From Bacteroidales bacterium (lineage in GTDB: Bacteria; Bacteroidota; Bacteroidia; Bacteroidales; UBA932): DNA of 64,000 nucleotides. Numbering within the stretch: the stretch's first letter is position 1; every line of letters starts with the position of its first letter. The notes beneath the pieces were generated by a model. That model had not been told where the DNA came from. It made no database searches and was given only the letters and a program-made list of their open reading frames with translations. The stretch is taken from positions 62,001 through 126,000 of the forward strand of contig JAAYJQ010000012.1 in assembly GCA_012522855.1 (NCBI GenBank). The letters run 5' to 3'. This document shows, piece after piece, positions 1 through 64,000 of the stretch. The position numbers were made by a program, and so were the translations under genes.

Positions 1-1283
1 ACCACGCGAACGAGTTTGGTAGCCGCATTGGCTCCCATACTCACATGGTCCTCCTGGCCTTGCGACGAGGGGATCGAGTCCACGGAAGCGGGCCAGCACA
101 GTCCCTTGTTCTGGCTCACGATGGAGGCCGCCGTGTACTGCGGAATCATGAAACCGCTGTTGAGGCCCGGGTTCGCCACCAGGAATCTCGGCAGTTCGCG
201 CTGGCCGGAAATCAAGCGGTAGATCCGTCGTTCCGAAATGTTGGCGAGTTCGGACATCGCGATCGCCAGAGCGTCCATTGGAATCGCGATCGGCTCTCCG
301 TGGAAATTGCCCGCGGAGATGATCATGTCTTCTTCCGGGAAGATGTTGGGGTTGTCCGTCGCGCTGTTGATTTCGTTTTCGATGACGGATTCCACATAGT
401 AGATGTTGTCCTTGACCGCGCCGTGCACTTGCGGGATGCAGCGGAACGAATAGGGGTCCTGAATATGCTCCTTGTTCATGTGGATCAGCCCGCTGCCTTC
501 CAGCAATCGGCAGAATCGCTCTCCCGTCTCGATCTGCCCTCGGTGCGGTCGGAGTTGGTGGGTGAGGGGAAGGAAAGGCTCGATCCGGCCGTCATAGGCT
601 TCCAGAGAGAGCGCTCCGATCTTGTCTGCCCATTCGGACAGCCTGTGGCACTGGAGGAGGGACCAGACTGCGTGGGCGCTCATAAACTGTGTTCCGTTCA
701 GCAAAGCCAAACCTTCCTTTGACTGGAGCGTGATCGGCTCCCAGCCGAATTCCTTCCAGACTTCCGCGCTCGGACGGACTTTCCCCTTGTACAGTACTTC
801 TCCCATCCCGATGAGGGGAAGGCTCAAGTGGGCGAGGGGGGCGAGATCTCCGGAAGCGCCGAGCGAGCCCTGCTGATAGACGATCGGAAGAATGTCATTG
901 TTGAACATGTCCAGGAGCCGCTGTACGGTGACCACTTGCACGCCGGAATGGCCGTAGGAGAGGGATTGCGCCTTCAGGAGCAGCATCAGCCGGACGATGT
1001 CGGGACGGACCGTTTCACCGGCGCCGCAGGCGTGCGACATCACCAGGTTGTGCTGGAGCTGCGAGAGTTCGTCGGCGAGAATCGTTACGTTGCACAGGGA
1101 TCCGAAACCGGTCGTGATTCCGTACAAAGGTTTTTCCGGGTCCTTCATTTTGGTATCCAGGTAGCCGCGGCACTTTTCGATGGCGGCTACCGCCTCCGGA
1201 CTCAGTTCCACCTTCCGGCGGTTGTCCAGGATGGCCTTGACTTCCCCAAGGCTCAGATGTTCTTTTGAAATGATATGTTTCAT
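1..1283 (-). CDS. hutH: Histidine ammonia-lyase, 3' end cut by window edge
   Basis: Catalyses the first step of histidine breakdown, histidine to urocanate plus ammonia, in the cytoplasm. About 427 residues are visible; the family is near 500, so the C-terminus lies before position 1. Reading back from the ATG at 1281-1283 the protein starts MKHIISKEHLSLGEV, then carries the ITTGFGSL active-site loop and the GSLGASGDLAPLAH segment whose Ala-Ser-Gly cyclises to the MIO cofactor (around 845-880). It follows hutU by about 10 bases and is the third visible gene of a minus-strand hut operon; hutI (imidazolonepropionase) is not in the window and may lie beyond position 1. The start gives the conserved N-terminus, so the call is secure. 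Confidence 0.95.
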   Translation of the reverse strand, partial: MKHIISKEHLSLGEVKAILDNRRKVELSPEAVAAIEKCRGYLDTKMKDPEKPLYGITTGFGSLCNVTILADELSQLQHNLVMSHACGAGETVRPDIVRLMLLLKAQSLSYGHSGVQVVTVQRLLDMFNNDILPIVYQQGSLGASGDLAPLAHLSLPLIGMGEVLYKGKVRPSAEVWKEFGWEPITLQSKEGLALLNGTQFMSAHAVWSLLQCHRLSEWADKIGALSLEAYDGRIEPFLPLTHQLRPHRGQIETGERFCRLLEGSGLIHMNKEHIQDPYSFRCIPQVHGAVKDNIYYVESVIENEINSATDNPNIFPEEDMIISAGNFHGEPIAIPMDALAIAMSELANISERRIYRLISGQRELPRFLVANPGLNSGFMIPQYTAASIVSQNKGLCWPASVDSIPSSQGQEDHVSMGANAATKLVRV

Positions 1284-1293
1284 GAATAGGGTT

Positions 1294-3321
1294 CTATCCT
1301 TGGTTCAATGCTTGGATGATGAACTGCTCGTCGGCGTGGTGCGGCAGGGTGACTTGCAGGCCCGGGGTGCGGGCCATTTCGCGCCGGATGGCGCGCTCGG
1401 CCCCTTCGTTGCGCGCCCAGCTCCGGCGGGCGATGCCGTTGTTCACATCCCAGAACAGCATCTGCCGGATGCGGCGGGCAGAGTCCTCGGAGCCGTCGAT
1501 GACCATCCCGAATCCGCCGTTGATCGCTTCGCCCCAGCCGACACCCCCGCCGTTGTGGATCGAGACCCAGGTGGCGCCCCGGAATCCGTCTCCGATGACA
1601 TTTTGAATGGCCATGTCAGCGGTAAATTGCGAACCGTCGTAAATATTGGACGTCTCCCGGAACGGAGAATCGGTTCCGGACACGTCGTGGTGGTCGCGGC
1701 CGAGCACGATCGGTGCCGTGATCTCACCTTTGCGGATGGCCTCGTTGAAGGCCAGGGCGATCTTCGTCCGGCCTTCGCAGTCCGCGTAGAGGATGCGCGC
1801 CTGCGAACCCACCACCAGTTGATTCCGTCCGGCTTCTTCGATCCAGTGAATATTGTCCCGCATCTGCTCCTGAATCTCTTCCGGGGCGCTGCCCGCTTCT
1901 TCTATCAGTACCTGCGCCGCCAGCCGGTCCGATTTGGCGAGGTCTTCGGGATTTTCGCTCATGCACACCCAGCGGAACGGGCCGAAGCCGTAATCGAAAT
2001 AGAGCGGTCCCATGATATCCTGCACGTAGGACGGATAACGGAATTGTCCGTCCGGTTTCAGGATCTCCGCCCCCGCGCGGGAAGATTCCAGCAGGAAGGC
2101 GTTACCGTAGTCGAAGAAATACATCCCTTCCGCCGTCAGCCGGTTGATGGCGGCGACCTGCCGGCGCAGCGAGGCGTGCACCGCTTCCCGGAACCGCTCG
2201 GGATCTTCCGCCATCATGCGTTTGGATTCGTCGAAGGAAAATCCGGCCGGATAGTAGCCGCCCGCCCACGGATTGTGCAGCGAGGTCTGGTCGGATCCGA
2301 GGTCTACGTGTACCCGTTCTTCCGCGAGCCGTTCCCACAGGTCCACCACATTCCCGACGAATGCGAGAGAGACGACCTTCCGGCTTTCGACCGCTTTGCG
2401 GATACGCGGGATCAGTTCGTCGAGGCGATCGTGCAACTCATCGACCCAGCCCTGCTCGAAGCGTTTCCGGGCGGCAAGCGGGTTGATCTCCGCGGTCACG
2501 CTGACCACGCCGGCGATGTTCCCCGCTTTGGGCTGGGCGCCGGACATGCCTCCGAGGCCGGCTGTAACGAAGAGCAGGCCCTTCATGTTTTCGCGTGTTC
2601 CGGCGAGCCCTCTTGCTTTCAGCTGCTTGCGTGCCGCGTTCATGACCGTGATTGTCGTCCCGTGCACGATGCCCTGCGGTCCGATGTACATGTAGGAGCC
2701 GGCGGTCATCTGTCCGTACTGGGACACCCCCAGGGCATTGAGCCGTTCCCAGTCGTCCGGCTTGGAATAGTTCGGGATCACCATACCATTGGTTACTACC
2801 GCGCGCGGAGCATCCTTGTGGCTCGGAAAGAGCCCCAACGGGAATCCGGAATAGATGGCCAGGGTTTGCTCCTCGGTCATCGTGGCCAAATATTGCATCG
2901 TGAGCCGATACTGCGCCCAGTTTTGGAAGATGGCCCCGTTGCCGCCGTAGACGATGAGTTCGTGCGGGTGCTGGGCGACGCGCGGATCCAGGTTGTTCTG
3001 GATCATCGCCATAATGGCGGCTGCCTGGCGCGAACGGCAGGGATATTCATCGATCGGGCGGGCATAGATGTCGTAGGACGGGCGGAAACGGTACATGTAG
3101 ATCCGTCCGAAGTCGCGAAGTTCCCGGGCGAATTCGGGCGCCAGTGTTTCATGGAACCTCTCCGGGAAATAACGCAGGGCATTCTTCAGCGCAAGGGCCT
3201 TTTTTTCGTCCGTGAGAATGTCCTTCCGCTTCGGCGCATGGTTGATGTCGCTATCGTACGGCTTGGCTGCCGGCAATCTGTCTTGCGGGATTCCTGCTAG
3301 GATTTCTTCTTGAAAAGTCAT
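1294..3321 (-). CDS. hutU: Urocanate hydratase
   Basis: Converts urocanate to imidazolonepropionate, the second step of histidine degradation; an NAD-containing cytosolic enzyme. The 675-residue product matches the longer Bacteroidota form of urocanase and shows typical segments, including YGGNGAIFQNW near residue 125, GLGGMSGAQPKA near residue 255, DQTSLHNPWAGGYYP, and the GGGVGWGEAINGGFGMV run near the C-terminus. It sits between ftcD (25 bases upstream) and hutH (10 bases downstream), all on the minus strand, so the three are almost surely co-transcribed. A long antisense open frame covers the same DNA and is a codon-bias artefact. Confidence 0.97.
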   Translation of the reverse strand: MTFQEEILAGIPQDRLPAAKPYDSDINHAPKRKDILTDEKKALALKNALRYFPERFHETLAPEFARELRDFGRIYMYRFRPSYDIYARPIDEYPCRSRQAAAIMAMIQNNLDPRVAQHPHELIVYGGNGAIFQNWAQYRLTMQYLATMTEEQTLAIYSGFPLGLFPSHKDAPRAVVTNGMVIPNYSKPDDWERLNALGVSQYGQMTAGSYMYIGPQGIVHGTTITVMNAARKQLKARGLAGTRENMKGLLFVTAGLGGMSGAQPKAGNIAGVVSVTAEINPLAARKRFEQGWVDELHDRLDELIPRIRKAVESRKVVSLAFVGNVVDLWERLAEERVHVDLGSDQTSLHNPWAGGYYPAGFSFDESKRMMAEDPERFREAVHASLRRQVAAINRLTAEGMYFFDYGNAFLLESSRAGAEILKPDGQFRYPSYVQDIMGPLYFDYGFGPFRWVCMSENPEDLAKSDRLAAQVLIEEAGSAPEEIQEQMRDNIHWIEEAGRNQLVVGSQARILYADCEGRTKIALAFNEAIRKGEITAPIVLGRDHHDVSGTDSPFRETSNIYDGSQFTADMAIQNVIGDGFRGATWVSIHNGGGVGWGEAINGGFGMVIDGSEDSARRIRQMLFWDVNNGIARRSWARNEGAERAIRREMARTPGLQVTLPHHADEQFIIQALNQG

Positions 3322-3346
3322 GGAGAAGATGTTTTTGAGGATGGTG

Positions 3347-5065
3347 TCAATTCATCTTGGAATTCACCATCGCGAGGATTTCAGTTTCGGCGCGGCAGGC
3401 CGCTTCCGCGATCCGGCCCGCTTCCGCGATCAAGGATTCCGCCCGGACCTTGTCCTGCAGTCCGGTCGCGTTGATCTTCACGTTCAGTTCGGCACCGAGT
3501 ATGGCGGCTCGTGCCGCCAATGCGCCGACCCCGGCATCGGACACTGAATTCAGACTTCCGGTCTCCGCCATCGCTTTGACGATTTCGAAGACCTGGGATG
3601 CAACCTGCATCGTGCGCAGCGGGACTTGGGAGGCATACAACGTCGCGTCTTCAATCGCAGCGGCTCGGGCAGCCTTCTCTTCATCGTTCCCCTTCGGCAT
3701 CCCGAACGCTTCCACGACCTGTTCGAACGCTGCCGTGTCCTCGTCCACCAGCGCGAGCAGTTCTTTTAAGACGGCCTGACCCTTTTCCGCCCAGTCCGAG
3801 AATTCCTTCCACCGGTCGTCCCAGCCGCGTTTGTGTGCGGAAAGGTTGGCTACCATTGTGCCCAGGGCAGCCCCTAGGGCACCGATATAGGCGGAAACAG
3901 ACCCGCCTCCGGGAGCAGGTGACTCGGAAGCCGTTTCTTCAGCGAAGCCTTTCGCAGTCATGCGGACCAGTCGCTCTTTCACCGCCAGTTCCCGTTCATC
4001 CTCCATCAGGTATTCGATGACCTTTTCGCGCGGATTGAACGGCTTCAGGTCATTCAGGCTCATGGATTTGACCGCGATTTTCAGGATTTCCTCTTCCGGG
4101 ATTCCGAGCGAACGCTGCTGTTTTTCGAGATAGAATTTTCCGGCGTCGATCAGTACGCTCTTGGGGACCAGGCCGACGATTTCCGCTCCGGTCACCCGCA
4201 GCCCTCTTGCAGCGGCAGCCCGGCTGACTTCTTCGTAGGCAATATGAAGGGGGGTCGCGAGGATGTCGGTGATGTTCATCGACACCTGCGCGATTCCGTA
4301 TTCATCGATGTACCAGCCGATGGCCTTGCAGCCCTTCAGCGTCCCCGGCTGCCAGACCGTTTTCCCGTCAGCGTCCTTCAGAATCTTGCCGGTCAGACTC
4401 CCGCCCTCGCGCATCGGACGGCCTTTCTCGCGCACATCGAAGGCGACTGCCGTCGCGCGTCGCGTGGAAGTGGTGTTGAGGTTGTAATTGACCGCGACCA
4501 GGAAGTTTCGGGCGCCCACGTTGGTCGCCCCGCTCTTCGCGACCGTCTCATCGAAGCGGTCCGGCCCGAAATCCGGCTTCCGATCCGGATCCGCGATTTT
4601 CTCCGGCAGGGCTTCATATTCCCCGGCCCGGCAGACTGCCAGGTTCCTGCGCTCGGGTTTGAAGGCGGCAGCCTCATAACAGTAGCAGGGGATTCCGAGT
4701 TCATTGAATATGCGCTCTGCCAGTCTGCGGGCAAGTTGTCCGCATTCTTCCAGCGTGATTCCGGCGATGGGCACGAGGGGCAGTACATCGCAGGCTCCGG
4801 AGCGCGGATGCGTTCCGTGGTGGTGCCGCATGTCGATGACTTCTCCCGCGCGTTTCACGCCCTGGAAAGCAGCTTCCAGCACGGCGTCCACGGTTCCGAC
4901 AAAGGTAATTACCGTCCGGTTGGTCGCTTCGCCCGGATCAACATTCAGGACTTTGACGCTATCTTCGCCGACCCTCGTGCCGGCGATCGCATTGACAATC
5001 TGGTTGATGACATCAGGGTTGCGTCCTTCGCTGAAATTCGGCACGCATTCGATGATGGGTTTCAT
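3347..5065 (-). CDS. ftcD: Bifunctional glutamate formimidoyltransferase / formimidoyl-THF cyclodeaminase
   Basis: Transfers the formimino group of formiminoglutamate to tetrahydrofolate and then releases ammonia to give methenyl-THF, linking histidine breakdown to one-carbon metabolism. The first ~300 residues are the transferase (start MKPIIECVPNFSEGR; RHHHGTHPRSGACDVLPLVP near residue 80). Residues ~365-572 are the cyclodeaminase (ESPAPGGGSVSAYIGALGAA glycine-rich folate-binding loop). Many bacteria keep the two domains as separate proteins (or use FchA); here they are fused as in the animal enzyme. It is the first gene of the hut operon, with a possible promoter and palindrome just upstream (5088-5138). 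Confidence 0.95.
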   Translation of the reverse strand: MKPIIECVPNFSEGRNPDVINQIVNAIAGTRVGEDSVKVLNVDPGEATNRTVITFVGTVDAVLEAAFQGVKRAGEVIDMRHHHGTHPRSGACDVLPLVPIAGITLEECGQLARRLAERIFNELGIPCYCYEAAAFKPERRNLAVCRAGEYEALPEKIADPDRKPDFGPDRFDETVAKSGATNVGARNFLVAVNYNLNTTSTRRATAVAFDVREKGRPMREGGSLTGKILKDADGKTVWQPGTLKGCKAIGWYIDEYGIAQVSMNITDILATPLHIAYEEVSRAAAARGLRVTGAEIVGLVPKSVLIDAGKFYLEKQQRSLGIPEEEILKIAVKSMSLNDLKPFNPREKVIEYLMEDERELAVKERLVRMTAKGFAEETASESPAPGGGSVSAYIGALGAALGTMVANLSAHKRGWDDRWKEFSDWAEKGQAVLKELLALVDEDTAAFEQVVEAFGMPKGNDEEKAARAAAIEDATLYASQVPLRTMQVASQVFEIVKAMAETGSLNSVSDAGVGALAARAAILGAELNVKINATGLQDKVRAESLIAEAGRIAEAACRAETEILAMVNSKMN

Positions 5066-5087
5066 AGTGTTAGAATTAATTGTTCAA

Positions 5088-5138
5088 TAAATATAGAAAT
5101 TATTTCCCGATATTTCACGATTAAGGGGAAATGTCGGG
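5088..5138 (-). promoter_or_regulatory. Possible hut operon promoter with upstream palindrome
   Basis: On the minus strand TATATTTA (5088-5095) matches seven of the eight positions of TAnnTTTG and lies 22 bases before the ftcD start. Immediately upstream is an 11-base inverted repeat (5106-5116 with 5128-5138, one G-U type mismatch, 11-base loop) that would overlap the -33 region. It could be an operator. It could also be a weak terminator for the upstream transglutaminase gene, but no T-run follows it. Confidence 0.35.
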
Positions 5139-5184
5139 TGATTGTATTACAAAACAGAACTTTTTCTAAGTTTTCAGTGCTGTT

Positions 5185-6615
5185 TTATAATGAAGAGAAA
5201 AGTGATTCATTCAAATACTCGATCTGGAAGGAATAGTCCCATTGGTTGTAGTACAGGTTGCCGTATTCCCACTCCACTTCTCCGCGTTGGAAGTCGACGG
5301 TATCGCTGCGAGGGTAGCGCTTGGGCGGATCCATCTGTCCGCTGAAATCGTTGTTGACGACCATCCGGTAGGGGTCGATCCCTCCGAAGAAGAACAATCC
5401 GCCGTAGTCCGTCTCTCCGAAACTCACGTCCACAGGAACCCAGCCCGCGCCTTCGAAATAGATTTCGCACCAGTCGTGGAGGTTCTCCGCGCCGGGATGC
5501 ATCATCAGTCCGCTCTGCCACCGCGCCGGGATGCCTTTGGCGCGGCAGAGAGTCATGAGCAGCAGGGTCTGCTGTCCGCAGTCACCGTGCCGGTTCGCGA
5601 GGACATATTCCGGAATGTTTTCGATCGTGGAATATTCCCGGGCTGAAGCCCACGGGATCGCGTCCACCCAGGTGTAGAGGGCTTTCGCCTGCAGGTAGGG
5701 ATTTCCGATTCCGCGGGTCAAGGAGTCTGCCAGGGCGAGGATACCCGGGGAGAAAAGCATATGGGGATCGCGCTCGGAGGTAAACGCCTTGTAAGCGGGA
5801 CTCTCCGTGTGATACGGGAGAACGGTAGCACTGTCGATCGGATGCCATTCGCCGAAAGACGTGTATTCAAAGATTTCGTAGAAGGTTGTGGCCCGGTCCC
5901 GACGGGTCTCTGCCTCCAGGTAGAGGCTGCTGTGCGGGCAGGTTGGATCCGAGAACGCGATCCGTTCCACCGGGTAGGCGACGCTGTCCACGCCGGCCTC
6001 GATGAATTTCACGTCCGTCTGTCGGGCGACGTCGCTGCGCGGATAGGGGAGCCAGCAGCGGAGGGTCTTGCGCGGCCGGAGGGTATTGGCCGGGATGGTG
6101 AGGGTGAAGGTCACCCGCATCCGCTTCGGCAAGGCCAGGAACGCGGAACTGTCTTCCGGGACGTTCAACGATGCCGATAGCCTTTCGGATTGCCGGGCGA
6201 GCACATGTGCTCGGATCGCCGGAACCGTCTGCGCGTCTGTCGCCTCATGGCCGGTGATCGATGTGCCGGTTTTCGTGCGGTCGGCTTCGTCCGCCACCGC
6301 TTTCCGGGCCGCCAGTTCCGGCACGAGCCGGAAGAGGTTCGGGCCGGCATTGCGGAAATACATCCGCTTGCCTCCGATTTCCATGGATTCGAGCTTCCCG
6401 CTGGCCGTCCAGTCAGCGATCTGTGCGTCGGTCACTTCGGGGATGTAGCGGGCGATGTAGTCCTTTACCTGCGACTCGGTCCGGTTGAAGTCCACCGCCA
6501 GCCGCTGGCTTAGATCCCGTTCCCAGGAATAACGCGGATGACGTTGGAGGTACAGGACGATGCCCATCGCCAGGGCAAGGAGGACAAACAGTCCTATTTC
6601 TATGTTTTTTCTCAT
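5185..6615 (-). CDS. Membrane-anchored transglutaminase-like domain protein
   Basis: A 476-residue protein of the transglutaminase-like cysteine peptidase superfamily. The chosen start, ATG at 6613-6615, gives MRKNIEIG followed by one hydrophobic segment (LFVLLALAMGIVLYL), so the bulk would face the periplasm. The catalytic Cys is in NRHGDCGQQTLLLMTLCRA (about residue 360), the His in NLHDWCEIYF and the Asp in VPVDVSFG, giving a complete Cys-His-Asp triad. The N-terminal half has no family I recognise. It lies downstream of a dipeptide epimerase on the same strand, which hints at peptide or murein-fragment processing, but a terminator separates the two. The substrate is unknown. Confidence 0.8.
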   Translation of the reverse strand: MRKNIEIGLFVLLALAMGIVLYLQRHPRYSWERDLSQRLAVDFNRTESQVKDYIARYIPEVTDAQIADWTASGKLESMEIGGKRMYFRNAGPNLFRLVPELAARKAVADEADRTKTGTSITGHEATDAQTVPAIRAHVLARQSERLSASLNVPEDSSAFLALPKRMRVTFTLTIPANTLRPRKTLRCWLPYPRSDVARQTDVKFIEAGVDSVAYPVERIAFSDPTCPHSSLYLEAETRRDRATTFYEIFEYTSFGEWHPIDSATVLPYHTESPAYKAFTSERDPHMLFSPGILALADSLTRGIGNPYLQAKALYTWVDAIPWASAREYSTIENIPEYVLANRHGDCGQQTLLLMTLCRAKGIPARWQSGLMMHPGAENLHDWCEIYFEGAGWVPVDVSFGETDYGGLFFFGGIDPYRMVVNNDFSGQMDPPKRYPRSDTVDFQRGEVEWEYGNLYYNQWDYSFQIEYLNESLFSSL

Positions 6616-6725
6616 GTGTTTTGAAAAGCGCGCAGTTTTGCCATGATCCGGGCTTTCGTCCCGCAAGATAGGGAAAAAAATCGAGTTCCGGCGCGCATGG
6701 GTTTGATCCTTGACGCATAAAAAGC

Positions 6726-6749
6726 CCCTAGGGCAAATCTGCCCTAGGG
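6726..6749 (-). terminator. Rho-independent terminator after dipeptide epimerase gene
   Basis: A perfect 10-bp stem (6726-6735 with 6740-6749) closes a four-base loop. Read on the minus strand it is followed by a T-rich run (CTTTTTATG). It lies about 100 bases after the epimerase stop codon and before the transglutaminase start, so the two minus-strand genes are probably separate transcripts. Confidence 0.75.
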
Positions 6750-6851
6750 AATTTCGTTAAGTAATTGTATTACAGCTTGTTTTGCTGCTTGAAAGGGAGA
6801 TCTAATCTGCCCAAATGCGGCTGCCCGGCACGCCATTATGCGTTGTGCTTT

Positions 6852-7994
6852 TTACAGTACTTTCAGTCCGATACCCGGCCGGTCCGGGAGGGTAAGGCGG
6901 CCGTTCACGACGGTGACCCCTTCGAAACGGTCGTTGCGGATCAGCAGATTCCCGTCCAGATCCGCGAAATCCACGGCCGGGGAGAGTTGGGCCGCGGCGG
7001 AAACGGCGCAGGAAGTTTCCGTCATGCAGCCGATCATCACCTTCATTCCCTCCGCGCGCGCGTAGTTCAACATTTTCCAGGCTTCGCGCATGCCCGTGCA
7101 TTTCATCAATTTGATATTGATGCCGTCGTAAGCCCCTTCAAGGGCCTTGATGTCCTTGAGCCGCTGGACCGCTTCGTCGGCGAAGATCGGAAGCTCCGTC
7201 CGTTCCCGCAGCCAGGCGATGTCGTCGATCTGCTCCTTGGGCATGGGCTGCTCCACCATCACGATTCCTTGCTCCTGCAGCCAGCCGATCATGTCCAGGG
7301 CCCGGAACTTGTCCGTCCAGCCTTGGTTTGCATCTACGGCGATCGGCACGTCGGTGATCTCCCGGATCGTTTCGATCATCTGTTTGTCGTTGTCCAGCCC
7401 GACTTTGACTTTCAGGATGTTGAACCGGTCGGCGCACTCCCGGGTCTTTTCCCGGACGACATCCGGCGTGTCGATTCCGATCGTGAAGGTCGTGTCGGGG
7501 GCTTTTTCCGGGTTAAGCCCCCAGATCCTGTACCAGGGCTGCCCCATCAATTTACCGACCAGGTCGTGCAGGGCGATGTCCACGGCTGCTTTGGCGGCGG
7601 TGTCACCGTCCGAGAGGCTGTCCACGTAGGTGAGTATGTCTTCGAGTTGGAAAGGGTCCGTGAACTGCTCCAGATCGACCTTGCGCAGGAATGCGCAGAC
7701 GCTTTCGACCGTCTGGCCGAGGTAGGGGGGCATCGAAGCCTCGCCGTATCCGATCCATCCGTCGTACGCGATCTCGACTTGAACGTCGGGTGTAGTCGTT
7801 CTGGAATAGGAGGCAACGGTAAAGGTGTGTCGAAGTTGGAGTTCGTAGGGTTCGAAGCTGAGTTTCATTTTCCCGCCGGGGCGGGTGTTGTGACGGGGCG
7901 CGGTGGCTACGTTGCAGCCTGTCAGCAAACTGCCGGCGCCGATCATCCATCCGCTTCCCACCGCGGCCGTTTTCAGAAAATCGCGTCTTTTCAT
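6852..7994 (-). CDS. Dipeptide epimerase (enolase superfamily), Tat/lipoprotein signal
   Basis: An enolase-superfamily enzyme most like L-Ala-D/L-Glu and related dipeptide epimerases, which act in peptide or murein-peptide salvage. The start at 7992-7994 is chosen because it gives MKRRDFLKTAAVGSG, a twin-arginine signal, followed by the lipobox SLLTGC. The mature protein is therefore exported and probably lipid-anchored. Barrel motifs are in order: LKVKVG (KxK catalytic Lys), AVDANQGW, MVEQPMP and FADEAV (the three metal-ligand strands), and GINIKLMK (second catalytic Lys). About 380 residues, normal for the family. Substrate specificity cannot be read from sequence. Confidence 0.88.
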   Translation of the reverse strand: MKRRDFLKTAAVGSGWMIGAGSLLTGCNVATAPRHNTRPGGKMKLSFEPYELQLRHTFTVASYSRTTTPDVQVEIAYDGWIGYGEASMPPYLGQTVESVCAFLRKVDLEQFTDPFQLEDILTYVDSLSDGDTAAKAAVDIALHDLVGKLMGQPWYRIWGLNPEKAPDTTFTIGIDTPDVVREKTRECADRFNILKVKVGLDNDKQMIETIREITDVPIAVDANQGWTDKFRALDMIGWLQEQGIVMVEQPMPKEQIDDIAWLRERTELPIFADEAVQRLKDIKALEGAYDGINIKLMKCTGMREAWKMLNYARAEGMKVMIGCMTETSCAVSAAAQLSPAVDFADLDGNLLIRNDRFEGVTVVNGRLTLPDRPGIGLKVL

Positions 7995-8090
7995 TGTTCC
8001 GTTGAAGTCGTTGCTCTGAGTCGTTTCATAAGAATATGTGAAATTAATCATTATTTTCGAGTTCCTCGCTGTTTTCCGGAAAAGAAATTG

Positions 8091-8098
8091 TAAATTTG
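8091..8098 (+). promoter_or_regulatory. -7 promoter box abutting the aldo/keto reductase start
   Basis: TAAATTTG is an exact match to the Bacteroidota TAnnTTTG box. Only three bases separate it from the ATG at 8102, so the transcript would be leaderless or nearly so. No clear -33 TTTG is seen. Confidence 0.6.
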
Positions 8099-8101
8099 AT
8101 T

Positions 8102-9103
8102 ATGATCAATCCTGTCTTTTCTCCGAATCCGGACCGGTATACGTCCGGCATCCGCTATCGCAGATGCGGTCGCAGCGGCATTCATCTTCCGGAAGTTTCT
8201 CTGGGCCTCTGGCACAACTTCGGAGATATCAATCCCTTCGCCAATTCTCTTGAGATGGCGCACTACGCCTTTGACCACGGCATCGTACATTTCGATCTGG
8301 CAAACAACTACGGTCCCTCCTACGGATCCGCCGAAGAAACCTTCGGCCAAATCATGCAGAAGTCTTTCCGGCCTTTCCGGGACGAACTGTTCATTTCTTC
8401 CAAGGCGGGTTTCGACATGTGGCCCGGCCCCTACGGCAACTGGAGTTCCCGGAAATACCTGATCAGCAGTCTGGATCAGAGTCTCAAACGAATGAAGCTG
8501 GACTATGTGGATTTGTTCTACTCCCATCGGTACGATCCGGACACGCCACTGGAAGAAACGCTCCAGGCCCTCGTGGACATCGTCCGGTCCGGAAAGGCGT
8601 TGTACGTCGGATTGTCGCGGTACCCGTTCGCGCGGGCGGAGGAGGCGTACCGCTACCTGGCGGAGCGGGATGTGCCTTGCCTGATCTATCAGGGACGCTA
8701 CAACCTGCTGGACAGAGCCCATGAAACGGATGGAGAACTCCGACAAGCCAAGGAGCATGGTGTGGGATTCATTTCCTTCTCTCCGCTTGCTCAGGGGCTG
8801 TTGACCGACCGGTATTTCAACGGGATACCCGCCGGGTCCCGGATTGCCCGGAAGACTTCGCTGAGCGAAGCCGCCTTGACCCCCGAATTGCTCGGGAAAC
8901 TCCGCAAACTGAACGAGATCGCAGCCCGCCGGGGACAAACGCTGGCGGCAATGGCGCTTTCCTGGGTGCTGAAGGATGACTTGGTGACCAGCGTGCTCGT
9001 GGGAACCAGCTCAGTCGCGCAACTGCAGGACAATCTCAAGGCCATCGAGCACACTGATTTCTCCCCGGAAGAACTCTGCGCGATAGAGGACATCCTGCGG
9101 TAG
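8102..9103 (+). CDS. Aldo/keto reductase, YghZ/GpR-like
   Basis: An NADPH-dependent aldo/keto reductase of 333 residues, closest in pattern to the YghZ (L-glyceraldehyde-3-phosphate reductase) and Kv-beta group: RYRRCGRSGIHLPEVSLGLW at the N-terminus, the catalytic tetrad as FDLANNYG (Asp, Tyr), SSKAGF (Lys) and YSHRYDP (His), and a C-terminal cofactor loop VLVGTSSVAQLQDN. The ATG at 8102 is preferred to an in-frame TTG six bases earlier. It is divergent from the epimerase and has its own promoter box. The physiological carbonyl substrate is unknown. Confidence 0.9.
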   Translation: MINPVFSPNPDRYTSGIRYRRCGRSGIHLPEVSLGLWHNFGDINPFANSLEMAHYAFDHGIVHFDLANNYGPSYGSAEETFGQIMQKSFRPFRDELFISSKAGFDMWPGPYGNWSSRKYLISSLDQSLKRMKLDYVDLFYSHRYDPDTPLEETLQALVDIVRSGKALYVGLSRYPFARAEEAYRYLAERDVPCLIYQGRYNLLDRAHETDGELRQAKEHGVGFISFSPLAQGLLTDRYFNGIPAGSRIARKTSLSEAALTPELLGKLRKLNEIAARRGQTLAAMALSWVLKDDLVTSVLVGTSSVAQLQDNLKAIEHTDFSPEELCAIEDILR

Positions 9104-9131
9104 CGAATCCGGAACATTGCTTCTTTTTAAC

Positions 9132-9139
9132 TATATTTG
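9132..9139 (+). promoter_or_regulatory. -7 promoter box before metallophosphoesterase gene
   Basis: TATATTTG, an exact TAnnTTTG match, 28 bases before the ATG at 9168. It probably drives the two-gene phosphoesterase/beta-galactosidase unit. No convincing -33 element. Confidence 0.55.
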
Positions 9140-9167
9140 GCAATACTTCAAGCAAGCATCGCCTACT

Positions 9168-11045
9168 ATGCGTCTCGGAAAAGTCATTTTGGGAATCGTC
9201 GCGCTAGCCCTGAGCGGAGTCGTAACATCCGCGCAGGGTACCCGGGTGAGGTTCGCCTTTCTCACGGACCTGCATTACGCGACAGACAGTCCCGCCGTCT
9301 CGGATCTGCGGACCTGCATCCGGGATCTCAATACCCGGAACGATCTGGATTTTGTGCTGGTGGGGGGCGACCTCACCGAATTCGGTTCCGATGAGGAGAT
9401 CTTCGGAGTCAAGAAAATGCTGGATTCTTTGCGGTGCAAGTATTATGTCGTGGCCGGAAACCATGATTCCAAGTGGTCGGAAAGCGGTTGCAATACCTTC
9501 CGGGATGTCTTCGGGTACGAACGCTTCGCGTTTAACTGCAAGGGGTGGCGGTTCATAGGGTGCAACAGCGGGCCCGACATGCGGATGGCTCCCGCCCTGC
9601 TCCCGCAAGAAAGCCTGCAGTGGCTCAAGGAGCTCCCTCCCGGCGAGAAGACGGTCTTTGTCAACCACTATCCGCTGGACTCTTCGATGCTCAACTACTT
9701 CGATGTGACCCGTGAACTGAAACGGATCGGAACCCGCCTCGTCATCGGGGGGCACTGGCATTCGGACGTTGCGCTGAATTATGACGGACTGCCCGGCGTG
9801 CTCTGCCGTTCGACCCTGTCCGCCGGCAACCGTCCCGGCTATACGGTTTTTACCTTGGACGGGGACCGCGTTTCCGCCTCCGAATGCAGGATTTACGGAT
9901 CCACTACGGTGCGTTTCGAGCCGTGGTACTGCCGTACGCTTACTGAGGTGCATGACACGGTGACGTACGATGCGGACGGCCTGCCCGCCGACTATCCTTG
10001 GATGCGATTCGATGTAAATGAGAAACAGACCCCCTTGAAACAGGTCTGGAAGCGGACCGACGACAGCAACATCGCCGCAGGTTTCGCGTGGGACAGGGGA
10101 TGGGCTTGGTACCCTACGACTTCGGGCATGATCCGCTGCCTGTACTCGGAAGATGGCCGCTGTCTGTGGTCGAAACAATTTCCCGGCAAGATCTTCTCCA
10201 CCCCTGCTGTTGCGAAAAACACCCTCGTTTTCGGCTGCGCGGACGGGAACGTCTATGCGCTGAGGGCCAAGTCCGGCCGGTTACTATGGAAGTATTCCGC
10301 TCGCAAATCCGTGTTGGGAAGTCCGGTTCTGTACGGAGGAAAGGTGTACATCGGGGCTTCCGACGGGGCTTTTCGGGCGCTGGATCTGAAGTCCGGGCGG
10401 CCCGTCTGGACCTTTTCCGATGTCGAAGGCTTTGTCGAAAGCCGTCCGTATGTGGATGCGGAGCAGGTCGTATTCGGCAGCTGGGGCGGGCGGCTCTATT
10501 CCCTGGATCCGGACAGGGGCTCTCTCCAGTGGAGTTGGAAGAGCCCGCGAGAATCCCGGATGTACTCTCCTGCGGCAACCTGGCCGGTCAAAGCAGCCGG
10601 CAAGATCTTTATCGCGGTTCCGGACCGACGGCTGTATGTGCTGGATGCCCGGACGGGAAAGGAAATCAAGCATTTCGACAACGTGGCGCGGGAGGCGGTG
10701 GGTCTCTCGGCGGACGGAAAGACCGTCTACTGCAAAGCCATGTCCGGAACGCTGACGGCCTTGGATGCCGAAACACTGGCCATTCGTTGGCAGGTGGACG
10801 GGCGGACCGGCTATGATATTTCTCCCACTGCGATCGTTGAAGCCGGCGGGATGGTGCTGCTTCCGACGGACAAGGGCAACCTGCTCCTCTTCGATACACG
10901 GGGAACCTATCTGGGCGCCCGGAAGATTTCCACGGCTTTGGTGAATCCGCTGACCGTATGGACCGATTCGCGCGGGCGTAGACTGCATCTTCTGGTCTCA
11001 ACGATGGACGGAACCATTGCCTATTTACAAGAACAAAACCAATGA
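9168..11045 (+). CDS. Exported metallophosphoesterase fused to PQQ-like beta-propeller
   Basis: A 625-residue two-domain protein. The start at 9168 gives a signal peptide (MRLGKVILGIVALALSGVV, cut near TSAQG). Residues ~25-250 are a calcineurin-like metallophosphoesterase with all metal motifs: FLTDLHYATD, LVGGDLTEFG, VVAGNHDSKW, VNHYPLD and GGHWHSD. Residues ~320-625 are repeated PQQ-type propeller blades (WYPTTSGMIRCLYSEDG, VYALRAKSGRLLWKYS, LYSLDPDRGSLQWSW and others), probably a binding platform rather than a dehydrogenase. It is followed after seven bases by the GH2 gene, so the two are likely co-expressed. The natural phosphoester substrate is unknown. Confidence 0.88.
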   Translation: MRLGKVILGIVALALSGVVTSAQGTRVRFAFLTDLHYATDSPAVSDLRTCIRDLNTRNDLDFVLVGGDLTEFGSDEEIFGVKKMLDSLRCKYYVVAGNHDSKWSESGCNTFRDVFGYERFAFNCKGWRFIGCNSGPDMRMAPALLPQESLQWLKELPPGEKTVFVNHYPLDSSMLNYFDVTRELKRIGTRLVIGGHWHSDVALNYDGLPGVLCRSTLSAGNRPGYTVFTLDGDRVSASECRIYGSTTVRFEPWYCRTLTEVHDTVTYDADGLPADYPWMRFDVNEKQTPLKQVWKRTDDSNIAAGFAWDRGWAWYPTTSGMIRCLYSEDGRCLWSKQFPGKIFSTPAVAKNTLVFGCADGNVYALRAKSGRLLWKYSARKSVLGSPVLYGGKVYIGASDGAFRALDLKSGRPVWTFSDVEGFVESRPYVDAEQVVFGSWGGRLYSLDPDRGSLQWSWKSPRESRMYSPAATWPVKAAGKIFIAVPDRRLYVLDARTGKEIKHFDNVAREAVGLSADGKTVYCKAMSGTLTALDAETLAIRWQVDGRTGYDISPTAIVEAGGMVLLPTDKGNLLLFDTRGTYLGARKISTALVNPLTVWTDSRGRRLHLLVSTMDGTIAYLQEQNQ

Positions 11046-11052
11046 CAACGAT

Positions 11053-14000
11053 ATGAAAAGAATCTTTTTGCTGATCGCTGCTCTTCCGATAGCGGTTTCC
11101 GCCCTTTCCGAGGAGAAGATGGAACCTTGGCAGGATCCAAACATCTTTGAAGAAAACCGGATGCCGATGTCGGCTACCTTCGTGACTGACCAGCAGCAGA
11201 CCCTTTCTCTGGACGGGATCTGGAAATTCAACTTCAATGAGACCATTGAAGGCCGGACGAAAGGCTTCGAGGCTCCTTCCTATGATGATTCCGATTGGGA
11301 TACCATTCCGGTTCCCGGGATGTGGGAACTGAACGGGTTCGGGGATCCCCTCTATTTGAACATCGGCTATCCTTGGCGCGGCCACTACGCGAACAATCCC
11401 CCCTATCCGGCTTTGGAGCATAACTACGTGGGACAATACCGGAGAACCTTTCAGATCGACGAGTCCTGGTTGGGACGGCAGATTTGCTTGAATATCGGCT
11501 CGGCGACCTCCAACGTGCGGGTTTGGGTGAACGGACGGATGGTGGGTTACAGCGAGGACAGCAAGCTGGAAGCCCGGTTCGACTTGACCCGGTATGTCAA
11601 AGCGGGCGAAAACGTGATCGCCCTCGAGATTTTCCGGTGGTGCGACGGAACCTATTTGGAAGACCAGGATTTCTGGCGCTTCTCCGGCATCGCGCGCGGG
11701 GTGTATCTCTACACCCGGGAACAGGAACGGATTGAAGATGTGCATATCGTTGCCGACATGAACGGCCTCCTGACGGTTGATACCCGCACCACGAAAGGCA
11801 TCCAGTCTGTTTCATATGAGGTGCTGGACCCTGCCGGCAAGTCGCTGGGAACCTTTACCGGATCCGGCAAGCAATTCCAGGACGTCTCGCTCTGGAGCGC
11901 CGAGACACCCGCGCTCTACACCTTGAAAGTGACGGCGCAAGATCGTCGGGGCGGCGTGGTTGAAAGCGCTTCCATCCGTTTCGGTTTCCGTACTGTGGAG
12001 ATCAAGAACCGGCAGTTGCTGGTGAACGGTCAGCCGGTGCTCATCAAGGGCGTGAATCGGCACGAAATGAATCCTAAAAAGGGGTATGTGGTTTCCGAAG
12101 CGGATATGCTGAAGGACATCCGCATATTCAAGGAACTGAACGTCAATGCCGTGCGAACGAGCCACTATCCCAATGACCCGCGTTGGTACGACCTCTGTGA
12201 CGAATACGGGATCTACGTGGTGGACGAAGCCAACGTCGAGTCGCACGGAATGGGCTACGGTTCGCGCACGCTGGCGAACCGCGACGACTTCGCCGCCGCC
12301 CATCTGGTTCGTAACCAGCGGGTGGTTATGCGGGATTTCAACCACCCTTCCGTCATCGTCTGGAGCCTCGGCAACGAGGGTGGGAACGGCAAGAATTTCT
12401 ATGCCTGCTATGATTGGATCAGGGCGTACGACAAGACCCGTCCTGTGATGTACGAGCGGGCGGAGGACGATCGGAATACCGACCTCAAATGCCCGATGTA
12501 CATGAGCCCGGATGACTGCGAGAAGTATGCTATCGAGGGCCCGAAGCCGTTGATTCAGTGTGAATATGCCCACGCAATGGGCAATTCGATGGGCAACTTC
12601 AAGGAATATTGGGACCTTATCCGGAAGTATCCTTCCTTCCAGGGAGGCTTTATCTGGGATTTCGTGGATCAGGCGATCCGCTGGCCTTCCCGGGAGGGCG
12701 GTACCGACCACATTTTCGCCTTCGGCGGGGATTTCAATCAATATGATCCCTCGGACGGCTCGTTCAACTCCAACGGCGTGATCGCGGCGGACCGCAGCCT
12801 GCATCCGCATGCGTACGAGGTGCGCTACCAGTACCGGAACATCCTGACTTCCGGTGAACCGGCCTCGGACGGAAAGATCCGGGTTTACAACGAATTTTTC
12901 TTCAAAGATCTCAGCAACTGCCGGATGCAGTGGTCGCTGGTCGCGGATGGTATCGTGGTTGAAACCGGGATCGTTGAAGATCTGGACGTCGCTCCGCAGC
13001 AGACACGGGAAATCCGCCTTCCGCTGCCGGATGCCCGGAGGTTGGACATTATGGGCGAGCGAGGAGACATCTATTTGAATGTCAGCTACCTGCTGAAGCG
13101 GCAGGAAGGACTGCTTGCTGCGGGAACAGAGGTGGCCTATGACCAACTCCTCCTCCGCGCATGCGACCGGCCTGTCTTCATGGCCGGATCCGCCGCGGTT
13201 CCGGAGAATCCGGTCCGGTACGAAGTGACGGAGTACGAACATCTGTTCTCCGGCCTGCTGGGACGGGACGGTGGATCGGTCGGTATCTGGGAGGCCTCTT
13301 TCGACCGGGGGACGGGAGCGCTCTCCGGCTATAGGCTTGACGGCTCGGAACTGATTGCGGAACCGCTGATGCCTTGTTTCAGCCGGGCGCCGGTGGAGAA
13401 TGACATGGGGGCCCGGATACACGAGGCGCTGGGTGTGTGGCGGTATCCCGAATTCGAGGTCAAGTCCATGACTGTGCAACAGCAGGACGACGGCTATTCC
13501 GTCCGGGTGGTCTATCTGCCCGTGGCGAACGGGGCTGCGACTGTGGAAATGTCCTACCGGATCCATCCCGACGGCTCCATCGCCGGGATCGAAGCAATGA
13601 AGGATGCGGACGGCAAACTCTCCGAGGCCCCTGATTTGTTCCGCTTCGGAATGACATTCACCATGCCCGGAACCTATTCGACCGTCGATTTCTATGGCAA
13701 AGGCCCTTGGGAGAACTATTGCGACCGGAACAGCGGGGCCCTTGTCGGACGCTACACCCAATCCGTGAACGAGCAGTATCACTACGGCTATGTGCGTACG
13801 CAGGAGTCCGGAACCAAGACCGGATTACGGTATTTCCGGCTCCTTGATTCCGATGGAAGCGGACTGGAGATCACTTCGGATGAGAAATTTTCAGCTTCCG
13901 CCCTTCCGTTCTCCATCGCGATGTTGGATTGCGTGGAACATGGGACGCCGCAGCGGGCAAATCCCACGAACGTTCAGGCCGGTGAAGCCCGCCATTCCCT

Positions 14001-14181
14001 CAATTTCAAGGCGATTGCCCATGAAAACGACAGGGCGAACGGCAAGACCTACGTGAACTTCGACTTGAAGCAGATGGGGGTCGGCGGCATTAACACCTGG
14101 GGTGCCTGGCCGCTGGAGCCGTACCGCATCCATGCCGCCGAGCGCGAATTCCGCTTCCTCCTCCGCCCGATTGTAAACTGA
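11053..14181 (+). CDS. Exported GH2 beta-galactosidase
   Basis: A 1,042-residue LacZ-type glycoside hydrolase of family GH2. The ATG at 11053 gives a signal peptide (MKRIFLLIAALPIAVSALS), so it acts in the envelope. Domain order is the sugar-binding jelly roll (DGIWKFNFNETIEGRTKGF, FSGIARGVYLY), Ig-like domain, TIM barrel, and beta-sandwich plus C-terminal Bgal_small_N domain (VDFYGKGPWENYCDRNSGA). The acid/base Glu is in SLGNEGGNGKNF and the nucleophile Glu in IQCEYAHAMGNSMGN. It lies seven bases after the phosphoesterase gene. No SusC/D pair is adjacent, so it is not an obvious PUL enzyme; galactosidase specificity rests on family resemblance. Confidence 0.93.
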   Translation: MKRIFLLIAALPIAVSALSEEKMEPWQDPNIFEENRMPMSATFVTDQQQTLSLDGIWKFNFNETIEGRTKGFEAPSYDDSDWDTIPVPGMWELNGFGDPLYLNIGYPWRGHYANNPPYPALEHNYVGQYRRTFQIDESWLGRQICLNIGSATSNVRVWVNGRMVGYSEDSKLEARFDLTRYVKAGENVIALEIFRWCDGTYLEDQDFWRFSGIARGVYLYTREQERIEDVHIVADMNGLLTVDTRTTKGIQSVSYEVLDPAGKSLGTFTGSGKQFQDVSLWSAETPALYTLKVTAQDRRGGVVESASIRFGFRTVEIKNRQLLVNGQPVLIKGVNRHEMNPKKGYVVSEADMLKDIRIFKELNVNAVRTSHYPNDPRWYDLCDEYGIYVVDEANVESHGMGYGSRTLANRDDFAAAHLVRNQRVVMRDFNHPSVIVWSLGNEGGNGKNFYACYDWIRAYDKTRPVMYERAEDDRNTDLKCPMYMSPDDCEKYAIEGPKPLIQCEYAHAMGNSMGNFKEYWDLIRKYPSFQGGFIWDFVDQAIRWPSREGGTDHIFAFGGDFNQYDPSDGSFNSNGVIAADRSLHPHAYEVRYQYRNILTSGEPASDGKIRVYNEFFFKDLSNCRMQWSLVADGIVVETGIVEDLDVAPQQTREIRLPLPDARRLDIMGERGDIYLNVSYLLKRQEGLLAAGTEVAYDQLLLRACDRPVFMAGSAAVPENPVRYEVTEYEHLFSGLLGRDGGSVGIWEASFDRGTGALSGYRLDGSELIAEPLMPCFSRAPVENDMGARIHEALGVWRYPEFEVKSMTVQQQDDGYSVRVVYLPVANGAATVEMSYRIHPDGSIAGIEAMKDADGKLSEAPDLFRFGMTFTMPGTYSTVDFYGKGPWENYCDRNSGALVGRYTQSVNEQYHYGYVRTQESGTKTGLRYFRLLDSDGSGLEITSDEKFSASALPFSIAMLDCVEHGTPQRANPTNVQAGEARHSLNFKAIAHENDRANGKTYVNFDLKQMGVGGINTWGAWPLEPYRIHAAEREFRFLLRPIVN

Positions 14182-14268
14182 TCCGGCGGGCGTAAGTCGC
14201 TGCAGGGTGTACAAAGCGGCGGCGGTACCAACCTGTTATGGCTTGGCAGCAGAAGGCTTCCATGGACA

Positions 14269-14400
14269 CTTCTGTAAGTAGTTGTCAATAAGGTTATTGA
14301 AAAGTACGTCGTGGATGTCTGTACCAAAATCAGGGGAGACATCCACGAGCGTCCTTGTAAGTGTCTGAAAATAAAGTTGTTGAAAAACCACCTGTGGATG
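14269..14400. repeat. Two degenerate direct repeats, 83-base period
   Basis: Bases 14269-14317 and 14352-14400 align without gaps and agree at 31 of 49 positions by hand count. Conserved blocks are TGTAAGT, AATAA, TTGAAAA and GTGGATG. A weaker third start (CTTGTAATTGACC) follows at 14405. The element family is not recognised. Confidence 0.5.
14310..14347. repeat. 11-bp perfect inverted repeat
   Basis: CGTGGATGTCT (14310-14320) is the exact reverse complement of AGACATCCACG (14337-14347), with 16 bases between. There is no T-run on either side, so a recombination or protein-binding site is as likely as a terminator. It overlaps the end of the first direct repeat. Confidence 0.55.
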
Positions 14401-14604
14401 CCTTCCTTGTAATTGACCGAGAACTGGTTGGAGGACATTAGATGGTTGATTAATTAGTTCCCTTTTTGACGAATCACTGTTAAGATATACGCCTGCACGG
14501 AGGTTCGTGCATGGAAAACCGAATTTTTGGGAGGATTTTCAGAATTATTCACAACAAAGATTCGGGGAAGAACCGCTATCATTGCGAATAAACGCGCTAA
14601 AAGT

Positions 14605-14802
14605 ATGAATAGAAGAGAAGTTTTGAAGGTCATGGGTGCGTCCTTCGCCGCGACCGTGATGGCCGGGGTCAAGAGACTTGTGCGACCGTGCATGAGGGAT
14701 GGCCCCGAAGGGGCGGACCGGTCCGGTGGCTCCCTGCGCTTTTCCGCTGCACGGCTGAAACAAAGCATCCGGACCTTGCGGGGTCCGGATGCATATTCAT
14801 GA
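14605..14802 (+). pseudogene. Truncated start of a Tat-exported protein
   Basis: From ATG 14605 the frame reads MNRREVLKVMGASFAATVMAG, a convincing twin-arginine signal of the kind found on Bacteroidota oxidoreductases. After ~25 residues it turns into low-complexity sequence (KRLVRPCMRDGPEGADRSGG) without a recognisable fold, and it stops inside the glyA terminator. The likeliest reading is the 5' remnant of a deleted Tat-substrate gene whose body was lost by rearrangement. A genuine small exported peptide of 65 residues is less likely. Confidence 0.4.
14765..14792 (-). terminator. Rho-independent terminator of glyA
   Basis: An 11-bp perfect stem (14765-14775 with 14782-14792) with a six-base loop, about 24 bases past the glyA stop. 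On the minus strand it is followed by TTTGTTTC. Confidence 0.75.
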
Positions 14803-14815
14803 ATATGTCCAGTTG

Positions 14816-16144
14816 CTAGTACTTGTTGAGGGGACGGCCGGCGGTCATGTTGTGTACCTTGCGGCGCACTTCCTCCAGTACGGCCTGATAGGCATCCTTG
14901 CCCTCTTCCGTGACACCGTTGACGTAGTCGGCGTGGGCGGCGACCGCGGTGAGAACCATGTCGATCAGTTCGACCATGTCCTTCATGTCCTTCTCCACGA
15001 AGCCGCGGGATGTAACGGCCGGGGTGCCGACTCGGAAACCTGAGGTTTTGAAGGGGGAACGGTTGTCAAACGGAACCATGTTCTTGTTGATCGTGATGGC
15101 CGCGTTCTCAAGTTCCCGCTCCGCCATTCTGCCCGTCACGTCGGGGAATTTGGTCCGCAGGTCGATCAGCATCAGGTGGTTGTCGGTGCCGCCGGAAACG
15201 ACCTTGTAGCCGCGGGCAATGAATTCATCGGCCATGACTTGCGCGTTGGCCATCACCTGTTTCTGGTATTCCACAAATTCCGGCTGGGCCGCCTCGTAGA
15301 ACGCCACTGCTTTCGCTGCGATTACATGCTCGAGCGGTCCGCCCTGCACACCGGGGAACACGCTGGAATTGAGGATCGCGCTCATCTTCTTGATTTTGCC
15401 CTTCGGCGTCTTGAGACCCCAGGGGTTGTCGAAATCCTTGCCCATCAGGATCACGCCCCCGCGTGGGCCGCGGAGCGTCTTGTGGGTAGTGGAGGTAACG
15501 ATGTGGGCATATTCGACAGGATTCTTCAGTAGTTTGGCCGCGATCAAACCGGCTGTATGGGCCATGTCGATCCAAAGAATGGCGCCCACCCGGTCCGCGA
15601 TCGCGCGCATCCGTTCGTAGTCCCATTCGCGGGAGTAGGCGGAAGCGCCTCCGATGATGAGTTTCGGTTTGCATTCCAGCGCCGTTTTCTCCATCTGGTC
15701 ATAGTCAACCATTTCAGTTTCCGGATCGAGACCGTAGGAAACGGCGTTATAAAGGATTCCGGAAGCATTCACAGGGGAACCGTGGGTCAGGTGTCCCCCC
15801 TGGGAAAGATCAAGTCCCATGAAGGTGTCGCCCGGTTTCAAACAAGCCATCTGGACAGCCAGATTGGCTTGGGCGCCGGAGTGCGGCTGGACGTTGGCAT
15901 ATTCAGCATCGTAGAGCTCGCAGAGGCGATCGATGGCCAGCTGCTCGATCTGATCGATGACTTCACAGCCTCCGTAGTAACGCTTTCCCGGGTAACCCTC
16001 CGCATACTTGTTGGTGCAGACGGTGCCCATGGCTTCCATCACCTGGTCTGTGACATAATTTTCCGAAGCGATCAACTCCAGTCCGGAAGACTGGCGTTCT
16101 TTTTCTTTCTTGATCAGATCAAAAATCTGAATATCCTGTTTCAT
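14816..16144 (-). CDS. glyA: Serine hydroxymethyltransferase
   Basis: PLP enzyme that interconverts serine and glycine while charging tetrahydrofolate with a one-carbon unit; cytosolic. The 442-residue protein shows [12 protein letters not shown] near residue 20, the [16 protein letters not shown] loop, [13 protein letters not shown], and the PLP-lysine motif [14 protein letters not shown] near residue 240. It has its own promoter and terminator, so it is a monocistronic housekeeping gene, divergent from the RNA methyltransferase gene. Start context and length agree with the family. Confidence 0.98.
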
Positions 16145-16191
16145 ATTGTCTGACTGTTTATACGTCCCCGGGAAAAAGCCGGTTTGGACAC

Positions 16192-16199
16192 CAAATATA
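16192..16199 (-). promoter_or_regulatory. glyA -7 promoter box
   Basis: On the minus strand TATATTTG, exact consensus, 47 bases before the glyA ATG. It is back to back with the trmH-family box at 16221-16228, leaving only 21 bases between them. Confidence 0.65.
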
Positions 16200-16220
16200 A
16201 GATTAAAAAACCATTTTTGC

Positions 16221-16228
16221 TATATTTG
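16221..16228 (+). promoter_or_regulatory. -7 promoter box of RNA methyltransferase gene
   Basis: TATATTTG, exact consensus, nine bases before the ATG at 16238, giving a very short leader. Confidence 0.65.
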
Positions 16229-16237
16229 TTTTTTCAA

Positions 16238-16837
16238 ATGCAAAACACAGTGAAGGATAGGAAATTACTGAATATTGAACTGGGACGGGTGACCCCGGAA
16301 GAATACCGGATGCTTCCGGAATCCGGACGGGTCGTGGTACTGGACAACATCCGAAGCGTCTACAATGTCGGTTCCGCTTTCAGGACTTGCGATGCCTTCC
16401 GGGTCGACAAGATTTACCTTTGTGGAATATGCGCCCTTCCGCCTTCCGCTGAAATCCGCAAGACGGCCCTCGGGGCTGAGGAAAGCGTGGCCTGGGAACA
16501 CTACGAAGACACTCTCTCCGCTGTGCGCGAACTTCGCAGCCAGGGGTACACGGTGGTCAGCGTGGAACAGACGGTGCATTCCGTCCCGTTGGATACCTTT
16601 CGTCCCGATTCTTGGGATTCTTCCCGAGGAACCGGGAAAAAATATGCTCTGGTGTTCGGCAACGAAGTCGACGGTGTCGGACAGGAGGTCGTGGACGCTT
16701 CCGACTTTTCGCTGGAAATCCCGCAGTTCGGCACCAAGCATTCTCTGAATGTTGCTGTGAGCATCGGAGTCGTGCTCTGGCATTTTTCGGCTAACGCTCC
16801 AGCCAAGCAAGAAAATCATCCACACGGGAACGGCTGA
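16238..16837 (+). CDS. SpoU/TrmH-family RNA 2'-O-ribose methyltransferase
   Basis: A SPOUT-fold SAM-dependent RNA methyltransferase of 199 residues. The three knot motifs are present: VVVLDNIRSVYNVGSAFRTC (Asn/Arg motif 1), YALVFGNEVDGV (motif 2) and FGTKHSLNVAVSIGVVLW (motif 3). The start at 16238 is chosen over an upstream in-frame one because it follows the promoter box directly and matches family N-termini. Lacking an extra RNA-binding domain, it resembles small tRNA-type members, but the modified nucleotide cannot be told. Its 3' end overlaps the convergent response regulator gene by 47 bases. Confidence 0.9.
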   Translation: MQNTVKDRKLLNIELGRVTPEEYRMLPESGRVVVLDNIRSVYNVGSAFRTCDAFRVDKIYLCGICALPPSAEIRKTALGAEESVAWEHYEDTLSAVRELRSQGYTVVSVEQTVHSVPLDTFRPDSWDSSRGTGKKYALVFGNEVDGVGQEVVDASDFSLEIPQFGTKHSLNVAVSIGVVLWHFSANAPAKQENHPHGNG

Positions 16838-17564
16838 CGGTGAGATCAGGTACGGTGTGCAGGTTTTTCGACAGCGCGATGGAGGGTGTGACGCGCAAGC
16901 GTCCGCCCAACAGTTTCGTGAGGCTTTCGACGGCGTCCTTGGTGATGATGCAGCTCCGGGAGATCTTGAAGAATCGTTCGGGATCCAGTTCGGTCAGCAG
17001 GGTATCCAGCGAGGAATCAACAATGTAGAAAGTCCCGTCTCGGGTGACTACGTGGTTGACCTTGTTTTCAGAAAAGAAAAAAGCCACTTCGGAGGTCTTG
17101 ACCGGAACGATCCGGTCGTTGAATCGCACCAGATACCGCTCTTTGTATTCTTGGATCGGAGTCTTGCGCGCGATGGCGTTGAGCAGCGCATTGACGTCCA
17201 TCCGCTTCGGAACTTGCCGGCATCGTTCGACGGCCCGGTTCAGGGCCAGCGGATCGATCGGTTTCAACAGGTAATCGATGGAACCCGCCTCGAAGGCTTT
17301 GATGGCGTAGCCGTCGTATGCGGTCGTCATGACGACATGCGCCTTCACCGGCACCTGCCGGAAGATCTCGAAGCATGCTCCGTCCGACAATTCCACGTCC
17401 ATGAAGATCGTGTCGGCCGTATGGGCCGGATTGCTGAGCCATGCCACCGACGCTTGGACGGAACCGCATTCTCCAACCACTTCGATGTCGGGGAAATGGG
17501 TGGCCAGAAGTTTCTTCAGATTGTTTCTGGCCATGAGTTCGTCTTCGATGATCAGTACTTTCAT
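16791..17564 (-). CDS. LytTR-family response regulator
   Basis: A 257-residue response regulator. Residues 1-~120 are the receiver: IIEDELMARNN acidic pocket, phospho-acceptor Asp in TIFMDVELSDG, TTAYDGYAIKAFEAGSIDYL and the KPID switch Lys. Residues ~150-255 are a LytTR DNA-binding domain (RYLVRFNDRIVPVKTSEVAF, FFKISRSCIITKDAVESL). Its start codon overlaps the kinase stop as ATGA, so the pair is translationally coupled. It is divergent from the starch utilization genes that begin at 19085, which makes it the best candidate regulator of that locus; no SusR or hybrid two-component sensor is present. Confidence 0.93.
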   Translation of the reverse strand: MKVLIIEDELMARNNLKKLLATHFPDIEVVGECGSVQASVAWLSNPAHTADTIFMDVELSDGACFEIFRQVPVKAHVVMTTAYDGYAIKAFEAGSIDYLLKPIDPLALNRAVERCRQVPKRMDVNALLNAIARKTPIQEYKERYLVRFNDRIVPVKTSEVAFFFSENKVNHVVTRDGTFYIVDSSLDTLLTELDPERFFKISRSCIITKDAVESLTKLLGGRLRVTPSIALSKNLHTVPDLTVSRSRVDDFLAWLER

Positions 17565-18937
17565 ATCAACAGAGGCAATTGAACGATGTATTCGGTTTCG
17601 GTCTGGCGGATCGAGATGGCCCGGCCGCTCCGGTCCAGGTATTGCTGCCGGATGTATTTCAGTCCGAGACCGCTCGAAGGGGATTTCGTGACCCGCGGGA
17701 TGAGGCTGTTGGAAACGGTAAGGACATCTCCGTCTGAATGAATCCGGATGGTCAGCGGGCGCTCGACAGCGACCGCGTTGTGCTTGGTCGCGTTTTCAAT
17801 CAGGAGCTGAACGGAACAGGGCACGACGTGCAGGGAAAGATCCGCTTCCGGAATGTCGATCGTCAGCCGGAAACCTTCTTGGAAACGGACCTTCAACAGG
17901 TCGGTGTACATCTCCACATACGTCATTTCATCCCGGAGCGTGACCACCTGTTCCGTCTTCGTATTGAGCATATAGCGGTAAATGCCCGCGAGTTTGTGGA
18001 TATACATGCTGGCTTCCTCGTTCTTGCTGTCCAGCACGAGGGCGTCCAGAATATTCAGGGAATTGAACAGGAAGTGAGGATTGACCTGCTGTTTGAGGTT
18101 CAGGTACTGGAATTTCGCAAGATTCGCCCGGTTCCGCTCCAATTGCGCGTTGTGACCGGCTGTGACGGCATAGTCGATCATGTAGATGATGGAATAGATC
18201 AAGATCTCGAAAATGAGCGCCACCAGGAAGAGTTCGATGAAACGGTCGAAGGTGAATATCCGGGGGAAATGGAAGGGAATGCCGAAGGCGACCAGCAGAG
18301 CCGAGAGGACGGAGACGACAACAATGAACAAGGCCGTGAACAGGAACTTGTCCATGGTTGTCAGGCTGCCGCTGTTTTTCTTGAAATAGGCAATGAACAG
18401 AATCGTCAGACCGATCAGGGAGAACAAAAGGATGGAGTTTTCTCCGAAAGACGAGATCGATTCCTTGAGGGATCCTCCGAAGAAGGCATCCGAACCGAAA
18501 ATGATGTGGATCAGGATCCTGGCGAGCAGCACAGCGGCGATGGCGACAACCAACCACCGGGTCTGGGTGGCGGCAGGCTTCTGCGTCCCGTTCCGGTCGG
18601 TGTAGATCCGGATGAAGAAGACCAGGCCCCAGCCCATAAGTTCGGTCGTGAGAAAGGTGGAGAGGGCGGGGGACAGCAGCGGATGGTCGAACAACCTGCT
18701 TACGAGCGGCAGAATCCCGTTCCCCAGCAGATAACCCAGCACGTTTACGAGGATGATTGAAATGGTGGTGAACTCTATGCCTTCCCGGTATTTCAGGCAG
18801 AGGATCAGGGAAAGCGCCATGGTCAGGATCGTGAGGATCAATTCGTCGCTGATTCCCCATACCCTGCACAGCACGGCGAGCGCGCCGTGAAACAGGGCGA
18901 AACCGTGGACGATCAGCGCGTCGGAATACCTCTTCAT
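17561..18937 (-). CDS. LytS/YehU-type membrane sensor histidine kinase
   Basis: A 458-residue kinase with about six to eight hydrophobic segments over residues 1-~260 and no large periplasmic domain, then a short linker and a His_kinase domain of the LytS type: the phospho-His is in LKQQVNPHFLFNSLN (about residue 295), the N-box in LLIENATKHNAV and the G-box in GLGLKYIRQQY. It forms an ATGA-coupled pair with the LytTR regulator. The ligand is unknown; the neighbourhood suggests a carbohydrate or envelope cue. Confidence 0.92.
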   Translation of the reverse strand: MKRYSDALIVHGFALFHGALAVLCRVWGISDELILTILTMALSLILCLKYREGIEFTTISIILVNVLGYLLGNGILPLVSRLFDHPLLSPALSTFLTTELMGWGLVFFIRIYTDRNGTQKPAATQTRWLVVAIAAVLLARILIHIIFGSDAFFGGSLKESISSFGENSILLFSLIGLTILFIAYFKKNSGSLTTMDKFLFTALFIVVVSVLSALLVAFGIPFHFPRIFTFDRFIELFLVALIFEILIYSIIYMIDYAVTAGHNAQLERNRANLAKFQYLNLKQQVNPHFLFNSLNILDALVLDSKNEEASMYIHKLAGIYRYMLNTKTEQVVTLRDEMTYVEMYTDLLKVRFQEGFRLTIDIPEADLSLHVVPCSVQLLIENATKHNAVAVERPLTIRIHSDGDVLTVSNSLIPRVTKSPSSGLGLKYIRQQYLDRSGRAISIRQTETEYIVQLPLLI

Positions 18938-19028
18938 ACCGACTAAATTAAAAATTTCGTCTTGATTTTCCTACAGTTCATCCTTCTTTTTTGTCCGATC
19001 GTCGTTATTATTTTTCTATTTAAATCGA

Positions 19029-19054
19029 TTCAATTATTTTTGAAAACAATTGAA
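19029..19054 (+). promoter_or_regulatory. Likely sus-locus promoter inside a palindrome
   Basis: TATTTTTG (19035-19042) is an exact TAnnTTTG box 42 bases before the MFS start. It lies inside a 7-bp inverted repeat, TTCAATT (19029-19035) and AATTGAA (19048-19054), which is a plausible operator. The 147-base divergent gap is strongly AT-rich. Confidence 0.45.
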
Positions 19055-19084
19055 TACATTGAAACAGTAACATTTCGACACAAA

Positions 19085-20452
19085 ATGCAGCAAAAAGATT
19101 TATCGTTTTGGCAATTGTGGAACCTGAGTTTCGGCTTTTTCGGAGTTCAGATCGCCTATGCGCTGCAAAGCGCCAACATCTCCCGGATTTTCGCGACGCT
19201 CGGAGCCGATCCGCACCAACTGAGTTTTTTTTGGGTGCTGCCTCCGCTCATGGGCATGATTGTCCAGCCCTTGATCGGCAAGTGGTCGGATAGGACCTGG
19301 TGCCGTCTGGGACGTCGCAAACCCTATCTTCTAGGCGGCGCGATTGTGTCTGTGCTGGTCATGATCATGTTGCCCAATGCGGGCAGCCTGAATCTTTCGG
19401 CCGCGTATGTCTTTCTGGGACTGAATGCTGCGATGTGGTTCGGACTCTTCTCCCTCATACTCCTGGACACTTCCATCAATGTGGCGATGCAGCCGTTCAA
19501 GATGATGGTCGGTGACATGGTGAGTGTGCGACAGAAGGCAGAAGCCTATTCCATCCAGTCGCTGCTCTGCAATGCCGGAAGTCTGGCGGGGTATCTTCTC
19601 CCGATCTTCTTTACTTGGATCGGGATCGCGAACACCGCGCCCGAGGGTGTGGTTCCCGACTCCGTCATCTGGAGTTTTTATTGCGGCGCCGCCATCCTGA
19701 TCCTCTGCGTGATGTACACGTTCTTGAAGGTGAAGGAATTCAATCCGGAGGAATATGCGGCCTTCCATGGCATCGATCTCCGCAAAGAGGGGAAGAAGGA
19801 GAATCCCGGATTTATCAAGTTGCTCGCAAGAGCTCCCCGTACGTTCTGGACGGTGGGGCTGGTCCAGTTCTTCTGCTGGTCCGCCTTTCTGTTCATGTGG
19901 ACCTATACAAACGGCGCTGTCGCTGCCAACTGCTGGAACACCGCCGATGTCGTTTCCGAGGGCTATCAGGCCGCCGGGAACTGGGTCGGAGTGCTCTTTG
20001 CCGTGCAGGCGGTGGGCTCCATCCTCTGGGCGATCGCGATCCCGCGCTTCAAATCCCTCAAGACCTCCTATGTCGTGAGTCTGCTGATCGGCGCGGTAGG
20101 TTTCATTTCGGTGTTCTTCATCCATGACCGGTACATCCTCTTCGGATCGTACTTCCTGATCGGCGCCGCCTGGGCTGCCATGCTGGCGTTGCCCTTTACG
20201 CTTTTCACCAATTCGTTGAAAGGCGAACATATGGGAACGTATCTCGGTCTCTTCAACAGTACGATCTGCGTTCCCCAGATCGTCGCCGCCCTACTCGGGG
20301 GCGTTCTGCTGAAACTGGTCGGCGGTTCCCAGGCGATGATGCTCGTTCTGGCGGGCATCTTGCTTATCTGCGGTGCCTTCAGCGTCTATTTCATAGAGGA
20401 AAAGGCGGAGGCTCCTCGACCGGACGCGGAAATGCAATCGGAATTAATGTAA
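19085..20452 (+). CDS. MFS sugar transporter, SLC45/GPH-like (maltodextrin type)
   Basis: A 455-residue inner-membrane carrier with about 12 TM segments. SLC45/GPH-type features include WNLSFGFFGVQIAYALQ in TM1, and GKWSDRTWCRLGRRKPYLL in the TM2-3 loop, the hallmark D-R-x-GRR signature. The start at 19085 (MQQKDLSFWQLW) is preferred because the upstream in-frame extension is an unrelated AT-rich hydrophobic stretch that covers the promoter. It stops ten bases before the longest susC frame, so it leads the starch operon and most likely imports maltose or short maltodextrins. Confidence 0.88.
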   Translation: MQQKDLSFWQLWNLSFGFFGVQIAYALQSANISRIFATLGADPHQLSFFWVLPPLMGMIVQPLIGKWSDRTWCRLGRRKPYLLGGAIVSVLVMIMLPNAGSLNLSAAYVFLGLNAAMWFGLFSLILLDTSINVAMQPFKMMVGDMVSVRQKAEAYSIQSLLCNAGSLAGYLLPIFFTWIGIANTAPEGVVPDSVIWSFYCGAAILILCVMYTFLKVKEFNPEEYAAFHGIDLRKEGKKENPGFIKLLARAPRTFWTVGLVQFFCWSAFLFMWTYTNGAVAANCWNTADVVSEGYQAAGNWVGVLFAVQAVGSILWAIAIPRFKSLKTSYVVSLLIGAVGFISVFFIHDRYILFGSYFLIGAAWAAMLALPFTLFTNSLKGEHMGTYLGLFNSTICVPQIVAALLGGVLLKLVGGSQAMMLVLAGILLICGAFSVYFIEEKAEAPRPDAEMQSELM

Positions 20453-20489
20453 CCTATCATATATGAATATATCTATAAACAATTTTCAA

Positions 20490-23456
20490 ATGAAAAGGAT
20501 TATAACCGCTGTGGCGACGCTGCTCTTCGGCCTTGCCGCCACGAACGTATCCGCTCAGAGCGGATATCTAATCAAAGGGGTTGTAGTTGACGCGCACGGT
20601 CCGGTCATCGGAGCCACTGTCATGGAACAGGGGACTTCGAACGGAACCTCGACCGGCTTGGACGGAGACTATAGCCTTACCGTTTCCAGTCCCGATGCCA
20701 TGGTGGAAATCAGTTGCATCGGGTATGTTTCGCAATCTTTCAAGGCTTCCGCCGTTCCCGCGAACATCACGCTGGCGGAGGACAGCGAGATGCTGGCTGA
20801 CGTTGTGGTCATCGGCTACGGCACCGTGAAGAAAGAGGACATGACGGGATCAATCGCTACCGTAAAGGCAGATGAACTCAACAAGGGTGTCATCACCACT
20901 CCTGCAGACCTTCTCAGAGGCAAGAGCGCAGGTGTTGTGGTTACGACCGGCAGCGGCATGCCCGGCTCCGGCGCTACCATCCGTATTCGTGGCGGTTCCT
21001 CCATCAATGCATCCAACGACCCGCTCATCGTCATTGACGGTCTTCCTGTTTCCAATGACGGAATCGCAGGCATGTCAGATCCGCTGTCTTCAATCAACCC
21101 GCAAGACATCGAGAGTTTCACTGTTTTGAAGGATGCCTCCGCGACCGCGATCTACGGTTCCCGTGCCTCCAATGGTGTCATTGTGATCACGACCAAGAAG
21201 GGCTCGAAGACCGCTTCCTTACTTCCGAACATCGCTATCGATTTTACCGCTTCCGCCAACACGATCGCCAAGTACAACGACGTCCTTGACGCCGAAGGGA
21301 TCCGCAGCCTCATCCGTACCTTCTACGGCGCCAATTCCGCTGCGGAAGCCGCCCTTGGAAAGGCTGACACGGACTGGCAAAAGGAAATCTTCCGTACCGC
21401 CCAGACTTATGACGGAAACGTAAGTGTCAACGGACGTGTCGGATTCCTTCCCTACCGTGTTTCAGGCGGCCTTACCAGTCAGAACGGTACGCTCAAGGGA
21501 TCCAAGATGAATCGCGGGACACTTTCTCTCAACCTGTCTCCTAATTTCTTTGACAACCATCTTACCGTCTATCTCAACGGGAAGGGGACATATGCGAAGA
21601 ACTTCTATGCGAACCACGATGCCATCGGCGCCGCGAACCATTATGATCCCACTAAACCCGTGTATGACAAGAACGGTCTGAATGGCTACACGACTTGGCT
21701 CGATGCAGCGGGAAACCTCAATGCTATGGCTACGATGAACCCTGTAGGCCTTCTGGATGCAAAGGATGATTATGCGGACTCCTATCGCTTTATCGGCAAC
21801 ACGCAGTTTGACTACAAGGTTCATGGTTTCGAGGATCTTAGGCTCAATCTCAACCTGGGTATCGACTGGGCGAAGTCCAACGGCATCACCGAACTTGCAA
21901 AGGGATCGGAGGCGTCATACCACAGTACCACTGAGGCCGGAAGCGGTTCGCACACGGACTACGACTACACCCGTCGCAACACCACCCTTGAGTTCTACGC
22001 CGATTATAACAAGACATTCGCCGAGAAACACAATCTTGACATCATGGGAGGTTATTCTTGGCAGCACTTCTGGAACAACAGCCACACATTCAGGTATAGG
22101 ATCGCCGACAAGAAGGAATTGACCAACACGGAAGGCAAGGGTGAACTTTTTCTTGTTTCTTTCTTCGGCCGTGTCAATTACGGTTTCGCGGATCGCTATC
22201 TTTTCACCGCGACCCTTCGCGCTGACGGCACTTCCAGATTCCAGAATCACAAGTGGGGAATCTTCCCTTCAGTCGCATTCGGATGGAACATCAAGAATGA
22301 GTCTTTCTTGAAGGGTGTCGATGATCTGTCCACCCTCAAGCTGCGTTTGAGCTGGGGCGAGACCGGCCAGCAGGAAGTCGGCGGTTATTATGACACCTTT
22401 GCCCAGTTCCTTCAGATCAACACGCCGGGATCGTACTATTTCACGGACGGCAAAAGTTTCACGGCACCCATTGTGGCCCTCGGTTATAGCGCCGACCTGA
22501 AATGGGAGACCACGACAACTTACAATGCGGGTCTCGATCTCGGTTTTTTCAAGGATCGTTTGACCGCCGCCATTGACGTTTATCGGAGAGACACGCGCGA
22601 CATTCTCAATTACATCCCTGTCCCGGGTCTTTCCAACCTCACGAACTACCTGAACACCAACATCGGTACGATGACCAACACGGGATTCGAAATCGATCTC
22701 AACAGCGTTCTCATCGAGAAGCGAGAGATGAGCTGGACCCTTGGCGTGAACATGGCTTATAACAAGAATAAGGTTACGAAGCTGACGGCCGCGGATGATG
22801 CCGCGACAGGTATCGAAACCGGTGGAATCTCCGGCGGTACAGGCAACAACGTCCAGATGATCAAAGTCGGTTACCCGATGCGTTCATTTTATCTCTATCA
22901 GCAGGTTTACGATGTGGACGGCAATCCTGTCAACGGTGTCTATGTTGACCGCAACAACGATGGCCAGATCACGGCGGATGACAAGTACATGACCCATCAC
23001 GCTGACGCGGATTACACTTTCGGTTTCAACACCAATTTCACTTACAAGAATTGGACGGCAGCTCTTTCAGGACATGCTTCCCTCGGCAATTGGGTTTACA
23101 ATAACGTGGCTTCGGACACCGAGATGCTTGCGGACCTTTGGACCAACAGCTTCGTGAGCAACCGTGTCTCTTCCGCGACAAAATCAATGTTCACACAAGC
23201 CCAGTACCTGTCGGACTACTATCTTGAGGACGGTTCCTTCTTGAAACTGGACAATTTCACGGTAGGTTACACCTTCCCGAAACTCTTTCAGATCGCCGCT
23301 GACCGTTACGCTGCACTTAACATCTTCGGAACGGTCCAGAACATCTGCACGCTTACCAAATACTCAGGAATTGACCCTGAAGTTTATGGCGGAATAGACG
23401 GTGCCGTCTATCCTCGTCCCAGAACCTTCGTCGCTGGTGTCAAGATTAACTTCTAA
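20490..23456 (+). CDS. susC: SusC-like TonB-dependent outer-membrane transporter
   Basis: A beta-barrel transporter that imports oligosaccharides across the outer membrane with TonB energy. Signal peptide MKRIITAVATLLFGLAATNVSA (start 20490; an in-frame ATG at 20463 would add nine residues). Order: CarboxypepD_reg-like domain (VVVDAHGPVIGATVMEQGTS), plug with RGGSSINASNDPLIVIDG and DASATAIYGSRASNGVIVIT, then the barrel ending in Phe. The ordinary SusC length (~990 residues), the downstream SusD and the amylases support starch/maltooligosaccharide specificity. The TonB box is not obvious by eye. Confidence 0.95.
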   Translation: MKRIITAVATLLFGLAATNVSAQSGYLIKGVVVDAHGPVIGATVMEQGTSNGTSTGLDGDYSLTVSSPDAMVEISCIGYVSQSFKASAVPANITLAEDSEMLADVVVIGYGTVKKEDMTGSIATVKADELNKGVITTPADLLRGKSAGVVVTTGSGMPGSGATIRIRGGSSINASNDPLIVIDGLPVSNDGIAGMSDPLSSINPQDIESFTVLKDASATAIYGSRASNGVIVITTKKGSKTASLLPNIAIDFTASANTIAKYNDVLDAEGIRSLIRTFYGANSAAEAALGKADTDWQKEIFRTAQTYDGNVSVNGRVGFLPYRVSGGLTSQNGTLKGSKMNRGTLSLNLSPNFFDNHLTVYLNGKGTYAKNFYANHDAIGAANHYDPTKPVYDKNGLNGYTTWLDAAGNLNAMATMNPVGLLDAKDDYADSYRFIGNTQFDYKVHGFEDLRLNLNLGIDWAKSNGITELAKGSEASYHSTTEAGSGSHTDYDYTRRNTTLEFYADYNKTFAEKHNLDIMGGYSWQHFWNNSHTFRYRIADKKELTNTEGKGELFLVSFFGRVNYGFADRYLFTATLRADGTSRFQNHKWGIFPSVAFGWNIKNESFLKGVDDLSTLKLRLSWGETGQQEVGGYYDTFAQFLQINTPGSYYFTDGKSFTAPIVALGYSADLKWETTTTYNAGLDLGFFKDRLTAAIDVYRRDTRDILNYIPVPGLSNLTNYLNTNIGTMTNTGFEIDLNSVLIEKREMSWTLGVNMAYNKNKVTKLTAADDAATGIETGGISGGTGNNVQMIKVGYPMRSFYLYQQVYDVDGNPVNGVYVDRNNDGQITADDKYMTHHADADYTFGFNTNFTYKNWTAALSGHASLGNWVYNNVASDTEMLADLWTNSFVSNRVSSATKSMFTQAQYLSDYYLEDGSFLKLDNFTVGYTFPKLFQIAADRYAALNIFGTVQNICTLTKYSGIDPEVYGGIDGAVYPRPRTFVAGVKINF

Positions 23457-23470
23457 TACAAGGATTGAAC

Positions 23471-25213
23471 ATGAAAACAATCAATTATATTCTCGGAGTT
23501 TTTGCAGTTGCTGCCATAACTTCCTGCGTGGGGGACCTCAATGTGACCCCTATCGATCCCAATGCGAACACGGTTGACAAAGCTTTGACAGACAAGGCTG
23601 CCCTGAATTCCTACATCTCGGGCGTCTACCTCGGATTCGCGACTTCCGGTTATTACGGGCCGAACGGTTCCGCTTCCATCTCCGGTCTGGACGGTGGCGC
23701 CTCTCAATATATCCGTGGCCTGTACCATCTCAACGAGCTCACCACGGATGAGAGCATCTGCGGATGGAACGACCAGACAATCAAGAATTTCCACTACATG
23801 AACTGGACGACGGACGATACTTTCATCTATGCGTTCTATTCACGTGTTCTGATGCAGGTTTCCGCCGCCAACGAGTTCATCCGCCAGGTAAAGAATCTCA
23901 GCATTGACGAAACCTTGCAGAAGCGTTACATTGACGAGGCTCGGGTTCTTCGCGCCATTGCCTACTACCACGCCATTGACAATTTCGGCAACGTCCCGTT
24001 CGCGGACGAAACTTCCGTAGTCGGGGTCAACCCTTCTCAGATGAAGAGAGCGGATCTTTTCAACTGGCTTGAGACCGAACTGAAGGCCATCATCGCTGAC
24101 GGCCATCTTCCGGATAAGAATTCTACCGTTTATGGACATGTCGGCATGGGGGCTGCCAAGTTTATACTCGCCAAACTGTATCTCAATGCTGAAGTGTACA
24201 CCGGTACCGCTCGTTGGAATGACTGCGCGGATGTCCTCAAAGACCTGATGAATGACGGCTACAGCCTTCACACCACCTCCGCGGGCAAGTACAGTGCCTA
24301 TCAGGAGCTCTTCCTCGCTGACAACAACAAGTGCACGGATGAAATTATCTTCGCGGTTGAGCAGGACGGTGTCAATACCCAAAGCTACGGTGTCACCAAC
24401 TATTTGATCTTCGCTTCAACAGGCGGTACGATGAATGTCAGGCAGATCGGTATTACTTCGGGTTGGGGCGGCCTTCGTACGACTCCTGAATTTGTCGACA
24501 AGTTCACCGCCAATGATGCCCGCAATCTATTCTATTCAACGGCAAGGTCACAGGCTGATGTGGATGCGATGCCGGAAAAACCGGAAGACGATCCTGAGAC
24601 CTATTCCGCTGATGACATTCAGAAGATGAAGGATGCGGGAACGTACAATGATAAAGTCAAAGAACTCTCTGAAGCCAAGAAAGCCGCCAAGGAAAATATC
24701 CAAGTGAAGGATATCGAAGACATCGGCAACTTCAAGTATGGCTATGGATTCCAGAAGTTCCTCAATGTCGCAAGCGACGGCACAACTCCCAATCAAGTTT
24801 TTGACGAGAAGACCAACAAGTATAGCAACCCGTCGTTCGTCAATACGGACTTCCCGATGATGCGTTATGCCGACGTACTCCTCATGGCTGCGGAATGCCA
24901 AGTGAGGGGCGCTTCTATCGATGGCCTGTCCGCCTTCAACCAGGTCCGCTCTCGTGCCGGGATCCCTGCGGTTTCCGCTCTTTCCCTTGACGAGATTCTG
25001 GACGAGCGCGGACGCGAACTCTATCAAGAGTGCTGGCGTCGCAGCGACCTCATCCGTTTCGGCAAGTTCACCTCCGGCTACAACTGGCAGTGGAAGGGTG
25101 AAGTCAAGGAAGGGAAGGATGTAGAGGCCTACAGAACACTCTTCCCGATTCCTGACAGTGACCGTTTGTCCAACACCAGCTTGGAACAGAATCCCGGATA
25201 TTCCGGCAAATAA
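23471..25213 (+). CDS. susD: SusD-like outer-membrane glycan-binding lipoprotein
   Basis: Surface lipoprotein that caps SusC and binds glucans. The ATG at 23471 gives MKTINYILGVFAVAAITSC, a signal peptide ending in a lipobox Cys. The body has the SusD/RagB helical features: RALHHLN-like Gly/Tyr rich start, YIDEARVLRAIAYYHAIDNFGNVPFADE near residue 155 (TPR region), FPMMRYADVLLMAAECQVRG and ILDERGRELYQECWRRSDLIRFGKF near the C-terminus. About 580 residues. It lies 14 bases after susC. Confidence 0.95.
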   Translation: MKTINYILGVFAVAAITSCVGDLNVTPIDPNANTVDKALTDKAALNSYISGVYLGFATSGYYGPNGSASISGLDGGASQYIRGLYHLNELTTDESICGWNDQTIKNFHYMNWTTDDTFIYAFYSRVLMQVSAANEFIRQVKNLSIDETLQKRYIDEARVLRAIAYYHAIDNFGNVPFADETSVVGVNPSQMKRADLFNWLETELKAIIADGHLPDKNSTVYGHVGMGAAKFILAKLYLNAEVYTGTARWNDCADVLKDLMNDGYSLHTTSAGKYSAYQELFLADNNKCTDEIIFAVEQDGVNTQSYGVTNYLIFASTGGTMNVRQIGITSGWGGLRTTPEFVDKFTANDARNLFYSTARSQADVDAMPEKPEDDPETYSADDIQKMKDAGTYNDKVKELSEAKKAAKENIQVKDIEDIGNFKYGYGFQKFLNVASDGTTPNQVFDEKTNKYSNPSFVNTDFPMMRYADVLLMAAECQVRGASIDGLSAFNQVRSRAGIPAVSALSLDEILDERGRELYQECWRRSDLIRFGKFTSGYNWQWKGEVKEGKDVEAYRTLFPIPDSDRLSNTSLEQNPGYSGK

Positions 25214-25224
25214 TAGTATGTATC

Positions 25225-27660
25225 ATGAAAAAATTTTTATCCATTATATCTGCAGGACTGCTTCTGGTGTCGGCAGGATCCTGCGTCAAGGACGACCTTG
25301 CGACTTTTGATCCGTCCAAGGCCACTGCCCCGGTGCTGGGTAGTTATGATGTGAGCGAGAAAGCCATCACAGCAACCTACACACCCGGAACCTTTAAGAT
25401 GGGCTTCAACGAGAAGATGGCTCCATATCACTCTCTCGTGATTGTCTCATCAGACGGGAAACCTGTCAACAAGGTGCTCCCTTCCACCGCCAATGACGGC
25501 AATGCCAAGATAACTGTGACCGCCCTTTCAAAGGCCCTTGTCAATCTGGGCTGTTCTTTCGGCCAGAATGTGGACGTTGAGCTAGCGATCCGTGCCTCCA
25601 TGCAGGATCCTGCCAGGGACAACGGCCGCAATGGCTATGTCGATTCCAAAGGCCGTATCCTCGTGAAGGGTTTCACGATTGTTGAAGCCGCCGGCAATCC
25701 TTTCGAGGGATTCGACCAGACGAGCACATGGTCCGTTACCGGATCGATCGCTTCCGCCAATATCAATTGGGACAAGGATATCGCCATGGTTTCTGATGGT
25801 ACCTGGCATGTCGCGAAGTCGGTCGTGCTCACGAGCGCTGACCAGTTCAAGTTCCGCAAGGATGGCGGCTGGGACAACAACATCGGCGCAACCGGCGACG
25901 TCGAGCCTTTCGTGGTCACGCTCGATACGGAACTTGAAGGTGTTGATAAGGGAAAGAATCTCTCGGTTTCCGCTGATGGTGCGTACGACCTCTGGGTTAA
26001 TCCGGATGCCAAACTTTACAAGGTCACCGAGGCGTATAATCCCTATCCGGATTTCAATCAGGAATCCTCCTGGGGGCTTACCGGTGCCCTTACTGAATAT
26101 GGCATCGAATGGAACGGCGACATCGCCGCCTCGACAAACGGTTCGGACGCTTACCTTGTCCAGGGTGTCAATCTCAAGAAGGACAATTTGTTCAAGTTCC
26201 GGAAGGATCAGGATTGGGCTGTCAATAGGGGCGCCGCAGGAGATGCTGATCCGACCGTCGTCGCGCTTGACGCCGCGATCCCTTCCGTCCAGGACGGCAA
26301 GAACATGGCTGTCGCGGAGGATGGTGTCTATGATATCATCCTTGACAACGCTGCAGGCACGATTACGGTCGTCGCGACAATGGGCGGTCCGGCAAGCAAG
26401 AAGATCGGTAGCGAAGATCCCGAAGAGCCTGACAAACCGGCGGTCTGGTCTCTCATCGGTACCATCGGTGGCTCCAACTGGGATACGGACACCGATCTGA
26501 CGAATATAGACGGAGACATCTGGATTGTGCGCAACGTTGTCCTGACCGACAGCGACGAGTTCAAGATCCGCGCGGACCACAAGTGGGAAGAGTCCTATGG
26601 CGGTCCGGAAGAGAACGCGACGAGTACGATTGATCCCGCCAATGCCTACGGCGTCTACAAGCCTACGCTCGGGACCGTCTTCGAGGCCAAGGACAAGAAC
26701 ATCGCCGTCGGCGCGGCCGGCAAGTACGATGTGACCTTCGACTACGCTGCCAAGACCATCCTCGTCGAGGAACACGTGGCCGCCTACTCCCTCATCGGGG
26801 AGATCAACGGTGACTCCTGGACGAAGGATGTCGTGATGTCGCGCAACGGGGATGTCTGGACCAGCCCTGTCGTGAACATCACGGGTGGCTTTAAGATCCG
26901 CTTTGACTATTCCTGGGATGCAGCGAACACCTATGGAGCCCCGGAAGGTTTCACACCGGTCATCGGCGAAGCCTTTACGGCGGTTCAGCCGGGCGGAAAC
27001 ATTTCGGTTCCGGAGGGGGATTACAAGGTGACTTTCAATGCCCAGGATTTGTCCGTGACCATCACGGCGGTTGCTTTCCCGGAGCAACTCCATATGATCG
27101 GGGAAGAATTCGGAAGCTGGGATTGGACGAGCTCGGGCGTCGTGGACTTGGTCCCGGTGAACGGTGGCGAAGGCCAGTTTTGGACGGTCCGTTATTTCTC
27201 CGCCGGAAAAGGATTCAAATTCTGCGCGAAGAAAGATTGGCAAGGGGACTTCTGGGGACTCAAGACCAATGAGGGATTCACCGAGGTCAGCGGAAACTGC
27301 ACGGTAGCGGCTGACGGCTTCTACATGGTGCACATCGACCTGAAGCGGGAGATCGTGCATGTCGAACCTGCCCGGATCTACGGCATGGGCGACTGCTTCG
27401 GAGGTTGGGATGCCGAGAAAGAAACGGCGCTTTTCCAGGCGGACGGCAAGACCCTCAAGGCGACGCTGTCCGGCTCCGGGGAACTCCGCATGTTCGCGGC
27501 CTCCTCCATTGCCAACACCGATTGGTGGACCCGCGAGTTTATCATCCTGGACGGGAAGATCGCTTATCGCGGCACCGGTGGTGACCAGGAGCGCGTGCCC
27601 TGCACGGCCGGCCAGGTCGTGACCCTCGATTTCAACGCGGGGACGGGGACCATTCAATAA
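25225..27660 (+). CDS. SusE/SusF-like surface starch-binding lipoprotein, six modules
   Basis: An 811-residue lipoprotein (MKKFLSIISAGLLLVSAGSC lipobox) at the susE/susF position. After an N-terminal Ig-like region (~25-150) it carries six tandem related modules, starting near residues 168 (WSVTG), 282 (WGLTG), 407 (WSLIG), 520 (YSLIG), 621 (LHMIG) and 717 (IYGMG). Five repeat an FKFRKDGGW-like or FKIRADHKW-like strand followed by a Gly-rich stretch and a YDVTFDYAAKTI-like strand; the sixth is divergent. Published SusE and SusF have two and three starch-binding domains, so this single protein exceeds both together. Role: multivalent glucan capture at the cell surface. The binding aromatic residues are inferred. 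Confidence 0.85.
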   Translation: MKKFLSIISAGLLLVSAGSCVKDDLATFDPSKATAPVLGSYDVSEKAITATYTPGTFKMGFNEKMAPYHSLVIVSSDGKPVNKVLPSTANDGNAKITVTALSKALVNLGCSFGQNVDVELAIRASMQDPARDNGRNGYVDSKGRILVKGFTIVEAAGNPFEGFDQTSTWSVTGSIASANINWDKDIAMVSDGTWHVAKSVVLTSADQFKFRKDGGWDNNIGATGDVEPFVVTLDTELEGVDKGKNLSVSADGAYDLWVNPDAKLYKVTEAYNPYPDFNQESSWGLTGALTEYGIEWNGDIAASTNGSDAYLVQGVNLKKDNLFKFRKDQDWAVNRGAAGDADPTVVALDAAIPSVQDGKNMAVAEDGVYDIILDNAAGTITVVATMGGPASKKIGSEDPEEPDKPAVWSLIGTIGGSNWDTDTDLTNIDGDIWIVRNVVLTDSDEFKIRADHKWEESYGGPEENATSTIDPANAYGVYKPTLGTVFEAKDKNIAVGAAGKYDVTFDYAAKTILVEEHVAAYSLIGEINGDSWTKDVVMSRNGDVWTSPVVNITGGFKIRFDYSWDAANTYGAPEGFTPVIGEAFTAVQPGGNISVPEGDYKVTFNAQDLSVTITAVAFPEQLHMIGEEFGSWDWTSSGVVDLVPVNGGEGQFWTVRYFSAGKGFKFCAKKDWQGDFWGLKTNEGFTEVSGNCTVAADGFYMVHIDLKREIVHVEPARIYGMGDCFGGWDAEKETALFQADGKTLKATLSGSGELRMFAASSIANTDWWTREFIILDGKIAYRGTGGDQERVPCTAGQVVTLDFNAGTGTIQ

Positions 27661-27742
27661 TACATCTTTTCTTTTTATCTTTGGACTGAAGGCCTTGACC
27701 GGCCTTCAGTTCGCTAAATCAACCGGACGGAGGATCTTGATC

Positions 27743-29827
27743 ATGCGAAACCATCAAAACATATTCTTGACGGCCCTCGCCCTGCTATTCTTTGCCGTGT
27801 CCTGCCACAAGGACAAGCCGGTAAACGGCGACGGGACGGAGGACAAGATCACCATCCCGACCGAAATCGCCTGGGACGGAACCAAGCGGGCCGATATCAC
27901 CTACCAGTTGCTGGTCTATTCCTTCGCGGACAGCGACGGCGACGGGATCGGGGATTTCAAGGGGATTCAGGCGCACCTCGATTATTTCGACGCGCTCGGG
28001 GTCAACGCGCTCTGGCTTTCGCCGGTGCATCCCTCCGCTTCGTATCACGGCTATGATGTCGCGGATTATTATGCGCTCAATCCGAAATTCGGCACCGAAG
28101 CGGATTTCCAAGGCCTGATTGACGCGGCGCATGCGCGCGGCATCAAGATCTACATGGACTATGTTCTCAATCACATGTCGGCAAAGGGCCATGTGTGGCC
28201 CGGCGATGCCGCCGTGGACACTTGGTTCACCAAGGCCTCCGCTTCTGCGGACAATGCCTACCGGGACTATTTTCTCTTCAGCGCCAATCCTGCCGCGGAC
28301 ATCGCTGCCGGAAAGTTCCCGATGATCGAGCGTGGCGGGTATGATTCCGGACAATGGTTCGCTGTTCCCGGCGGACCGGAATTGGGCGCAAAAGGCCGCT
28401 ATCATTTCCACCTCGACTGGACTTCTCCTTCCGCACCCAAGGTCACCGTGACGGAAGCCGCCGGACCTGCGCAAGTGTCCAATCCCTCGGAATCTGTTCA
28501 GAAATACCTGTATTTCGGGGCGGAGAAGTTGTTCCGCTTCTATCAAGATCCGAGCAATTCCAACTTATTCGATATTACCGTCGATTTGGATACCGACTGG
28601 GGCTTCCTGATCCGGACGTCTTCCACGTCCTGGGACGCGGGAACCAAGTGGGGGGCGTCTTCAGGAAGCCAGCAGATTACACTCGGCACGGCCAAAACGC
28701 TGAACAACGAAGAAGCGAAAGACATCACCTTCGGACAGCCGGAACTCTTCCATTCGCATTTCTGGACCGACTGGTTCGCCGACCTCAACTACGGCGCGGC
28801 GTCCTCCGCCGCGTCTTCTCCTGCATTCAAGGACGTGGCTGCTTCCGCTGACAAGTGGCTCCGGATGGGCGTGGACGGCTTCCGGCTGGACGCGGTCAAG
28901 CACATCTATCACAATGCTTCCGGCGATGAGAATCCGACCTTTCTGAAAACCTGGTACGACCGCTGCAACCAGACCTACCGCTCCGTCAGCCGTCCTGCAT
29001 CGGTAGTCCTGAACGACATCTACATGGTAGGTGAACAGTTTGCCGAAGCCTCCGAAGTAGCCCCTTATTACAAAGGCTTGCCCGCCTTCTTCGAATTCTC
29101 CTTCTGGTGGCGGCTGAAGGATGCCTTAAACAGCGGCAAAGGGAATCGTTTCGCCAAGGACATCCTCGGCTATCAAGCGATGTACCGGACCTACCGTGCG
29201 GATGCGATCGAAGCGACCAAACTCTCGAACCACGACGAGGATCGCGCGGCTTCCGATCTGGGCCGGAATGTTGCTAAAATCAAACAGGCGGCAGCCGTGC
29301 TGCTTACCGCCTCCGGGGCGCCTTACATCTACCAAGGCGAGGAACTCGGCTACTGGGGAACAAAAGCCAAGGGGGATGAATATGTCCGCGCGCCGATCAA
29401 GTGGGTGAATTCCGGCAAAATCGCCGACGGAGCTTTGAGCGGCAAGGTGGATCCTGCGATGCTGACCGCGGACATCTCCGTCGAAACCCAGACGGCGGAC
29501 AAATCCTCTCTGCTGTCCGTTTACCGCTATTTCGCCACCCTCCGGAATGCCTATCCCGCTCTCGCGCAGGGAGCGATGTCCGAGCATGCAATCTACAATT
29601 CCACGAACACGATGTATCCGTCCCTGGCCTGCTGGTACAGGACGGCTACTGATGGCTCCAAGATGCTTGTGGCTCACAATTTCAGTGTTTCTTCCGTGCT
29701 CTTGCTCCCATTTGCCGACAATCTCTCCAAACCCGTCGCGCAGCTCGGTTCCGTCATTGTCGAGAAGGAATCCGATGCTTTCCAACTCACCCTCGGCCCG
29801 AACTCCTCAGTTGTGTTTGCGTTATGA
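27743..29827 (+). CDS. susG: SusG-like surface alpha-amylase, GH13 with inserted CBM
   Basis: A lipoprotein alpha-amylase (start 27743, MRNHQNIFLTALALLFFAVSC lipobox) of ~694 residues. The GH13 barrel begins with YQLLVYSFADSDGDGIGDFK. Catalytic residues: nucleophile Asp in GVDGFRLDAVKHIY, acid/base Glu in YMVGEQFAE, transition-state Asp in LSNHDEDRAASD. Between about residues 210 and 335 the barrel is interrupted by a beta-rich insert (KYLYFGAEKLFRFYQ, WDAGTKWGASSG), in the place where SusG carries CBM58. It would cut starch at the cell surface to feed SusC. The start is chosen from the signal peptide; an upstream in-frame ATG at 27695 has none. Confidence 0.92.
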   Translation: MRNHQNIFLTALALLFFAVSCHKDKPVNGDGTEDKITIPTEIAWDGTKRADITYQLLVYSFADSDGDGIGDFKGIQAHLDYFDALGVNALWLSPVHPSASYHGYDVADYYALNPKFGTEADFQGLIDAAHARGIKIYMDYVLNHMSAKGHVWPGDAAVDTWFTKASASADNAYRDYFLFSANPAADIAAGKFPMIERGGYDSGQWFAVPGGPELGAKGRYHFHLDWTSPSAPKVTVTEAAGPAQVSNPSESVQKYLYFGAEKLFRFYQDPSNSNLFDITVDLDTDWGFLIRTSSTSWDAGTKWGASSGSQQITLGTAKTLNNEEAKDITFGQPELFHSHFWTDWFADLNYGAASSAASSPAFKDVAASADKWLRMGVDGFRLDAVKHIYHNASGDENPTFLKTWYDRCNQTYRSVSRPASVVLNDIYMVGEQFAEASEVAPYYKGLPAFFEFSFWWRLKDALNSGKGNRFAKDILGYQAMYRTYRADAIEATKLSNHDEDRAASDLGRNVAKIKQAAAVLLTASGAPYIYQGEELGYWGTKAKGDEYVRAPIKWVNSGKIADGALSGKVDPAMLTADISVETQTADKSSLLSVYRYFATLRNAYPALAQGAMSEHAIYNSTNTMYPSLACWYRTATDGSKMLVAHNFSVSSVLLLPFADNLSKPVAQLGSVIVEKESDAFQLTLGPNSSVVFAL

Positions 29828-29875
29828 GGGCGCTGCCGATGCTGTTTCCGGCGATGTGCATCGTGCTGAATGATC

Positions 29876-29908
29876 GGGTTTTAACGAAATCCATCTATCG
29901 GAAAACCC
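29876..29908. other. Weak inverted repeat between the two amylase genes
   Basis: GGGTTTT (29876-29882) and AAAACCC (29902-29908) could pair across 19 bases. It might be a processing or attenuation element in the 109-base gap; no T-run supports a terminator. Confidence 0.25.
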
Positions 29909-29936
29909 ACAGATTGAAACACATAAATTAATGATT

Positions 29937-31874
29937 ATGAGAAAGTTACAGATCGCCGCTGCTATTGTTGCTCTGTCGGGGGCCTTGGCAGCCTGCAAGT
30001 CCGCCCCCGACCCGTCGATCGTTCCCGATGCCACGCCGCAGCAGATCGTCCGCGTGGAACCGCCCTCCTGGTGGATCGGGATGAAGATGCCTCTCCAATT
30101 GATGGTGCAGGGCCCTTCCATCGGCGACTATGCCGTCTCCATCGAGGGAAGCGGTCTGTCCGTGCAGGAGACGCGCAAGGCCGAAAGCCCGAACTATCTC
30201 TTCGTGGACATAAAGATCGGTAAAACCGCAAAGCCCGGAACCGCCTGGCTCGTATTCACAAAAGGAGAGACTTCTTTCAAGGTTCCGTACGAACTGGCTG
30301 CCCGTGAGAAAGGTTCCGCGCAGCGCAAAGGCTTTACGACCGCGGACTTCATCTATCTGATCTGCCCCGACCGCTTCGCCAACGGCGACCCGTTGAACGA
30401 TTCCACTGATGACACGGCTGAGAAGGCCAATCGCAGCGAGCCTTTCGGCAGGCACGGGGGAGACCTGCAGGGCATCATCGACCATTTGGACTACATCGCC
30501 GATCTCGGCGCGACCGCCATCTGGTGCACGCCGCTCTTGATGGACAACCAGGCAGAGGAGTCCTACCACGGCTATGCCTGCGGTGATTACTATCAGATCG
30601 ACCCCCGTTTCGGAACCAATGAACTGTTCAAAGAATATGTTTCCAAGGCGCGCGAGAAAGGCCTGAAGATCATCATGGACATCGTGACGAACCATTGCGG
30701 CACGGCCCACTGGTGGATGCAGGACCTGCCGTTCCGAGATTGGATTCACCAGTTTCCTGAATATACCGGCAGCAACTTTACTTTCTCAACTTTGATGGAT
30801 CCGAATGCTTCCGACTATGACCGTAACATCATGGAGAGCGGCTGGTTCGTGCCTGCGATGCCCGACATGAATCTGGACAATCCGTTCGTGCTGCGCTATT
30901 TCCAGCAGTGGGCGATCTGGTGGGCGGAATATTCAGGACTGGACGGTTTCCGTGTGGACACCTATCCCTACAACGAGAAAGAACCGATGAGCCGGTGGTG
31001 CGAGGCCGTGATGCGGGAATATCCCGACTTCAACATCGTCGGGGAGTGTTGGGACAGCCAGTTCGACCAATTGGCCTACTGGCAGGGCGGCCATCCGAAT
31101 GCCGACGGTTTCGACTCCCATCTGCCCTCGATCATGGATTTTCCGCTGCAGGAAGCGATCATGGCGGCGATGGGCGAGAACTACCCGCAGTGGGGGCAGG
31201 GAATGTTCCGCGTCTACAATGCCCTGGCGCATGACGCGACCTATGCCGACGTGTCCAAGATGCTGGTCTTCCTGTCCAACCATGACCACTACCGGATCGC
31301 GGACGCTTGGAACCACGATCCGGCCAAGATGAAGATCGCCTACACCTTGCTGGCTACGGTTCGGGGCATCCCGCAACTCTTCTACGGTGACGAGATGATG
31401 TTCGCGACCGGCAAGGATTACAAGAGCGACGGTGAACTGCGGATGGATTTCCCGGGCGGCTGGCCGGGCGATGCCGTGGATCTGTTCACGGACGCCGGAC
31501 GCAAGGCGGCTTCCGGGGAATATGCCGACGCTGCGGCGCTGCACGACTATGTGCGCACGCTCTTTCAGTGGCGCAAGGACTGTGAGGTCCTGCACACCGG
31601 AAGGACGAAGCATTTCTTGAGCCGTGATAATACCTACGCCTATTTCCGGTACTTTGACAGCACTTCCGGAAAGGAGGCCGACCTGTCCTGCGGGATGGTG
31701 TTCGTGTATGTGAACAATTCACCGGAGGACAAAACCATCCCCTGGGCGAACTACGCAGAAATCGCAGCCGGTCTCACGGAAGGAACGGATGTGCTGACCG
31801 GCGCACGTGTAGACGTCCGGCAGCCCCTCCTCGTCCCGGCCTCCTCAGCACTCGTCCTTGCGTTCAGCCGGTAA
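29937..31874 (+). CDS. susA: SusA-like neopullulanase/cyclomaltodextrinase, GH13
   Basis: A ~645-residue GH13 enzyme with an N-terminal early-set domain (IVRVEPPSWWIGMKMPLQLM), the typical layout of SusA and cyclomaltodextrinases, and then the barrel (FIYLICPDRFANGDPLNDS). Catalytic residues: Asp in GLDGFRVDTYPY, Glu in NIVGECWDSQ, Asp in FLSNHDHYRIAD. The start at 29937 (MRKLQIAAAIVALSGALAAC) gives a signal ending in a lipobox-like Cys, so it may be a periplasmic lipoprotein rather than the soluble periplasmic form described for SusA. It would degrade imported maltooligosaccharides. An ATG two codons upstream is also possible. Confidence 0.9.
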   Translation: MRKLQIAAAIVALSGALAACKSAPDPSIVPDATPQQIVRVEPPSWWIGMKMPLQLMVQGPSIGDYAVSIEGSGLSVQETRKAESPNYLFVDIKIGKTAKPGTAWLVFTKGETSFKVPYELAAREKGSAQRKGFTTADFIYLICPDRFANGDPLNDSTDDTAEKANRSEPFGRHGGDLQGIIDHLDYIADLGATAIWCTPLLMDNQAEESYHGYACGDYYQIDPRFGTNELFKEYVSKAREKGLKIIMDIVTNHCGTAHWWMQDLPFRDWIHQFPEYTGSNFTFSTLMDPNASDYDRNIMESGWFVPAMPDMNLDNPFVLRYFQQWAIWWAEYSGLDGFRVDTYPYNEKEPMSRWCEAVMREYPDFNIVGECWDSQFDQLAYWQGGHPNADGFDSHLPSIMDFPLQEAIMAAMGENYPQWGQGMFRVYNALAHDATYADVSKMLVFLSNHDHYRIADAWNHDPAKMKIAYTLLATVRGIPQLFYGDEMMFATGKDYKSDGELRMDFPGGWPGDAVDLFTDAGRKAASGEYADAAALHDYVRTLFQWRKDCEVLHTGRTKHFLSRDNTYAYFRYFDSTSGKEADLSCGMVFVYVNNSPEDKTIPWANYAEIAAGLTEGTDVLTGARVDVRQPLLVPASSALVLAFSR

Positions 31875-31881
31875 CAGGCAT

Positions 31882-32865
31882 TTACTTCGCCCTGCCGACG
31901 AGCTTTTCGGCGAAGCGGCGGAGGGTTTCGTAACGGACGCCGTCGGTGGCTTTGCGGGCATACTCCAAGGCCTTTTCATTGAGGCGCAGGATTTCGTATT
32001 TGGCGTCCTCGGTTACGTCAAGCTCCCGGTAGAGGGCTTTTACGCGGGCGATCTTGGCGGCCTTCTCTTCGTCTGAAACGGATGGGAGTCCCAGAGCCTT
32101 CAGCAGTTCCGTCCGCCGGGTGGTGTCAGCTTTCTCGAAAGCGCGGACGGTCAGCCAACTCTTCTTGTTGTTGATAATGTCCCCGCCGATGGGTTTGCCG
32201 AAGATTCTCTCGTTTCCGAAGGCATCCAGGTAGTCGTCCGCCACTTGGAACGCCAGGCCGAGATAATAGCCATATTCATAAAGGTTGTCGCAGTCGGCAT
32301 CGGAAGCGCCCCCGATGATCGCGCCCATCTTGGCGGCGCAGGCGATCAGCGCTCCGGTCTTCAGTCCGATCATCCGGACATATTCTTCTATCGGGACTTC
32401 CGCGCGGGACTCGAATTCCATGTCGTATTGCTGGCCTTCGCACACCTGGGCAGCGGTTGCCGAGAACAGCGACATGACCTTCCTGAGCACCTCACAAGGC
32501 GCCTGGGCGATCCGTCTGTAGCTGTCGATGCACATCACGTCGCCGGACAGCACCGCCGTGTCCGCACCCCACTTCTTCCATATGGTCGCCACGCCGCGCC
32601 GCAGCGGGGACTTGTCCATGATGTCGTCGTGGATCAACGTGAAACTGTGGAAAATCTCCAGTCCGGCCGCCGGTTCCAGCACCTCCGGCCCGATGCTGTC
32701 CTGGTACAGGGCATATGTGGTCAAGCAGAGTTTCGGACGAATCCGCTTGCCCCCGATCTTGATCATGTACCGGAGCGGGTCATAGAGGCCCGCAGGTTCC
32801 TGCGTGAATTGTATTCCGTCAAACAGCGCCTGTACGGCGGCATCGATTTTCTCTTCGCTCAGCAT
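31882..32865 (-). CDS. Polyprenyl diphosphate synthase
   Basis: Trans-isoprenyl diphosphate synthase that extends allylic diphosphates, probably for menaquinone or lipid-carrier side chains. Of 327 residues, GGKRIRPKL sits near residue 38, the first Asp-rich motif in LIHDDIMDKSPLRRG near residue 77, and the second in FQVADDYLDAFGN near residue 205. Chain length cannot be assigned. Its stop lies seven bases from the convergent susA stop, with no evident terminator between them. Confidence 0.93.
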   Translation of the reverse strand: MLSEEKIDAAVQALFDGIQFTQEPAGLYDPLRYMIKIGGKRIRPKLCLTTYALYQDSIGPEVLEPAAGLEIFHSFTLIHDDIMDKSPLRRGVATIWKKWGADTAVLSGDVMCIDSYRRIAQAPCEVLRKVMSLFSATAAQVCEGQQYDMEFESRAEVPIEEYVRMIGLKTGALIACAAKMGAIIGGASDADCDNLYEYGYYLGLAFQVADDYLDAFGNERIFGKPIGGDIINNKKSWLTVRAFEKADTTRRTELLKALGLPSVSDEEKAAKIARVKALYRELDVTEDAKYEILRLNEKALEYARKATDGVRYETLRRFAEKLVGRAK

Positions 32866-32910
32866 AGCTCGTATATTACTTCCAAACGCTTAAAGTTAGA
32901 CAATCCAGCG

Positions 32911-35900
32911 TTAACCTGCAAGACCGTCCGGCTTGCCTGCGCGCCCATGGAATAGCTTGAAGACAACCGGGACGACGACGAGGGTCAGCAGGGTGGAGAC
33001 GGTCATGCCACCGATGACAACCCAGCCGATGCCGTTCCGCAGCTCGGCGCTCGAACCGCTTGCGATCGCGACCGGAATCATCCCGATGATGGTAGACAGG
33101 GCTGTCATCAAGATGGGGCGCATACGCAACCGAACGGCGGCCACCAGCGATTCGTCTATGCCGAGACCCGCGCGTAGTTGCTCGTTGGCAAAGTCCACAA
33201 GCAAAATGGCGTTCTTGGCCACCAGACCGACCAGCATCACCAGTCCGAGCATTGCGTAGATGTTGAGTGAAGTGCCGGAAAGGGCGAGGGCAAGAATCGC
33301 GCCCAGAACGGAGAACGGGATGGAGACCATGATGACCAGCGGATCGATCCAGTTATTGTACAACACGACCAACGTCAGGTACATCAGAATGAGCGAGAGC
33401 AACAGGGCGATGGTCATTACGCGCATGGAATCGGACATGGACTTCATGTCGCCGACGGCAGTCAGCGTCATGCCCATTTCGTTTGCTCTGTCTTCTACCT
33501 TCGACAGAAATTCGCCGGAAACGGCCCCGGGGGATGAACCGATCACATTCGCGCTGATGGAGACGGAAGGATTGCGGTTGTAGCGCTCCAGCCGGTTCGG
33601 ACCGGTGCCGAGCCGGATGTCGGCGAACTGGTCGAGGGTGATCCGGCTGCCCTGGGCGTTCACGAACGTCAGGTTCGCGACATCGTCAATGTTCTCGCGG
33701 TAAAACCGATCCGCTCGGATGTTGATGTCGTATTCCATGTCATTCTCTACATATTTGAGGGTCGTGTTGCCCTGAAAGGCCATCTGGAGCGTCAGTCCGA
33801 CATTGTCGAGGCTCAGTCCGAGGGCGGACATCTTCTCCCGGTCGACGGTAATCTCCACTTCCGGCATCCCCGTTCCGGCGGACAGTTGCTGCTGCAGGGT
33901 GCCCGGGATACCCCGAAGCGCTGCGAGGGCATATTCACTGAACGAAGTCACCGAGTCTGCTTGCGTGCCTGAAATAATGTATTCGACATCGGCGCTGTTG
34001 CCCCTCCCGTGGATGGCGGCCGCGAACATCCTGACTTTCGCATCTACCAAGTAATCCGATAACTGCGGACGCAGACGGGCGATGTACAGGTTGACGGATC
34101 GTTCACGCTCGGAAGGAGGAACCATTTTCACAGAGATTTCGGCGAGGTACGGGGAGCCCGCGGTGCTTTCGGTGCTGCTGCTCGTCAGTCCGACCATCGT
34201 GGCTGCCTCTTTGATTTCCGGCTGCTCGAGCAGCCACGCTTCCGCGCGCGCGACCATCTTTGAGGATTCTTCGATGGAGATGTCCTTGGGCATTTCAAGC
34301 AGGACGGAGAATTCGCTCTGGTCGACGTGGGGCATGAATTCGAATCCGATGAAACCAGTCGGGAAGAGGGCGCAGACCAAAATAGTCACGGCCAGCACAA
34401 TGACGCCCACCCATCTCTTGTGTCCCAGCGACCACTTGAGGATCCGGGCGACCCATTCGCCGAAGTCCCGGATCGTTTTTTCGAACCATTGCATCAACCG
34501 CCCCCAAAGGCTTCTGGCATGCAGTTCTTCCAGCCGGCCGAACCGGGACGTGAGGAGCGGCACCAGGGTCAGCGCGGCCAGGAGACTGAACAGAATGGCG
34601 AATATGATGACGCCGCAGAATTGACGCATGATGTCCGAAACAAGCGAGTTCGTCAACGCGATCGGAAGGAAGACGATCACCAGCACCAGTGTGATGGTGA
34701 CGACGGTATATCCGATTTCCCGCATCGCATCCACGGTTGCCTCGACGGGCTTTTTCCCCATCTCGATGTGACGGTAGACATTTTCCACCACAACGATCGC
34801 ATCGTCCACGAGCACCCCGATGACGACGGACAAGCCCAGCAAGGACATCATGTTGAGTGTGAAATGGAAAATCCTCATCCCGATGAATGTCCCGATGATC
34901 GAAAGGGGTACGACGACCATGACGATGAGGGCGTCTCTCCAGTTGTGCAGGAACACCAGGATGACAAGGGTGACCAGCAGAATGGCGAGCAGCAGGTCGG
35001 TAAACACCGACCGGATTGATTCACGGGTGAAGGTGGACGTGTCCGAAATTGTTTGGATCTCTAGCTGGATGGCGGTGTTGTCGCGTTCGAGGACCGTGCA
35101 GACCTGCTCGATGCGGTTGCTCAGGTCGATGGCATTGGCGTCGCTCTGCTTGAATATGTTCAGCAGGACAGCATCCTTTCCGTTGATGCGCGCCAGTTTG
35201 TCCGCGTCCTTCGCGGACTCGGTGACCTCGGCGATGTCGGACAGGCGGATCTGCGTGCCGGTGGGAAGCGTCATGATCACGAGATTCCGGATTTCTTCCA
35301 CACTGTTCAGTTTGCCGGAAAGGCGCAGAATGGTGTGAGTCTTTTCGCTTCGGAGGCTTCCCGTCGGGAAGTCCAGATTGGCTGCCCGAAGGGAACCCAG
35401 CACCTGGACAGGGGCGATTCCCAGCGCGCGGATCACTTCCATGTCGAGATTGACCTGAATTTCCCGGGGATGCTTTCCGATCACGTCTACTTTCGCCATG
35501 CCCGGAATCCGGAGAAGTTCAGGAAGGATGTTCCGATCGATGAAATCGGAGAAAGCCATGGTTTCGAGCGATGACGTGATGGAAAGCTGCATCACGGATT
35601 TGTCATCCACGGTGACTTTGTTGATCATCGGGGCAAGGATTGTGGATGGCAGTTCGGCTTTCTTCGAGTCGATCTTGTTCTGGGCGTCCGAGATGGATTT
35701 GTCGATGTCGGTACCGTATGTGAACGACACGAAGACCATCGACATGCCTTCGAAAGAAAATGACCGCATCGATTCGATGCCTTGCAAAGACGAAAGCGCA
35801 TCCTCCAGTTTGCGCGTCAGGGAGTTCTCCACTTCGGTGGGCGAGGCGCCCGGGTAGACGACCTGCACATTCATGGAAGGCGGGGTGAATTTCGGCATCA

Positions 35901-36006
35901 GCTCCGCTTGCAGTCCGGAATATCCCAGAATACCGAGGATGGCGATGACCAGAAACAGCACGATCACCGTAATCGGACGCTTGATGGAATGTTCTGAAAG
36001 GGTCAT
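32911..36006 (-). CDS. RND efflux pump inner-membrane subunit, AcrB family
   Basis: A 1,031-residue proton-driven efflux transporter of the hydrophobe/amphiphile type. It begins MTLSEHSIKRPITVIVLFLV and has the 1+5+1+5 TM pattern with two large periplasmic loops. GVLVDDAIVVVENVYRH in the fourth TM carries the proton-relay Asp pair, and the second half repeats the fold (VMLVGLVAKNAILLVDFAN). It follows the fusion protein gene by five bases in a tetR-tolC-mfp-rnd operon, so a full tripartite pump is encoded. Substrates are not predictable from sequence. Confidence 0.95.
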   Translation of the reverse strand: MTLSEHSIKRPITVIVLFLVIAILGILGYSGLQAELMPKFTPPSMNVQVVYPGASPTEVENSLTRKLEDALSSLQGIESMRSFSFEGMSMVFVSFTYGTDIDKSISDAQNKIDSKKAELPSTILAPMINKVTVDDKSVMQLSITSSLETMAFSDFIDRNILPELLRIPGMAKVDVIGKHPREIQVNLDMEVIRALGIAPVQVLGSLRAANLDFPTGSLRSEKTHTILRLSGKLNSVEEIRNLVIMTLPTGTQIRLSDIAEVTESAKDADKLARINGKDAVLLNIFKQSDANAIDLSNRIEQVCTVLERDNTAIQLEIQTISDTSTFTRESIRSVFTDLLLAILLVTLVILVFLHNWRDALIVMVVVPLSIIGTFIGMRIFHFTLNMMSLLGLSVVIGVLVDDAIVVVENVYRHIEMGKKPVEATVDAMREIGYTVVTITLVLVIVFLPIALTNSLVSDIMRQFCGVIIFAILFSLLAALTLVPLLTSRFGRLEELHARSLWGRLMQWFEKTIRDFGEWVARILKWSLGHKRWVGVIVLAVTILVCALFPTGFIGFEFMPHVDQSEFSVLLEMPKDISIEESSKMVARAEAWLLEQPEIKEAATMVGLTSSSTESTAGSPYLAEISVKMVPPSERERSVNLYIARLRPQLSDYLVDAKVRMFAAAIHGRGNSADVEYIISGTQADSVTSFSEYALAALRGIPGTLQQQLSAGTGMPEVEITVDREKMSALGLSLDNVGLTLQMAFQGNTTLKYVENDMEYDINIRADRFYRENIDDVANLTFVNAQGSRITLDQFADIRLGTGPNRLERYNRNPSVSISANVIGSSPGAVSGEFLSKVEDRANEMGMTLTAVGDMKSMSDSMRVMTIALLLSLILMYLTLVVLYNNWIDPLVIMVSIPFSVLGAILALALSGTSLNIYAMLGLVMLVGLVAKNAILLVDFANEQLRAGLGIDESLVAAVRLRMRPILMTALSTIIGMIPVAIASGSSAELRNGIGWVVIGGMTVSTLLTLVVVPVVFKLFHGRAGKPDGLAG

Positions 36007-36011
36007 GGCGC

Positions 36012-37064
36012 TTACGGATTGATCGGCTTGACGGCCATGCCGTCCGCCACGTTCATGATGCCGGAAGTGATGATCACGTCTCCGGCGGAAAGCCCGGTCA
36101 GAATCTCCACCTCATCCCCGATCATGTCCCCGAGCGAAACTTCCTGTAAGCTGGCTACCCCATCCCGGATCCGATAGACGTTCGCCGCTTTGGCGCTTCC
36201 GATGATGGCTTTACGCGGAATCAAGATCCCGGCACGCTGTGAACCGCTGTCGAACAAGACTTTCAGGTACATCCCGATCCGGAGGTCGCTGTCCTTGTCC
36301 AAAAGCACTTCCACGGGGTAGTTCAATCCCCGGTCGGTCTTGATTCCGATGTGGCTGACATGTCCGGTGAACCTTTTGCCGGGGACGGTGCCGCTCGTCA
36401 GAGAGACCTGCATGCCCTTGGACAGCATCTTGACCTTTGACTCAGAGACATTGCACATGACCTTGAGGGCCCCGTCGTTCACGATGTCGAACAGGGGCAC
36501 GTTCGGGGCGATCAGGGAGCCGAGCTCGACATATCGGGCGTTGACCGTTCCCGCCATCGGAGATCGCACGACCGCATCTTCCAGCATCTTCCGGCTTCTT
36601 GCGAGCCGGCTTTCGGCCGCGACGAGCTGGGTTCGGATATTTTCGAGCTGCTGATCGGTGACACCTCCGGCCAGGTTGGAGCGCTCGAAACGCTGTACAT
36701 CGTTCCGGAGGGCTTCGCAGGCGGCCAGGCTCGCTTGGTAGTCTGATTCCAGCAGATCCGAATCGATTTTCAAAAGCGGATCTCCCTTGCGGACCACCCG
36801 TCCTTTGTCCACATACAACTCGACTACTCTTCCCGACACGTTGGACACGAAATTCAGTTCGCTGACAGCCTGGCAGAGTCCGTTGGACGTGAAGTCATGG
36901 CTGTACGTTTGTTCCGCGACGGTATCGGTGTAGACGGGGACCTCCTGCTCGGCTGTGAAGGCCGACGAGATCTGCTCTTTCATTTTCTTCCGGTTGCCGA
37001 CCAGCAGCAGCGTCATCCCTGCGAGGATGAGCAAGGCAACCGCTATTCCAATGGCTTTTTTCAT
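36012..37064 (-). CDS. RND efflux periplasmic adaptor (membrane fusion protein)
   Basis: A 350-residue HlyD/AcrA-type adaptor. The ATG at 37062-37064 (MKKAIGIAVALLILAGMTLL) gives an N-terminal membrane anchor; an in-frame TTG two codons earlier is less likely. The barrel-sandwich/lipoyl halves are visible as SGRVVELYVDKGRVVRKGDP and AGTVNARYVELGSLIAPN, flanking a coiled-coil hairpin (residues ~95-150), then the beta-barrel and membrane-proximal domains. It is preceded by the tolC-like gene with a 13-base gap and connects that channel to the AcrB-like pump. Confidence 0.93.
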   Translation of the reverse strand: MKKAIGIAVALLILAGMTLLLVGNRKKMKEQISSAFTAEQEVPVYTDTVAEQTYSHDFTSNGLCQAVSELNFVSNVSGRVVELYVDKGRVVRKGDPLLKIDSDLLESDYQASLAACEALRNDVQRFERSNLAGGVTDQQLENIRTQLVAAESRLARSRKMLEDAVVRSPMAGTVNARYVELGSLIAPNVPLFDIVNDGALKVMCNVSESKVKMLSKGMQVSLTSGTVPGKRFTGHVSHIGIKTDRGLNYPVEVLLDKDSDLRIGMYLKVLFDSGSQRAGILIPRKAIIGSAKAANVYRIRDGVASLQEVSLGDMIGDEVEILTGLSAGDVIITSGIMNVADGMAVKPINP

Positions 37065-37077
37065 ATTCAATTGACAA

Positions 37078-38442
37078 TTATTGTTTCAAATCATGGATGG
37101 TTCCGACCGCCTCCTTGAGGTCGATGTAGGCTTTCATGCTCTCTCCCAAGGTGTTCACATAATTCATCTGTGCCTGGACGAGCGAAGAGGAGGCGTTGAG
37201 CAGGTCAGAGAGGGAGGAGATTCCTTCTTGGAAATTGGTCTCCGTCACTTGGTAGACCTCTTCCGCCAAGGCTTTGTTCCGCTTCTGGGATTCGATCGAG
37301 CGGAGCTGCTGCTCCAACTGTCTCCGGGCATTGTCCTGACCCATCGTCAGAGACTGCTCCAGCATCCGCTCATCCGCTTCCGATTTCATCAATTCGATCC
37401 GCGCCTTCTTGATCTTGGCGTTCCGGGACATACCTGAGAAGATCGGCATCCGGAGGTTGAGGCTGATCATGGAAACCGGAAAATTGTGGAAGGTCTCGCC
37501 GTAGAAATGATCGCCCATGTAGTTCATGGAGTAATTCGCAACGAAGTTCACGACAGGAAGCGCCTCGTACACAATGGACTTGTACTGCTTGTCGAGCATT
37601 GTCTGTCTGGCTTTGAGCATCTTATAGGGGAGCATGCGCGTGATGTCAAAGACCGGTAGCGCGGCTGAATACAGCTGGTTCTCCATCCGTTCGGTATCAA
37701 TTTCCGGAATCCGGATCGTTTCCGCCATTGGAAATCCCATCTGCAACTTCAGCAGATTTTTCTGGACCTCCAGCGCGCGTTTCATCGATGCCCGCTGTGT
37801 CTCAAGGTTCGACTTGGAGACCGAGACCCTGTCCACATCGATCTGGCGTATGAGCCCGTTCTCTTTATTCGCTTCTAGGATACCCAGGGTTCTGTCCAGC
37901 AGCAAGACGCTCTCGTCGAACTGCTTGACTGCGTAGGCAAGGGTCTGGGCGCTGTAGTACAGGGAGGCGGTCTGCGCGATCACATCGCTTTCAGTCATTT
38001 CCGCTCCCAATTCGGCCATTTCGCCCGCCACCTTCGTGATGGACACGGCATTGAAGAGCGCGAAGTTGACGATCTGCTGGCTGAGGCCGGCGCCCCAGTT
38101 GGCGGTGTTGTCCATCCCCATCGTAACCGTCATGTATTTTGACGCGTTCGGATCTCTCGCTGCCTCCGGCAGCATCGCGTTGATGAAATTCGGCATCGCG
38201 ATCGTCGCTTTCTGCAGATTGCGGGTCCAGCCGCCCGAGGCGTTGATCTGGGGAAGCAAGGCGCCGACCACCTCCCGTTTCGACTGGACGGACAAGTCGC
38301 GTTCGAGCCGGTCCTTTGCAAGCGCGCTGTTGTGCGCGAGGGCATAGTTCAGGCATTGTTTCAGGGAATAGGCTTCCTGCCCGTAGATCACTTGGGAAGC
38401 GATCGCCAGCGACAGCGCCAGGATTGTCATTTTCAAGTTCAT
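37078..38442 (-). CDS. TolC-family outer-membrane efflux channel
   Basis: A 454-residue outer-membrane efflux protein with a signal peptide (MNLKMTILALSLAIASQVIYG) and two long alpha-helical repeat halves typical of TolC (SLKQCLNYALAHNSALAKDR at the start of repeat 1; DARRQLEQQLRSIESQKRN-like helices in repeat 2). It follows tetR by four bases and precedes the adaptor gene, completing the tripartite pump. A start four codons later (MTILALSL) is equally compatible with a signal peptide. Confidence 0.92.
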   Translation of the reverse strand: MNLKMTILALSLAIASQVIYGQEAYSLKQCLNYALAHNSALAKDRLERDLSVQSKREVVGALLPQINASGGWTRNLQKATIAMPNFINAMLPEAARDPNASKYMTVTMGMDNTANWGAGLSQQIVNFALFNAVSITKVAGEMAELGAEMTESDVIAQTASLYYSAQTLAYAVKQFDESVLLLDRTLGILEANKENGLIRQIDVDRVSVSKSNLETQRASMKRALEVQKNLLKLQMGFPMAETIRIPEIDTERMENQLYSAALPVFDITRMLPYKMLKARQTMLDKQYKSIVYEALPVVNFVANYSMNYMGDHFYGETFHNFPVSMISLNLRMPIFSGMSRNAKIKKARIELMKSEADERMLEQSLTMGQDNARRQLEQQLRSIESQKRNKALAEEVYQVTETNFQEGISSLSDLLNASSSLVQAQMNYVNTLGESMKAYIDLKEAVGTIHDLKQ

Positions 38443-38446
38443 GGTA

Positions 38447-39055
38447 TCAGGGTTTGATTGCGTATTTTCTTTTGATCGTCTCCATGATGTCCTCTCTCCT
38501 CGATTGCAGATACCGGTCGATCATTTCCTCGTCATAGCCGAAAATTTTTTCCAAAAATGGAATTTTCAGGAAAGGGGCAGCGGCAAGATCGAGTACGGTT
38601 TCAAAAATGTTTTCCATCGTGCAATCTGCCACCTTCCCGGCCTGAATCTGTTCCGCGAGCCGTTGCGCATGGCGTTTGATACTCTCGCGACAGAGGGTCA
38701 TCACGGTCTCCCGATAGCGTTCCAGAAATTCCGGATGGGTCCTCGAAATGTCCAAGATGATGAAGGGGAACTTCCTGTCTTCCCGGATCTTGTCGAACAA
38801 GGCCGCGGCGGCACCCTTCAGCACCTGAATAAAGTCGCCTTCCGCGAGCATCACCTTCTTCAGGCTTCCCAGAAATCCTTGGATATGGGTATCGATGATT
38901 TTGAAGAAAAGCTGCTCCTTGGTTCTGAAATAGTAGTTGACCATCGCATGGGTCACGCCTGCTCTTCCGGCGATGGTCGCGGTGGATGTGGCGTCATAAC
39001 CGTTCCGGAAGAATTCGTCTTCCGCCGCGGCAAGTATTTCTTCTTCTTTCGTCAT
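38447..39055 (-). CDS. TetR-family repressor of the efflux operon
   Basis: A 202-residue TetR regulator. Residues ~5-50 are the DNA-binding domain (EEEILAAAEDEFFRNGYDAT, then helix-turn-helix ATIAGRAGVTHAMVNYYFRT); the remainder is an all-helical ligand domain. It is the first gene of the efflux operon. Its promoter region holds an operator-like palindrome between the -7 box and its start codon, so autoregulation of the whole operon is likely, with release by a pump substrate. Confidence 0.93.
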   Translation of the reverse strand: MTKEEEILAAAEDEFFRNGYDATSTATIAGRAGVTHAMVNYYFRTKEQLFFKIIDTHIQGFLGSLKKVMLAEGDFIQVLKGAAAALFDKIREDRKFPFIILDISRTHPEFLERYRETVMTLCRESIKRHAQRLAEQIQAGKVADCTMENIFETVLDLAAAPFLKIPFLEKIFGYDEEMIDRYLQSRREDIMETIKRKYAIKP

Positions 39056-39069
39056 GGAATCCGATGTTA

Positions 39070-39098
39070 TTAACGATGCTGTTTAACGATATTGTTAA
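39070..39098 (-). promoter_or_regulatory. TetR operator candidate
   Basis: TTAACGAT (39083-39090) followed by ATTGTTAA (39091-39098) forms a 16-bp palindrome with one mismatched pair. A second TTAACGAT half-site lies at 39070-39077, 13 bases away. The array sits just downstream of the tetR -7 box, where a bound repressor would block transcription. Confidence 0.6.
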
Positions 39099-39100
39099 CA

Positions 39101-39130
39101 CAAATGTATACATTAATTTGATGAATCAAA
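39101..39130 (-). promoter_or_regulatory. tetR/efflux operon promoter
   Basis: On the minus strand a -33 TTTG (39127-39130), an 18-base spacer and a -7 TACATTTG (39101-39108, exact TAnnTTTG). Confidence 0.7.
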
Positions 39131-39158
39131 ATTTTTCTTCAAATTATACAATGTTTGC

Positions 39159-39166
39159 TAAATTTG
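39159..39166 (+). promoter_or_regulatory. rsgA -7 promoter box
   Basis: TAAATTTG, exact consensus, four bases before an in-frame GTG (39171) and ten before the ATG (39177). Confidence 0.6.
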
Positions 39167-39176
39167 TCCTGTGAAT

Positions 39177-40157
39177 ATGACCGGAAAAGCAACAGTCGTC
39201 AAGAATGCGGGAAGCCATTTTCTGCTGTCCCTCCTGCCGGAGTGGGCGCCGTTTCCGGCCGTGCTGAGAGGAAAGGTGCGGCTGTCAGGCAGCGATGCCA
39301 CGAATCCGGTGGCGGTGGGGGACATCGTTACCTATTCCATCGGCTCCGACGCATATCCTGCCGCGTCCGGAGCCGTGTCTGAAACTGCGCGGGCAACCTT
39401 GGAGCACCCGGCGACCATCATCTCCGTCGAGCCGCGGCGGAACTACATCATCCGTCGTTCGACCAATCTTTCGCGACAGAGTCACGTCATCGCCGCAAAC
39501 CTGGACCGGGCTTTCCTCATCGCGACCCTGTACTTCCCGGAAATCAAACTGCCCTTTTTGGATCGCTTTCTGGTGACCTGCGAGGTCTATGGCATTCCGG
39601 TGACAATCGTGCTCAACAAAGTGGATCTTTTCCGGGAAGACTTCCCCGATGCCCTCGCCGACTTCCATCGCATCTACGAGAGCGCCGGCTATCCGATTCT
39701 TGAAACCTCCGCGCGTACCGGAGAGGGGATTGCCGAATTACGTTCGCTTGCGAAAGATCATGTCGTACTGGCAGCAGGAGAGTCCGGTGTAGGAAAATCC
39801 TCGCTGATTCGCGCGATGGACGCTTCCCTGGATCCGAAGATCGGAAAGATCTCTCTGGCCCATTTGCAAGGCAGGCATACCACATCACGCTACGAAATGT
39901 ACCCCTTGTCCTCCGGCGGCTTCGTCATCGATTCGCCGGGGCTGCGCGGATTCGGGCTCGTGGATCTCGAAAAAGAAGAAATTTCTAAATACTTTCCGGA
40001 GATGCTCCGGGTCACTGACAACTGCTATTATGTTCCCTGTACCCACACACACGAGCCCGAATGTGCGGTGAAGGCGGCGTTGGATTCAGGAACGGTCTCC
40101 CCGGAGCGCTATGCCTCCTATCTGGGCATGCTCGAGGACGACAAGAAATTCCGATAA
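39177..40157 (+). CDS. rsgA: Ribosome small-subunit-dependent GTPase
   Basis: Circularly permuted GTPase that aids 30S maturation. Domain order: N-terminal OB fold (~1-85), then the permuted G motifs as NKVD (G4) and TSARTGEGIAEL (G5) before GESGVGKSSLIRA (G1), GRHTTSRYEMYPL (G2) and DSPGLRGFGL (G3). A C-terminal zinc domain follows (CYYVPCTHTHEPECAV, Cys-Cys-His-Cys type). About 326 residues. An in-frame GTG two codons earlier could also initiate. It is divergent from the tetR operon. Confidence 0.95.
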   Translation: MTGKATVVKNAGSHFLLSLLPEWAPFPAVLRGKVRLSGSDATNPVAVGDIVTYSIGSDAYPAASGAVSETARATLEHPATIISVEPRRNYIIRRSTNLSRQSHVIAANLDRAFLIATLYFPEIKLPFLDRFLVTCEVYGIPVTIVLNKVDLFREDFPDALADFHRIYESAGYPILETSARTGEGIAELRSLAKDHVVLAAGESGVGKSSLIRAMDASLDPKIGKISLAHLQGRHTTSRYEMYPLSSGGFVIDSPGLRGFGLVDLEKEEISKYFPEMLRVTDNCYYVPCTHTHEPECAVKAALDSGTVSPERYASYLGMLEDDKKFR

Positions 40158-40159
40158 GA

Positions 40160-40190
40160 TTTGGCAAAAGGAAAATAAGTACTATATTTG
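40160..40190 (+). promoter_or_regulatory. Promoter of marR-hdr operon
   Basis: A complete Bacteroidota promoter: TTTG (40160-40163), a 19-base spacer, then TATATTTG (40183-40190). It starts directly after the rsgA stop codon. Confidence 0.75.
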
Positions 40191-40198
40191 TCTCTAAA

Positions 40199-40214
40199 AG
40201 TAAATCATTTTACT
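40199..40214 (+). promoter_or_regulatory. MarR operator candidate
   Basis: AGTAAA-TCAT-TTTACT is a perfect 6-bp inverted repeat lying between the -7 box and the marR start, a usual position for MarR autoregulation. Confidence 0.5.
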
Positions 40215-40221
40215 ATATAAT

Positions 40222-40698
40222 ATGATACTGAGCAAGCAGCTCGTTCTCTTTCTGAACATCGTCCATACCAGTATGAAACAGTGTATGGTGAATGACTTCA
40301 AACAATCCGGGTTCAATCTTACCCCTGAGCAGTTTCTCGTCATGGACACCTTGTGGGACGAAGGGGTGCTCACCCAGCAGCAGATCGCGGACATCACCCT
40401 GCGGGACAAGAATTCGATCGTGAAGCTGATCGACGGACTGGAAAGCCGCAAACTCGTGACCCGGGTCAGCAATCCCGACGATCGACGGCAGAACCTCATT
40501 AAAGTGACGGACTATTCCCGTTCGATCAAGGACAAGGTGACGAAGGTGGCCATGGACTCTGTACAGAAAATCATCCGAGGCCTCGCCCAACCAGACTTGG
40601 AAGCATTCGTGCGAATGCTTTCCAAGATGGAATTGAACATCGATCCGAAGGTGGATCTGATGGCGATGGCCACCAAATATCCTACCAATAAACAGTGA
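40222..40698 (+). CDS. MarR-family transcriptional regulator
   Basis: A 158-residue winged-helix regulator. The recognition region is LTQQQIADITLRDKNSIVKL followed by the wing VTRVSNPDDRRQNLIKVT with the conserved Asp-Arg-Arg; helical dimerisation segments flank it. It is the first gene of the operon that encodes the Hdr-like complex (stop three bases before the next start), so it probably senses a ligand or redox state and controls that operon. Confidence 0.92.
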   Translation: MILSKQLVLFLNIVHTSMKQCMVNDFKQSGFNLTPEQFLVMDTLWDEGVLTQQQIADITLRDKNSIVKLIDGLESRKLVTRVSNPDDRRQNLIKVTDYSRSIKDKVTKVAMDSVQKIIRGLAQPDLEAFVRMLSKMELNIDPKVDLMAMATKYPTNKQ

Positions 40699-40701
40699 TT
40701 T

Positions 40702-41397
40702 ATGAGTAAATTGTATGACCTGCTGATGCAGGACTACCGAATCCGGGAAGGACTGAATGCTTGTATCAACTGTGGCACGTGCACGGCTATCTGTCCCGCC
40801 GCGGAATTTTACCGCTACGATCCGCGCCAGATCGTGAACATCGTCCAGAGTCAGGACGAAGCGGCAATCGAAGAATTACTTAAAAGCGAAACGATCTGGT
40901 ACTGCGGCGAGTGCATGAGCTGCGTGACCCGCTGTCCCCGCAAGAACGCGCCTGGATTGATCATTATGGCGCTTCGCAGCCTGTCTATTGATTTAGGCTA
41001 TTTCATCGAATCCGAAAAAGGCCGGCAGCAGTATGTTTTGTGCAAAGATCTCTGCGGCAACATCCTGGATTACGGCTACTGCGTCTATCCTCGGAATTTC
41101 GATTCGGCCGGGCATCCGGAAGCGGGTCCTGTGTGGGCATGGGAGGAAAAGCATCTGGACGAAGTTTTCGAGCGACTTGGAGGGAATCTGGACGGGGATG
41201 GACCCGGGGCGTGCCGGCGCATTCCCCAGGAAGACCTGGACCAGATCCAGCGGATCTTTGACGAGACCGGGGGGACTGCCCGGTTGGAGACGGTTCGGAA
41301 GGCAGCGGAAAAGAAAGCGGCGGAACTGGGACTCTCCGTCGAGGAATTCGCCGAAAAGGTAAATACCACTTGCAGTCCTTTCCATTTTAACCATTAG
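40702..41397 (+). CDS. HdrC-like iron-sulfur protein (two [4Fe-4S])
   Basis: A 231-residue soluble protein resembling heterodisulfide reductase subunit C. It has two ferredoxin-type motifs, CINCGTCTAICP (residues ~21-32) and CGECMSCVTRCP (~71-82), each binding a [4Fe-4S] cluster, and then a long helical, charged C-terminal half not found in the shortest HdrC proteins. It would pass electrons between the HdrA-like flavoprotein and HdrB-like subunits. It is four bases from the hdrB-like gene. No methanogen-type cofactor genes are nearby, so the classical CoM-CoB substrate does not apply. Confidence 0.88.
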   Translation: MSKLYDLLMQDYRIREGLNACINCGTCTAICPAAEFYRYDPRQIVNIVQSQDEAAIEELLKSETIWYCGECMSCVTRCPRKNAPGLIIMALRSLSIDLGYFIESEKGRQQYVLCKDLCGNILDYGYCVYPRNFDSAGHPEAGPVWAWEEKHLDEVFERLGGNLDGDGPGACRRIPQEDLDQIQRIFDETGGTARLETVRKAAEKKAAELGLSVEEFAEKVNTTCSPFHFNH

Positions 41398-41401
41398 GAT
41401 C

Positions 41402-42469
41402 ATGATCTACGAAGGAAAACAACGGATCTGGAGCGACTATCAGAAAGAAATCCCCGACGATCACTACTTTTATGTACGCAGTTGCATCCGGCAGGCGTTC
41501 TTCACCGGCTCCGAGGTGGCATTTCTGGACATCACCCGCAACCGGCTCGGGAAAGACATCTTCGAGTCGGAGCATCATACGACCTGCGGCGGTATCGCTT
41601 ACCATTCCGACACCATCCCCCATGAAACCGTGATGACGATCGTCGCGCGCCAGTTCGCCCTGATGCACAAGTACGGGTATGAGAATTACGTTTGCTCCTG
41701 CATTACATCTTTCGGGGTCTATGCCGAAACCCTCGAGACTTGGCGGGAATTCCCCGAGCTTCAGGCCAAAATCGCCGAAATTCTGATGAAGACCTGCCGG
41801 CTGGAGTTCGCGAAACCGAAATACATCGTCCATGCCAGCGACTTGATCTTCAAATTTCGCTATCAGATCGCCGCGCGGGCCGTCCACAAATTGGTGAACG
41901 TCCGGACGGGGAAACCCCTGAAAGTCGTGGAGCACATCGGCTGCCACTATTCCAAAATGTTTCCGTCCAAGGGCGTGGGAGGCGCCGAATATCCCTACGT
42001 CCTCGCGGGCATGGTGGAGGCTTGGGGCGGGGAAGTGGTGGATTACCCCGAGCGGCGGCACTGCTGCGGCTTTGGTTTCCGGCAGTATTTCGTTCAGGCC
42101 AATCGGGGCTATTCCCTGTCCAATACCCACAAGAAATTCGAGAGCATGGAGCCGTACCACCCGGACTGTATTGTCACCAACTGCCCGGGTTGTCCGTATT
42201 TCTTGGATCGGTGGCAATATGTCATCGCGGAACAGACCGGAAAGACTTACGGAGGCGACGGGCGCGGAATTCCCGTGTTGACCTATGAGGAAATGGCGGG
42301 ACTGGTGATGGGCTACGACCCGTGGGATCTCGGGCTGCAGACACACCAGACTCCGGTTGAATCCCTACTGGACAAGATGGGAATCGTTTATGACGAAAAA
42401 TCAAAGTATCTCGGCAAGGGAGGCAAGGATCTCGGTCAGCCTGCGCATCCCTCCTGTCTGAAAATTTAG
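41402..42469 (+). CDS. HdrB-like CCG-domain protein with degenerate first cluster site
   Basis: A 355-residue protein with two CCG (DUF224-type) cysteine regions, the module that holds noncubane [4Fe-4S] clusters in HdrB. The second site is intact: Cys181, Cys221-Cys222 and Cys261-x2-Cys264 (HIGCHYSKM, RRHCCGFGF, NCPGCPYF). The first is altered: Cys28, then Thr61-Cys62 in place of Cys-Cys, and Cys98-Ser-Cys100 in place of CxxC. At most one canonical noncubane cluster is therefore expected. It sits between the HdrC- and HdrA-like genes. The catalytic substrate (a disulfide, persulfide or other acceptor) is unknown. Confidence 0.85.
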   Translation: MIYEGKQRIWSDYQKEIPDDHYFYVRSCIRQAFFTGSEVAFLDITRNRLGKDIFESEHHTTCGGIAYHSDTIPHETVMTIVARQFALMHKYGYENYVCSCITSFGVYAETLETWREFPELQAKIAEILMKTCRLEFAKPKYIVHASDLIFKFRYQIAARAVHKLVNVRTGKPLKVVEHIGCHYSKMFPSKGVGGAEYPYVLAGMVEAWGGEVVDYPERRHCCGFGFRQYFVQANRGYSLSNTHKKFESMEPYHPDCIVTNCPGCPYFLDRWQYVIAEQTGKTYGGDGRGIPVLTYEEMAGLVMGYDPWDLGLQTHQTPVESLLDKMGIVYDEKSKYLGKGGKDLGQPAHPSCLKI

Positions 42470-42476
42470 TTTAGAT

Positions 42477-43532
42477 ATGAAAAATAACGTCCTCATCATC
42501 GGCGGCGGGCCGGCCGGCATGGAAGCTTCCGCGCAGTTGCAGCGCCTCGGCTACAATGTCATCCTGATTGAGCGGGAGAGTACCCTCGGCGGCCATCTCA
42601 ACCGCTGGGACCGGCTTTTCCCGGAAGGCGTTCCCGCTTCGGAGCCACTGGAAGCGCTGATGAAGAATATGAACGGTGTCAAGTGTTTCACGGACACGGA
42701 GATTCAGTCGATCAACCGGCTCGACAAATCTTTCAACGTCATCCTGTCCAACGGCATTACGGTCCTGGCGGACGCGGTTTTGATCGCCTGCGGCTTCGAC
42801 CTCTTCGATGCTTCCCGGAAGGAGGAATATGGCTATGGTATCTACGATCATGTGATCACGAATGCGGATCTGGAGGCCTGGTTCCAATCGAAGTCCGACG
42901 ACCGGATCGATAATCCGAAGAGAGTTGGCTTCGTCCATTGCGTCGGTTCCCGGGATGAGAAAGCAGGGTGCAGGGGCTGCTCGAAGGTGTGTTGCGTCAC
43001 CGCCGTGAAAGAAGCCTGCGAGATCAAGGAGGCTTTCCCGGATGCCCAGGTCTATTGTTTCTACATGGATCTGCGGATGTTCGGCCGTCATTATGAAGAC
43101 CTTTACCTGAAAGCCCAAAAGGACTACGGGGTGCGCTTCATCAGGGGACGGGTTTCGGAGGTCTCCGAGAACCAGGACAGAAGTCTGCTGGTGAAGGCGG
43201 AGGACACACTGTCCAGCAAACCGGTTCAGATCACGCTTGACCTGTTGGTATTGATGGCCGGTATGCGACACTCCGAGGCAGGACGAAGGATTGCCGACAT
43301 GCTGAATCTGGCTCCCGAAGACGATGGCTTTTTCGCGGTCCGGAACAATCTCACTGCCAACCAGCAGGCACGGATGCCCGGACTGTTCCTTGCCGGTGCC
43401 GCCACAGGTCCGAAGACATTGCCGGAGTCTCTTGCGGATGCGCGGAGCGCTGCCGCAGCCATCGACCACTACTTGACCGACATATTTCCCCAGACCCGGA
43501 AACTCAAGAAATTGGTAAAGAAAAATGGTTGA
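42477..43532 (+). CDS. HdrA-like FAD/iron-sulfur oxidoreductase, short form
   Basis: A 351-residue flavoprotein. The FAD-binding Rossmann motif is at the N-terminus (VLIIGGGPAGMEASAQL) and the second dinucleotide region at GLFLAGAATGPKTLPESLAD. The HdrA-specific inserted cluster site is present: HCVGSRDEKAGCRGCSKVCC, near residue 155. Methanogen HdrA is about 650 residues with extra ferredoxin domains; this protein lacks them and is closer in size to the HdrA-like subunits of Qmo complexes. It overlaps the next gene by eight bases. It likely receives electrons from a soluble donor or splits them between the two HdrC-like arms; bifurcation is inference. Confidence 0.87.
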   Translation: MKNNVLIIGGGPAGMEASAQLQRLGYNVILIERESTLGGHLNRWDRLFPEGVPASEPLEALMKNMNGVKCFTDTEIQSINRLDKSFNVILSNGITVLADAVLIACGFDLFDASRKEEYGYGIYDHVITNADLEAWFQSKSDDRIDNPKRVGFVHCVGSRDEKAGCRGCSKVCCVTAVKEACEIKEAFPDAQVYCFYMDLRMFGRHYEDLYLKAQKDYGVRFIRGRVSEVSENQDRSLLVKAEDTLSSKPVQITLDLLVLMAGMRHSEAGRRIADMLNLAPEDDGFFAVRNNLTANQQARMPGLFLAGAATGPKTLPESLADARSAAAAIDHYLTDIFPQTRKLKKLVKKNG

Positions 43533-43854
43533 TTTTGGATTTTCCTTGAGCCCGAGTTCCCGGATTGATTTGGATGAATTCGACCGCAAAACTTTCGATC
43601 GGCTGCTTGCCTTGGAACCCGATGCGAAGAAATGCATGGAATGCGGAAGTTGCTCTGCGGTCTGCACTGCCTCCCGGTACACGGAGACCAGCGTGCGGAG
43701 GGCTTTGCATGCGCTCCGGAATGGATGCGGTGCCCAGGCAGTGGAGGAACTCAAAGGCTGCCAGTTCTGCGGAAAATGCACGATGGTCTGTCCGCGGGGC
43801 ATCAATACGCGGCATCTGATTCTGTCGATTCTTAAAATTTACGGCGCGTTATGA
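43525..43854 (+). CDS. Second, small HdrC-like ferredoxin subunit
   Basis: A 109-residue iron-sulfur protein with CMECGSCSAVCTASR (residues ~37-51) and CQFCGKCTMVCPRG (~79-92), two [4Fe-4S] sites. The first motif ends in Cys-Thr rather than Cys-Pro. It overlaps the HdrA-like gene by eight bases at its start and the membrane HdrD-like gene by four bases (ATGA) at its end, so it is tightly coupled to both and is probably the bridge between flavin and membrane subunits. Confidence 0.88.
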   Translation: MVDFGFSLSPSSRIDLDEFDRKTFDRLLALEPDAKKCMECGSCSAVCTASRYTETSVRRALHALRNGCGAQAVEELKGCQFCGKCTMVCPRGINTRHLILSILKIYGAL

Positions 43855-45884
43855 CGAAACTTCACGTAGCGGTCTTCCTGCAGACGGCGGGCGCGAGCGA
43901 GGTCATCGACCGCGTTCCGGCGAGTTTCTCTCCATTTGTGCTCCCGTTTGTGATCGGCATCAGCTTCTTCCTTTGCTGGATTACGGTAGGGCTCATCCGG
44001 GTGCTGTATGCAATCCCTGCTTCCGACCGCAGGAAATTGGCGATCTCGCTGGTCAATCCGAAGATCGCTTGGAAAAACATCCGGGATCTTTTCTGTGACT
44101 GCCTGTTTCATGTCAAGATCTGGCAACGGAAGCCCTTGCTGGGTTACATGCATTCCTCCATCGCCTTCGGCTGGTTCATGCTGATCGTGTTGGGTCACAT
44201 TGAGGTGGCGCTCTTCGTTCCTTGGCATCTGAGCTTTTCAAAAGGATCGTTGTATTATCCGATCTTCTACCGGTATTTCATCTGGACCGATCCCGCCCAT
44301 GTGACCCTGCGCGGTTCGTTCTTCTTTTTCTTGATGGACTTCTTCCTGCTGTATGTGCTGACCGGGATCGCGCTGGCGGTGTTTAAACGGTTCCGTTCCA
44401 TCGTCTTGGGTATGCGGCACACTACCAAGCCGTCCCTCGCTGACCGGCTTGCGCTCTACAGTCTCTGGCTCATTTTTCCGCTGCGGCTGCTGGCGGAAAG
44501 CTTCACGGCCGATCTCAGCGGGGGAAGTTTCCTGACCGTCCCTGTCAACCATCTCTGGCATCTCCTGTTCGGGGAGAAGCTGTATTTTATGCCGGTTTGG
44601 TGGGCCTATTCGATTTGCCTGGGAGTGTTTTTCGCAGCCATGCCGTTCAGCCGTTACATGCACATTCTCACTGAAGTGTTGTGGATTCTGTTTCGGAATG
44701 CCGGGCTGCAGCCGAGCCATCCGCGCAAGGGAGTGGCGGAGGCGGAGATCTACGCCTGTTCGAGTTGCGGCCTGTGTCTGGATGCCTGTCCGATGAATGT
44801 CCAAAAGAAGAATCTGAAGTATTCCTCAGTCTATTTCATCCGGCGGCTCCGGCGGCACAACGAGCGGAAGATCAACCTGATCGCGGACAAGTGTCTGATG
44901 TGCGACAAGTGCCATGTGCTCTGTCCGGTCGGGGTGGATGCGCCGGCGTTGCGCCGCGCGCAGCGCAAGACGGTGAAAAATGCGCTGACCTATGACTATT
45001 CGTATCTTTCCGCGCTTTCCGCTCCCGGAAGTTCGGTTTCTTCCGCTGAAAATGCTCCGGAAACCGAAACTTCCGGTCGCGGGTGTTCGGTTCCTTCTGC
45101 TCTCGGAAGTTCGGTTTCTTTCGCTGAAAATGCTCCGGAAACCGAGATTTTCGGTCGCGGTGGTGCGGTTTCTTCCGATGTTCCGCGGGTGCTGTACTTC
45201 GCGGGGTGCATGACCCATCTGACGCCGCGGATCCTCCGGTCCGTCGAAGAACTTTTCCGGAAGGCGGGGGTTGATTGGCAGTTCATGGATCGGGAAGGCG
45301 GGATCTGTTGCGGGAGACCGCTGATGCTCGCCGGACGTACGGATGCCGCAGCGGAGTTGGTCGCTGCCAATAAACGGATGATTGAGGCCTCGGGCTGCGA
45401 TACCCTGGTACTTTCTTGTCCGATCTGTTACAAAATATTCAAAGAAGATTATGCCCTCTCGGGCATTCGCGTTCTGCATCATACGCAGTTCATCAAGGAA
45501 CTGGTCGATGCGGGGCGGCTGGTTTTGTCGAAAGGAACCGATTCCGTGGTCTACCACGATCCCTGTGAGTTGGGACGCGGTTGCGGTGTCTACGCGGAGC
45601 CGCGGGCCGTGCTCTCCCAGATCGCTGACCTGAAGAAACCCTCCCAAGACGGGGACGAAAGTGTTTGCTGCGGGGGAAGTCTGGGCAGTTTGACGTTGAA
45701 CGCAAACGATCGCGAGTGGATCACGTCCGGGTCGGTGAAAATTCTCCTGAAAGCATCCGACGGCAGTCCGCTTCATCCCGACGCGCTCGTAACAGCCTGC
45801 CCTCTTTGTCTCAAGACCTTCAATGAAGCTGCTCCGGTTCCGGTAAAGGACTTCGCGGAAATCGTTCTCGAACATTCGGCGTAA
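43851..45884 (+). CDS. Fused NarI-like cytochrome b / HdrD-like membrane subunit
   Basis: A 677-residue fusion. Residues ~20-285 hold about five to six TM segments with histidines placed for b-heme (GYMHSSIAFGWFMLIVLGHIE, VNHLWHLLFGE), like NarI/DsrM. Residues ~300-370 carry two [4Fe-4S] motifs (CSSCGLCLDACP, CLMCDKCHVLCP). A low-complexity linker (~393-444) is built from a duplicated 26-residue unit. Residues ~450-670 are an HdrD/DsrK-type double CCG domain with both sites intact (GGICCGRPL...LSCPICYK; SVCCGGSLGS...TACPLCLK). DsrM and DsrK are normally separate proteins. It should link menaquinone to the soluble Hdr-like subunits. Direction of electron flow is unknown. Confidence 0.88.
   Translation: MTKLHVAVFLQTAGASEVIDRVPASFSPFVLPFVIGISFFLCWITVGLIRVLYAIPASDRRKLAISLVNPKIAWKNIRDLFCDCLFHVKIWQRKPLLGYMHSSIAFGWFMLIVLGHIEVALFVPWHLSFSKGSLYYPIFYRYFIWTDPAHVTLRGSFFFFLMDFFLLYVLTGIALAVFKRFRSIVLGMRHTTKPSLADRLALYSLWLIFPLRLLAESFTADLSGGSFLTVPVNHLWHLLFGEKLYFMPVWWAYSICLGVFFAAMPFSRYMHILTEVLWILFRNAGLQPSHPRKGVAEAEIYACSSCGLCLDACPMNVQKKNLKYSSVYFIRRLRRHNERKINLIADKCLMCDKCHVLCPVGVDAPALRRAQRKTVKNALTYDYSYLSALSAPGSSVSSAENAPETETSGRGCSVPSALGSSVSFAENAPETEIFGRGGAVSSDVPRVLYFAGCMTHLTPRILRSVEELFRKAGVDWQFMDREGGICCGRPLMLAGRTDAAAELVAANKRMIEASGCDTLVLSCPICYKIFKEDYALSGIRVLHHTQFIKELVDAGRLVLSKGTDSVVYHDPCELGRGCGVYAEPRAVLSQIADLKKPSQDGDESVCCGGSLGSLTLNANDREWITSGSVKILLKASDGSPLHPDALVTACPLCLKTFNEAAPVPVKDFAEIVLEHSA
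45027..45182 (+). repeat. 78-bp in-frame tandem duplication in hdrD-like gene
   Basis: Two adjacent 78-base units (45027-45104 and 45105-45182) encode related 26-residue segments (GSSVSSAENAPETETSGRG and GSSVSFAENAPETEIFGRG). They form the linker between the ferredoxin and CCG domains and are likely to vary in copy number among strains. Confidence 0.85.
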
Positions 45885-45900
45885 TTCCGCAGAAAAGGTT

Positions 45901-45908
45901 TACCTTTG
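45901..45908 (+). promoter_or_regulatory. -7 promoter box abutting the MATE start
   Basis: TACCTTTG, exact TAnnTTTG, with five bases before the ATG at 45914; implies a leaderless or near-leaderless transcript. Confidence 0.6.
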
Positions 45909-45913
45909 CCGGC

Positions 45914-47344
45914 ATGAATCAAATGAACAGAGCGATTCTGAGGCTGGCGGTTCCCAGCATCCTGGCGAACATCACAATCCCGCTGGTAGGTATTGTGGGC
46001 ATTGCCGTTGCGGGGCATTTGGGCCCCGACGCCATGGGCATAACGGGAAGCTCGTCCGCTGCCCTGATCGGCGGGGTCTCCATCGGCTCCATGCTGTTCG
46101 ATCTGCTGTACTGGAATTTCGGCTTCCTGCGAGTCGGGACGGGCGGGCTGACTGCTCAGGCCTATGGGCGTCGGGACTGGCAGGACAGCGCAGCCATCCT
46201 CGGTAAAGGCGTCGGCATGGCCCTGCTCATTTCGCTGGGGGTTCTGGCCATTCAATGGCCGTTCGCGAAACTGATGCTGCTTTTCGTGGATGCTTCCCCC
46301 CAAGTGCTGGAACTGGCGCAGACGTATTTCTTCATCCGCATCTGGGCGGCGCCCGCTACTTTGACTCTGATGTCGCTCAAAGGCTGGTTCATCGGCATGC
46401 AGGACACGGTAAGTTCGATGTTCACCGACCTCATTGTGAACGGGGTGAATATTCTTGCGAGCATCCTCCTGTCAGTCGGCATACCCGGGACCGCCTTTGA
46501 GGGATTCGGTTTCATCGGAATCCCCATCGGGACGGTGCTGGCTCAATATTCCGGTCTCTTCTCCGCGCTGGGGATCGTCCGGGTGAAGTACCGTGCGGTT
46601 ACGAAGGGAGCGCTGCGTCCGAAATCGGTGAAGGCTTCCTTCCGGGACGGGAATATGCGGGAATTTTCCAAGGTCAACGGTGACCTGTTTGTCCGTTCGG
46701 TGGCTTTGATTGTCGTGTATATCAGCTTTACGATTCTTTCGGCTCGCTACGGTGATCTGTTGCTGGCATCGGCTTCTATCATGATGCAGTTGCTGATGGT
46801 CTTCTCCTATTTTACGGACGGGTTCGCATTTGCAGGGGAGGCGCTTACCGGACAGTTCGTCGGAGCGCGGAAACCGCTGCGAATGCAGCAGGCGGTAAAA
46901 TGGACCTTCGTTTGGAGTATGGGGGTCGGAATATTCTTCGTCGGTTTCTATGCGATGGCCGGCGTGCCGCTGCTTCGGCTCATGACTTCCGATGCATCCG
47001 TGGTGCAGGTTTCGACTTTATTCCTGCCCTGGCTGGTCGTCATGCCGTTGATCGGTTGTCCGGCCTTTACCTGGGACGGTATTTATACCGGAGCGACAGC
47101 AACGAAAGCCCTCCGGAATGCCTCGGTGGGATCCGTCGGAGCCTTCTACCTCGTCTGGCTCCTGGGGACCGGACTGCTACGGTTGTCCGGAATCCCGCGG
47201 GAACCGGCCGCCGGAGAGCTTGTCGGCGCCTACGGCCGGACCGCCGTGCATCTTCTTTTCGGCGCTTATTTCGCCCACCTCATCTTTCGTTTGGTCTACC
47301 AGTCCCTCCTGTACCGAAAGGCTATCGTATCCCGTATTTCTTGA
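45914..47344 (+). CDS. MATE-family efflux transporter, DinF-like
   Basis: A 476-residue, 12-TM multidrug/toxin extrusion protein. N-terminal features MNRAILRLAVPSILANITIP and GHLGPDAMGITGSSSA, and the mid-protein GWFIGMQDTVSSMFTDLIVN, agree with the DinF branch. It likely exchanges Na+ or H+ for an organic solute. Its 3' end overlaps the convergent SGNH gene by 23 bases. It starts 30 bases after the Hdr-like operon but has its own promoter box. Confidence 0.92.
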   Translation: MNQMNRAILRLAVPSILANITIPLVGIVGIAVAGHLGPDAMGITGSSSAALIGGVSIGSMLFDLLYWNFGFLRVGTGGLTAQAYGRRDWQDSAAILGKGVGMALLISLGVLAIQWPFAKLMLLFVDASPQVLELAQTYFFIRIWAAPATLTLMSLKGWFIGMQDTVSSMFTDLIVNGVNILASILLSVGIPGTAFEGFGFIGIPIGTVLAQYSGLFSALGIVRVKYRAVTKGALRPKSVKASFRDGNMREFSKVNGDLFVRSVALIVVYISFTILSARYGDLLLASASIMMQLLMVFSYFTDGFAFAGEALTGQFVGARKPLRMQQAVKWTFVWSMGVGIFFVGFYAMAGVPLLRLMTSDASVVQVSTLFLPWLVVMPLIGCPAFTWDGIYTGATATKALRNASVGSVGAFYLVWLLGTGLLRLSGIPREPAAGELVGAYGRTAVHLLFGAYFAHLIFRLVYQSLLYRKAIVSRIS

Positions 47345-48404
47345 GAATGCGCTTCACCGGCTTCACGATGGAGCGCGCCCAGAGCGTGTAGCCGTAGTTG
47401 TCGGGATGGACGCCGTCGATCTGCGCCTCATGATTCGGATCGGAAGCATTCGGGCGGATGTAGTAGACATCTTTGTACTTGCGCACGGCGATCTTCATCA
47501 GGCTGTCCGCCATGTCCATCTTGTCTTGTTCCGACTTGTCCGAGACGGTGTTGAAGTTCCTGCCTTCTCGGTAGATGGTCTTCTGGAAGATCAGGGGAAC
47601 GCCCGGATGGGCGGCCTGGATCTTTTCGATGAAGGGGAACAGCCGCGTTTCCATCTGCTCGGGAGTCGGGTTGGAGAAGCTGTCGAACAGGAAGGCGTCC
47701 ACGTCGGAAGCCGCCAACACGTTCGCGAAATAGTCCTGGAGCTTGGAATTGCCGCTGCAGCCCAGGCTGAGCAGTTGGATGCCTGTCATACGGGTAAATT
47801 GCGCGGGATAGGTCATTCCCGACCGGCCGGTACTGGAACCGTGGGTATAACTGGAACCGAATATGGCTACGCGGTGACGGAAAGGATTGGGGATGGCCTC
47901 CACCACCGATCCTTCCTCGACGCCGATTTTAACGGAATATTCTTCCGCGTAGAGCGGGAAATAGAGCAGACACTCATGCATGCTGCCGTCCAGATTCGAG
48001 ATGAGACTCAACTCCTTGTCCAGGTCGCGGTCTCCCCGGACGCCGGCAGCGGCGTAGATCCAGCGACCATCCTTCCGGATGTACAGGTCGTAGCCCCTTG
48101 CCGCGATGCCGCTGGCGTTCATCGGCCATTGCATGTGGCCGTATTCCGTTTTCATCTTGATGGACTTCGAATTCGTACGGAAAGCGACTGCCAATCCGGA
48201 GGACATCCGGACTTGGTTGTTCTCGGCACTCGTGAATCCTTTGAAGCGGACGGTGTCCACCCGATGGTAGGGATTGGGGGTGTCGGGCATCAGTTTTCCG
48301 ACCATGGTCAGCCCGGAGGCTTCCACGTAGTAGGTTCCCGAGGGGTTTTGCGCGACTGCCGAAAGAGCGAACAGTGCCAGCGCGAGCATAAACAGACGTC
48401 TCAT
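47322..48404 (-). CDS. Exported SGNH/GDSL-type hydrolase
   Basis: A 360-residue exported esterase-like protein. The start at 48402-48404 gives a signal peptide (MRRLFMLALALFALSAVAQ). An N-terminal jelly-roll-like region (~20-155) precedes the SGNH core: the nucleophile Ser in FGSSYTHGSS, Gly in LGCSGNS, and Asp/His in IDGVHPDNYGY. In the usual Asn position the sequence has LFDSFSNPTP. This layout is common in Bacteroidota carbohydrate esterases, but the substrate is unknown. Confidence 0.85.
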   Translation of the reverse strand: MRRLFMLALALFALSAVAQNPSGTYYVEASGLTMVGKLMPDTPNPYHRVDTVRFKGFTSAENNQVRMSSGLAVAFRTNSKSIKMKTEYGHMQWPMNASGIAARGYDLYIRKDGRWIYAAAGVRGDRDLDKELSLISNLDGSMHECLLYFPLYAEEYSVKIGVEEGSVVEAIPNPFRHRVAIFGSSYTHGSSTGRSGMTYPAQFTRMTGIQLLSLGCSGNSKLQDYFANVLAASDVDAFLFDSFSNPTPEQMETRLFPFIEKIQAAHPGVPLIFQKTIYREGRNFNTVSDKSEQDKMDMADSLMKIAVRKYKDVYYIRPNASDPNHEAQIDGVHPDNYGYTLWARSIVKPVKRILKKYGIR

Positions 48405-48425
48405 AAGATTTTCAATGATTATAGA

Positions 48426-48433
48426 CAAAAATA
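48426..48433 (-). promoter_or_regulatory. -7 promoter box of SGNH hydrolase gene
   Basis: On the minus strand TATTTTTG, exact consensus, 21 bases before the chosen ATG. Confidence 0.55.
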
Positions 48434-48454
48434 GTAAATAATCGCTTTCTTTTC

Positions 48455-48462
48455 TAATTTTG
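48455..48462 (+). promoter_or_regulatory. -7 promoter box of OPA-family MFS gene
   Basis: TAATTTTG, exact consensus, 19 bases before the ATG at 48482; divergent from the SGNH promoter. Confidence 0.55.
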
Positions 48463-48481
48463 TACTCTCAATGATCGCTTC

Positions 48482-49858
48482 ATGAGTTTGTATTCCTATT
48501 ATCGGATTTCGAAGCCTTCCAAATGGAAAGTCTCTAAGCAGCAGGTGCAGCCCGTGTACCGCCGGCTCCGCAACCGCACCTTTTGGGGGGTGACGGTGGC
48601 ATATTCCCTCTTCTACGTTTGCAGGCTTGCCTTCAACGTGATGAAGCAACCCTTGGTGGATGAGGGAATATTCACGGCCGGTCAACTGGGGATCATCGGT
48701 TCCGTCTTGCTCTTTACCTATGCCTTCGGCAAATTCTTGAACGGCTTCATCGCAGACTACTGCAACATCAAGCGCTTTATGGCCACGGGGCTGTTCGTGT
48801 CCGCCTTGATTAATTTCCTTATGGGAGCGCTGGGGTTGCTGCACGGCTGGCTGGGAATGGAATCGCTGGTGCTGCTGATCCTCTTCTCCATCCTGTGGGG
48901 CTTGAACGGTTGGTTCCAGTCGATGGGATCCCCTCCGGGCATCATCAGCCTGTCCCGCTGGTTCCCGCTTGCCAAGCGCGGAACCTACTACAGCATCTTC
49001 AGCGCGACGCCGTACATCGGGAAAGCCATCCTCTATAGCGTTCTGAGCCTTGTCGTGGGCTGGATCGGCTGGCAATATGGCTTTGTGTTCGCGTCTTTCG
49101 GGGGACTGGTCGGGGCGATGGTGATCGTGCTGTTCGTGAGCGATACGCCGGAAAGCAGGGGGTTGCCGTCGATCCAGAAGATTTCGGGAGAGGCGGTCCG
49201 TCAGACGGACAAGATGCCCACGCGGGAGCTGCAGAAGATGGTCGTGCGCCATCCCGGCATTTGGGTCATCGCGGTTTCCAGTATTTTCGTGTACATCGCG
49301 CAATACGGGATCAGCAACTGGGGTACCCTATTCCTACAGAAGGCCAAAGGCTTTTCCATCGAGTCGGCCGGGTCGATCATCGGGTTATCCGAGGCGGCGG
49401 GCGTCGCCGGAACTGTGTTGGCCGGATGGCTTTCCGACACGGTATTCAAGGGAAATAGGATCAGACCGGTGCTGATTTCGGGTTTCATTTGCTTGGGCGC
49501 GCTGGCGGTTTTCCTCTTTGGAGAAGGCGGCTATTTGGCGAACCTGGCCTACTTGGCAGTCTTCAGCCTTTCGATCGCAGTGCTGTACTGCATCGTTGCA
49601 GGCCTGATGGCGCTGGACATCGTGCCGCGGAAGGCGACAGGAGCGGCGCTCGGGATCGTGGGCTTGTCCAGCTATACGTTCGCGGCATTCCAGGACCTGA
49701 TCAGCGGCTTTTTGATTCAGGGCCATACGGTCAGCGCCTCCGGCGCCCCGATCGCAGAAGCCACCTACAATTTCGCCCCCGTTTCTTTCTTCTGGCTGGC
49801 CGCCTGCTTTCTCGCCTTCCTCGTCCCCGTCTGCTCCTGGCGGTTGCTGAAGAAATAG
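48482..49858 (+). CDS. MFS organophosphate antiporter, GlpT/UhpT-like
   Basis: A 458-residue inner-membrane transporter of the organophosphate:phosphate antiporter family. Typical segments are FYVCRLAFNVMKQPLVDEG after TM1, TYAFGKFLNGFIADYCNIKR (family signature region) and NGWFQSMGSPPGIISLSRWF. It likely takes up glycerol-3-phosphate or a hexose phosphate in exchange for phosphate; which one cannot be read. It is followed by a terminator, so it is monocistronic. Confidence 0.88.
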   Translation: MSLYSYYRISKPSKWKVSKQQVQPVYRRLRNRTFWGVTVAYSLFYVCRLAFNVMKQPLVDEGIFTAGQLGIIGSVLLFTYAFGKFLNGFIADYCNIKRFMATGLFVSALINFLMGALGLLHGWLGMESLVLLILFSILWGLNGWFQSMGSPPGIISLSRWFPLAKRGTYYSIFSATPYIGKAILYSVLSLVVGWIGWQYGFVFASFGGLVGAMVIVLFVSDTPESRGLPSIQKISGEAVRQTDKMPTRELQKMVVRHPGIWVIAVSSIFVYIAQYGISNWGTLFLQKAKGFSIESAGSIIGLSEAAGVAGTVLAGWLSDTVFKGNRIRPVLISGFICLGALAVFLFGEGGYLANLAYLAVFSLSIAVLYCIVAGLMALDIVPRKATGAALGIVGLSSYTFAAFQDLISGFLIQGHTVSASGAPIAEATYNFAPVSFFWLAACFLAFLVPVCSWRLLKK

Positions 49859-49859
49859 G

Positions 49860-49887
49860 CCGGTCTCGTCGGGGCTCGGTTTTTTTT
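49860..49887 (+). terminator. Rho-independent terminator after OPA-family gene
   Basis: An eight-base stem with one mismatch and two G-U pairs (49860-49867 with 49872-49879), a four-base loop, and then eight T residues (49880-49887), starting right after the stop codon. Confidence 0.6.
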
Positions 49888-49903
49888 GCTAATTTTACAA
49901 CCT

Positions 49904-50761
49904 ATGCACAGCAAAGAAGAAAAATTGGAGCAGTTCTCCCGGGCGCTGGACATTATGGACCGCCTGCGCGCCGAGTGTCCGTGGAATCACGCCCAGACCC
50001 CTGATACCCTCCGGCCGATGACGGTGGAGGAGGTCTACGAGCTCAGCGATGCTGTCCTGAAGAAGGACAACGCAGTGCTGGAAAAGGAACTCGGAGACGT
50101 GTTTCTCCACGTGATATTCTATTCCAAGATCATGGAGGAACAGGGGAAATTTGATATTGCGGACGTGGTGAGTAAACTCTGCGAGAAGATGATCTACCGG
50201 CATCCCCACGTGTTCGCGGAGACGAAAGTGATGGACGCGGAGGAGGTTTCTACGAATTGGGAGATGCTGAAGGCCCAGGAGAAGGGCGGCAACAAACGCG
50301 TTCTGTCGGGCGTGCCGGATTCGATGCCGTCCATCCTGAAGGCATTCACGATGCAGGACAAGGCGCGCGGGGTGGGTTTCGACTGGGAGGAAAAGCATCA
50401 GGTTTGGGACAAGGTGAAGGAGGAACAGGGCGAACTGCAGGTCGAGCTGAATGCGATGGATGCCGCTGATGGGTTCGCCGACCAATCCGTCGGCACACCG
50501 GACGAAAACGCTTCTCCGGAATTCAAGGCGGTCTACGACCGCGCGGAGGAAGAACTGGGCGATTTCTTGTTTGCGGTTGTCAACGCGGCCCGCCTGTACG
50601 GACTCAATCCCGATACGGCGCTCAACCGTGCCTGTGATAAGTTCCGTCGCCGTTTCACCTATTTGGAAGAGCACACCATCCGGGAAGGCAAGGATCTCCA
50701 TCAGATGACTCTTTCCGAGATGGATGCCATCTGGAACGAAGGGAAATCCAAGGGATTGTAG
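49904..50761 (+). CDS. mazG: MazG-type nucleoside triphosphate pyrophosphohydrolase
   Basis: Hydrolyses nucleoside triphosphates to monophosphates, a house-cleaning role. The start at 49904 gives MHSKEEKLEQFSRALDIM followed by LRAECPWNHAQTPDTLRPMT, a diagnostic MazG segment. Two MazG halves carry metal-binding EExxD motifs (VEEVYELSDAV, EKELGDVFLHVIFYSK; RAEEELGDFLFAVVNAARL), and the C-terminus has KFRRRFTYLEEH. About 285 residues. A degenerate -7 box (TAATTTTA, 49890-49897) lies six bases before the start. Confidence 0.93.
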   Translation: MHSKEEKLEQFSRALDIMDRLRAECPWNHAQTPDTLRPMTVEEVYELSDAVLKKDNAVLEKELGDVFLHVIFYSKIMEEQGKFDIADVVSKLCEKMIYRHPHVFAETKVMDAEEVSTNWEMLKAQEKGGNKRVLSGVPDSMPSILKAFTMQDKARGVGFDWEEKHQVWDKVKEEQGELQVELNAMDAADGFADQSVGTPDENASPEFKAVYDRAEEELGDFLFAVVNAARLYGLNPDTALNRACDKFRRRFTYLEEHTIREGKDLHQMTLSEMDAIWNEGKSKGL

Positions 50762-50778
50762 AACTTCCCGCGCATGGA

Positions 50779-50810
50779 TTTGTCGAAATCTGGACAAATG
50801 ATTAAATTTG
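50779..50810 (+). promoter_or_regulatory. Promoter of yghO-like/prfA unit
   Basis: TTTG (50779-50782), a 20-base spacer, then TAAATTTG (50803-50810), exact at both boxes, 41 bases before the ATG at 50852. Confidence 0.7.
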
Positions 50811-50851
50811 CAGACTAATCACAAGGACACAACGGAGGATATTCAATCTAT

Positions 50852-51970
50852 ATGTCTGACTATAAGATTGTTGAGGTTACCGGAAGGAGAGACTTGATGA
50901 AGTTCATCAAGTTTCCCGACCGTTTGTACAAAGATTGTCCCCAATATGTCCCCCCCCTCCATTCCGAGCAGGTATATTCCTTGACTAAAGTTTCCACCCT
51001 GTCGTATTGCGAACGCAAGATGTGGCTCGTCAAGGACGGGAAGCGGGTCGTTGGCCGCATTTGCGCCATGATCAATCCGCGGTACAACGCCCGGTACGAC
51101 AAGAAGCGGGCGCGCTTCGGCTGGTTCGACCTGATCAATGACTTGGAAGTGGCGAAACTGCTGCTCGGCGCAGCGGAGGACTGGGCGCGGGAAAACGGCA
51201 TGACCGAAGTGCACGGGCCGCTGTATTACAACACCCTTGGCAAACAGGGTATGCTGGTGGAAGGCTACGAGAACATCCCGCCTTTCAATTGCTTGTACAA
51301 TTATCCTTACTACAACGACTTGATCACGGCCCTCGGCTACGAGAAAGAGTGCGACTGGATCCAATACAAGATGGTGGCGGATCACGGGGTGCAGGACAAG
51401 GTGAAGCGGATCGCCCGGCTCCTCAAGGAGCGCTTCAACCTCCACGAGGGGAGTCTGGACAAATTGAAGAAGGATCCGAAGATGGTCCGTTATTTCTTCG
51501 ATGTCTACAACGAGAGTTTCGCGGACTCGGTCTACAACTTCATCCCGTTCACGAAGGAGGAGATCGAAGAGGAGATCAAGGTTTCGCTGCGCTATGTCTC
51601 CGACAAAACGTCCAGCATCATCTTTGATGAGAACAACGAACTGGTAGCATTCGCGATTACATTCCCGACGCTTTCACGCGCGTTGCAGAAGGCAAAGGGG
51701 CGCCTCTTCCCGTTCGGCTGGATTTATTTCCTGCGGGCGTTTTGGCGCTATGACACCGTGGATCTGATGTTGAACGGCGCGGTTCCGAAGTGGCAGAACA
51801 AGGGCGTCTCCGCGATCTACCACTGCGCGATGTCCGACAAATACCAGGCAGCGGGCGTCCATTGGGCGATCGCGAATCCGCAGATCGAAACCAACAGCGC
51901 GGTGAATGTCTGGGGAAAATATGAAAATGAACTTTACATGCGGCGCCGCTGCTATGTAAAGTCCATCTAA
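50852..51970 (+). CDS. YghO-like GNAT-fold protein of unknown function
   Basis: A 372-residue cytosolic protein resembling the YghO family (N-acyltransferase-like fold) common in Bacteroidota. It begins MSDYKIVEVTGRRDLMKFIK and contains RICAMINPRYNARYDKKRAR and VHGPLYYNTLGKQGMLVEGY. The C-terminal half holds the more GNAT-like region (NELVAFAITFPTLSRALQKA). No catalytic assignment is safe. It precedes prfA by 20 bases and probably shares its transcript, which may simply reflect a housekeeping unit. Confidence 0.75.
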   Translation: MSDYKIVEVTGRRDLMKFIKFPDRLYKDCPQYVPPLHSEQVYSLTKVSTLSYCERKMWLVKDGKRVVGRICAMINPRYNARYDKKRARFGWFDLINDLEVAKLLLGAAEDWARENGMTEVHGPLYYNTLGKQGMLVEGYENIPPFNCLYNYPYYNDLITALGYEKECDWIQYKMVADHGVQDKVKRIARLLKERFNLHEGSLDKLKKDPKMVRYFFDVYNESFADSVYNFIPFTKEEIEEEIKVSLRYVSDKTSSIIFDENNELVAFAITFPTLSRALQKAKGRLFPFGWIYFLRAFWRYDTVDLMLNGAVPKWQNKGVSAIYHCAMSDKYQAAGVHWAIANPQIETNSAVNVWGKYENELYMRRRCYVKSI

Positions 51971-51990
51971 GCGAAGGAGAACTACCTTTT

Positions 51991-53082
51991 ATGGCAGAAA
52001 ATACATTGGTCGAAAAGATCCTGGGACTCCAGGAGAAGTATCTTTCACTGCAGAATCAACTGACTGACCCTGCGGTGATCGCGGACATGAAGCGGTATGT
52101 CCAGTTGAACAAGGACTACAAAGAACTGGAACCCATCGTCAAGGAAGGTTTGGAATATAAAAAACTAGTGGAAGAACTGGCGGAGGCGAAGGACATTCTG
52201 AAGAACGAAAAAGACGATGATCTGCGGGAGATGGCTCGCGCGGAGATTATGGAAATCGAGCCGAAGCTGCCCGCCATGGAAGAGAATATCAAGTTGCTGC
52301 TGATCCCTGCCGATCCCGACGACAGCAAGAATGCCATCATCGAAATCCGCGGCGGCACAGGTGGGGATGAGGCCGCGATCTTTGCGGGCGACCTCTTCCG
52401 CATGTATTCTAAATACGCCGAATCGCGGGGTTGGAAACTGGAAATCAATGATGCGACAGAAGGCACGGTCGGCGGCTACAAGATGGTGGTCTTCAAGCTC
52501 TCGTCTTCCACGGACGGGATTTACGGGATCATGAAATACGAGTCCGGCGTGCATCGCGTGCAGCGGGTGCCCCAGACGGAAGCCCAGGGCAGGATCCAGA
52601 CTTCCGCCGCTTCGGTGGCCGTGTTCCCGGAGGCGGGAGAGTTTGACATTGAACTGAATATGAACGATATCCGCAAGGATACCTATTGTTCGTCGGGCCC
52701 TGGCGGACAGGGCGTGAATACGACTTATTCCGCCGTCCGCCTTACGCATATTCCTTCGGGCATCGTGGTTCAGTGCCAGGAGGAGCGCTCCCAACTGAGG
52801 AATTTCGATCGCGCGCTCGAGGAGCTGCGGACGCGACTCTACAATCTGGAGCATCAGAAATACCTAGACGGCATCGCCTCGAAACGACGCACGATGGTTT
52901 CCACAGGCGACCGTTCCGCGAAGATCCGTACCTACAACTACCCCCAGTCCCGCGTGACCGACCACCGGATCAACTGGACCATGTATAACCTGCCCGTCTT
53001 TATGGACGGCGACATTCAGGAGTGCATCGACCAGCTGACCATCGCGGAGAACGCCGAACGCCTCAAGGAGGCCGGGGAATGA
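51991..53082 (+). CDS. prfA: Peptide chain release factor 1
   Basis: Terminates translation at UAA and UAG. The 363-residue protein has the catalytic GGQ loop in SSGPGGQGVNTTYSAVRL (about residue 235), the anticodon-like region before it (HRVQRVPQTEAQGRIQTS), and the usual C-terminus RVTDHRINWTMYNLPVFMDG. It ends 200 bases before the queuosine transporter gene; a large palindromic element and a riboswitch fill that gap. Confidence 0.97.
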   Translation: MAENTLVEKILGLQEKYLSLQNQLTDPAVIADMKRYVQLNKDYKELEPIVKEGLEYKKLVEELAEAKDILKNEKDDDLREMARAEIMEIEPKLPAMEENIKLLLIPADPDDSKNAIIEIRGGTGGDEAAIFAGDLFRMYSKYAESRGWKLEINDATEGTVGGYKMVVFKLSSSTDGIYGIMKYESGVHRVQRVPQTEAQGRIQTSAASVAVFPEAGEFDIELNMNDIRKDTYCSSGPGGQGVNTTYSAVRLTHIPSGIVVQCQEERSQLRNFDRALEELRTRLYNLEHQKYLDGIASKRRTMVSTGDRSAKIRTYNYPQSRVTDHRINWTMYNLPVFMDGDIQECIDQLTIAENAERLKEAGE

Positions 53083-53085
53083 TTT

Positions 53086-53214
53086 TTCCGTCGCGGCGAA
53101 GTGCCTTGGCGATCCGTAGCCACCCTCGGCTCCGTAAGAGGGAGGGGCCCAGCGAAGCTGGGAGGGGTAGAGCGAAGCGAGACGATCTGGCAAGGCATTT
53201 CGCTGCGACGGGAA
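53086..53214. repeat. 129-base palindromic element with nested hairpins
   Basis: Arms of about 29-31 bases (53086-53114 and 53184-53214) are inverted copies with a few mismatches, mostly G-U compatible, and begin four bases after the prfA stop. Inside are CCCTC...GAGGG and a perfect CCCAGC-GAA-GCTGGG hairpin, with the octamer AGCGAAGC occurring twice. It could be a MITE or REP-like repeat, or a structured RNA/terminator of prfA. No coding frame is supported. Confidence 0.6.
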
Positions 53215-53249
53215 GCGGTTCGGCAACCGTTATTACAAATTGAACAAAC

Positions 53250-53278
53250 AGAGTGCTTGCAACCTCTTTAAAAACAAG
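53250..53278 (+). ncRNA. preQ1-I-like riboswitch
   Basis: An H-type pseudoknot matching the preQ1 class I architecture. Stem P1 is AGAG (53250-53253) with CTCT (53264-53267). The loop contains CTTG (53256-53259), which pairs with CAAG (53275-53278) in the A-rich tail (TTTAAAAA). A C-rich segment (GCAACC) precedes the 3' strand of P1, as in known aptamers. It ends four bases before the GTG start of the queuosine precursor transporter gene, so ligand binding would hide the initiation region. P1 is short (four pairs), which keeps the call below certainty. Confidence 0.75.
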
Positions 53279-53282
53279 AATC

Positions 53283-53915
53283 GTGAAACAGAAATATTCA
53301 AGGACTTTCGTCCTCATGGCCATTGCCTTCGTGGTGTGCCTCATCACGTCCAACCTGTTCGCCACCAAAGTCTTCGCGCTGGGTAAACTGACCTTGCCCG
53401 CCGCAGTGATCATCTTCCCGGTCGCCTACATCCTCAACGACTGTCTCGCCGAAGTCTGGGGCTTCCGCAAAGCTCGCTTCGTCATCTGGACCGCCTTCGC
53501 GATGAACTTCCTCGTCGTGATCCTCGGCCAGGTCGCCGTGTGGCTGCCCGCCGCTTCCTTCTGGGACGGGGCGGAGCACTTCGACTATATGTTCAACATG
53601 GCCCCGCGGGTGGCGCTCGCCTCCCTGCTGGCCTTTCTGGCCGGTTCCCTGCTCAACGCCTTCATCATGACCAAAATGAAGCAAGCGCAGAAAGGAAAGG
53701 GTTTCCCTGTCCGCGCGATCGTTTCATCGGTCGCCGGCGAATCCCTCGACTCCCTGATTTTTATGCCCATCGCCTTTTGGGGCGCGGGCTTCTCCGACCT
53801 GGCGAAGATGATGCTGGTGCAGGTGACCTTCAAGGTTTGCTACGAAATCGTGATTCTGCCTGTGACAGCCGCCGTAGTCGCCAGGCTGAAGATAACGGAG
53901 GCCGAGACTGCGTAA
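53283..53915 (+). CDS. Queuosine precursor transporter (QPTR/YhhQ family)
   Basis: A 210-residue inner-membrane protein with about six TM segments, of the YhhQ (DUF165) family that imports preQ0/preQ1. Typical parts are LITSNLFATKVFALGKLTLP, the FPVAYILNDCLAEVWGFRKAR signature, and AGESLDSLIFMPIAF near residue 160. The GTG at 53283 is chosen as start because it gives MKQKYSRTFVLM and sits immediately after the preQ1 aptamer; upstream in-frame starts would lie inside the aptamer. It is followed after 27 bases by queF. No other queuosine biosynthesis gene (queC, D, E) is in the window. Confidence 0.93.
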   Translation: MKQKYSRTFVLMAIAFVVCLITSNLFATKVFALGKLTLPAAVIIFPVAYILNDCLAEVWGFRKARFVIWTAFAMNFLVVILGQVAVWLPAASFWDGAEHFDYMFNMAPRVALASLLAFLAGSLLNAFIMTKMKQAQKGKGFPVRAIVSSVAGESLDSLIFMPIAFWGAGFSDLAKMMLVQVTFKVCYEIVILPVTAAVVARLKITEAETA

Positions 53916-53942
53916 GTTTATATTCCTGAAATATTTGAAAGT

Positions 53943-54398
53943 ATGAATCGAAAAGAAGAAGGCCTGAAGGAACTGGGCCGCAAGACCGATTACAAGAAGG
54001 ATTATGCGCCCGAGGTGCTGGAGACCTTCGTCAACAAGCATCCCGGCAACGACTACTGGGTGCGCTTCAACTGCCCCGAATTCACGTCGCTCTGCCCGAT
54101 CACCGGTCAGCCCGACTTCGCCGAGATCCGCATCAGTTATATTCCCGATGTGAGGATGGTGGAGAGCAAGAGCCTCAAACTCTATTTGTTCAGTTTCCGC
54201 AACCACGGAGATTTCCACGAGGACTGCGTGAACACAATTATGAAGGACCTGGTGAAGTTGATGGCCCCCAAGTACATCGAGGTGACGGGCTTCTTCACCC
54301 CCCGCGGCGGCATTTCCATTTTCCCCTACGCCAACTACGGCCGTTCCGGCACGAAGTACGAGCAACTCGCCGAGGAGCGTTTCGCAAGGCACGAATAG
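53943..54398 (+). CDS. queF: NADPH-dependent preQ0 reductase, type I
   Basis: Reduces 7-cyano-7-deazaguanine (preQ0) to preQ1 in queuosine synthesis. The 151-residue unimodular form shows the catalytic Cys in [16 protein letters not shown], the QueF substrate motif [20 protein letters not shown], and the C-terminal [15 protein letters not shown]. It is co-transcribed with the transporter and therefore lies under the preQ1 riboswitch, forming a feedback loop on its own product. Confidence 0.96.
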
Positions 54399-54550
54399 GA
54401 TTGGGTGTCCCTCTCTTTGCCGACCGGACTTCGTTCGCCTTGCGGGGTGAAGAACACTCTCCTGCCTTTCAAGCACGGGTAATGCATCTACCGATTACGC
54501 TACGCTTTTCAAAACGTTACTGCTTCGTACCTGCTTAGAAAAGGCCGGAA

Positions 54551-55474
54551 TCAGAAGCGCCAGCCGAGGCCGAAGACGAGGTCGGTGTAGCCGAAGCGGA
54601 CGGTGCTGCAGCCGGCTGAGATTGTAAGGCGGTCGAAAGAATATGCAAGACCGCATTCCGCGGCCAATCCTTTGAAAGAGCGGTCTGCGACCTTTGCCCA
54701 AGCTCCGAGATCGTCTTCCCAGGCCAGCGTCCGAAGTCCGTAGCCTGCGCCGCCGTAGGCCAGAAGGGAACCGCTGATGCGGACAAGCAATCCGGCTGCG
54801 CAGTTCCAGCGGTTTACGTGCTCCGCGCCTGTCGTCCAGATGTAGCCAAATTCAGTACTGCCGTCGGATTTGCAATCATAGAGCGTTTGTTGGAACATCC
54901 CATTGGTACGGAAGGCGGCATATCCCCCAAACGTTTTTCCCGATCGTCCGATCATCAGTCCGTAGGAGAGATCCGGGATGGCTCCGACCTGAATCATGAT
55001 CAGATTCCGGGGAGTATGGCCATCCAGCCGGCTGCGTCCCGTTGTCGGGGACTGTCTCCCGAGCGGCGGAAGGTGCCCATCCATCGCTTCGCGTTCTGCG
55101 GATGCGGGAGGAAGGGCTGCAGGGATCCTGGGAATCGGTTGTTCTTCGCGGCTGACCCTTTTGTGAAGAACGCTTTGCGAATATTTGGATTTGATTCGAT
55201 CGAAGCGTTCCTGCTGCAGGTCGGACATGTTCCCTGAAGCATCGGAAAGGGTTTTTCGCAGACTGCCGAGCTGCTGCAGCAAGCGGGTCAGTTCTTCCTG
55301 GGGGACACTCTTTCCTTGCGCTGCGGAAGCCCTCAAGACCAGACAGCGGTCGCAGATCTCCTCGTATCGATCCAGCGCAAGATCGTAGGTGTCCTTCTTC
55401 GTCTGCCCGTTAGATATTTGGCAGAACAGAACAAGAATATGTAGGAACAGGATTGCTTTGAAGGCCACAGTCAT
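54551..55474 (-). CDS. Outer-membrane beta-barrel protein with helical N-terminal domain
   Basis: A 307-residue exported protein. The start at 55472-55474 gives a signal peptide (MTVAFKAILFLHILVLFC, cut near NGQ). Residues ~25-110 form a charged helical region with YEEICDRCLVLRASAAQGKS and LTRLLQQLGSLRKTL. A variable Pro/Arg-rich linker follows, then from ~175 alternating Gly/aromatic strands ending GYTDLVFGLGWRF, i.e. a C-terminal Phe typical of outer-membrane barrels. It is divergent from a membrane-anchored Ser/Thr kinase gene and shares its control region. No known family name can be assigned. Confidence 0.7.
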   Translation of the reverse strand: MTVAFKAILFLHILVLFCQISNGQTKKDTYDLALDRYEEICDRCLVLRASAAQGKSVPQEELTRLLQQLGSLRKTLSDASGNMSDLQQERFDRIKSKYSQSVLHKRVSREEQPIPRIPAALPPASAEREAMDGHLPPLGRQSPTTGRSRLDGHTPRNLIMIQVGAIPDLSYGLMIGRSGKTFGGYAAFRTNGMFQQTLYDCKSDGSTEFGYIWTTGAEHVNRWNCAAGLLVRISGSLLAYGGAGYGLRTLAWEDDLGAWAKVADRSFKGLAAECGLAYSFDRLTISAGCSTVRFGYTDLVFGLGWRF

Positions 55475-55494
55475 CAGTTTTTCTCTCTTCCATA

Positions 55495-55502
55495 CAAAAA
55501 TA
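55495..55502 (-). promoter_or_regulatory. -7 promoter box of outer-membrane protein gene
   Basis: On the minus strand TATTTTTG, exact consensus, 20 bases before the ATG. The divergent kinase gene has only a degenerate box (TAAATTTA, 55517-55524). Confidence 0.55.
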
Positions 55503-55542
55503 GCAAATATTATTGCTAAATTTATGCGAACTCCATTCTCAT

Positions 55543-56544
55543 ATGTACGACACGTCAGGATTTTTCGAGCAGCCGAATGCTTCCGAGTCGCGCGGCGTCT
55601 TGGAACGGCTCTGTCGCTCGGAAACCGGTTTTTCGGAACTCCACCGAGCCCGCAGAAACGGACGTTTCCGGGTCTACAAGTGCCTGAAGCCGGAGTATCG
55701 CGGGAATCCACTGTACGAAACTCTCTTGCGGAAGGAGTTCGAGATCGGCTATTCCCTCAGCCACAACCACATCTGCGAGTTCTATTCCTTTGTGCAGCTT
55801 CCCGAATTGGGAAACTGTATCGAAATGGAATGGGTGGACGGCAGTACGCTGGAGGAGTTGACAGCGAAAGGTGCCGTCGATGGTCCGATGGCCCTGAAAA
55901 TCGCCGGGGAGATCTGCAACGCCCTTTCCTACATGCATTCCAAGCAGGTGGTGCACCGGGATCTGAAGCCTTCCAATGTGCTGGTCACTTTCAACGGCCA
56001 TAACGTGAAGCTGATCGATTTTGGCCTTTCGGATTCCGACGGCCATGCGGATCTCAAACAGGCAGCCGGAACAGCCTTCTACGCGGCTCCGGAACTGCTG
56101 GCAGGGCAGCCGGTCGACAACCGCGCGGACATCTATTCATTGGGTCGGATTCTTTCTACGCTGCCTGTCCGGAAAAGCGTCGCAAAGCGCTGCTGCGCAC
56201 GGGATCCGGGTAGGCGGTATTTCTATGCTTCGGAGGTCAAGACGGCGCTGGAGCGGAAATCCCGCTTGTGGATCCTGCCGCTGTTCCTGCTGCTAGCAGC
56301 GGGGATTTTTCTACTGTTGCAGCGTAGAGGAACGAATAATATTCCCGACGTGCAGATCGAAGTTGCATCCGACTCGGTCACCCAAGTCGCCGTGCCCGTG
56401 GATTCTATTCCTTCTATCCCGATGCGCGCGGATCCGGTCAGTGTACCGCGCGTGAAATCCGTTTCTGATCCGGCTTCCGCTGTGCCGGCCGACACCACCA
56501 TCATTGACGAACTCTTCCGGCAGGCGACGGAACTGTTCCAATGA
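55543..56544 (+). CDS. Membrane-anchored Hanks-type Ser/Thr protein kinase
   Basis: A 333-residue eukaryotic-like kinase. Residues ~1-230 are the catalytic domain: Lys in RFRVYKCLKPEY, HRDLKPSNVLV catalytic loop, KLIDFGLSDSD (DFG) and the APE-like AAPELLAGQ. The Gly-rich nucleotide loop is not recognisable (FSELHRARRNGRF). A single TM segment (LWILPLFLLLAAGIFLLL, ~residue 245) puts an ~65-residue Ser/Pro/Val-rich tail in the periplasm, with no PASTA repeats. The start at 55543 is preferred; an ATG at 55524 is in another frame. Gene order suggests an envelope-signalling module with the divergent outer-membrane protein. The target is unknown. Confidence 0.87.
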   Translation: MYDTSGFFEQPNASESRGVLERLCRSETGFSELHRARRNGRFRVYKCLKPEYRGNPLYETLLRKEFEIGYSLSHNHICEFYSFVQLPELGNCIEMEWVDGSTLEELTAKGAVDGPMALKIAGEICNALSYMHSKQVVHRDLKPSNVLVTFNGHNVKLIDFGLSDSDGHADLKQAAGTAFYAAPELLAGQPVDNRADIYSLGRILSTLPVRKSVAKRCCARDPGRRYFYASEVKTALERKSRLWILPLFLLLAAGIFLLLQRRGTNNIPDVQIEVASDSVTQVAVPVDSIPSIPMRADPVSVPRVKSVSDPASAVPADTTIIDELFRQATELFQ

Positions 56545-56558
56545 AATTCCAGCGGAGT

Positions 56559-56576
56559 TTCGGTGACTTCACCGAA
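56559..56576. terminator. Possible bidirectional hairpin between convergent genes
   Basis: TTCGGTGA-CT-TCACCGAA is an 8-bp perfect palindrome between the kinase stop and the convergent gene's stop. There is no strong T-run, so the terminator role is uncertain. Confidence 0.4.
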
Positions 56577-56600
56577 TTCTATGGTAAAGGTTAGAATCGT

Positions 56601-57173
56601 TTATTCGACTTTGAGAAGGTTGAGTCCGTCCGAACGGGCTGCAACGAAAGACGGGGTCTGCTTGCCGTCCCGGAGGATGCTGGAAATGTAGAGGGGATAG
56701 CCTAGGATCAGGTGCGAGAGCTGGAAGCGGTCCCCGGGGAGAAGTTTGGAATTTTCGGACGCGACCACCTCGAATTCGGATTCGCCCAGATACTTCAGAC
56801 ATACGAGCCGGTTCGGGTTCCAGCCGATGGTTACGGCGGCGCCGGTTTTCAGGTCTCGGACGTCGACATATTCGGCGGAAAAGAAACCGGAATCATAGAA
56901 GGATTCGTCCTTCAGGCTGTTGCAGAAAGCCTTGAAGTCCCGCTTCCCGATGTAGCGGCACAGCACGTCCAGGGTGGACAACCGGGGTATCGGTTTGAGG
57001 CTGACGTATCCCCAGAGCCGCTTCAGGGTCGAGGCGGACAGCAGCTCGCCGGTGTCATGCTCGATAACCACGGACAACGACTCGAAATCGGTGGTCGTCG
57101 CGATCCTGCGGCCGTATTTCCGTTCCACAGAAGTCAGCAGATACGCCAGTTCCGGTATTTGTTTGTTTGCCAT
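56601..57173 (-). CDS. Hypothetical protein with HTH-like N-terminus
   Basis: A 190-residue protein, not assigned to a named family. Residues ~40-85 (LLSASTLKRLWGYVSLKP, STLDVLCRYIGKRDFKAFC) look like a helix-turn-helix of a type frequent in Bacteroidales. Residues ~105-190 are beta-rich (GAAVTIGWNPNRLVCLKYLG, LLPGDRFQLSHLILGYPLYI) and resemble an SH3-like or ligand-binding domain. It is convergent with the kinase gene and has its own promoter box almost touching the start codon. A regulatory role is inference. Confidence 0.65.
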   Translation of the reverse strand: MANKQIPELAYLLTSVERKYGRRIATTTDFESLSVVIEHDTGELLSASTLKRLWGYVSLKPIPRLSTLDVLCRYIGKRDFKAFCNSLKDESFYDSGFFSAEYVDVRDLKTGAAVTIGWNPNRLVCLKYLGESEFEVVASENSKLLPGDRFQLSHLILGYPLYISSILRDGKQTPSFVAARSDGLNLLKVE

Positions 57174-57178
57174 GTGTA

Positions 57179-57186
57179 CAAAGATA
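57179..57186 (-). promoter_or_regulatory. -7 promoter box abutting HTH-like gene start
   Basis: On the minus strand TATCTTTG, exact consensus, five bases before the ATG at 57173; a leaderless transcript is implied. Confidence 0.6.
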
Positions 57187-57316
57187 GGGACAAAAGCCTT
57201 TATGTCATTCCATTATACACAAAATAACAAGATTCACCCTCCTCAGTCAAGTTCATGTTGGTTCATTTTAACCGGCTCCATTGCAAGTGTCGGGAATAAC
57301 TGCGACCTTTGATACT

Positions 57317-58471
57317 ATGATACGGATTCTAGACAAGGATATTGAATACCTCTTTCCGACGGAGGAACGGATGGAAAAATGGTTCAAAGATTTCAATGCG
57401 CGTTTTTTCAATAACGAACTCGAGCAACCGGAACTTTGTGTTGGTTGGTTGAAGATTGGCACGCTTGGATGCTTCCTACATCCCAAACTCGGTAGATTTA
57501 CGAGGTTCAACCCGGCAGAATGCACGATTATCCTGAACGGAACCTATTTTATGCAGGCAGCAGAGTGGGAAAATACCTTCCTCCATGAGATGATCCACTA
57601 TTACGTGTTCAAGGAACACGGCTTCGAGATGAAACAAGGACATGGAAAGGAATTCAAGCGTGAGGCGAAGCGCATCGGGGCGATGTCCGACTATTCAATT
57701 GATAAGCGTGCGAGTTTGAGAGAGGTTTTTTTCCGGCCGAATCAAGCTATGCTCAATGCATGGGTGCGGATGGAGCGGAATGAATTCGTGATCGGGATCA
57801 TCCAGAAAATTAGGACGGAGATATTTTATGACGAGGAGACCGATATATCTTGTCCGATCGATCTGACCAAGTACTCCAGTGCATTTAAAACCACGGATAA
57901 GTTCATTCCTGAAATCATCGAGAATCTGCGCGGGCAAAAATTCAGGGTCTTCTGGTATTCCGTGAAGGCCTGCTGCCAGAAACTCCTGCTTTTGCGTCCT
58001 TGCACCTACAGCATCCCGCGCGGCTCGGATTATTTGGTTCCTAGCGTGTGGGGGATTGAGGGTCTTGAAAGGTGTTTCGGAAAGACGGAGGTGGAACTGC
58101 TGGGTGAAACACTCGTCAATGGATCGGAGGTATCCGGTTATTGTCCAGGAACGGCGAGGTCCGATTTCCGGGAGAAATATCACAAGGATGCTGCTTGGAT
58201 CGCGCATGAGGCGACTGAGCGGTTTCTGGCCCGGAAGCGCTGGAAAGCGAACTGGTTCAATTCCCGTCACAAGGTTGTCCCCGGCTTCCATGCGCCTGAC
58301 CGTTCCTACCGGGTCGAAATGGATCTTCGGAGCCTGCATCTGATGGCCCTCACTCCCAGGAGGATCGATTTCAATCCTACCCAGTCCGACGCCATTATGC
58401 AAGCCATCCACGCACTTGATGCCCCTGCCATCGAAGCCGAAATCCAGAAGGTCATCGAGCTGAAAAAATAA
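57317..58471 (+). CDS. SprT-like zinc protease with long C-terminal extension
   Basis: A 384-residue protein. Residues ~10-130 form a SprT-like metallopeptidase: FKDFNARFFNNELEQPEL, then FLHEMIHYYV (HExxH zinc motif) and KQGHGKEFKREAKRIG. Standard bacterial SprT proteins are about 150-200 residues; here ~250 further residues follow, mixed alpha/beta with no motif I recognise. The start at 57317 is chosen over an upstream in-frame extension that lacks family similarity. SprT-like proteins can act on DNA-protein crosslinks, but the role here is unknown. It is convergent with the DUF2779 nuclease gene, at the edge of an accessory region. Confidence 0.82.
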   Translation: MIRILDKDIEYLFPTEERMEKWFKDFNARFFNNELEQPELCVGWLKIGTLGCFLHPKLGRFTRFNPAECTIILNGTYFMQAAEWENTFLHEMIHYYVFKEHGFEMKQGHGKEFKREAKRIGAMSDYSIDKRASLREVFFRPNQAMLNAWVRMERNEFVIGIIQKIRTEIFYDEETDISCPIDLTKYSSAFKTTDKFIPEIIENLRGQKFRVFWYSVKACCQKLLLLRPCTYSIPRGSDYLVPSVWGIEGLERCFGKTEVELLGETLVNGSEVSGYCPGTARSDFREKYHKDAAWIAHEATERFLARKRWKANWFNSRHKVVPGFHAPDRSYRVEMDLRSLHLMALTPRRIDFNPTQSDAIMQAIHALDAPAIEAEIQKVIELKK

Positions 58472-58507
58472 GTGTCAAACCATCACCTTTTGACATGCTG
58501 AAACGAA

Positions 58508-60031
58508 TCAGAATTGACTTTTACCATTATCGTCTTCGTTTTCAACAAAATCATATAATTTTTCCAATAGTTTGACCATCGCCAAAGTATCCAGACGGCA
58601 GTAATCCAACAGGGCTTGGCGAGCCCTCAGTTCGTCTTCGGCAGACAGGTCTTTCAGTTGAGGAAAAAGGTTCATTGCCTGGCCTCCATTCTGGCAGATC
58701 TCATCCAGCAAATGATAATCCAACTCGGGATCGTCGGGGAATAGGGCCGGCAGGACGCTTTTGATGGAAAAGGATCCCCCCATTGCCGGAAGATAATAGT
58801 GCCCGTTTCGGAAAGGATCGAGCAGATCCTTTGTGTTTTCCACCATCGCCAATAAATGTTCCGATAAATCCGGGAACAAGTTCGCAAGCTCTTTCAAGCG
58901 CCTGCATTCAAATGATTTGTTGTACACAAGCAGGCAAGCTTGCGTAGGAATATCTTTGCACAACTGCTCCGCGACTTGTCTCTGCGGGTTCCCGCGGGAA
59001 GGAGCCAGGAATTCCTTATGAAACACCTCGCCTCCTTTTTCCTCTTGATAATGAAGCGAGTACTGCGTTACCAGCTGCTGGTATGGCCGGGTTTCGTCGA
59101 ACAAAGGAATGGCCGGCTGTATGGTTTCGAAGTCCAGGAAGTAGAGCGGGTATCGCAAGGTATCGAGAAAGCGCCGGATTCCTTCCTTGTCGAAGTGGCT
59201 GGTTCCATTCAGCGTACATTCCACCTGCATCCGTTGCAGGGTATTCAGTGAGGAATCTCTGATATCTTCGAATCGTATCCTGCCTGCTCGATAATGCGCG
59301 ATCTTCTTTTCTGAGCTTAATCTGTAAAGATCAAATACGGAAGGCTTCGGGATGTCTCTCATACAGTACTCGCGGAACGCGCACTTGTAGGGTTTTTCGC
59401 AGCTAGCAGAGAGGGAAGTGTCCGGCTCATCCCCTTCCAGGATATGAATCGCTCTACGCACATTGTCCGCGACATTGGGGTATTCAGTTTCAACCGGAAC
59501 GGAAATGTCCTCAATGTTGAAGAATTGATGCAGGTCAAGATCGCCGTGCCGGACATATTCATTGTTGATGCAAACGAGATATGTTCCCACGACATTGATT
59601 CCGCACCCAGTCAATACGAACTTCTGGTAGGCGACATCCCAGGCGAAAATGTCCTTGTCCGGGCTTGTGCTGCTTTTCACTTCGTACAGCTGATATCCAT
59701 TCTCGATCTTGTGGAGGAGGTCCACGGCGCAGTAGTTCCCCTCGTAAGAAAAGGCTGCTTCGCAGATGTTTTCCACGCCGAGGGACACAGCGATTTTCGT
59801 CTTTTCAATCATCCGGGCGTAATCCAGCCTTCCGTCGGGAAGACGGGTTGTCATGTCTTGATAGTCTCCGAGCAGGTTTTTCGCGAGATCTCCGACTTCG
59901 ATCCCTACCTTGAACCTGTCTTGTGTGTCTGCGTCAATGATGGCCATTTCCGGCTTGAACACATTGAGCCAAAGGGCTTTTTCGCAACATCTGAATTGCG
60001 TATAACGGCTTTTTGAAAGGTTGTGTGACAT
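58508..60031 (-). CDS. DUF2779 protein: Fe-S PD-(D/E)xK nuclease plus exonuclease-like domain
   Basis: A 507-residue nuclease-like protein starting MSHNLSKSRYTQF (ATG at 60029-60031). The N-terminal half is RecB/Cas4-like: Asp104, Glu117 and Lys119 (in QLYEVKSSTS) form the PD-(D/E)xK site, while Cys15-Cys16 and a later CEKPYKCAFREYC cluster could bind [4Fe-4S]. The C-terminal half is DUF2779, which resembles a DEDD exonuclease: YFLDFETIQPAIP, LLVYNKSFECRRL and LLDYCRLDTLAMV hold the acidic positions. It lies 65 bases downstream of the HAD-AAA-2TM cassette on the same strand and is probably in its operon. The substrate is unknown. Confidence 0.82.
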   Translation of the reverse strand: MSHNLSKSRYTQFRCCEKALWLNVFKPEMAIIDADTQDRFKVGIEVGDLAKNLLGDYQDMTTRLPDGRLDYARMIEKTKIAVSLGVENICEAAFSYEGNYCAVDLLHKIENGYQLYEVKSSTSPDKDIFAWDVAYQKFVLTGCGINVVGTYLVCINNEYVRHGDLDLHQFFNIEDISVPVETEYPNVADNVRRAIHILEGDEPDTSLSASCEKPYKCAFREYCMRDIPKPSVFDLYRLSSEKKIAHYRAGRIRFEDIRDSSLNTLQRMQVECTLNGTSHFDKEGIRRFLDTLRYPLYFLDFETIQPAIPLFDETRPYQQLVTQYSLHYQEEKGGEVFHKEFLAPSRGNPQRQVAEQLCKDIPTQACLLVYNKSFECRRLKELANLFPDLSEHLLAMVENTKDLLDPFRNGHYYLPAMGGSFSIKSVLPALFPDDPELDYHLLDEICQNGGQAMNLFPQLKDLSAEDELRARQALLDYCRLDTLAMVKLLEKLYDFVENEDDNGKSQF

Positions 60032-60096
60032 AGTCTTTAGCGTATTTTTTTTGAATTGTGATTGTTTTGTTTGCTTCATATTGCCCCATGCCATGC

Positions 60097-60318
60097 TTAT
60101 TTTGAGAATAGCTTCTTTATGGGGAAAAATTCTTTGCCGGGAAAGATCAGTCCGAGAATCCAGGCAATGATCCACCAGCCCAATAGGAGTATTCCAACAT
60201 ACGGTGCGATCGCGATCAGCAGCAACGTGCCCATGGTCAGTCCCAATAACTTGAGGAAAAAGAGCAGGCAACCATTCATAGCATTGACACTGTCTGAGTA
60301 TTTAGGATTATTCCTCAT
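60097..60318 (-). CDS. Small two-TM membrane protein
   Basis: A 73-residue protein (MRNNPKYSDSVNAMNGC...) with two hydrophobic helices (LFFLKLLGLTMGTLLLIAIA and ILLLGWWIIAWILGLIF) and a basic tail (IKKLFSK). The ATG at 60316-60318 overlaps the AAA ATPase stop as ATGA, so translation is coupled. No named family is evident. Two-TM peptides next to nucleases and ATPases recur as effectors in defence cassettes; that role here is speculation. Confidence 0.65.
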   Translation of the reverse strand: MRNNPKYSDSVNAMNGCLLFFLKLLGLTMGTLLLIAIAPYVGILLLGWWIIAWILGLIFPGKEFFPIKKLFSK

Positions 60319-61973
60319 GATGCGCACGATAATTTAAAACCGATCCTACTCCCCGGGTTTTTCACAAGCGATTCTTCCCGACAAAGTTGGAACAGCCGTT
60401 CAAGACCACTATTTGTCCCGAAAAGAATGTTGTCAATGATATTTTTTCTGACAATATTCTCAATCTGGCCGCCGCTGAACTTGAATGCGCGTGCGATTGT
60501 CAGCGATTCTTCTTCTGTCAAGGCAGGAAATTGTGATTTCCAGATTCGCGCCCTGGATTCCAGGTTGGGTTTTGTGAAGCGCACCTTGTAAAGGAAGCGG
60601 CGTTCGAAAGCCGGATCCAGATTATTCTGCAGATTTGTAGTAGCGATCAAGATGCCGCTGAAATTCTCCATTTCTTGCAGGAGAATGTTCTGCACGCTAT
60701 TTTCCATCCGGTCCACAGCCCTTACAGCGTTTCCCATCCTTGTTCCGAGAATCGCATCTGCTTCGTTGAAGAGCAGTATCGGGCAACGTTCTTCTGTTGA
60801 ACATGCTAGACGATAGTCCCTGAAGAGCTCACGCACATTTTTCTCGGTTTCCCCGATGAAACAGTCTCGAAGTTGCGCGACGTCCGTTTCAATGATTTTT
60901 CTTCCGGTTTTCCGGGCAATCTGATAGACGGTTTCGGTCTTGCCGGTTCCGGGCTCTCCGTAAAAGAGGCATGTGAAGCCGGTCCGAAGACCTTTGGACG
61001 ACATGTTCTCAAACACTTTTTTCAAAGCTTCCTCCTCCAGAAGTTTTTCCAATCGTTCCAGTTGCTGTTCCTCCTCCGGATTGTAAAACATTTCTTTGAT
61101 AGGTTTCTCGCCGCAGTCGATGCAGTCGATCGGTTCAATTGTATCGACTTCTTCTTTTCTTTCGGTGGTCTCCGAAAACAGTTGTTCTATTACATCGTCC
61201 GTAAACGTAAAATATTCCCGCCCTATCTCCGACGGCCTAATGAGCCCGATTGTCTCAAGGCGCAATTTCCCGCCCGCATACCGGTTCTTCAACTCAGTGA
61301 TCCAGGAGTGGTCAGGAACGTACTCAGCGATGTCGTCCATGTCGTAGATCTTCAAACTGCAATGGAGATACAAATGGATCAACGTATAGAACATCAAACG
61401 TTCCATCCCGTCCAAGTTCCCATTTTTCAGATATTGAACATAACTTTTCCCGATGGAGGTGTCTGGATTTGCGCTGCACAAGCCATCGATTTCTTCAAGC
61501 GCGAAAGAAACCGGCAATTCTTTTTCCGCCATGTGTTTTACGAAAAAGCCGATCTTTCGAAAAATCCTTTTCGTGCTCATTCCTTCCTTTTGAGGCATTG
61601 GGTATACCTCATCTCTCATGAGGAACTCGATCACCTCCGGAGGAACCCGAATTCCGCTCTTCGCTTCAACCTGAATGAGCCCGCGGTTCTGAAGCGCGTA
61701 GAGATCTTTTGAAAAGCTCAAGAAACGCAGGTAGGTCATCCCCAATGCCTTTCCGATATGGGTGAAACTGCGTTTGCTGATCGAGTCGCAATGAATGATC
61801 ACGGCAAGCAAGACAGATTGGAAAGGTTCAATTGACAATCTTTCCTTCAGATACGTTGTCTCTTTTGAGAAGACCGTCAGATTTGCGGGATCAATGTGGA
61901 TGTCTCCGCCTGCATCCGTACAAGATCCTTCAATTATTTGAAGGATCTTGTCCAGCGATTCTGTCAAACTCAT
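60315..61973 (-). CDS. AAA+ ATPase with N-terminal winged-helix-like region
   Basis: A 552-residue ATPase. Residues ~1-290 are helical with winged-helix-like stretches (SFTHIGKALGMTYLRFLSFS, YALQNRGLIQV); a CIDCGEKPIKEMFYNPEEE segment precedes the ATPase. The AAA core has Walker A FYGEPGTGKTETVYQIAR (~residue 340), Walker B ILLFNEADAILG (~400) with Asn where Asp is usual, sensor 1 LIATTNLQNNLD and the Arg finger region AFERRFLYKVRF. The start at 61973 overlaps the HAD gene stop as ATGA; an in-frame ATG six bases earlier is possible. Likely a protein or DNA remodeller acting with its operon partners. Confidence 0.87.
   Translation of the reverse strand: MSLTESLDKILQIIEGSCTDAGGDIHIDPANLTVFSKETTYLKERLSIEPFQSVLLAVIIHCDSISKRSFTHIGKALGMTYLRFLSFSKDLYALQNRGLIQVEAKSGIRVPPEVIEFLMRDEVYPMPQKEGMSTKRIFRKIGFFVKHMAEKELPVSFALEEIDGLCSANPDTSIGKSYVQYLKNGNLDGMERLMFYTLIHLYLHCSLKIYDMDDIAEYVPDHSWITELKNRYAGGKLRLETIGLIRPSEIGREYFTFTDDVIEQLFSETTERKEEVDTIEPIDCIDCGEKPIKEMFYNPEEEQQLERLEKLLEEEALKKVFENMSSKGLRTGFTCLFYGEPGTGKTETVYQIARKTGRKIIETDVAQLRDCFIGETEKNVRELFRDYRLACSTEERCPILLFNEADAILGTRMGNAVRAVDRMENSVQNILLQEMENFSGILIATTNLQNNLDPAFERRFLYKVRFTKPNLESRARIWKSQFPALTEEESLTIARAFKFSGGQIENIVRKNIIDNILFGTNSGLERLFQLCREESLVKNPGSRIGFKLSCAS
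61920..61951. repeat. Perfect 14-bp inverted repeat in 5' coding region of AAA gene
   Basis: ACAAGATCCTTCAA (61920-61933) and TTGAAGGATCTTGT (61938-61951) are exact reverse complements with a four-base loop. The mRNA would form a very stable hairpin starting about 22 bases after the AAA start codon. Confidence 0.85.
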
Positions 61974-62551
61974 GCGCATTTCTTTTCTAAAGACCGATTT
62001 TCTTGAATTTTTCTAAGACCGATTTTATTGAAAAACGCCTCTAAACCATTTTTCTCAGCGTCATAATTTTTCACCTGAATACCCCATTCCAACGCCCTCC
62101 CGTGATCTTCTTCATAATTACTGAACAACACCATATCCTTTTTCTCGTGTTTACCGTCTTTCAACAATTCTTTTATCCAATCTCCATTTATATCAAACAC
62201 TTCTATATCTCTACAATTATTCCTTAACAAAATTCCTTCAACCTTTCCCTTTCTATGCGCGCTTACGACCACGATCTTCAAACGACCCCTATCCCTCAAC
62301 TCTTTCAAAACCTTAAAAATTTCTTCCGTAACTCCCTCAAACTTACTCTTTTCGAACTCCTTGTCATAAAACTCTTTTTCTCTCCGATCCAACCATTCTC
62401 TTTTCTCATTCTCAAACCTACTCAACTCATCATCCCGTGTTCTCAATCTCCTTTTTCTCATCTCGCTCGCGAGCGCTTTTTCGAGACGTTCATCTTTGTT
62501 AAAATCTTTAACCAAAACGTTTTCCATTCTAAAAACAATGATTTTCTTCAT
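61970..62551 (-). CDS. HAD-like protein lacking the nucleophilic Asp
   Basis: A 193-residue protein with a HAD-like plan: KKIIVFRMENVLV occupies motif I but has Arg8 and Glu10 in place of the catalytic Asp pair. IVVVSAHRKGKV resembles motif II, and MVLFSNYEEDHGRALEWGI resembles motif IV. A highly charged helical cap lies between them (~20-75). It is therefore probably a pseudo-enzyme or binding protein rather than a phosphatase. Its DNA is far more AT-rich, with Lys/Glu/Asn-rich codons, than the rest of the window, a sign of transfer. It is first in the operon and coupled to the AAA gene by an ATGA overlap. Confidence 0.65.
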   Translation of the reverse strand: MKKIIVFRMENVLVKDFNKDERLEKALASEMRKRRLRTRDDELSRFENEKREWLDRREKEFYDKEFEKSKFEGVTEEIFKVLKELRDRGRLKIVVVSAHRKGKVEGILLRNNCRDIEVFDINGDWIKELLKDGKHEKKDMVLFSNYEEDHGRALEWGIQVKNYDAEKNGLEAFFNKIGLRKIQENRSLEKKCA

Positions 62552-62660
62552 ATAATATATTTTAAAAAAGAACAGTCATAAAAATACAACAGAGCAAGAA
62601 GTTACCTTCTTATTCCATCTTATTTTTTATTAATATTATTTATGTTGGAAATTTGAGCCC

Positions 62661-62691
62661 CAAATATATGTAAAAATACCCAAATTACAAA
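62661..62691 (-). promoter_or_regulatory. Promoter of HAD-AAA-2TM operon
   Basis: On the minus strand TTTG (62688-62691), a 19-base spacer, then TATATTTG (62661-62668). A leader of roughly 100 bases would precede the HAD start and contains a small AAGAAG-TTAC-CTTCTT hairpin. Confidence 0.65.
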
Positions 62692-62718
62692 ATTTATTTT
62701 CGATCTTCGGCATCAATT

Positions 62719-62750
62719 TTTGCCAAAACTAGGCACAATTATTATCTTTG
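62719..62750 (+). promoter_or_regulatory. Promoter of WYL regulator gene
   Basis: TTTG (62719-62722), a 20-base spacer, then TATCTTTG (62743-62750), 18 bases before the ATG. It is back to back with the HAD operon promoter; only 27 bases separate the two -33 boxes, a natural place for a shared operator. Confidence 0.7.
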
Positions 62751-62768
62751 ACGGAAAATAGGGGTGTT

Positions 62769-63695
62769 ATGGCATATCTTGATTTTAAACGCTACGTCTG
62801 GCTCATCGACCTTCTCAACAATGTAGATGGAGCAACTTTCTCGGAAATCGATGATGCTTGGCAAGATGAGCCCGTGTTGAATCCACAGGGCGCAAAATTT
62901 CCGAGACGGACTTTTCATAATCATTTGGCTGCCATCGAGCATGTTTTCGGTGTGGTTATCAAGAGGATCGATGGCAAGTATCGGATTGCCGAGGAGGATC
63001 TTTATGCGAAGAGGATGCAGAAGACGTTGATGTCCCTGCTTTCCATCCAGAACACCATTGACCGGTCCAAGGATCTGAAAGGACGTATTCTTTTTGAGGA
63101 TGACCCCAACGTCTCTCCGGAGTTGACGCGTCGGATCATTCATGCGATGAACAATAGAAGAAAGGTCAGACTGAAATACCAAAAATTTGGTGAGAAGCGT
63201 GTTACCACCCGCTTGGTATCTCCCTATTGCTTGAAGATGTTTAAGCATCGATGGTATTTGTTGGCGAAGGAAGGGGCAACCTTGAAGGTCTTTGCCCTGG
63301 ACAGCAGGATGCAGGATGTTGATGAAACAAGGGAGGCATTTGACTTGCCCGCTGATTTTGATGCGAAGGGGTATTTCCATGATGCCTTTGGCATTCGTAC
63401 GGGAAAGCCAAAACTCGTACACGTAAAAACCTACGGACAGGAGACCGATTACTGGCGTTCAGCTCCGCTGCATCACTCCCAGCGAGAAGTACGCACCACC
63501 GACAATTTTTCCATCTTCTCTCTTAAAGTGAACATCGACGCCTGGGAACTGATCCAGGAACTGCTCTCCCGGGGCGGTTCCATCGAGATTCTGAAGCCCG
63601 ATTCCCTGCGTAAAGAAATGGCGCTCCAGATTGCTAGTATGCGGGAACGTTATGCCGAGTTGAAAGACCTTGATAAAGCGCCCAGGGTGATGTAG
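62769..63695 (+). CDS. WYL-domain transcriptional regulator
   Basis: A 308-residue WYL regulator. The start at 62769 gives MAYLDFKRYVWLIDLL. An N-terminal winged-helix-like region (~1-75, with FPRRTFHNHLAAIEHVFGV as the recognition segment) is followed by the WYL domain (~135-210: NNRRKVRLKYQKFGEKRVTT, KMFKHRWYLLAKEGATLKVF) and a WCX-type C-terminal domain (~225-300). WYL proteins sense nucleic acids or nucleotides and often control defence loci. It is divergent from the HAD-AAA-2TM-nuclease operon and probably regulates it. Confidence 0.92.
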   Translation: MAYLDFKRYVWLIDLLNNVDGATFSEIDDAWQDEPVLNPQGAKFPRRTFHNHLAAIEHVFGVVIKRIDGKYRIAEEDLYAKRMQKTLMSLLSIQNTIDRSKDLKGRILFEDDPNVSPELTRRIIHAMNNRRKVRLKYQKFGEKRVTTRLVSPYCLKMFKHRWYLLAKEGATLKVFALDSRMQDVDETREAFDLPADFDAKGYFHDAFGIRTGKPKLVHVKTYGQETDYWRSAPLHHSQREVRTTDNFSIFSLKVNIDAWELIQELLSRGGSIEILKPDSLRKEMALQIASMRERYAELKDLDKAPRVM

Positions 63696-64000
63696 AGGGA
63701 TCTTATCGTTACTTTTCAGATCGGATACTTTCTGTAATGATAATATCGCCAAAGAGGGGTATTGTTTCAAACAGGGAGTCTAAAATTGTTCTAGCAACTT
63801 CGTAAGATTTATACAATAATAATTTCAGGGTCGTTTGGCGGTCCTGACCTTTTTATTATTTCCTACTCAGACTTACTTTTTAGTACACTATCAAGTCGGT
63901 CTAATAGAACCACCAAGTCCATTAACAATATTCTCAAAGAACTTTTATGATTATATACTAGATTATAGTAATTGGTTCATCATGAACAGATTATATTCTA
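63696..64000. other. Terminal AT-rich stretch without a supported gene
   Basis: All six frames are interrupted by stops and no family motif is visible. A possible short hairpin (TCAGG...CCTGA near 63826-63848) followed by a T-rich run could be a terminator. No tRNA is seen. The stretch may continue into accessory DNA beyond the window. Confidence 0.4.

Follow-up and report, generated by a model that had tools for sequence, protein, structure and literature searches.

What does a complex built from heterodisulfide reductase (Hdr) parts do in a rumen-type Bacteroidales, and on which substrate does it act? The question is raised by six genes in the window, by which we mean the whole 64,000-nucleotide stretch of DNA that was analysed. 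An earlier note had taken their products for a quinone-linked thiol/disulfide or electron-confurcating complex of unknown substrate. We describe a new link, which ties this Hdr-like operon to the genes of sulfonolipid synthesis, and suggest that the complex may have a sulfite-making role.

The operon and its products

The list of open reading frames gives the order marR-hdrC1-hdrB-hdrA-hdrC2-NarI/HdrD fusion, behind a putative promoter:

40160..40190, + strand: Bacteroidetes-type promoter, TTTG-N19-TATATTTG, 31 bases upstream of the start codon of marR
40222..40698, + strand: marR, MarR-family regulator, 158 aa (Pfam MarR, 45 bits)
40702..41397, + strand: hdrC1, two [4Fe-4S] ferredoxin-type subunit, 231 aa (NCBIfam HdrC, 87 bits)
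41402..42469, + strand: hdrB (B1), 355 aa (HdrB family, 139 bits)
42477..43532, + strand: hdrA, single-domain FAD/[4Fe-4S] protein of the sHdrA type, 351 aa (HdrA family, 263 bits)
43525..43854, + strand: hdrC2, second 4Fe-4S dicluster subunit, 109 aa (HdrC-like, 36 bits)
43851..45884, + strand: NarI-like cytochrome b/HdrD fusion with an EtfD/EMO fold, 677 aa (two CCG domains, 4Fe-4S dicluster)

The reading frames and their families agree with the earlier description of the operon, as does their close packing, with gaps or overlaps of 3-8 bases: marR and hdrC1 are separated by 3 bases, hdrC1 and hdrB by 4, and hdrB and hdrA by 7, while hdrA overlaps hdrC2 by 8 bases and hdrC2 overlaps the fusion gene by 4. 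The single promoter proposed there was also borne out. TTTG-N19-TATATTTG, which we take to be the Bacteroidetes-type promoter consensus, has four exact matches in the window (expected number 0.22; 0/100 shuffles reach four), and the match at 40160-40190 is the sole one inside or just 5' of the operon. Control by MarR can be retained for this locus, where marR heads the operon, but not as a general feature: among loci with room upstream the gene is present in 37/65 named loci, 4/14 relatives' loci and 1/57 order-sample loci, and it is a lineage-specific, local part of the operon.

HdrB relatives occur in 92 of the 295 Bacteroidales genomes sampled. We call a genome with an HdrB match Hdr+, at least six of the 92 showing merely a reduced form. 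The five hdr genes are colinear on one strand in 69/80 named loci, 15/20 relatives' loci (at least four of which lie on the same contigs as named loci) and 60/80 order-sample loci; this conserved order is more than chance. The best 80 of 518 candidate stretches were used. The non-colinear loci are explained at least in part by contig ends, by reduced forms and by divergent copies, and one family (f135; L262 and L263) has its hdr genes differently ordered. In a phylum sample with few Bacteroidales, the HdrB matches at E 1e-30 were no more than two distant proteins (32-33%), which later served as Etf-linked sHdr references. When plasmids were searched for HdrB, Acidithiobacillus gave a lone HdrB-like gene and no sHdr cluster (one of three records examined).

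The family scores of the hdr genes fall far under the curated cut-offs set for equivalogs of methanogen Hdr, and so the products are relatives of the methanogen enzymes and not methanogen Hdr enzymes themselves. In HdrB the C-terminal CCG motif is complete (5/5 Cys) and the N-terminal motif is reduced to C28, C62 and C100 (3/5 Cys). The reduced motif, with T/S at 61 and S at 103, is common to 28/28 aligned Bacteroidales HdrB proteins and the B1 protein of Picosynechococcus sp. PCC 7003, and is found also in two Etf-linked sHdrB1-type proteins (L289, L290); its use as a B1 signature is an observation of the present analysis, and the sHdrB1-type sequences compared include no type-I sHdrB1. Judged from these residues, the HdrB ligands would be of the noncubane type that is typical of thiol chemistry. 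The predicted model of HdrB, with a middling pLDDT of 72, matches methanogen HdrB at a TM of up to 0.82 by target.

HdrA aligns end to end with the sHdrA structure 6tjr (204 bits), and C155, C168, C172 and C173 are invariant in 77 sequences. It is short and single-domained, unlike the long HdrA found in bifurcating complexes, and the electron confurcation of the earlier note is not supported. Conservation was scored on 85 HdrB, 73 fusion and 77 HdrA sequences, which remained from clusters of 88, 75 and 80 (window included) once length filters had been applied and X excluded.

The fusion protein combines membrane helices with two [4Fe-4S] and two complete CCG motifs, and H87, H101 and H271 are invariant in 38/38 sequences. 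EtfD is an ETF:menaquinone oxidoreductase (EMO), and the EtfD of M. smegmatis is the best structure match of the fusion (9ojn; E 1.1e-18, TM 0.65, rmsd 8.5, 16% identity). The two share their fold of membrane helices, ferredoxin part and CCG part; they differ in that the genes adjoining the fusion here are hdrC1BAC2, in most loci with no ETF. The fusion is probably the membrane subunit that reacts with quinone. With menA of the window's genome scoring just over its cut-off (104 vs 102 bits), the view of the operon as encoding a quinone-linked thiol/disulfide-type complex of Hdr parts is supported.

Sulfonolipid genes beside the operon

Cysteate synthase comes directly after the operon in 22/67 assessable named loci, 4/15 relatives' loci and 1/52 order-sample loci (L188). 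The counts are restricted to loci in which all five genes are present, the fusion match reaches at least 600 residues and the flank is long enough. The matched stretches of hdr and cysteate synthase are 17-111 bases apart in the named loci, and the one operon-adjoining member that was scanned scores 485 bits for TIGR03844 against a cut-off of 325. Within the same genus, L047 has the uninterrupted run VOC-CFAT-SDR-hdr-cysteate synthase, and CFAT and/or cysteate-synthase-like genes stand beside the operon on the same strand in four more families (L244, L247, L259, L262, L263). A rough Poisson estimate puts the chance of immediate adjacency in 4/49 families at 2.3e-7 or less. The window's own genome possesses a CFAT-like gene and a cysteate synthase, the latter on another contig than the operon. 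The earlier remark that no sulfur genes lie nearby therefore stands for the window, as far as it was looked at, and falls for the relatives in which sulfonolipid genes adjoin the operon.

The association extends to whole genomes. A CFAT-like gene, named, like the second cysteate synthase discussed below, solely by context and similarity and scoring under every curated cut-off shown, is present in 85/92 Hdr+ against 123/203 Hdr- genomes (Fisher 3.6e-9, ignoring kinship). In CFAT+ genomes with a completeness of 95% or more, Hdr is found in 26/36 without CysD against 44/102 with CysD (p 0.0035), in one of several splits examined by Fisher tests that ignore kinship; 25 CFAT+ genomes have neither Hdr nor CysD, and 52 have the two together. 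TIGR03844 is barely associated with Hdr across the order (33/92 vs 49/203, p 0.049). Within the genus the association is weak (cysteate synthase in 13/14 genomes with the operon vs 12/23 without, p 0.013) and not significant among the 13 genomes at least 90% complete, and a relatives-only test of 61 genomes gave no such link outside the genus, TIGR03844 being over its cut-off in 1/7 Hdr+ genomes. The missing link outside the genus makes sense because a second, threonine-synthase-like enzyme, CYSB25, which scores 109 bits to TIGR03844, was seen beside CFAT; the genome-wide counts of cysteate synthase are TIGR03844 counts, outside which CYSB25 falls. Twelve genomes of the genus carry cysteate synthase without the operon. 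Six of these are at least 90% complete and show a PAPS-reductase domain only as a partial match in one (G003), which indicates that another sulfite source exists; other sources must be necessary in some relatives.

A proposed route from persulfide to sulfite and its rivals

On balance we favour a complex that would oxidise persulfide to sulfite, with the electrons passing to menaquinone and the sulfite feeding sulfonolipids. The place of the complex beside the sulfur-oxidising sHdr system, the sulfonolipid gene runs in relatives and the methionine-gamma-lyase- or SQR-like neighbours in other loci together point to sulfane sulfur as substrate and sulfite as likely product, which narrows what the earlier note had left unspecified. 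The complex C1-B1-A-C2-[NarI/HdrD] would be anchored in the membrane and face the cytoplasm. A persulfide (R-S-SH, of a small thiol or a carrier protein) would bind at putative noncubane Fe-S centres in HdrB and in the HdrD part, and its sulfane sulfur would undergo a four-electron oxidation to sulfite. Electrons would travel through HdrA (FAD, 4Fe-4S) and the HdrC ferredoxins to the predicted heme or hemes of the fusion subunit, and from there to menaquinone. Sulfite would enter the first step of sulfonolipid (capnine-type) synthesis at cysteate synthase, and the anaerobe would gain a supply of sulfite independent of oxygen and sulfate.

Sulfide or polysulfide detoxification combined with redox disposal, with menaquinone as the sink and sulfonolipid use of sulfite secondary and lineage-specific, strikes us as a rather unlikely, if serious, alternative. 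PMC11129491 reports that strains from the Black Sea, among them Lentimicrobiales, Ancylomarina and Labilibaculum, have a complete heterodisulfide reductase system and suggests sulfide tolerance; sulfide oxidation in culture was not seen in that study. A methionine-gamma-lyase-like gene directly follows the full operon in L049, such genes share a stretch with hdrC1-hdrB pairs in L192, L203 and L239, and the last protein of the PCC 7003 cluster has SQR III as its best match (83 bits against a cut-off of 525). Detoxification does not lead one to expect that Hdr presence should track the CFAT-like gene, nor that cysteate synthase, CFAT, SDR and VOC genes should lie in one run with hdr in several lineages. 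We consider it improbable that the complex is a quinone-linked disulfide/thiol enzyme for another small molecule, or an EtfD-type point of electron entry for another flavoprotein, with the sulfonolipid link reflecting shared regulation. EtfD is indeed the closest solved structure of the fusion, and co-regulated lipid remodelling is hinted at by genes of the phosphate-uptake type, which follow the operon in L193 and are found near it in L206 and L222; EtfA and/or EtfB, sought in the stretches only, occur at 4/180 fetched Hdr loci, but 176/180 are without either, as is the window, HdrB retains its noncubane-type ligands, and the proteins outside the order to which it is most closely related are of the sHdr type.

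A Qmo-like flow from menaquinol through the complex to an APS/PAPS reductase, making sulfite from sulfate, is most improbable. The parts are of the Hdr/Qmo type, and in five named loci (one member scanned) the gene after cysteate synthase belongs to the SulP family, as it does, by resemblance, in L188. Qmo has a QmoC-type subunit and AprBA as partner, whereas the QmoC score of hdrC1 is 47 bits, with the cut-off at 300, and AprA is over its cut-off in 0/21 genomes with a strong HdrB match in the relatives sample; the 2/61 genomes in which it does exceed the cut-off are both without the operon. APS reduction of this kind was rejected for the window's genome, which is 99% complete and has no match to CysD, PF01507 (the PAPS-reductase domain) or AprA. 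With the fusion at 49 bits for DsrK against a cut-off of 400, a comparison covering QmoC, DsrK and AprA did not place the operon inside Qmo or Dsr, the outcome that the earlier note had named as contrary to its reading.

Persulfide oxidation to sulfite would offer a candidate enzyme for a gap in sulfonolipid synthesis. PMC11211663 discusses a role for the sulfonolipids of gut bacteria, for example Alistipes, in modulating inflammation; its main text does not address how anaerobes without sulfate assimilation obtain sulfite, and the word 'sulfite' occurs in it 0 times. Capnine, sulfite and cysteate all occur in PMC11129491, in passages that make no link between them, and in the literature searched no paper joined heterodisulfide reductase with sulfonolipid, nor sulfonolipid with sulfite and cysteate. 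The fuller proposal is that strictly anaerobic gut and rumen Bacteroidales carry out a lipoate-free, oxygen- and sulfate-independent oxidation of persulfide with menaquinone as acceptor, and that co-transcribed cysteate synthase channels the sulfite into immunomodulatory sulfonolipids; this would involve an Hdr branch not yet linked to lipids, and we regard it as plausible but somewhat short of an even chance.

Relation to sHdr and other Hdr-type systems

The HdrA and HdrB trees contained 14 hand-picked rows each. The Bacteroidales HdrB groups with sHdrB1-type proteins and PCC 7003 B1 (100/100, with long branches flagged as risky), and methanogen HdrB, an Ilyobacter HdrB and PCC 7003 B2 lie on the opposite side of the split. 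HdrA groups with sHdrA against long HdrA (99/97), in two sister clades, one of sHdrA (98/96) and one of Bacteroidales plus PCC 7003 (93/91); with three sHdrA rows among the 14, it is sister to the sHdrA clade and not inside it. These small trees suggest that the complex is a sister lineage of sHdr, apart from methanogen Hdr. Methanogen HdrABC has a long bifurcating HdrA and an HdrB with two complete CCG motifs, whereas here HdrA is short and the N-terminal motif keeps 3/5 Cys; a methanogen-type Hdr with electron bifurcation was rejected on HdrA architecture and the trees.

The sHdr gene order hdrC1-B1-A-hyp-C2-B2, as given in PMC6067878, is colinear with C1-B-A-C2-HdrD here. The system of Hyphomicrobium denitrificans (hdrC1B1A-hyp-hdrC2B2) shares with ours the C1-B1-A start, the single-domain HdrA and the B1-type HdrB, and differs in that our operon has no Hyp and no separate B2, with the NarI/HdrD fusion in last place. 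A lipoate-binding protein, LbpA, is linked to sHdr and essential for it. We found no LbpA match in the 180 fetched Hdr stretches or the window (the control in L290 was found) and no GCV_H-family match in two Hdr+ genomes that are 98-99% complete (G040, G053), and on these grounds an LbpA-dependent sHdr proper was rejected; genome G000 has one GCV_H protein, located away from the operon. Etf-linked sHdr is comparable to Group III of Cao et al. 2018, a group described there from Actinobacteria and Firmicutes. Examples from the same phylum as the window (L289 and L290, of genomes G065 and G147) share C1-B1-A, an EMO/EtfD-type membrane protein in the cluster and a B1 with the reduced N-terminal motif; they differ in that EtfB-EtfA, LbpA- and DsrE-type genes are interspersed with the hdr genes or adjoin them, and in that their EMO has lost the first of the two CCG motifs present in the Bacteroidales fusion.

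The plasmid-borne cluster hdrC1-B1-A-C2-B2-SQR-like of PCC 7003 (NZ_CP016476.1) has the same gene order up to C2, with C1 48% (over 206 residues), B1 40% and A 45% identical to the proteins of the window, and no LbpA among the features listed in 19 kb; it differs in that a separate B2 and an SQR-III-like flavoprotein replace the NarI/HdrD fusion. The Bacteroidales operon encodes an sHdr-like complex with no LbpA found at its loci and a predicted quinone-reacting subunit of its own, and it would extend sHdr-type chemistry to fermenting anaerobes.

Organisation and distribution of the operon

The earlier note had claimed six closely spaced ORFs, and ORF calling bore this out. Profile searches assigned them in order to MarR, HdrC, HdrB, HdrA, an HdrC-like protein and, last, a fusion protein in which a membrane part precedes a 4Fe-4S dicluster and a pair of CCG domains. 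The host genome (2.64 Mb, 99.3% complete) carries the window on contig C29. The promoter motif TTTG-N19-TATATTTG has four exact matches in the 64 kb, against 0.22 expected, and the features flanking the operon in the window are:

40160-40190: TTTG-N19-TATATTTG, promoter, an exact match to the consensus
45914-47344, operon's strand: MATE-family efflux gene after the operon (178 bits, cut-off 147)

Relatives of this MATE-family gene lie near the operon at several close loci. The closest named relatives, among the best 80 of 518 candidate stretches, are Bacteroidales MAGs, many of them labelled as from rumen or other gut.

HdrB was matched in 22 of 61 genomes comprising the host and its relatives (21 strongly) and, at E 1e-30 or better, in 92 of 295 genomes sampled evenly across the order, with 54-79% identity when the window itself is set aside. 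At E 1e-30 in a phylum sample of 395 genomes, few of them Bacteroidales, it was found only in the host and in two distant genomes (32-33%). Colinearity of all five hdr genes holds for 69 of the 80 named loci (the best 80 of 518), for 15 of 20 loci among the relatives and for 60 of 80 in the order sample; L262 and L263 hold the complete set in altered order. The marR gene is a local part of the operon; at L210, L249, L254 and L256, for example, a gene pair from one set of two clusters stands upstream in its stead, that of L256 being a histidine kinase and a LuxR-type response regulator. Two reduced forms occur: hdrC1-hdrB with no HdrA or fusion adjoining (for example L187, L189, L192, L203, L209, L233, L239) and hdrB-hdrA alone (L052, L230, L245). 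Some genomes bearing a reduced form have a full hdr copy elsewhere. Mrp/MrpORP-type genes accompany the hdrC1-hdrB pair in most of the seven loci named, and L192, L203 and L239 hold a methionine-gamma-lyase-like gene in the same stretch.

Sulfonolipid genes beside the operon

The sulfonolipid pathway, as set out in PMC11211663, comprises cysteate synthase, CFAT and 3-ketocapnine reductase. Cysteate synthase lies directly downstream of the operon in 22 of 67 assessable named loci (from the best 80 of 518), in 4 of 15 loci from relatives and in 1 of 52 from the order sample, the matched stretches being 17-111 bases apart; the one member scanned matched TIGR03844 (485 bits, cut-off 325). At L047, from the window's genus, a single strand reads VOC-CFAT-SDR-hdrC1-B-A-C2-fusion-cysteate synthase. 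Loci of four other families (L244, L247, L259, L262, L263) have CFAT and/or a second cysteate-synthase-like gene, and SDR and VOC are also present in L244, L262 and L263. The CFAT label reflects a place beside cysteate synthase and a BioF/SPT-type PLP enzyme score below curated cut-offs. The VOC genes and two further neighbours are:

L047 13139-14212: VOC-superfamily protein (glyoxalase/VOC, 350-odd residues) without an NCBIfam name
L244 13102-14166: same protein type
L262 11869-12939: same protein type
L263 3376-4443: same protein type
L270 9871-10917: same protein type
L188 13476-15251: SulP-family gene by resemblance, after cysteate synthase behind the hdr operon
L193 6902-10614: PstS-, PstC-, PstA- and PstB-like genes directly after the hdr operon (PstC and PstA over cut-off)

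The VOC protein accompanies CFAT and cysteate synthase at all five loci, and SDR too at four of them; it possibly carries out an unassigned step of sulfonolipid synthesis. In L094-L097 and L127, too, the cysteate synthase gene behind the operon is followed by one for a SulP-family anion transporter, the L096 protein being the only one scanned. Genes whose products belong to these same Pst-type protein clusters lie close to the operon in L206 and L222, from two other families, as if sulfonolipids took the place of phospholipids under phosphate limitation.

In the order sample CFAT was found in 85 of 92 genomes with Hdr, counted as an HdrB match and including at least six with a reduced form only, and in 123 of 203 without. 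Among genomes with CFAT, Hdr occurs in 33 of 58 lacking CysD and 52 of 150 having it (p 0.0045, kinship ignored). The host has both cysteate synthase and CFAT; searches of its genome for CysD, PF01507 and AprA gave no match, and therefore no known APS/PAPS reductase was found as a sulfite supplier. Some relatives have cysteate synthase while lacking both Hdr and a PAPS-reductase domain, and 25 genomes with CFAT have neither Hdr nor CysD, so a strict need for Hdr is disfavoured.

Proposed persulfide oxidation

The most likely reaction is persulfide oxidation, R-S-S- + 3 H2O -> R-S- + HSO3- + 5 H+, which releases four electrons (PMC6067878); for this complex we infer the persulfide substrate, the sulfite product and the direction of electron flow. 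Noncubane centres would be housed in HdrB and the HdrD part of the fusion, HdrA and the HdrC subunits would form the electron wire, and the NarI part would hand electrons to menaquinone; menA was matched in the host, just over cut-off. The sulfite would then go into cysteate. In the fusion, three membrane-part histidines are kept in 38 of 38 sequences and the cysteines, eight ferredoxin and ten CCG, in 73 of 73.

PMC11129491 describes a heterodisulfide reductase system in anaerobes from the Black Sea, among them Lentimicrobiales, Ancylomarina and Labilibaculum, suggests sulfide tolerance as its role, and separately notes capnine lipids in Ancylomarina and Labilibaculum; the sections consulted make no connection between the two. 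Heterodisulfide reductase and sulfonolipid were not found together in the literature searched, which mostly excluded subscription journals.

Comparison with known Hdr complexes

Over its full length the window's HdrA matches sHdrA of Hyphomicrobium (6tjr, 204 bits), but its alignment with methanogen HdrA is mainly over its later part. HdrB keeps all five cysteines of its C-terminal CCG motif but only C28, C62 and C100 at its N-terminus, each set invariant in 85 sequences. The two lost N-terminal positions are T/S and S in 29 of 29 aligned proteins (28 from Bacteroidales and the cyanobacterial B1), replacements shared by the Etf-linked sHdrB1-type proteins of genomes G065 and G147. In trees of 14 rows each, HdrA falls beside sHdrA (98/96) and apart from long HdrA (99/97), and HdrB groups with sHdrB1-type proteins and the B1 of Picosynechococcus sp. 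PCC 7003 against methanogen HdrB, Ilyobacter HdrB and PCC 7003 B2 (100/100, with long-branch warnings). By structure search the HdrB model (pLDDT 72) resembles methanogen HdrB, and the fusion model (pLDDT 82) matches M. smegmatis EtfD (E 1.1e-18, TM 0.65, rmsd 8.5).

PMC6067878 gives the sHdr gene order as hdrC1B1A-hyp-hdrC2B2, "inevitably" accompanied by LbpA. Neither the window nor any of the 180 Hdr stretches fetched gave an LbpA match, and two near-complete genomes with Hdr have no GCV_H match anywhere. The only DsrE match among the 180 stretches is a DsrE-like gene at 653-1003 of L049 (genome G059), a stretch that also holds a full hdr operon and an additional HdrA/HdrC-like block. The G065 locus reads C1-B1-A-hyp-HdrCB-EtfB-EtfA-EMO, with LbpA- and DsrE-type genes upstream on the same strand (by Pfam and similarity), and that of G147 reads C1-B1-A-HdrCB-EtfB-EtfA-EMO-DsrE-LbpA, the hyp place being empty. 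A further comparator is:

NZ_CP016476.1 (L285, PCC 7003 plasmid) 8242-13982: hdrC1-B1-A-C2-B2, then an SQR-III-like flavoprotein

This cluster, whose C1, B1 and A are 48, 40 and 45% identical to the window proteins, is perhaps a quinone-linked sulfane-sulfur module of a phototroph. Beside these comparators, the complex of the Bacteroidales seems a more compact form, with its fusion in the place that they give to B2 or to Etf and EMO.
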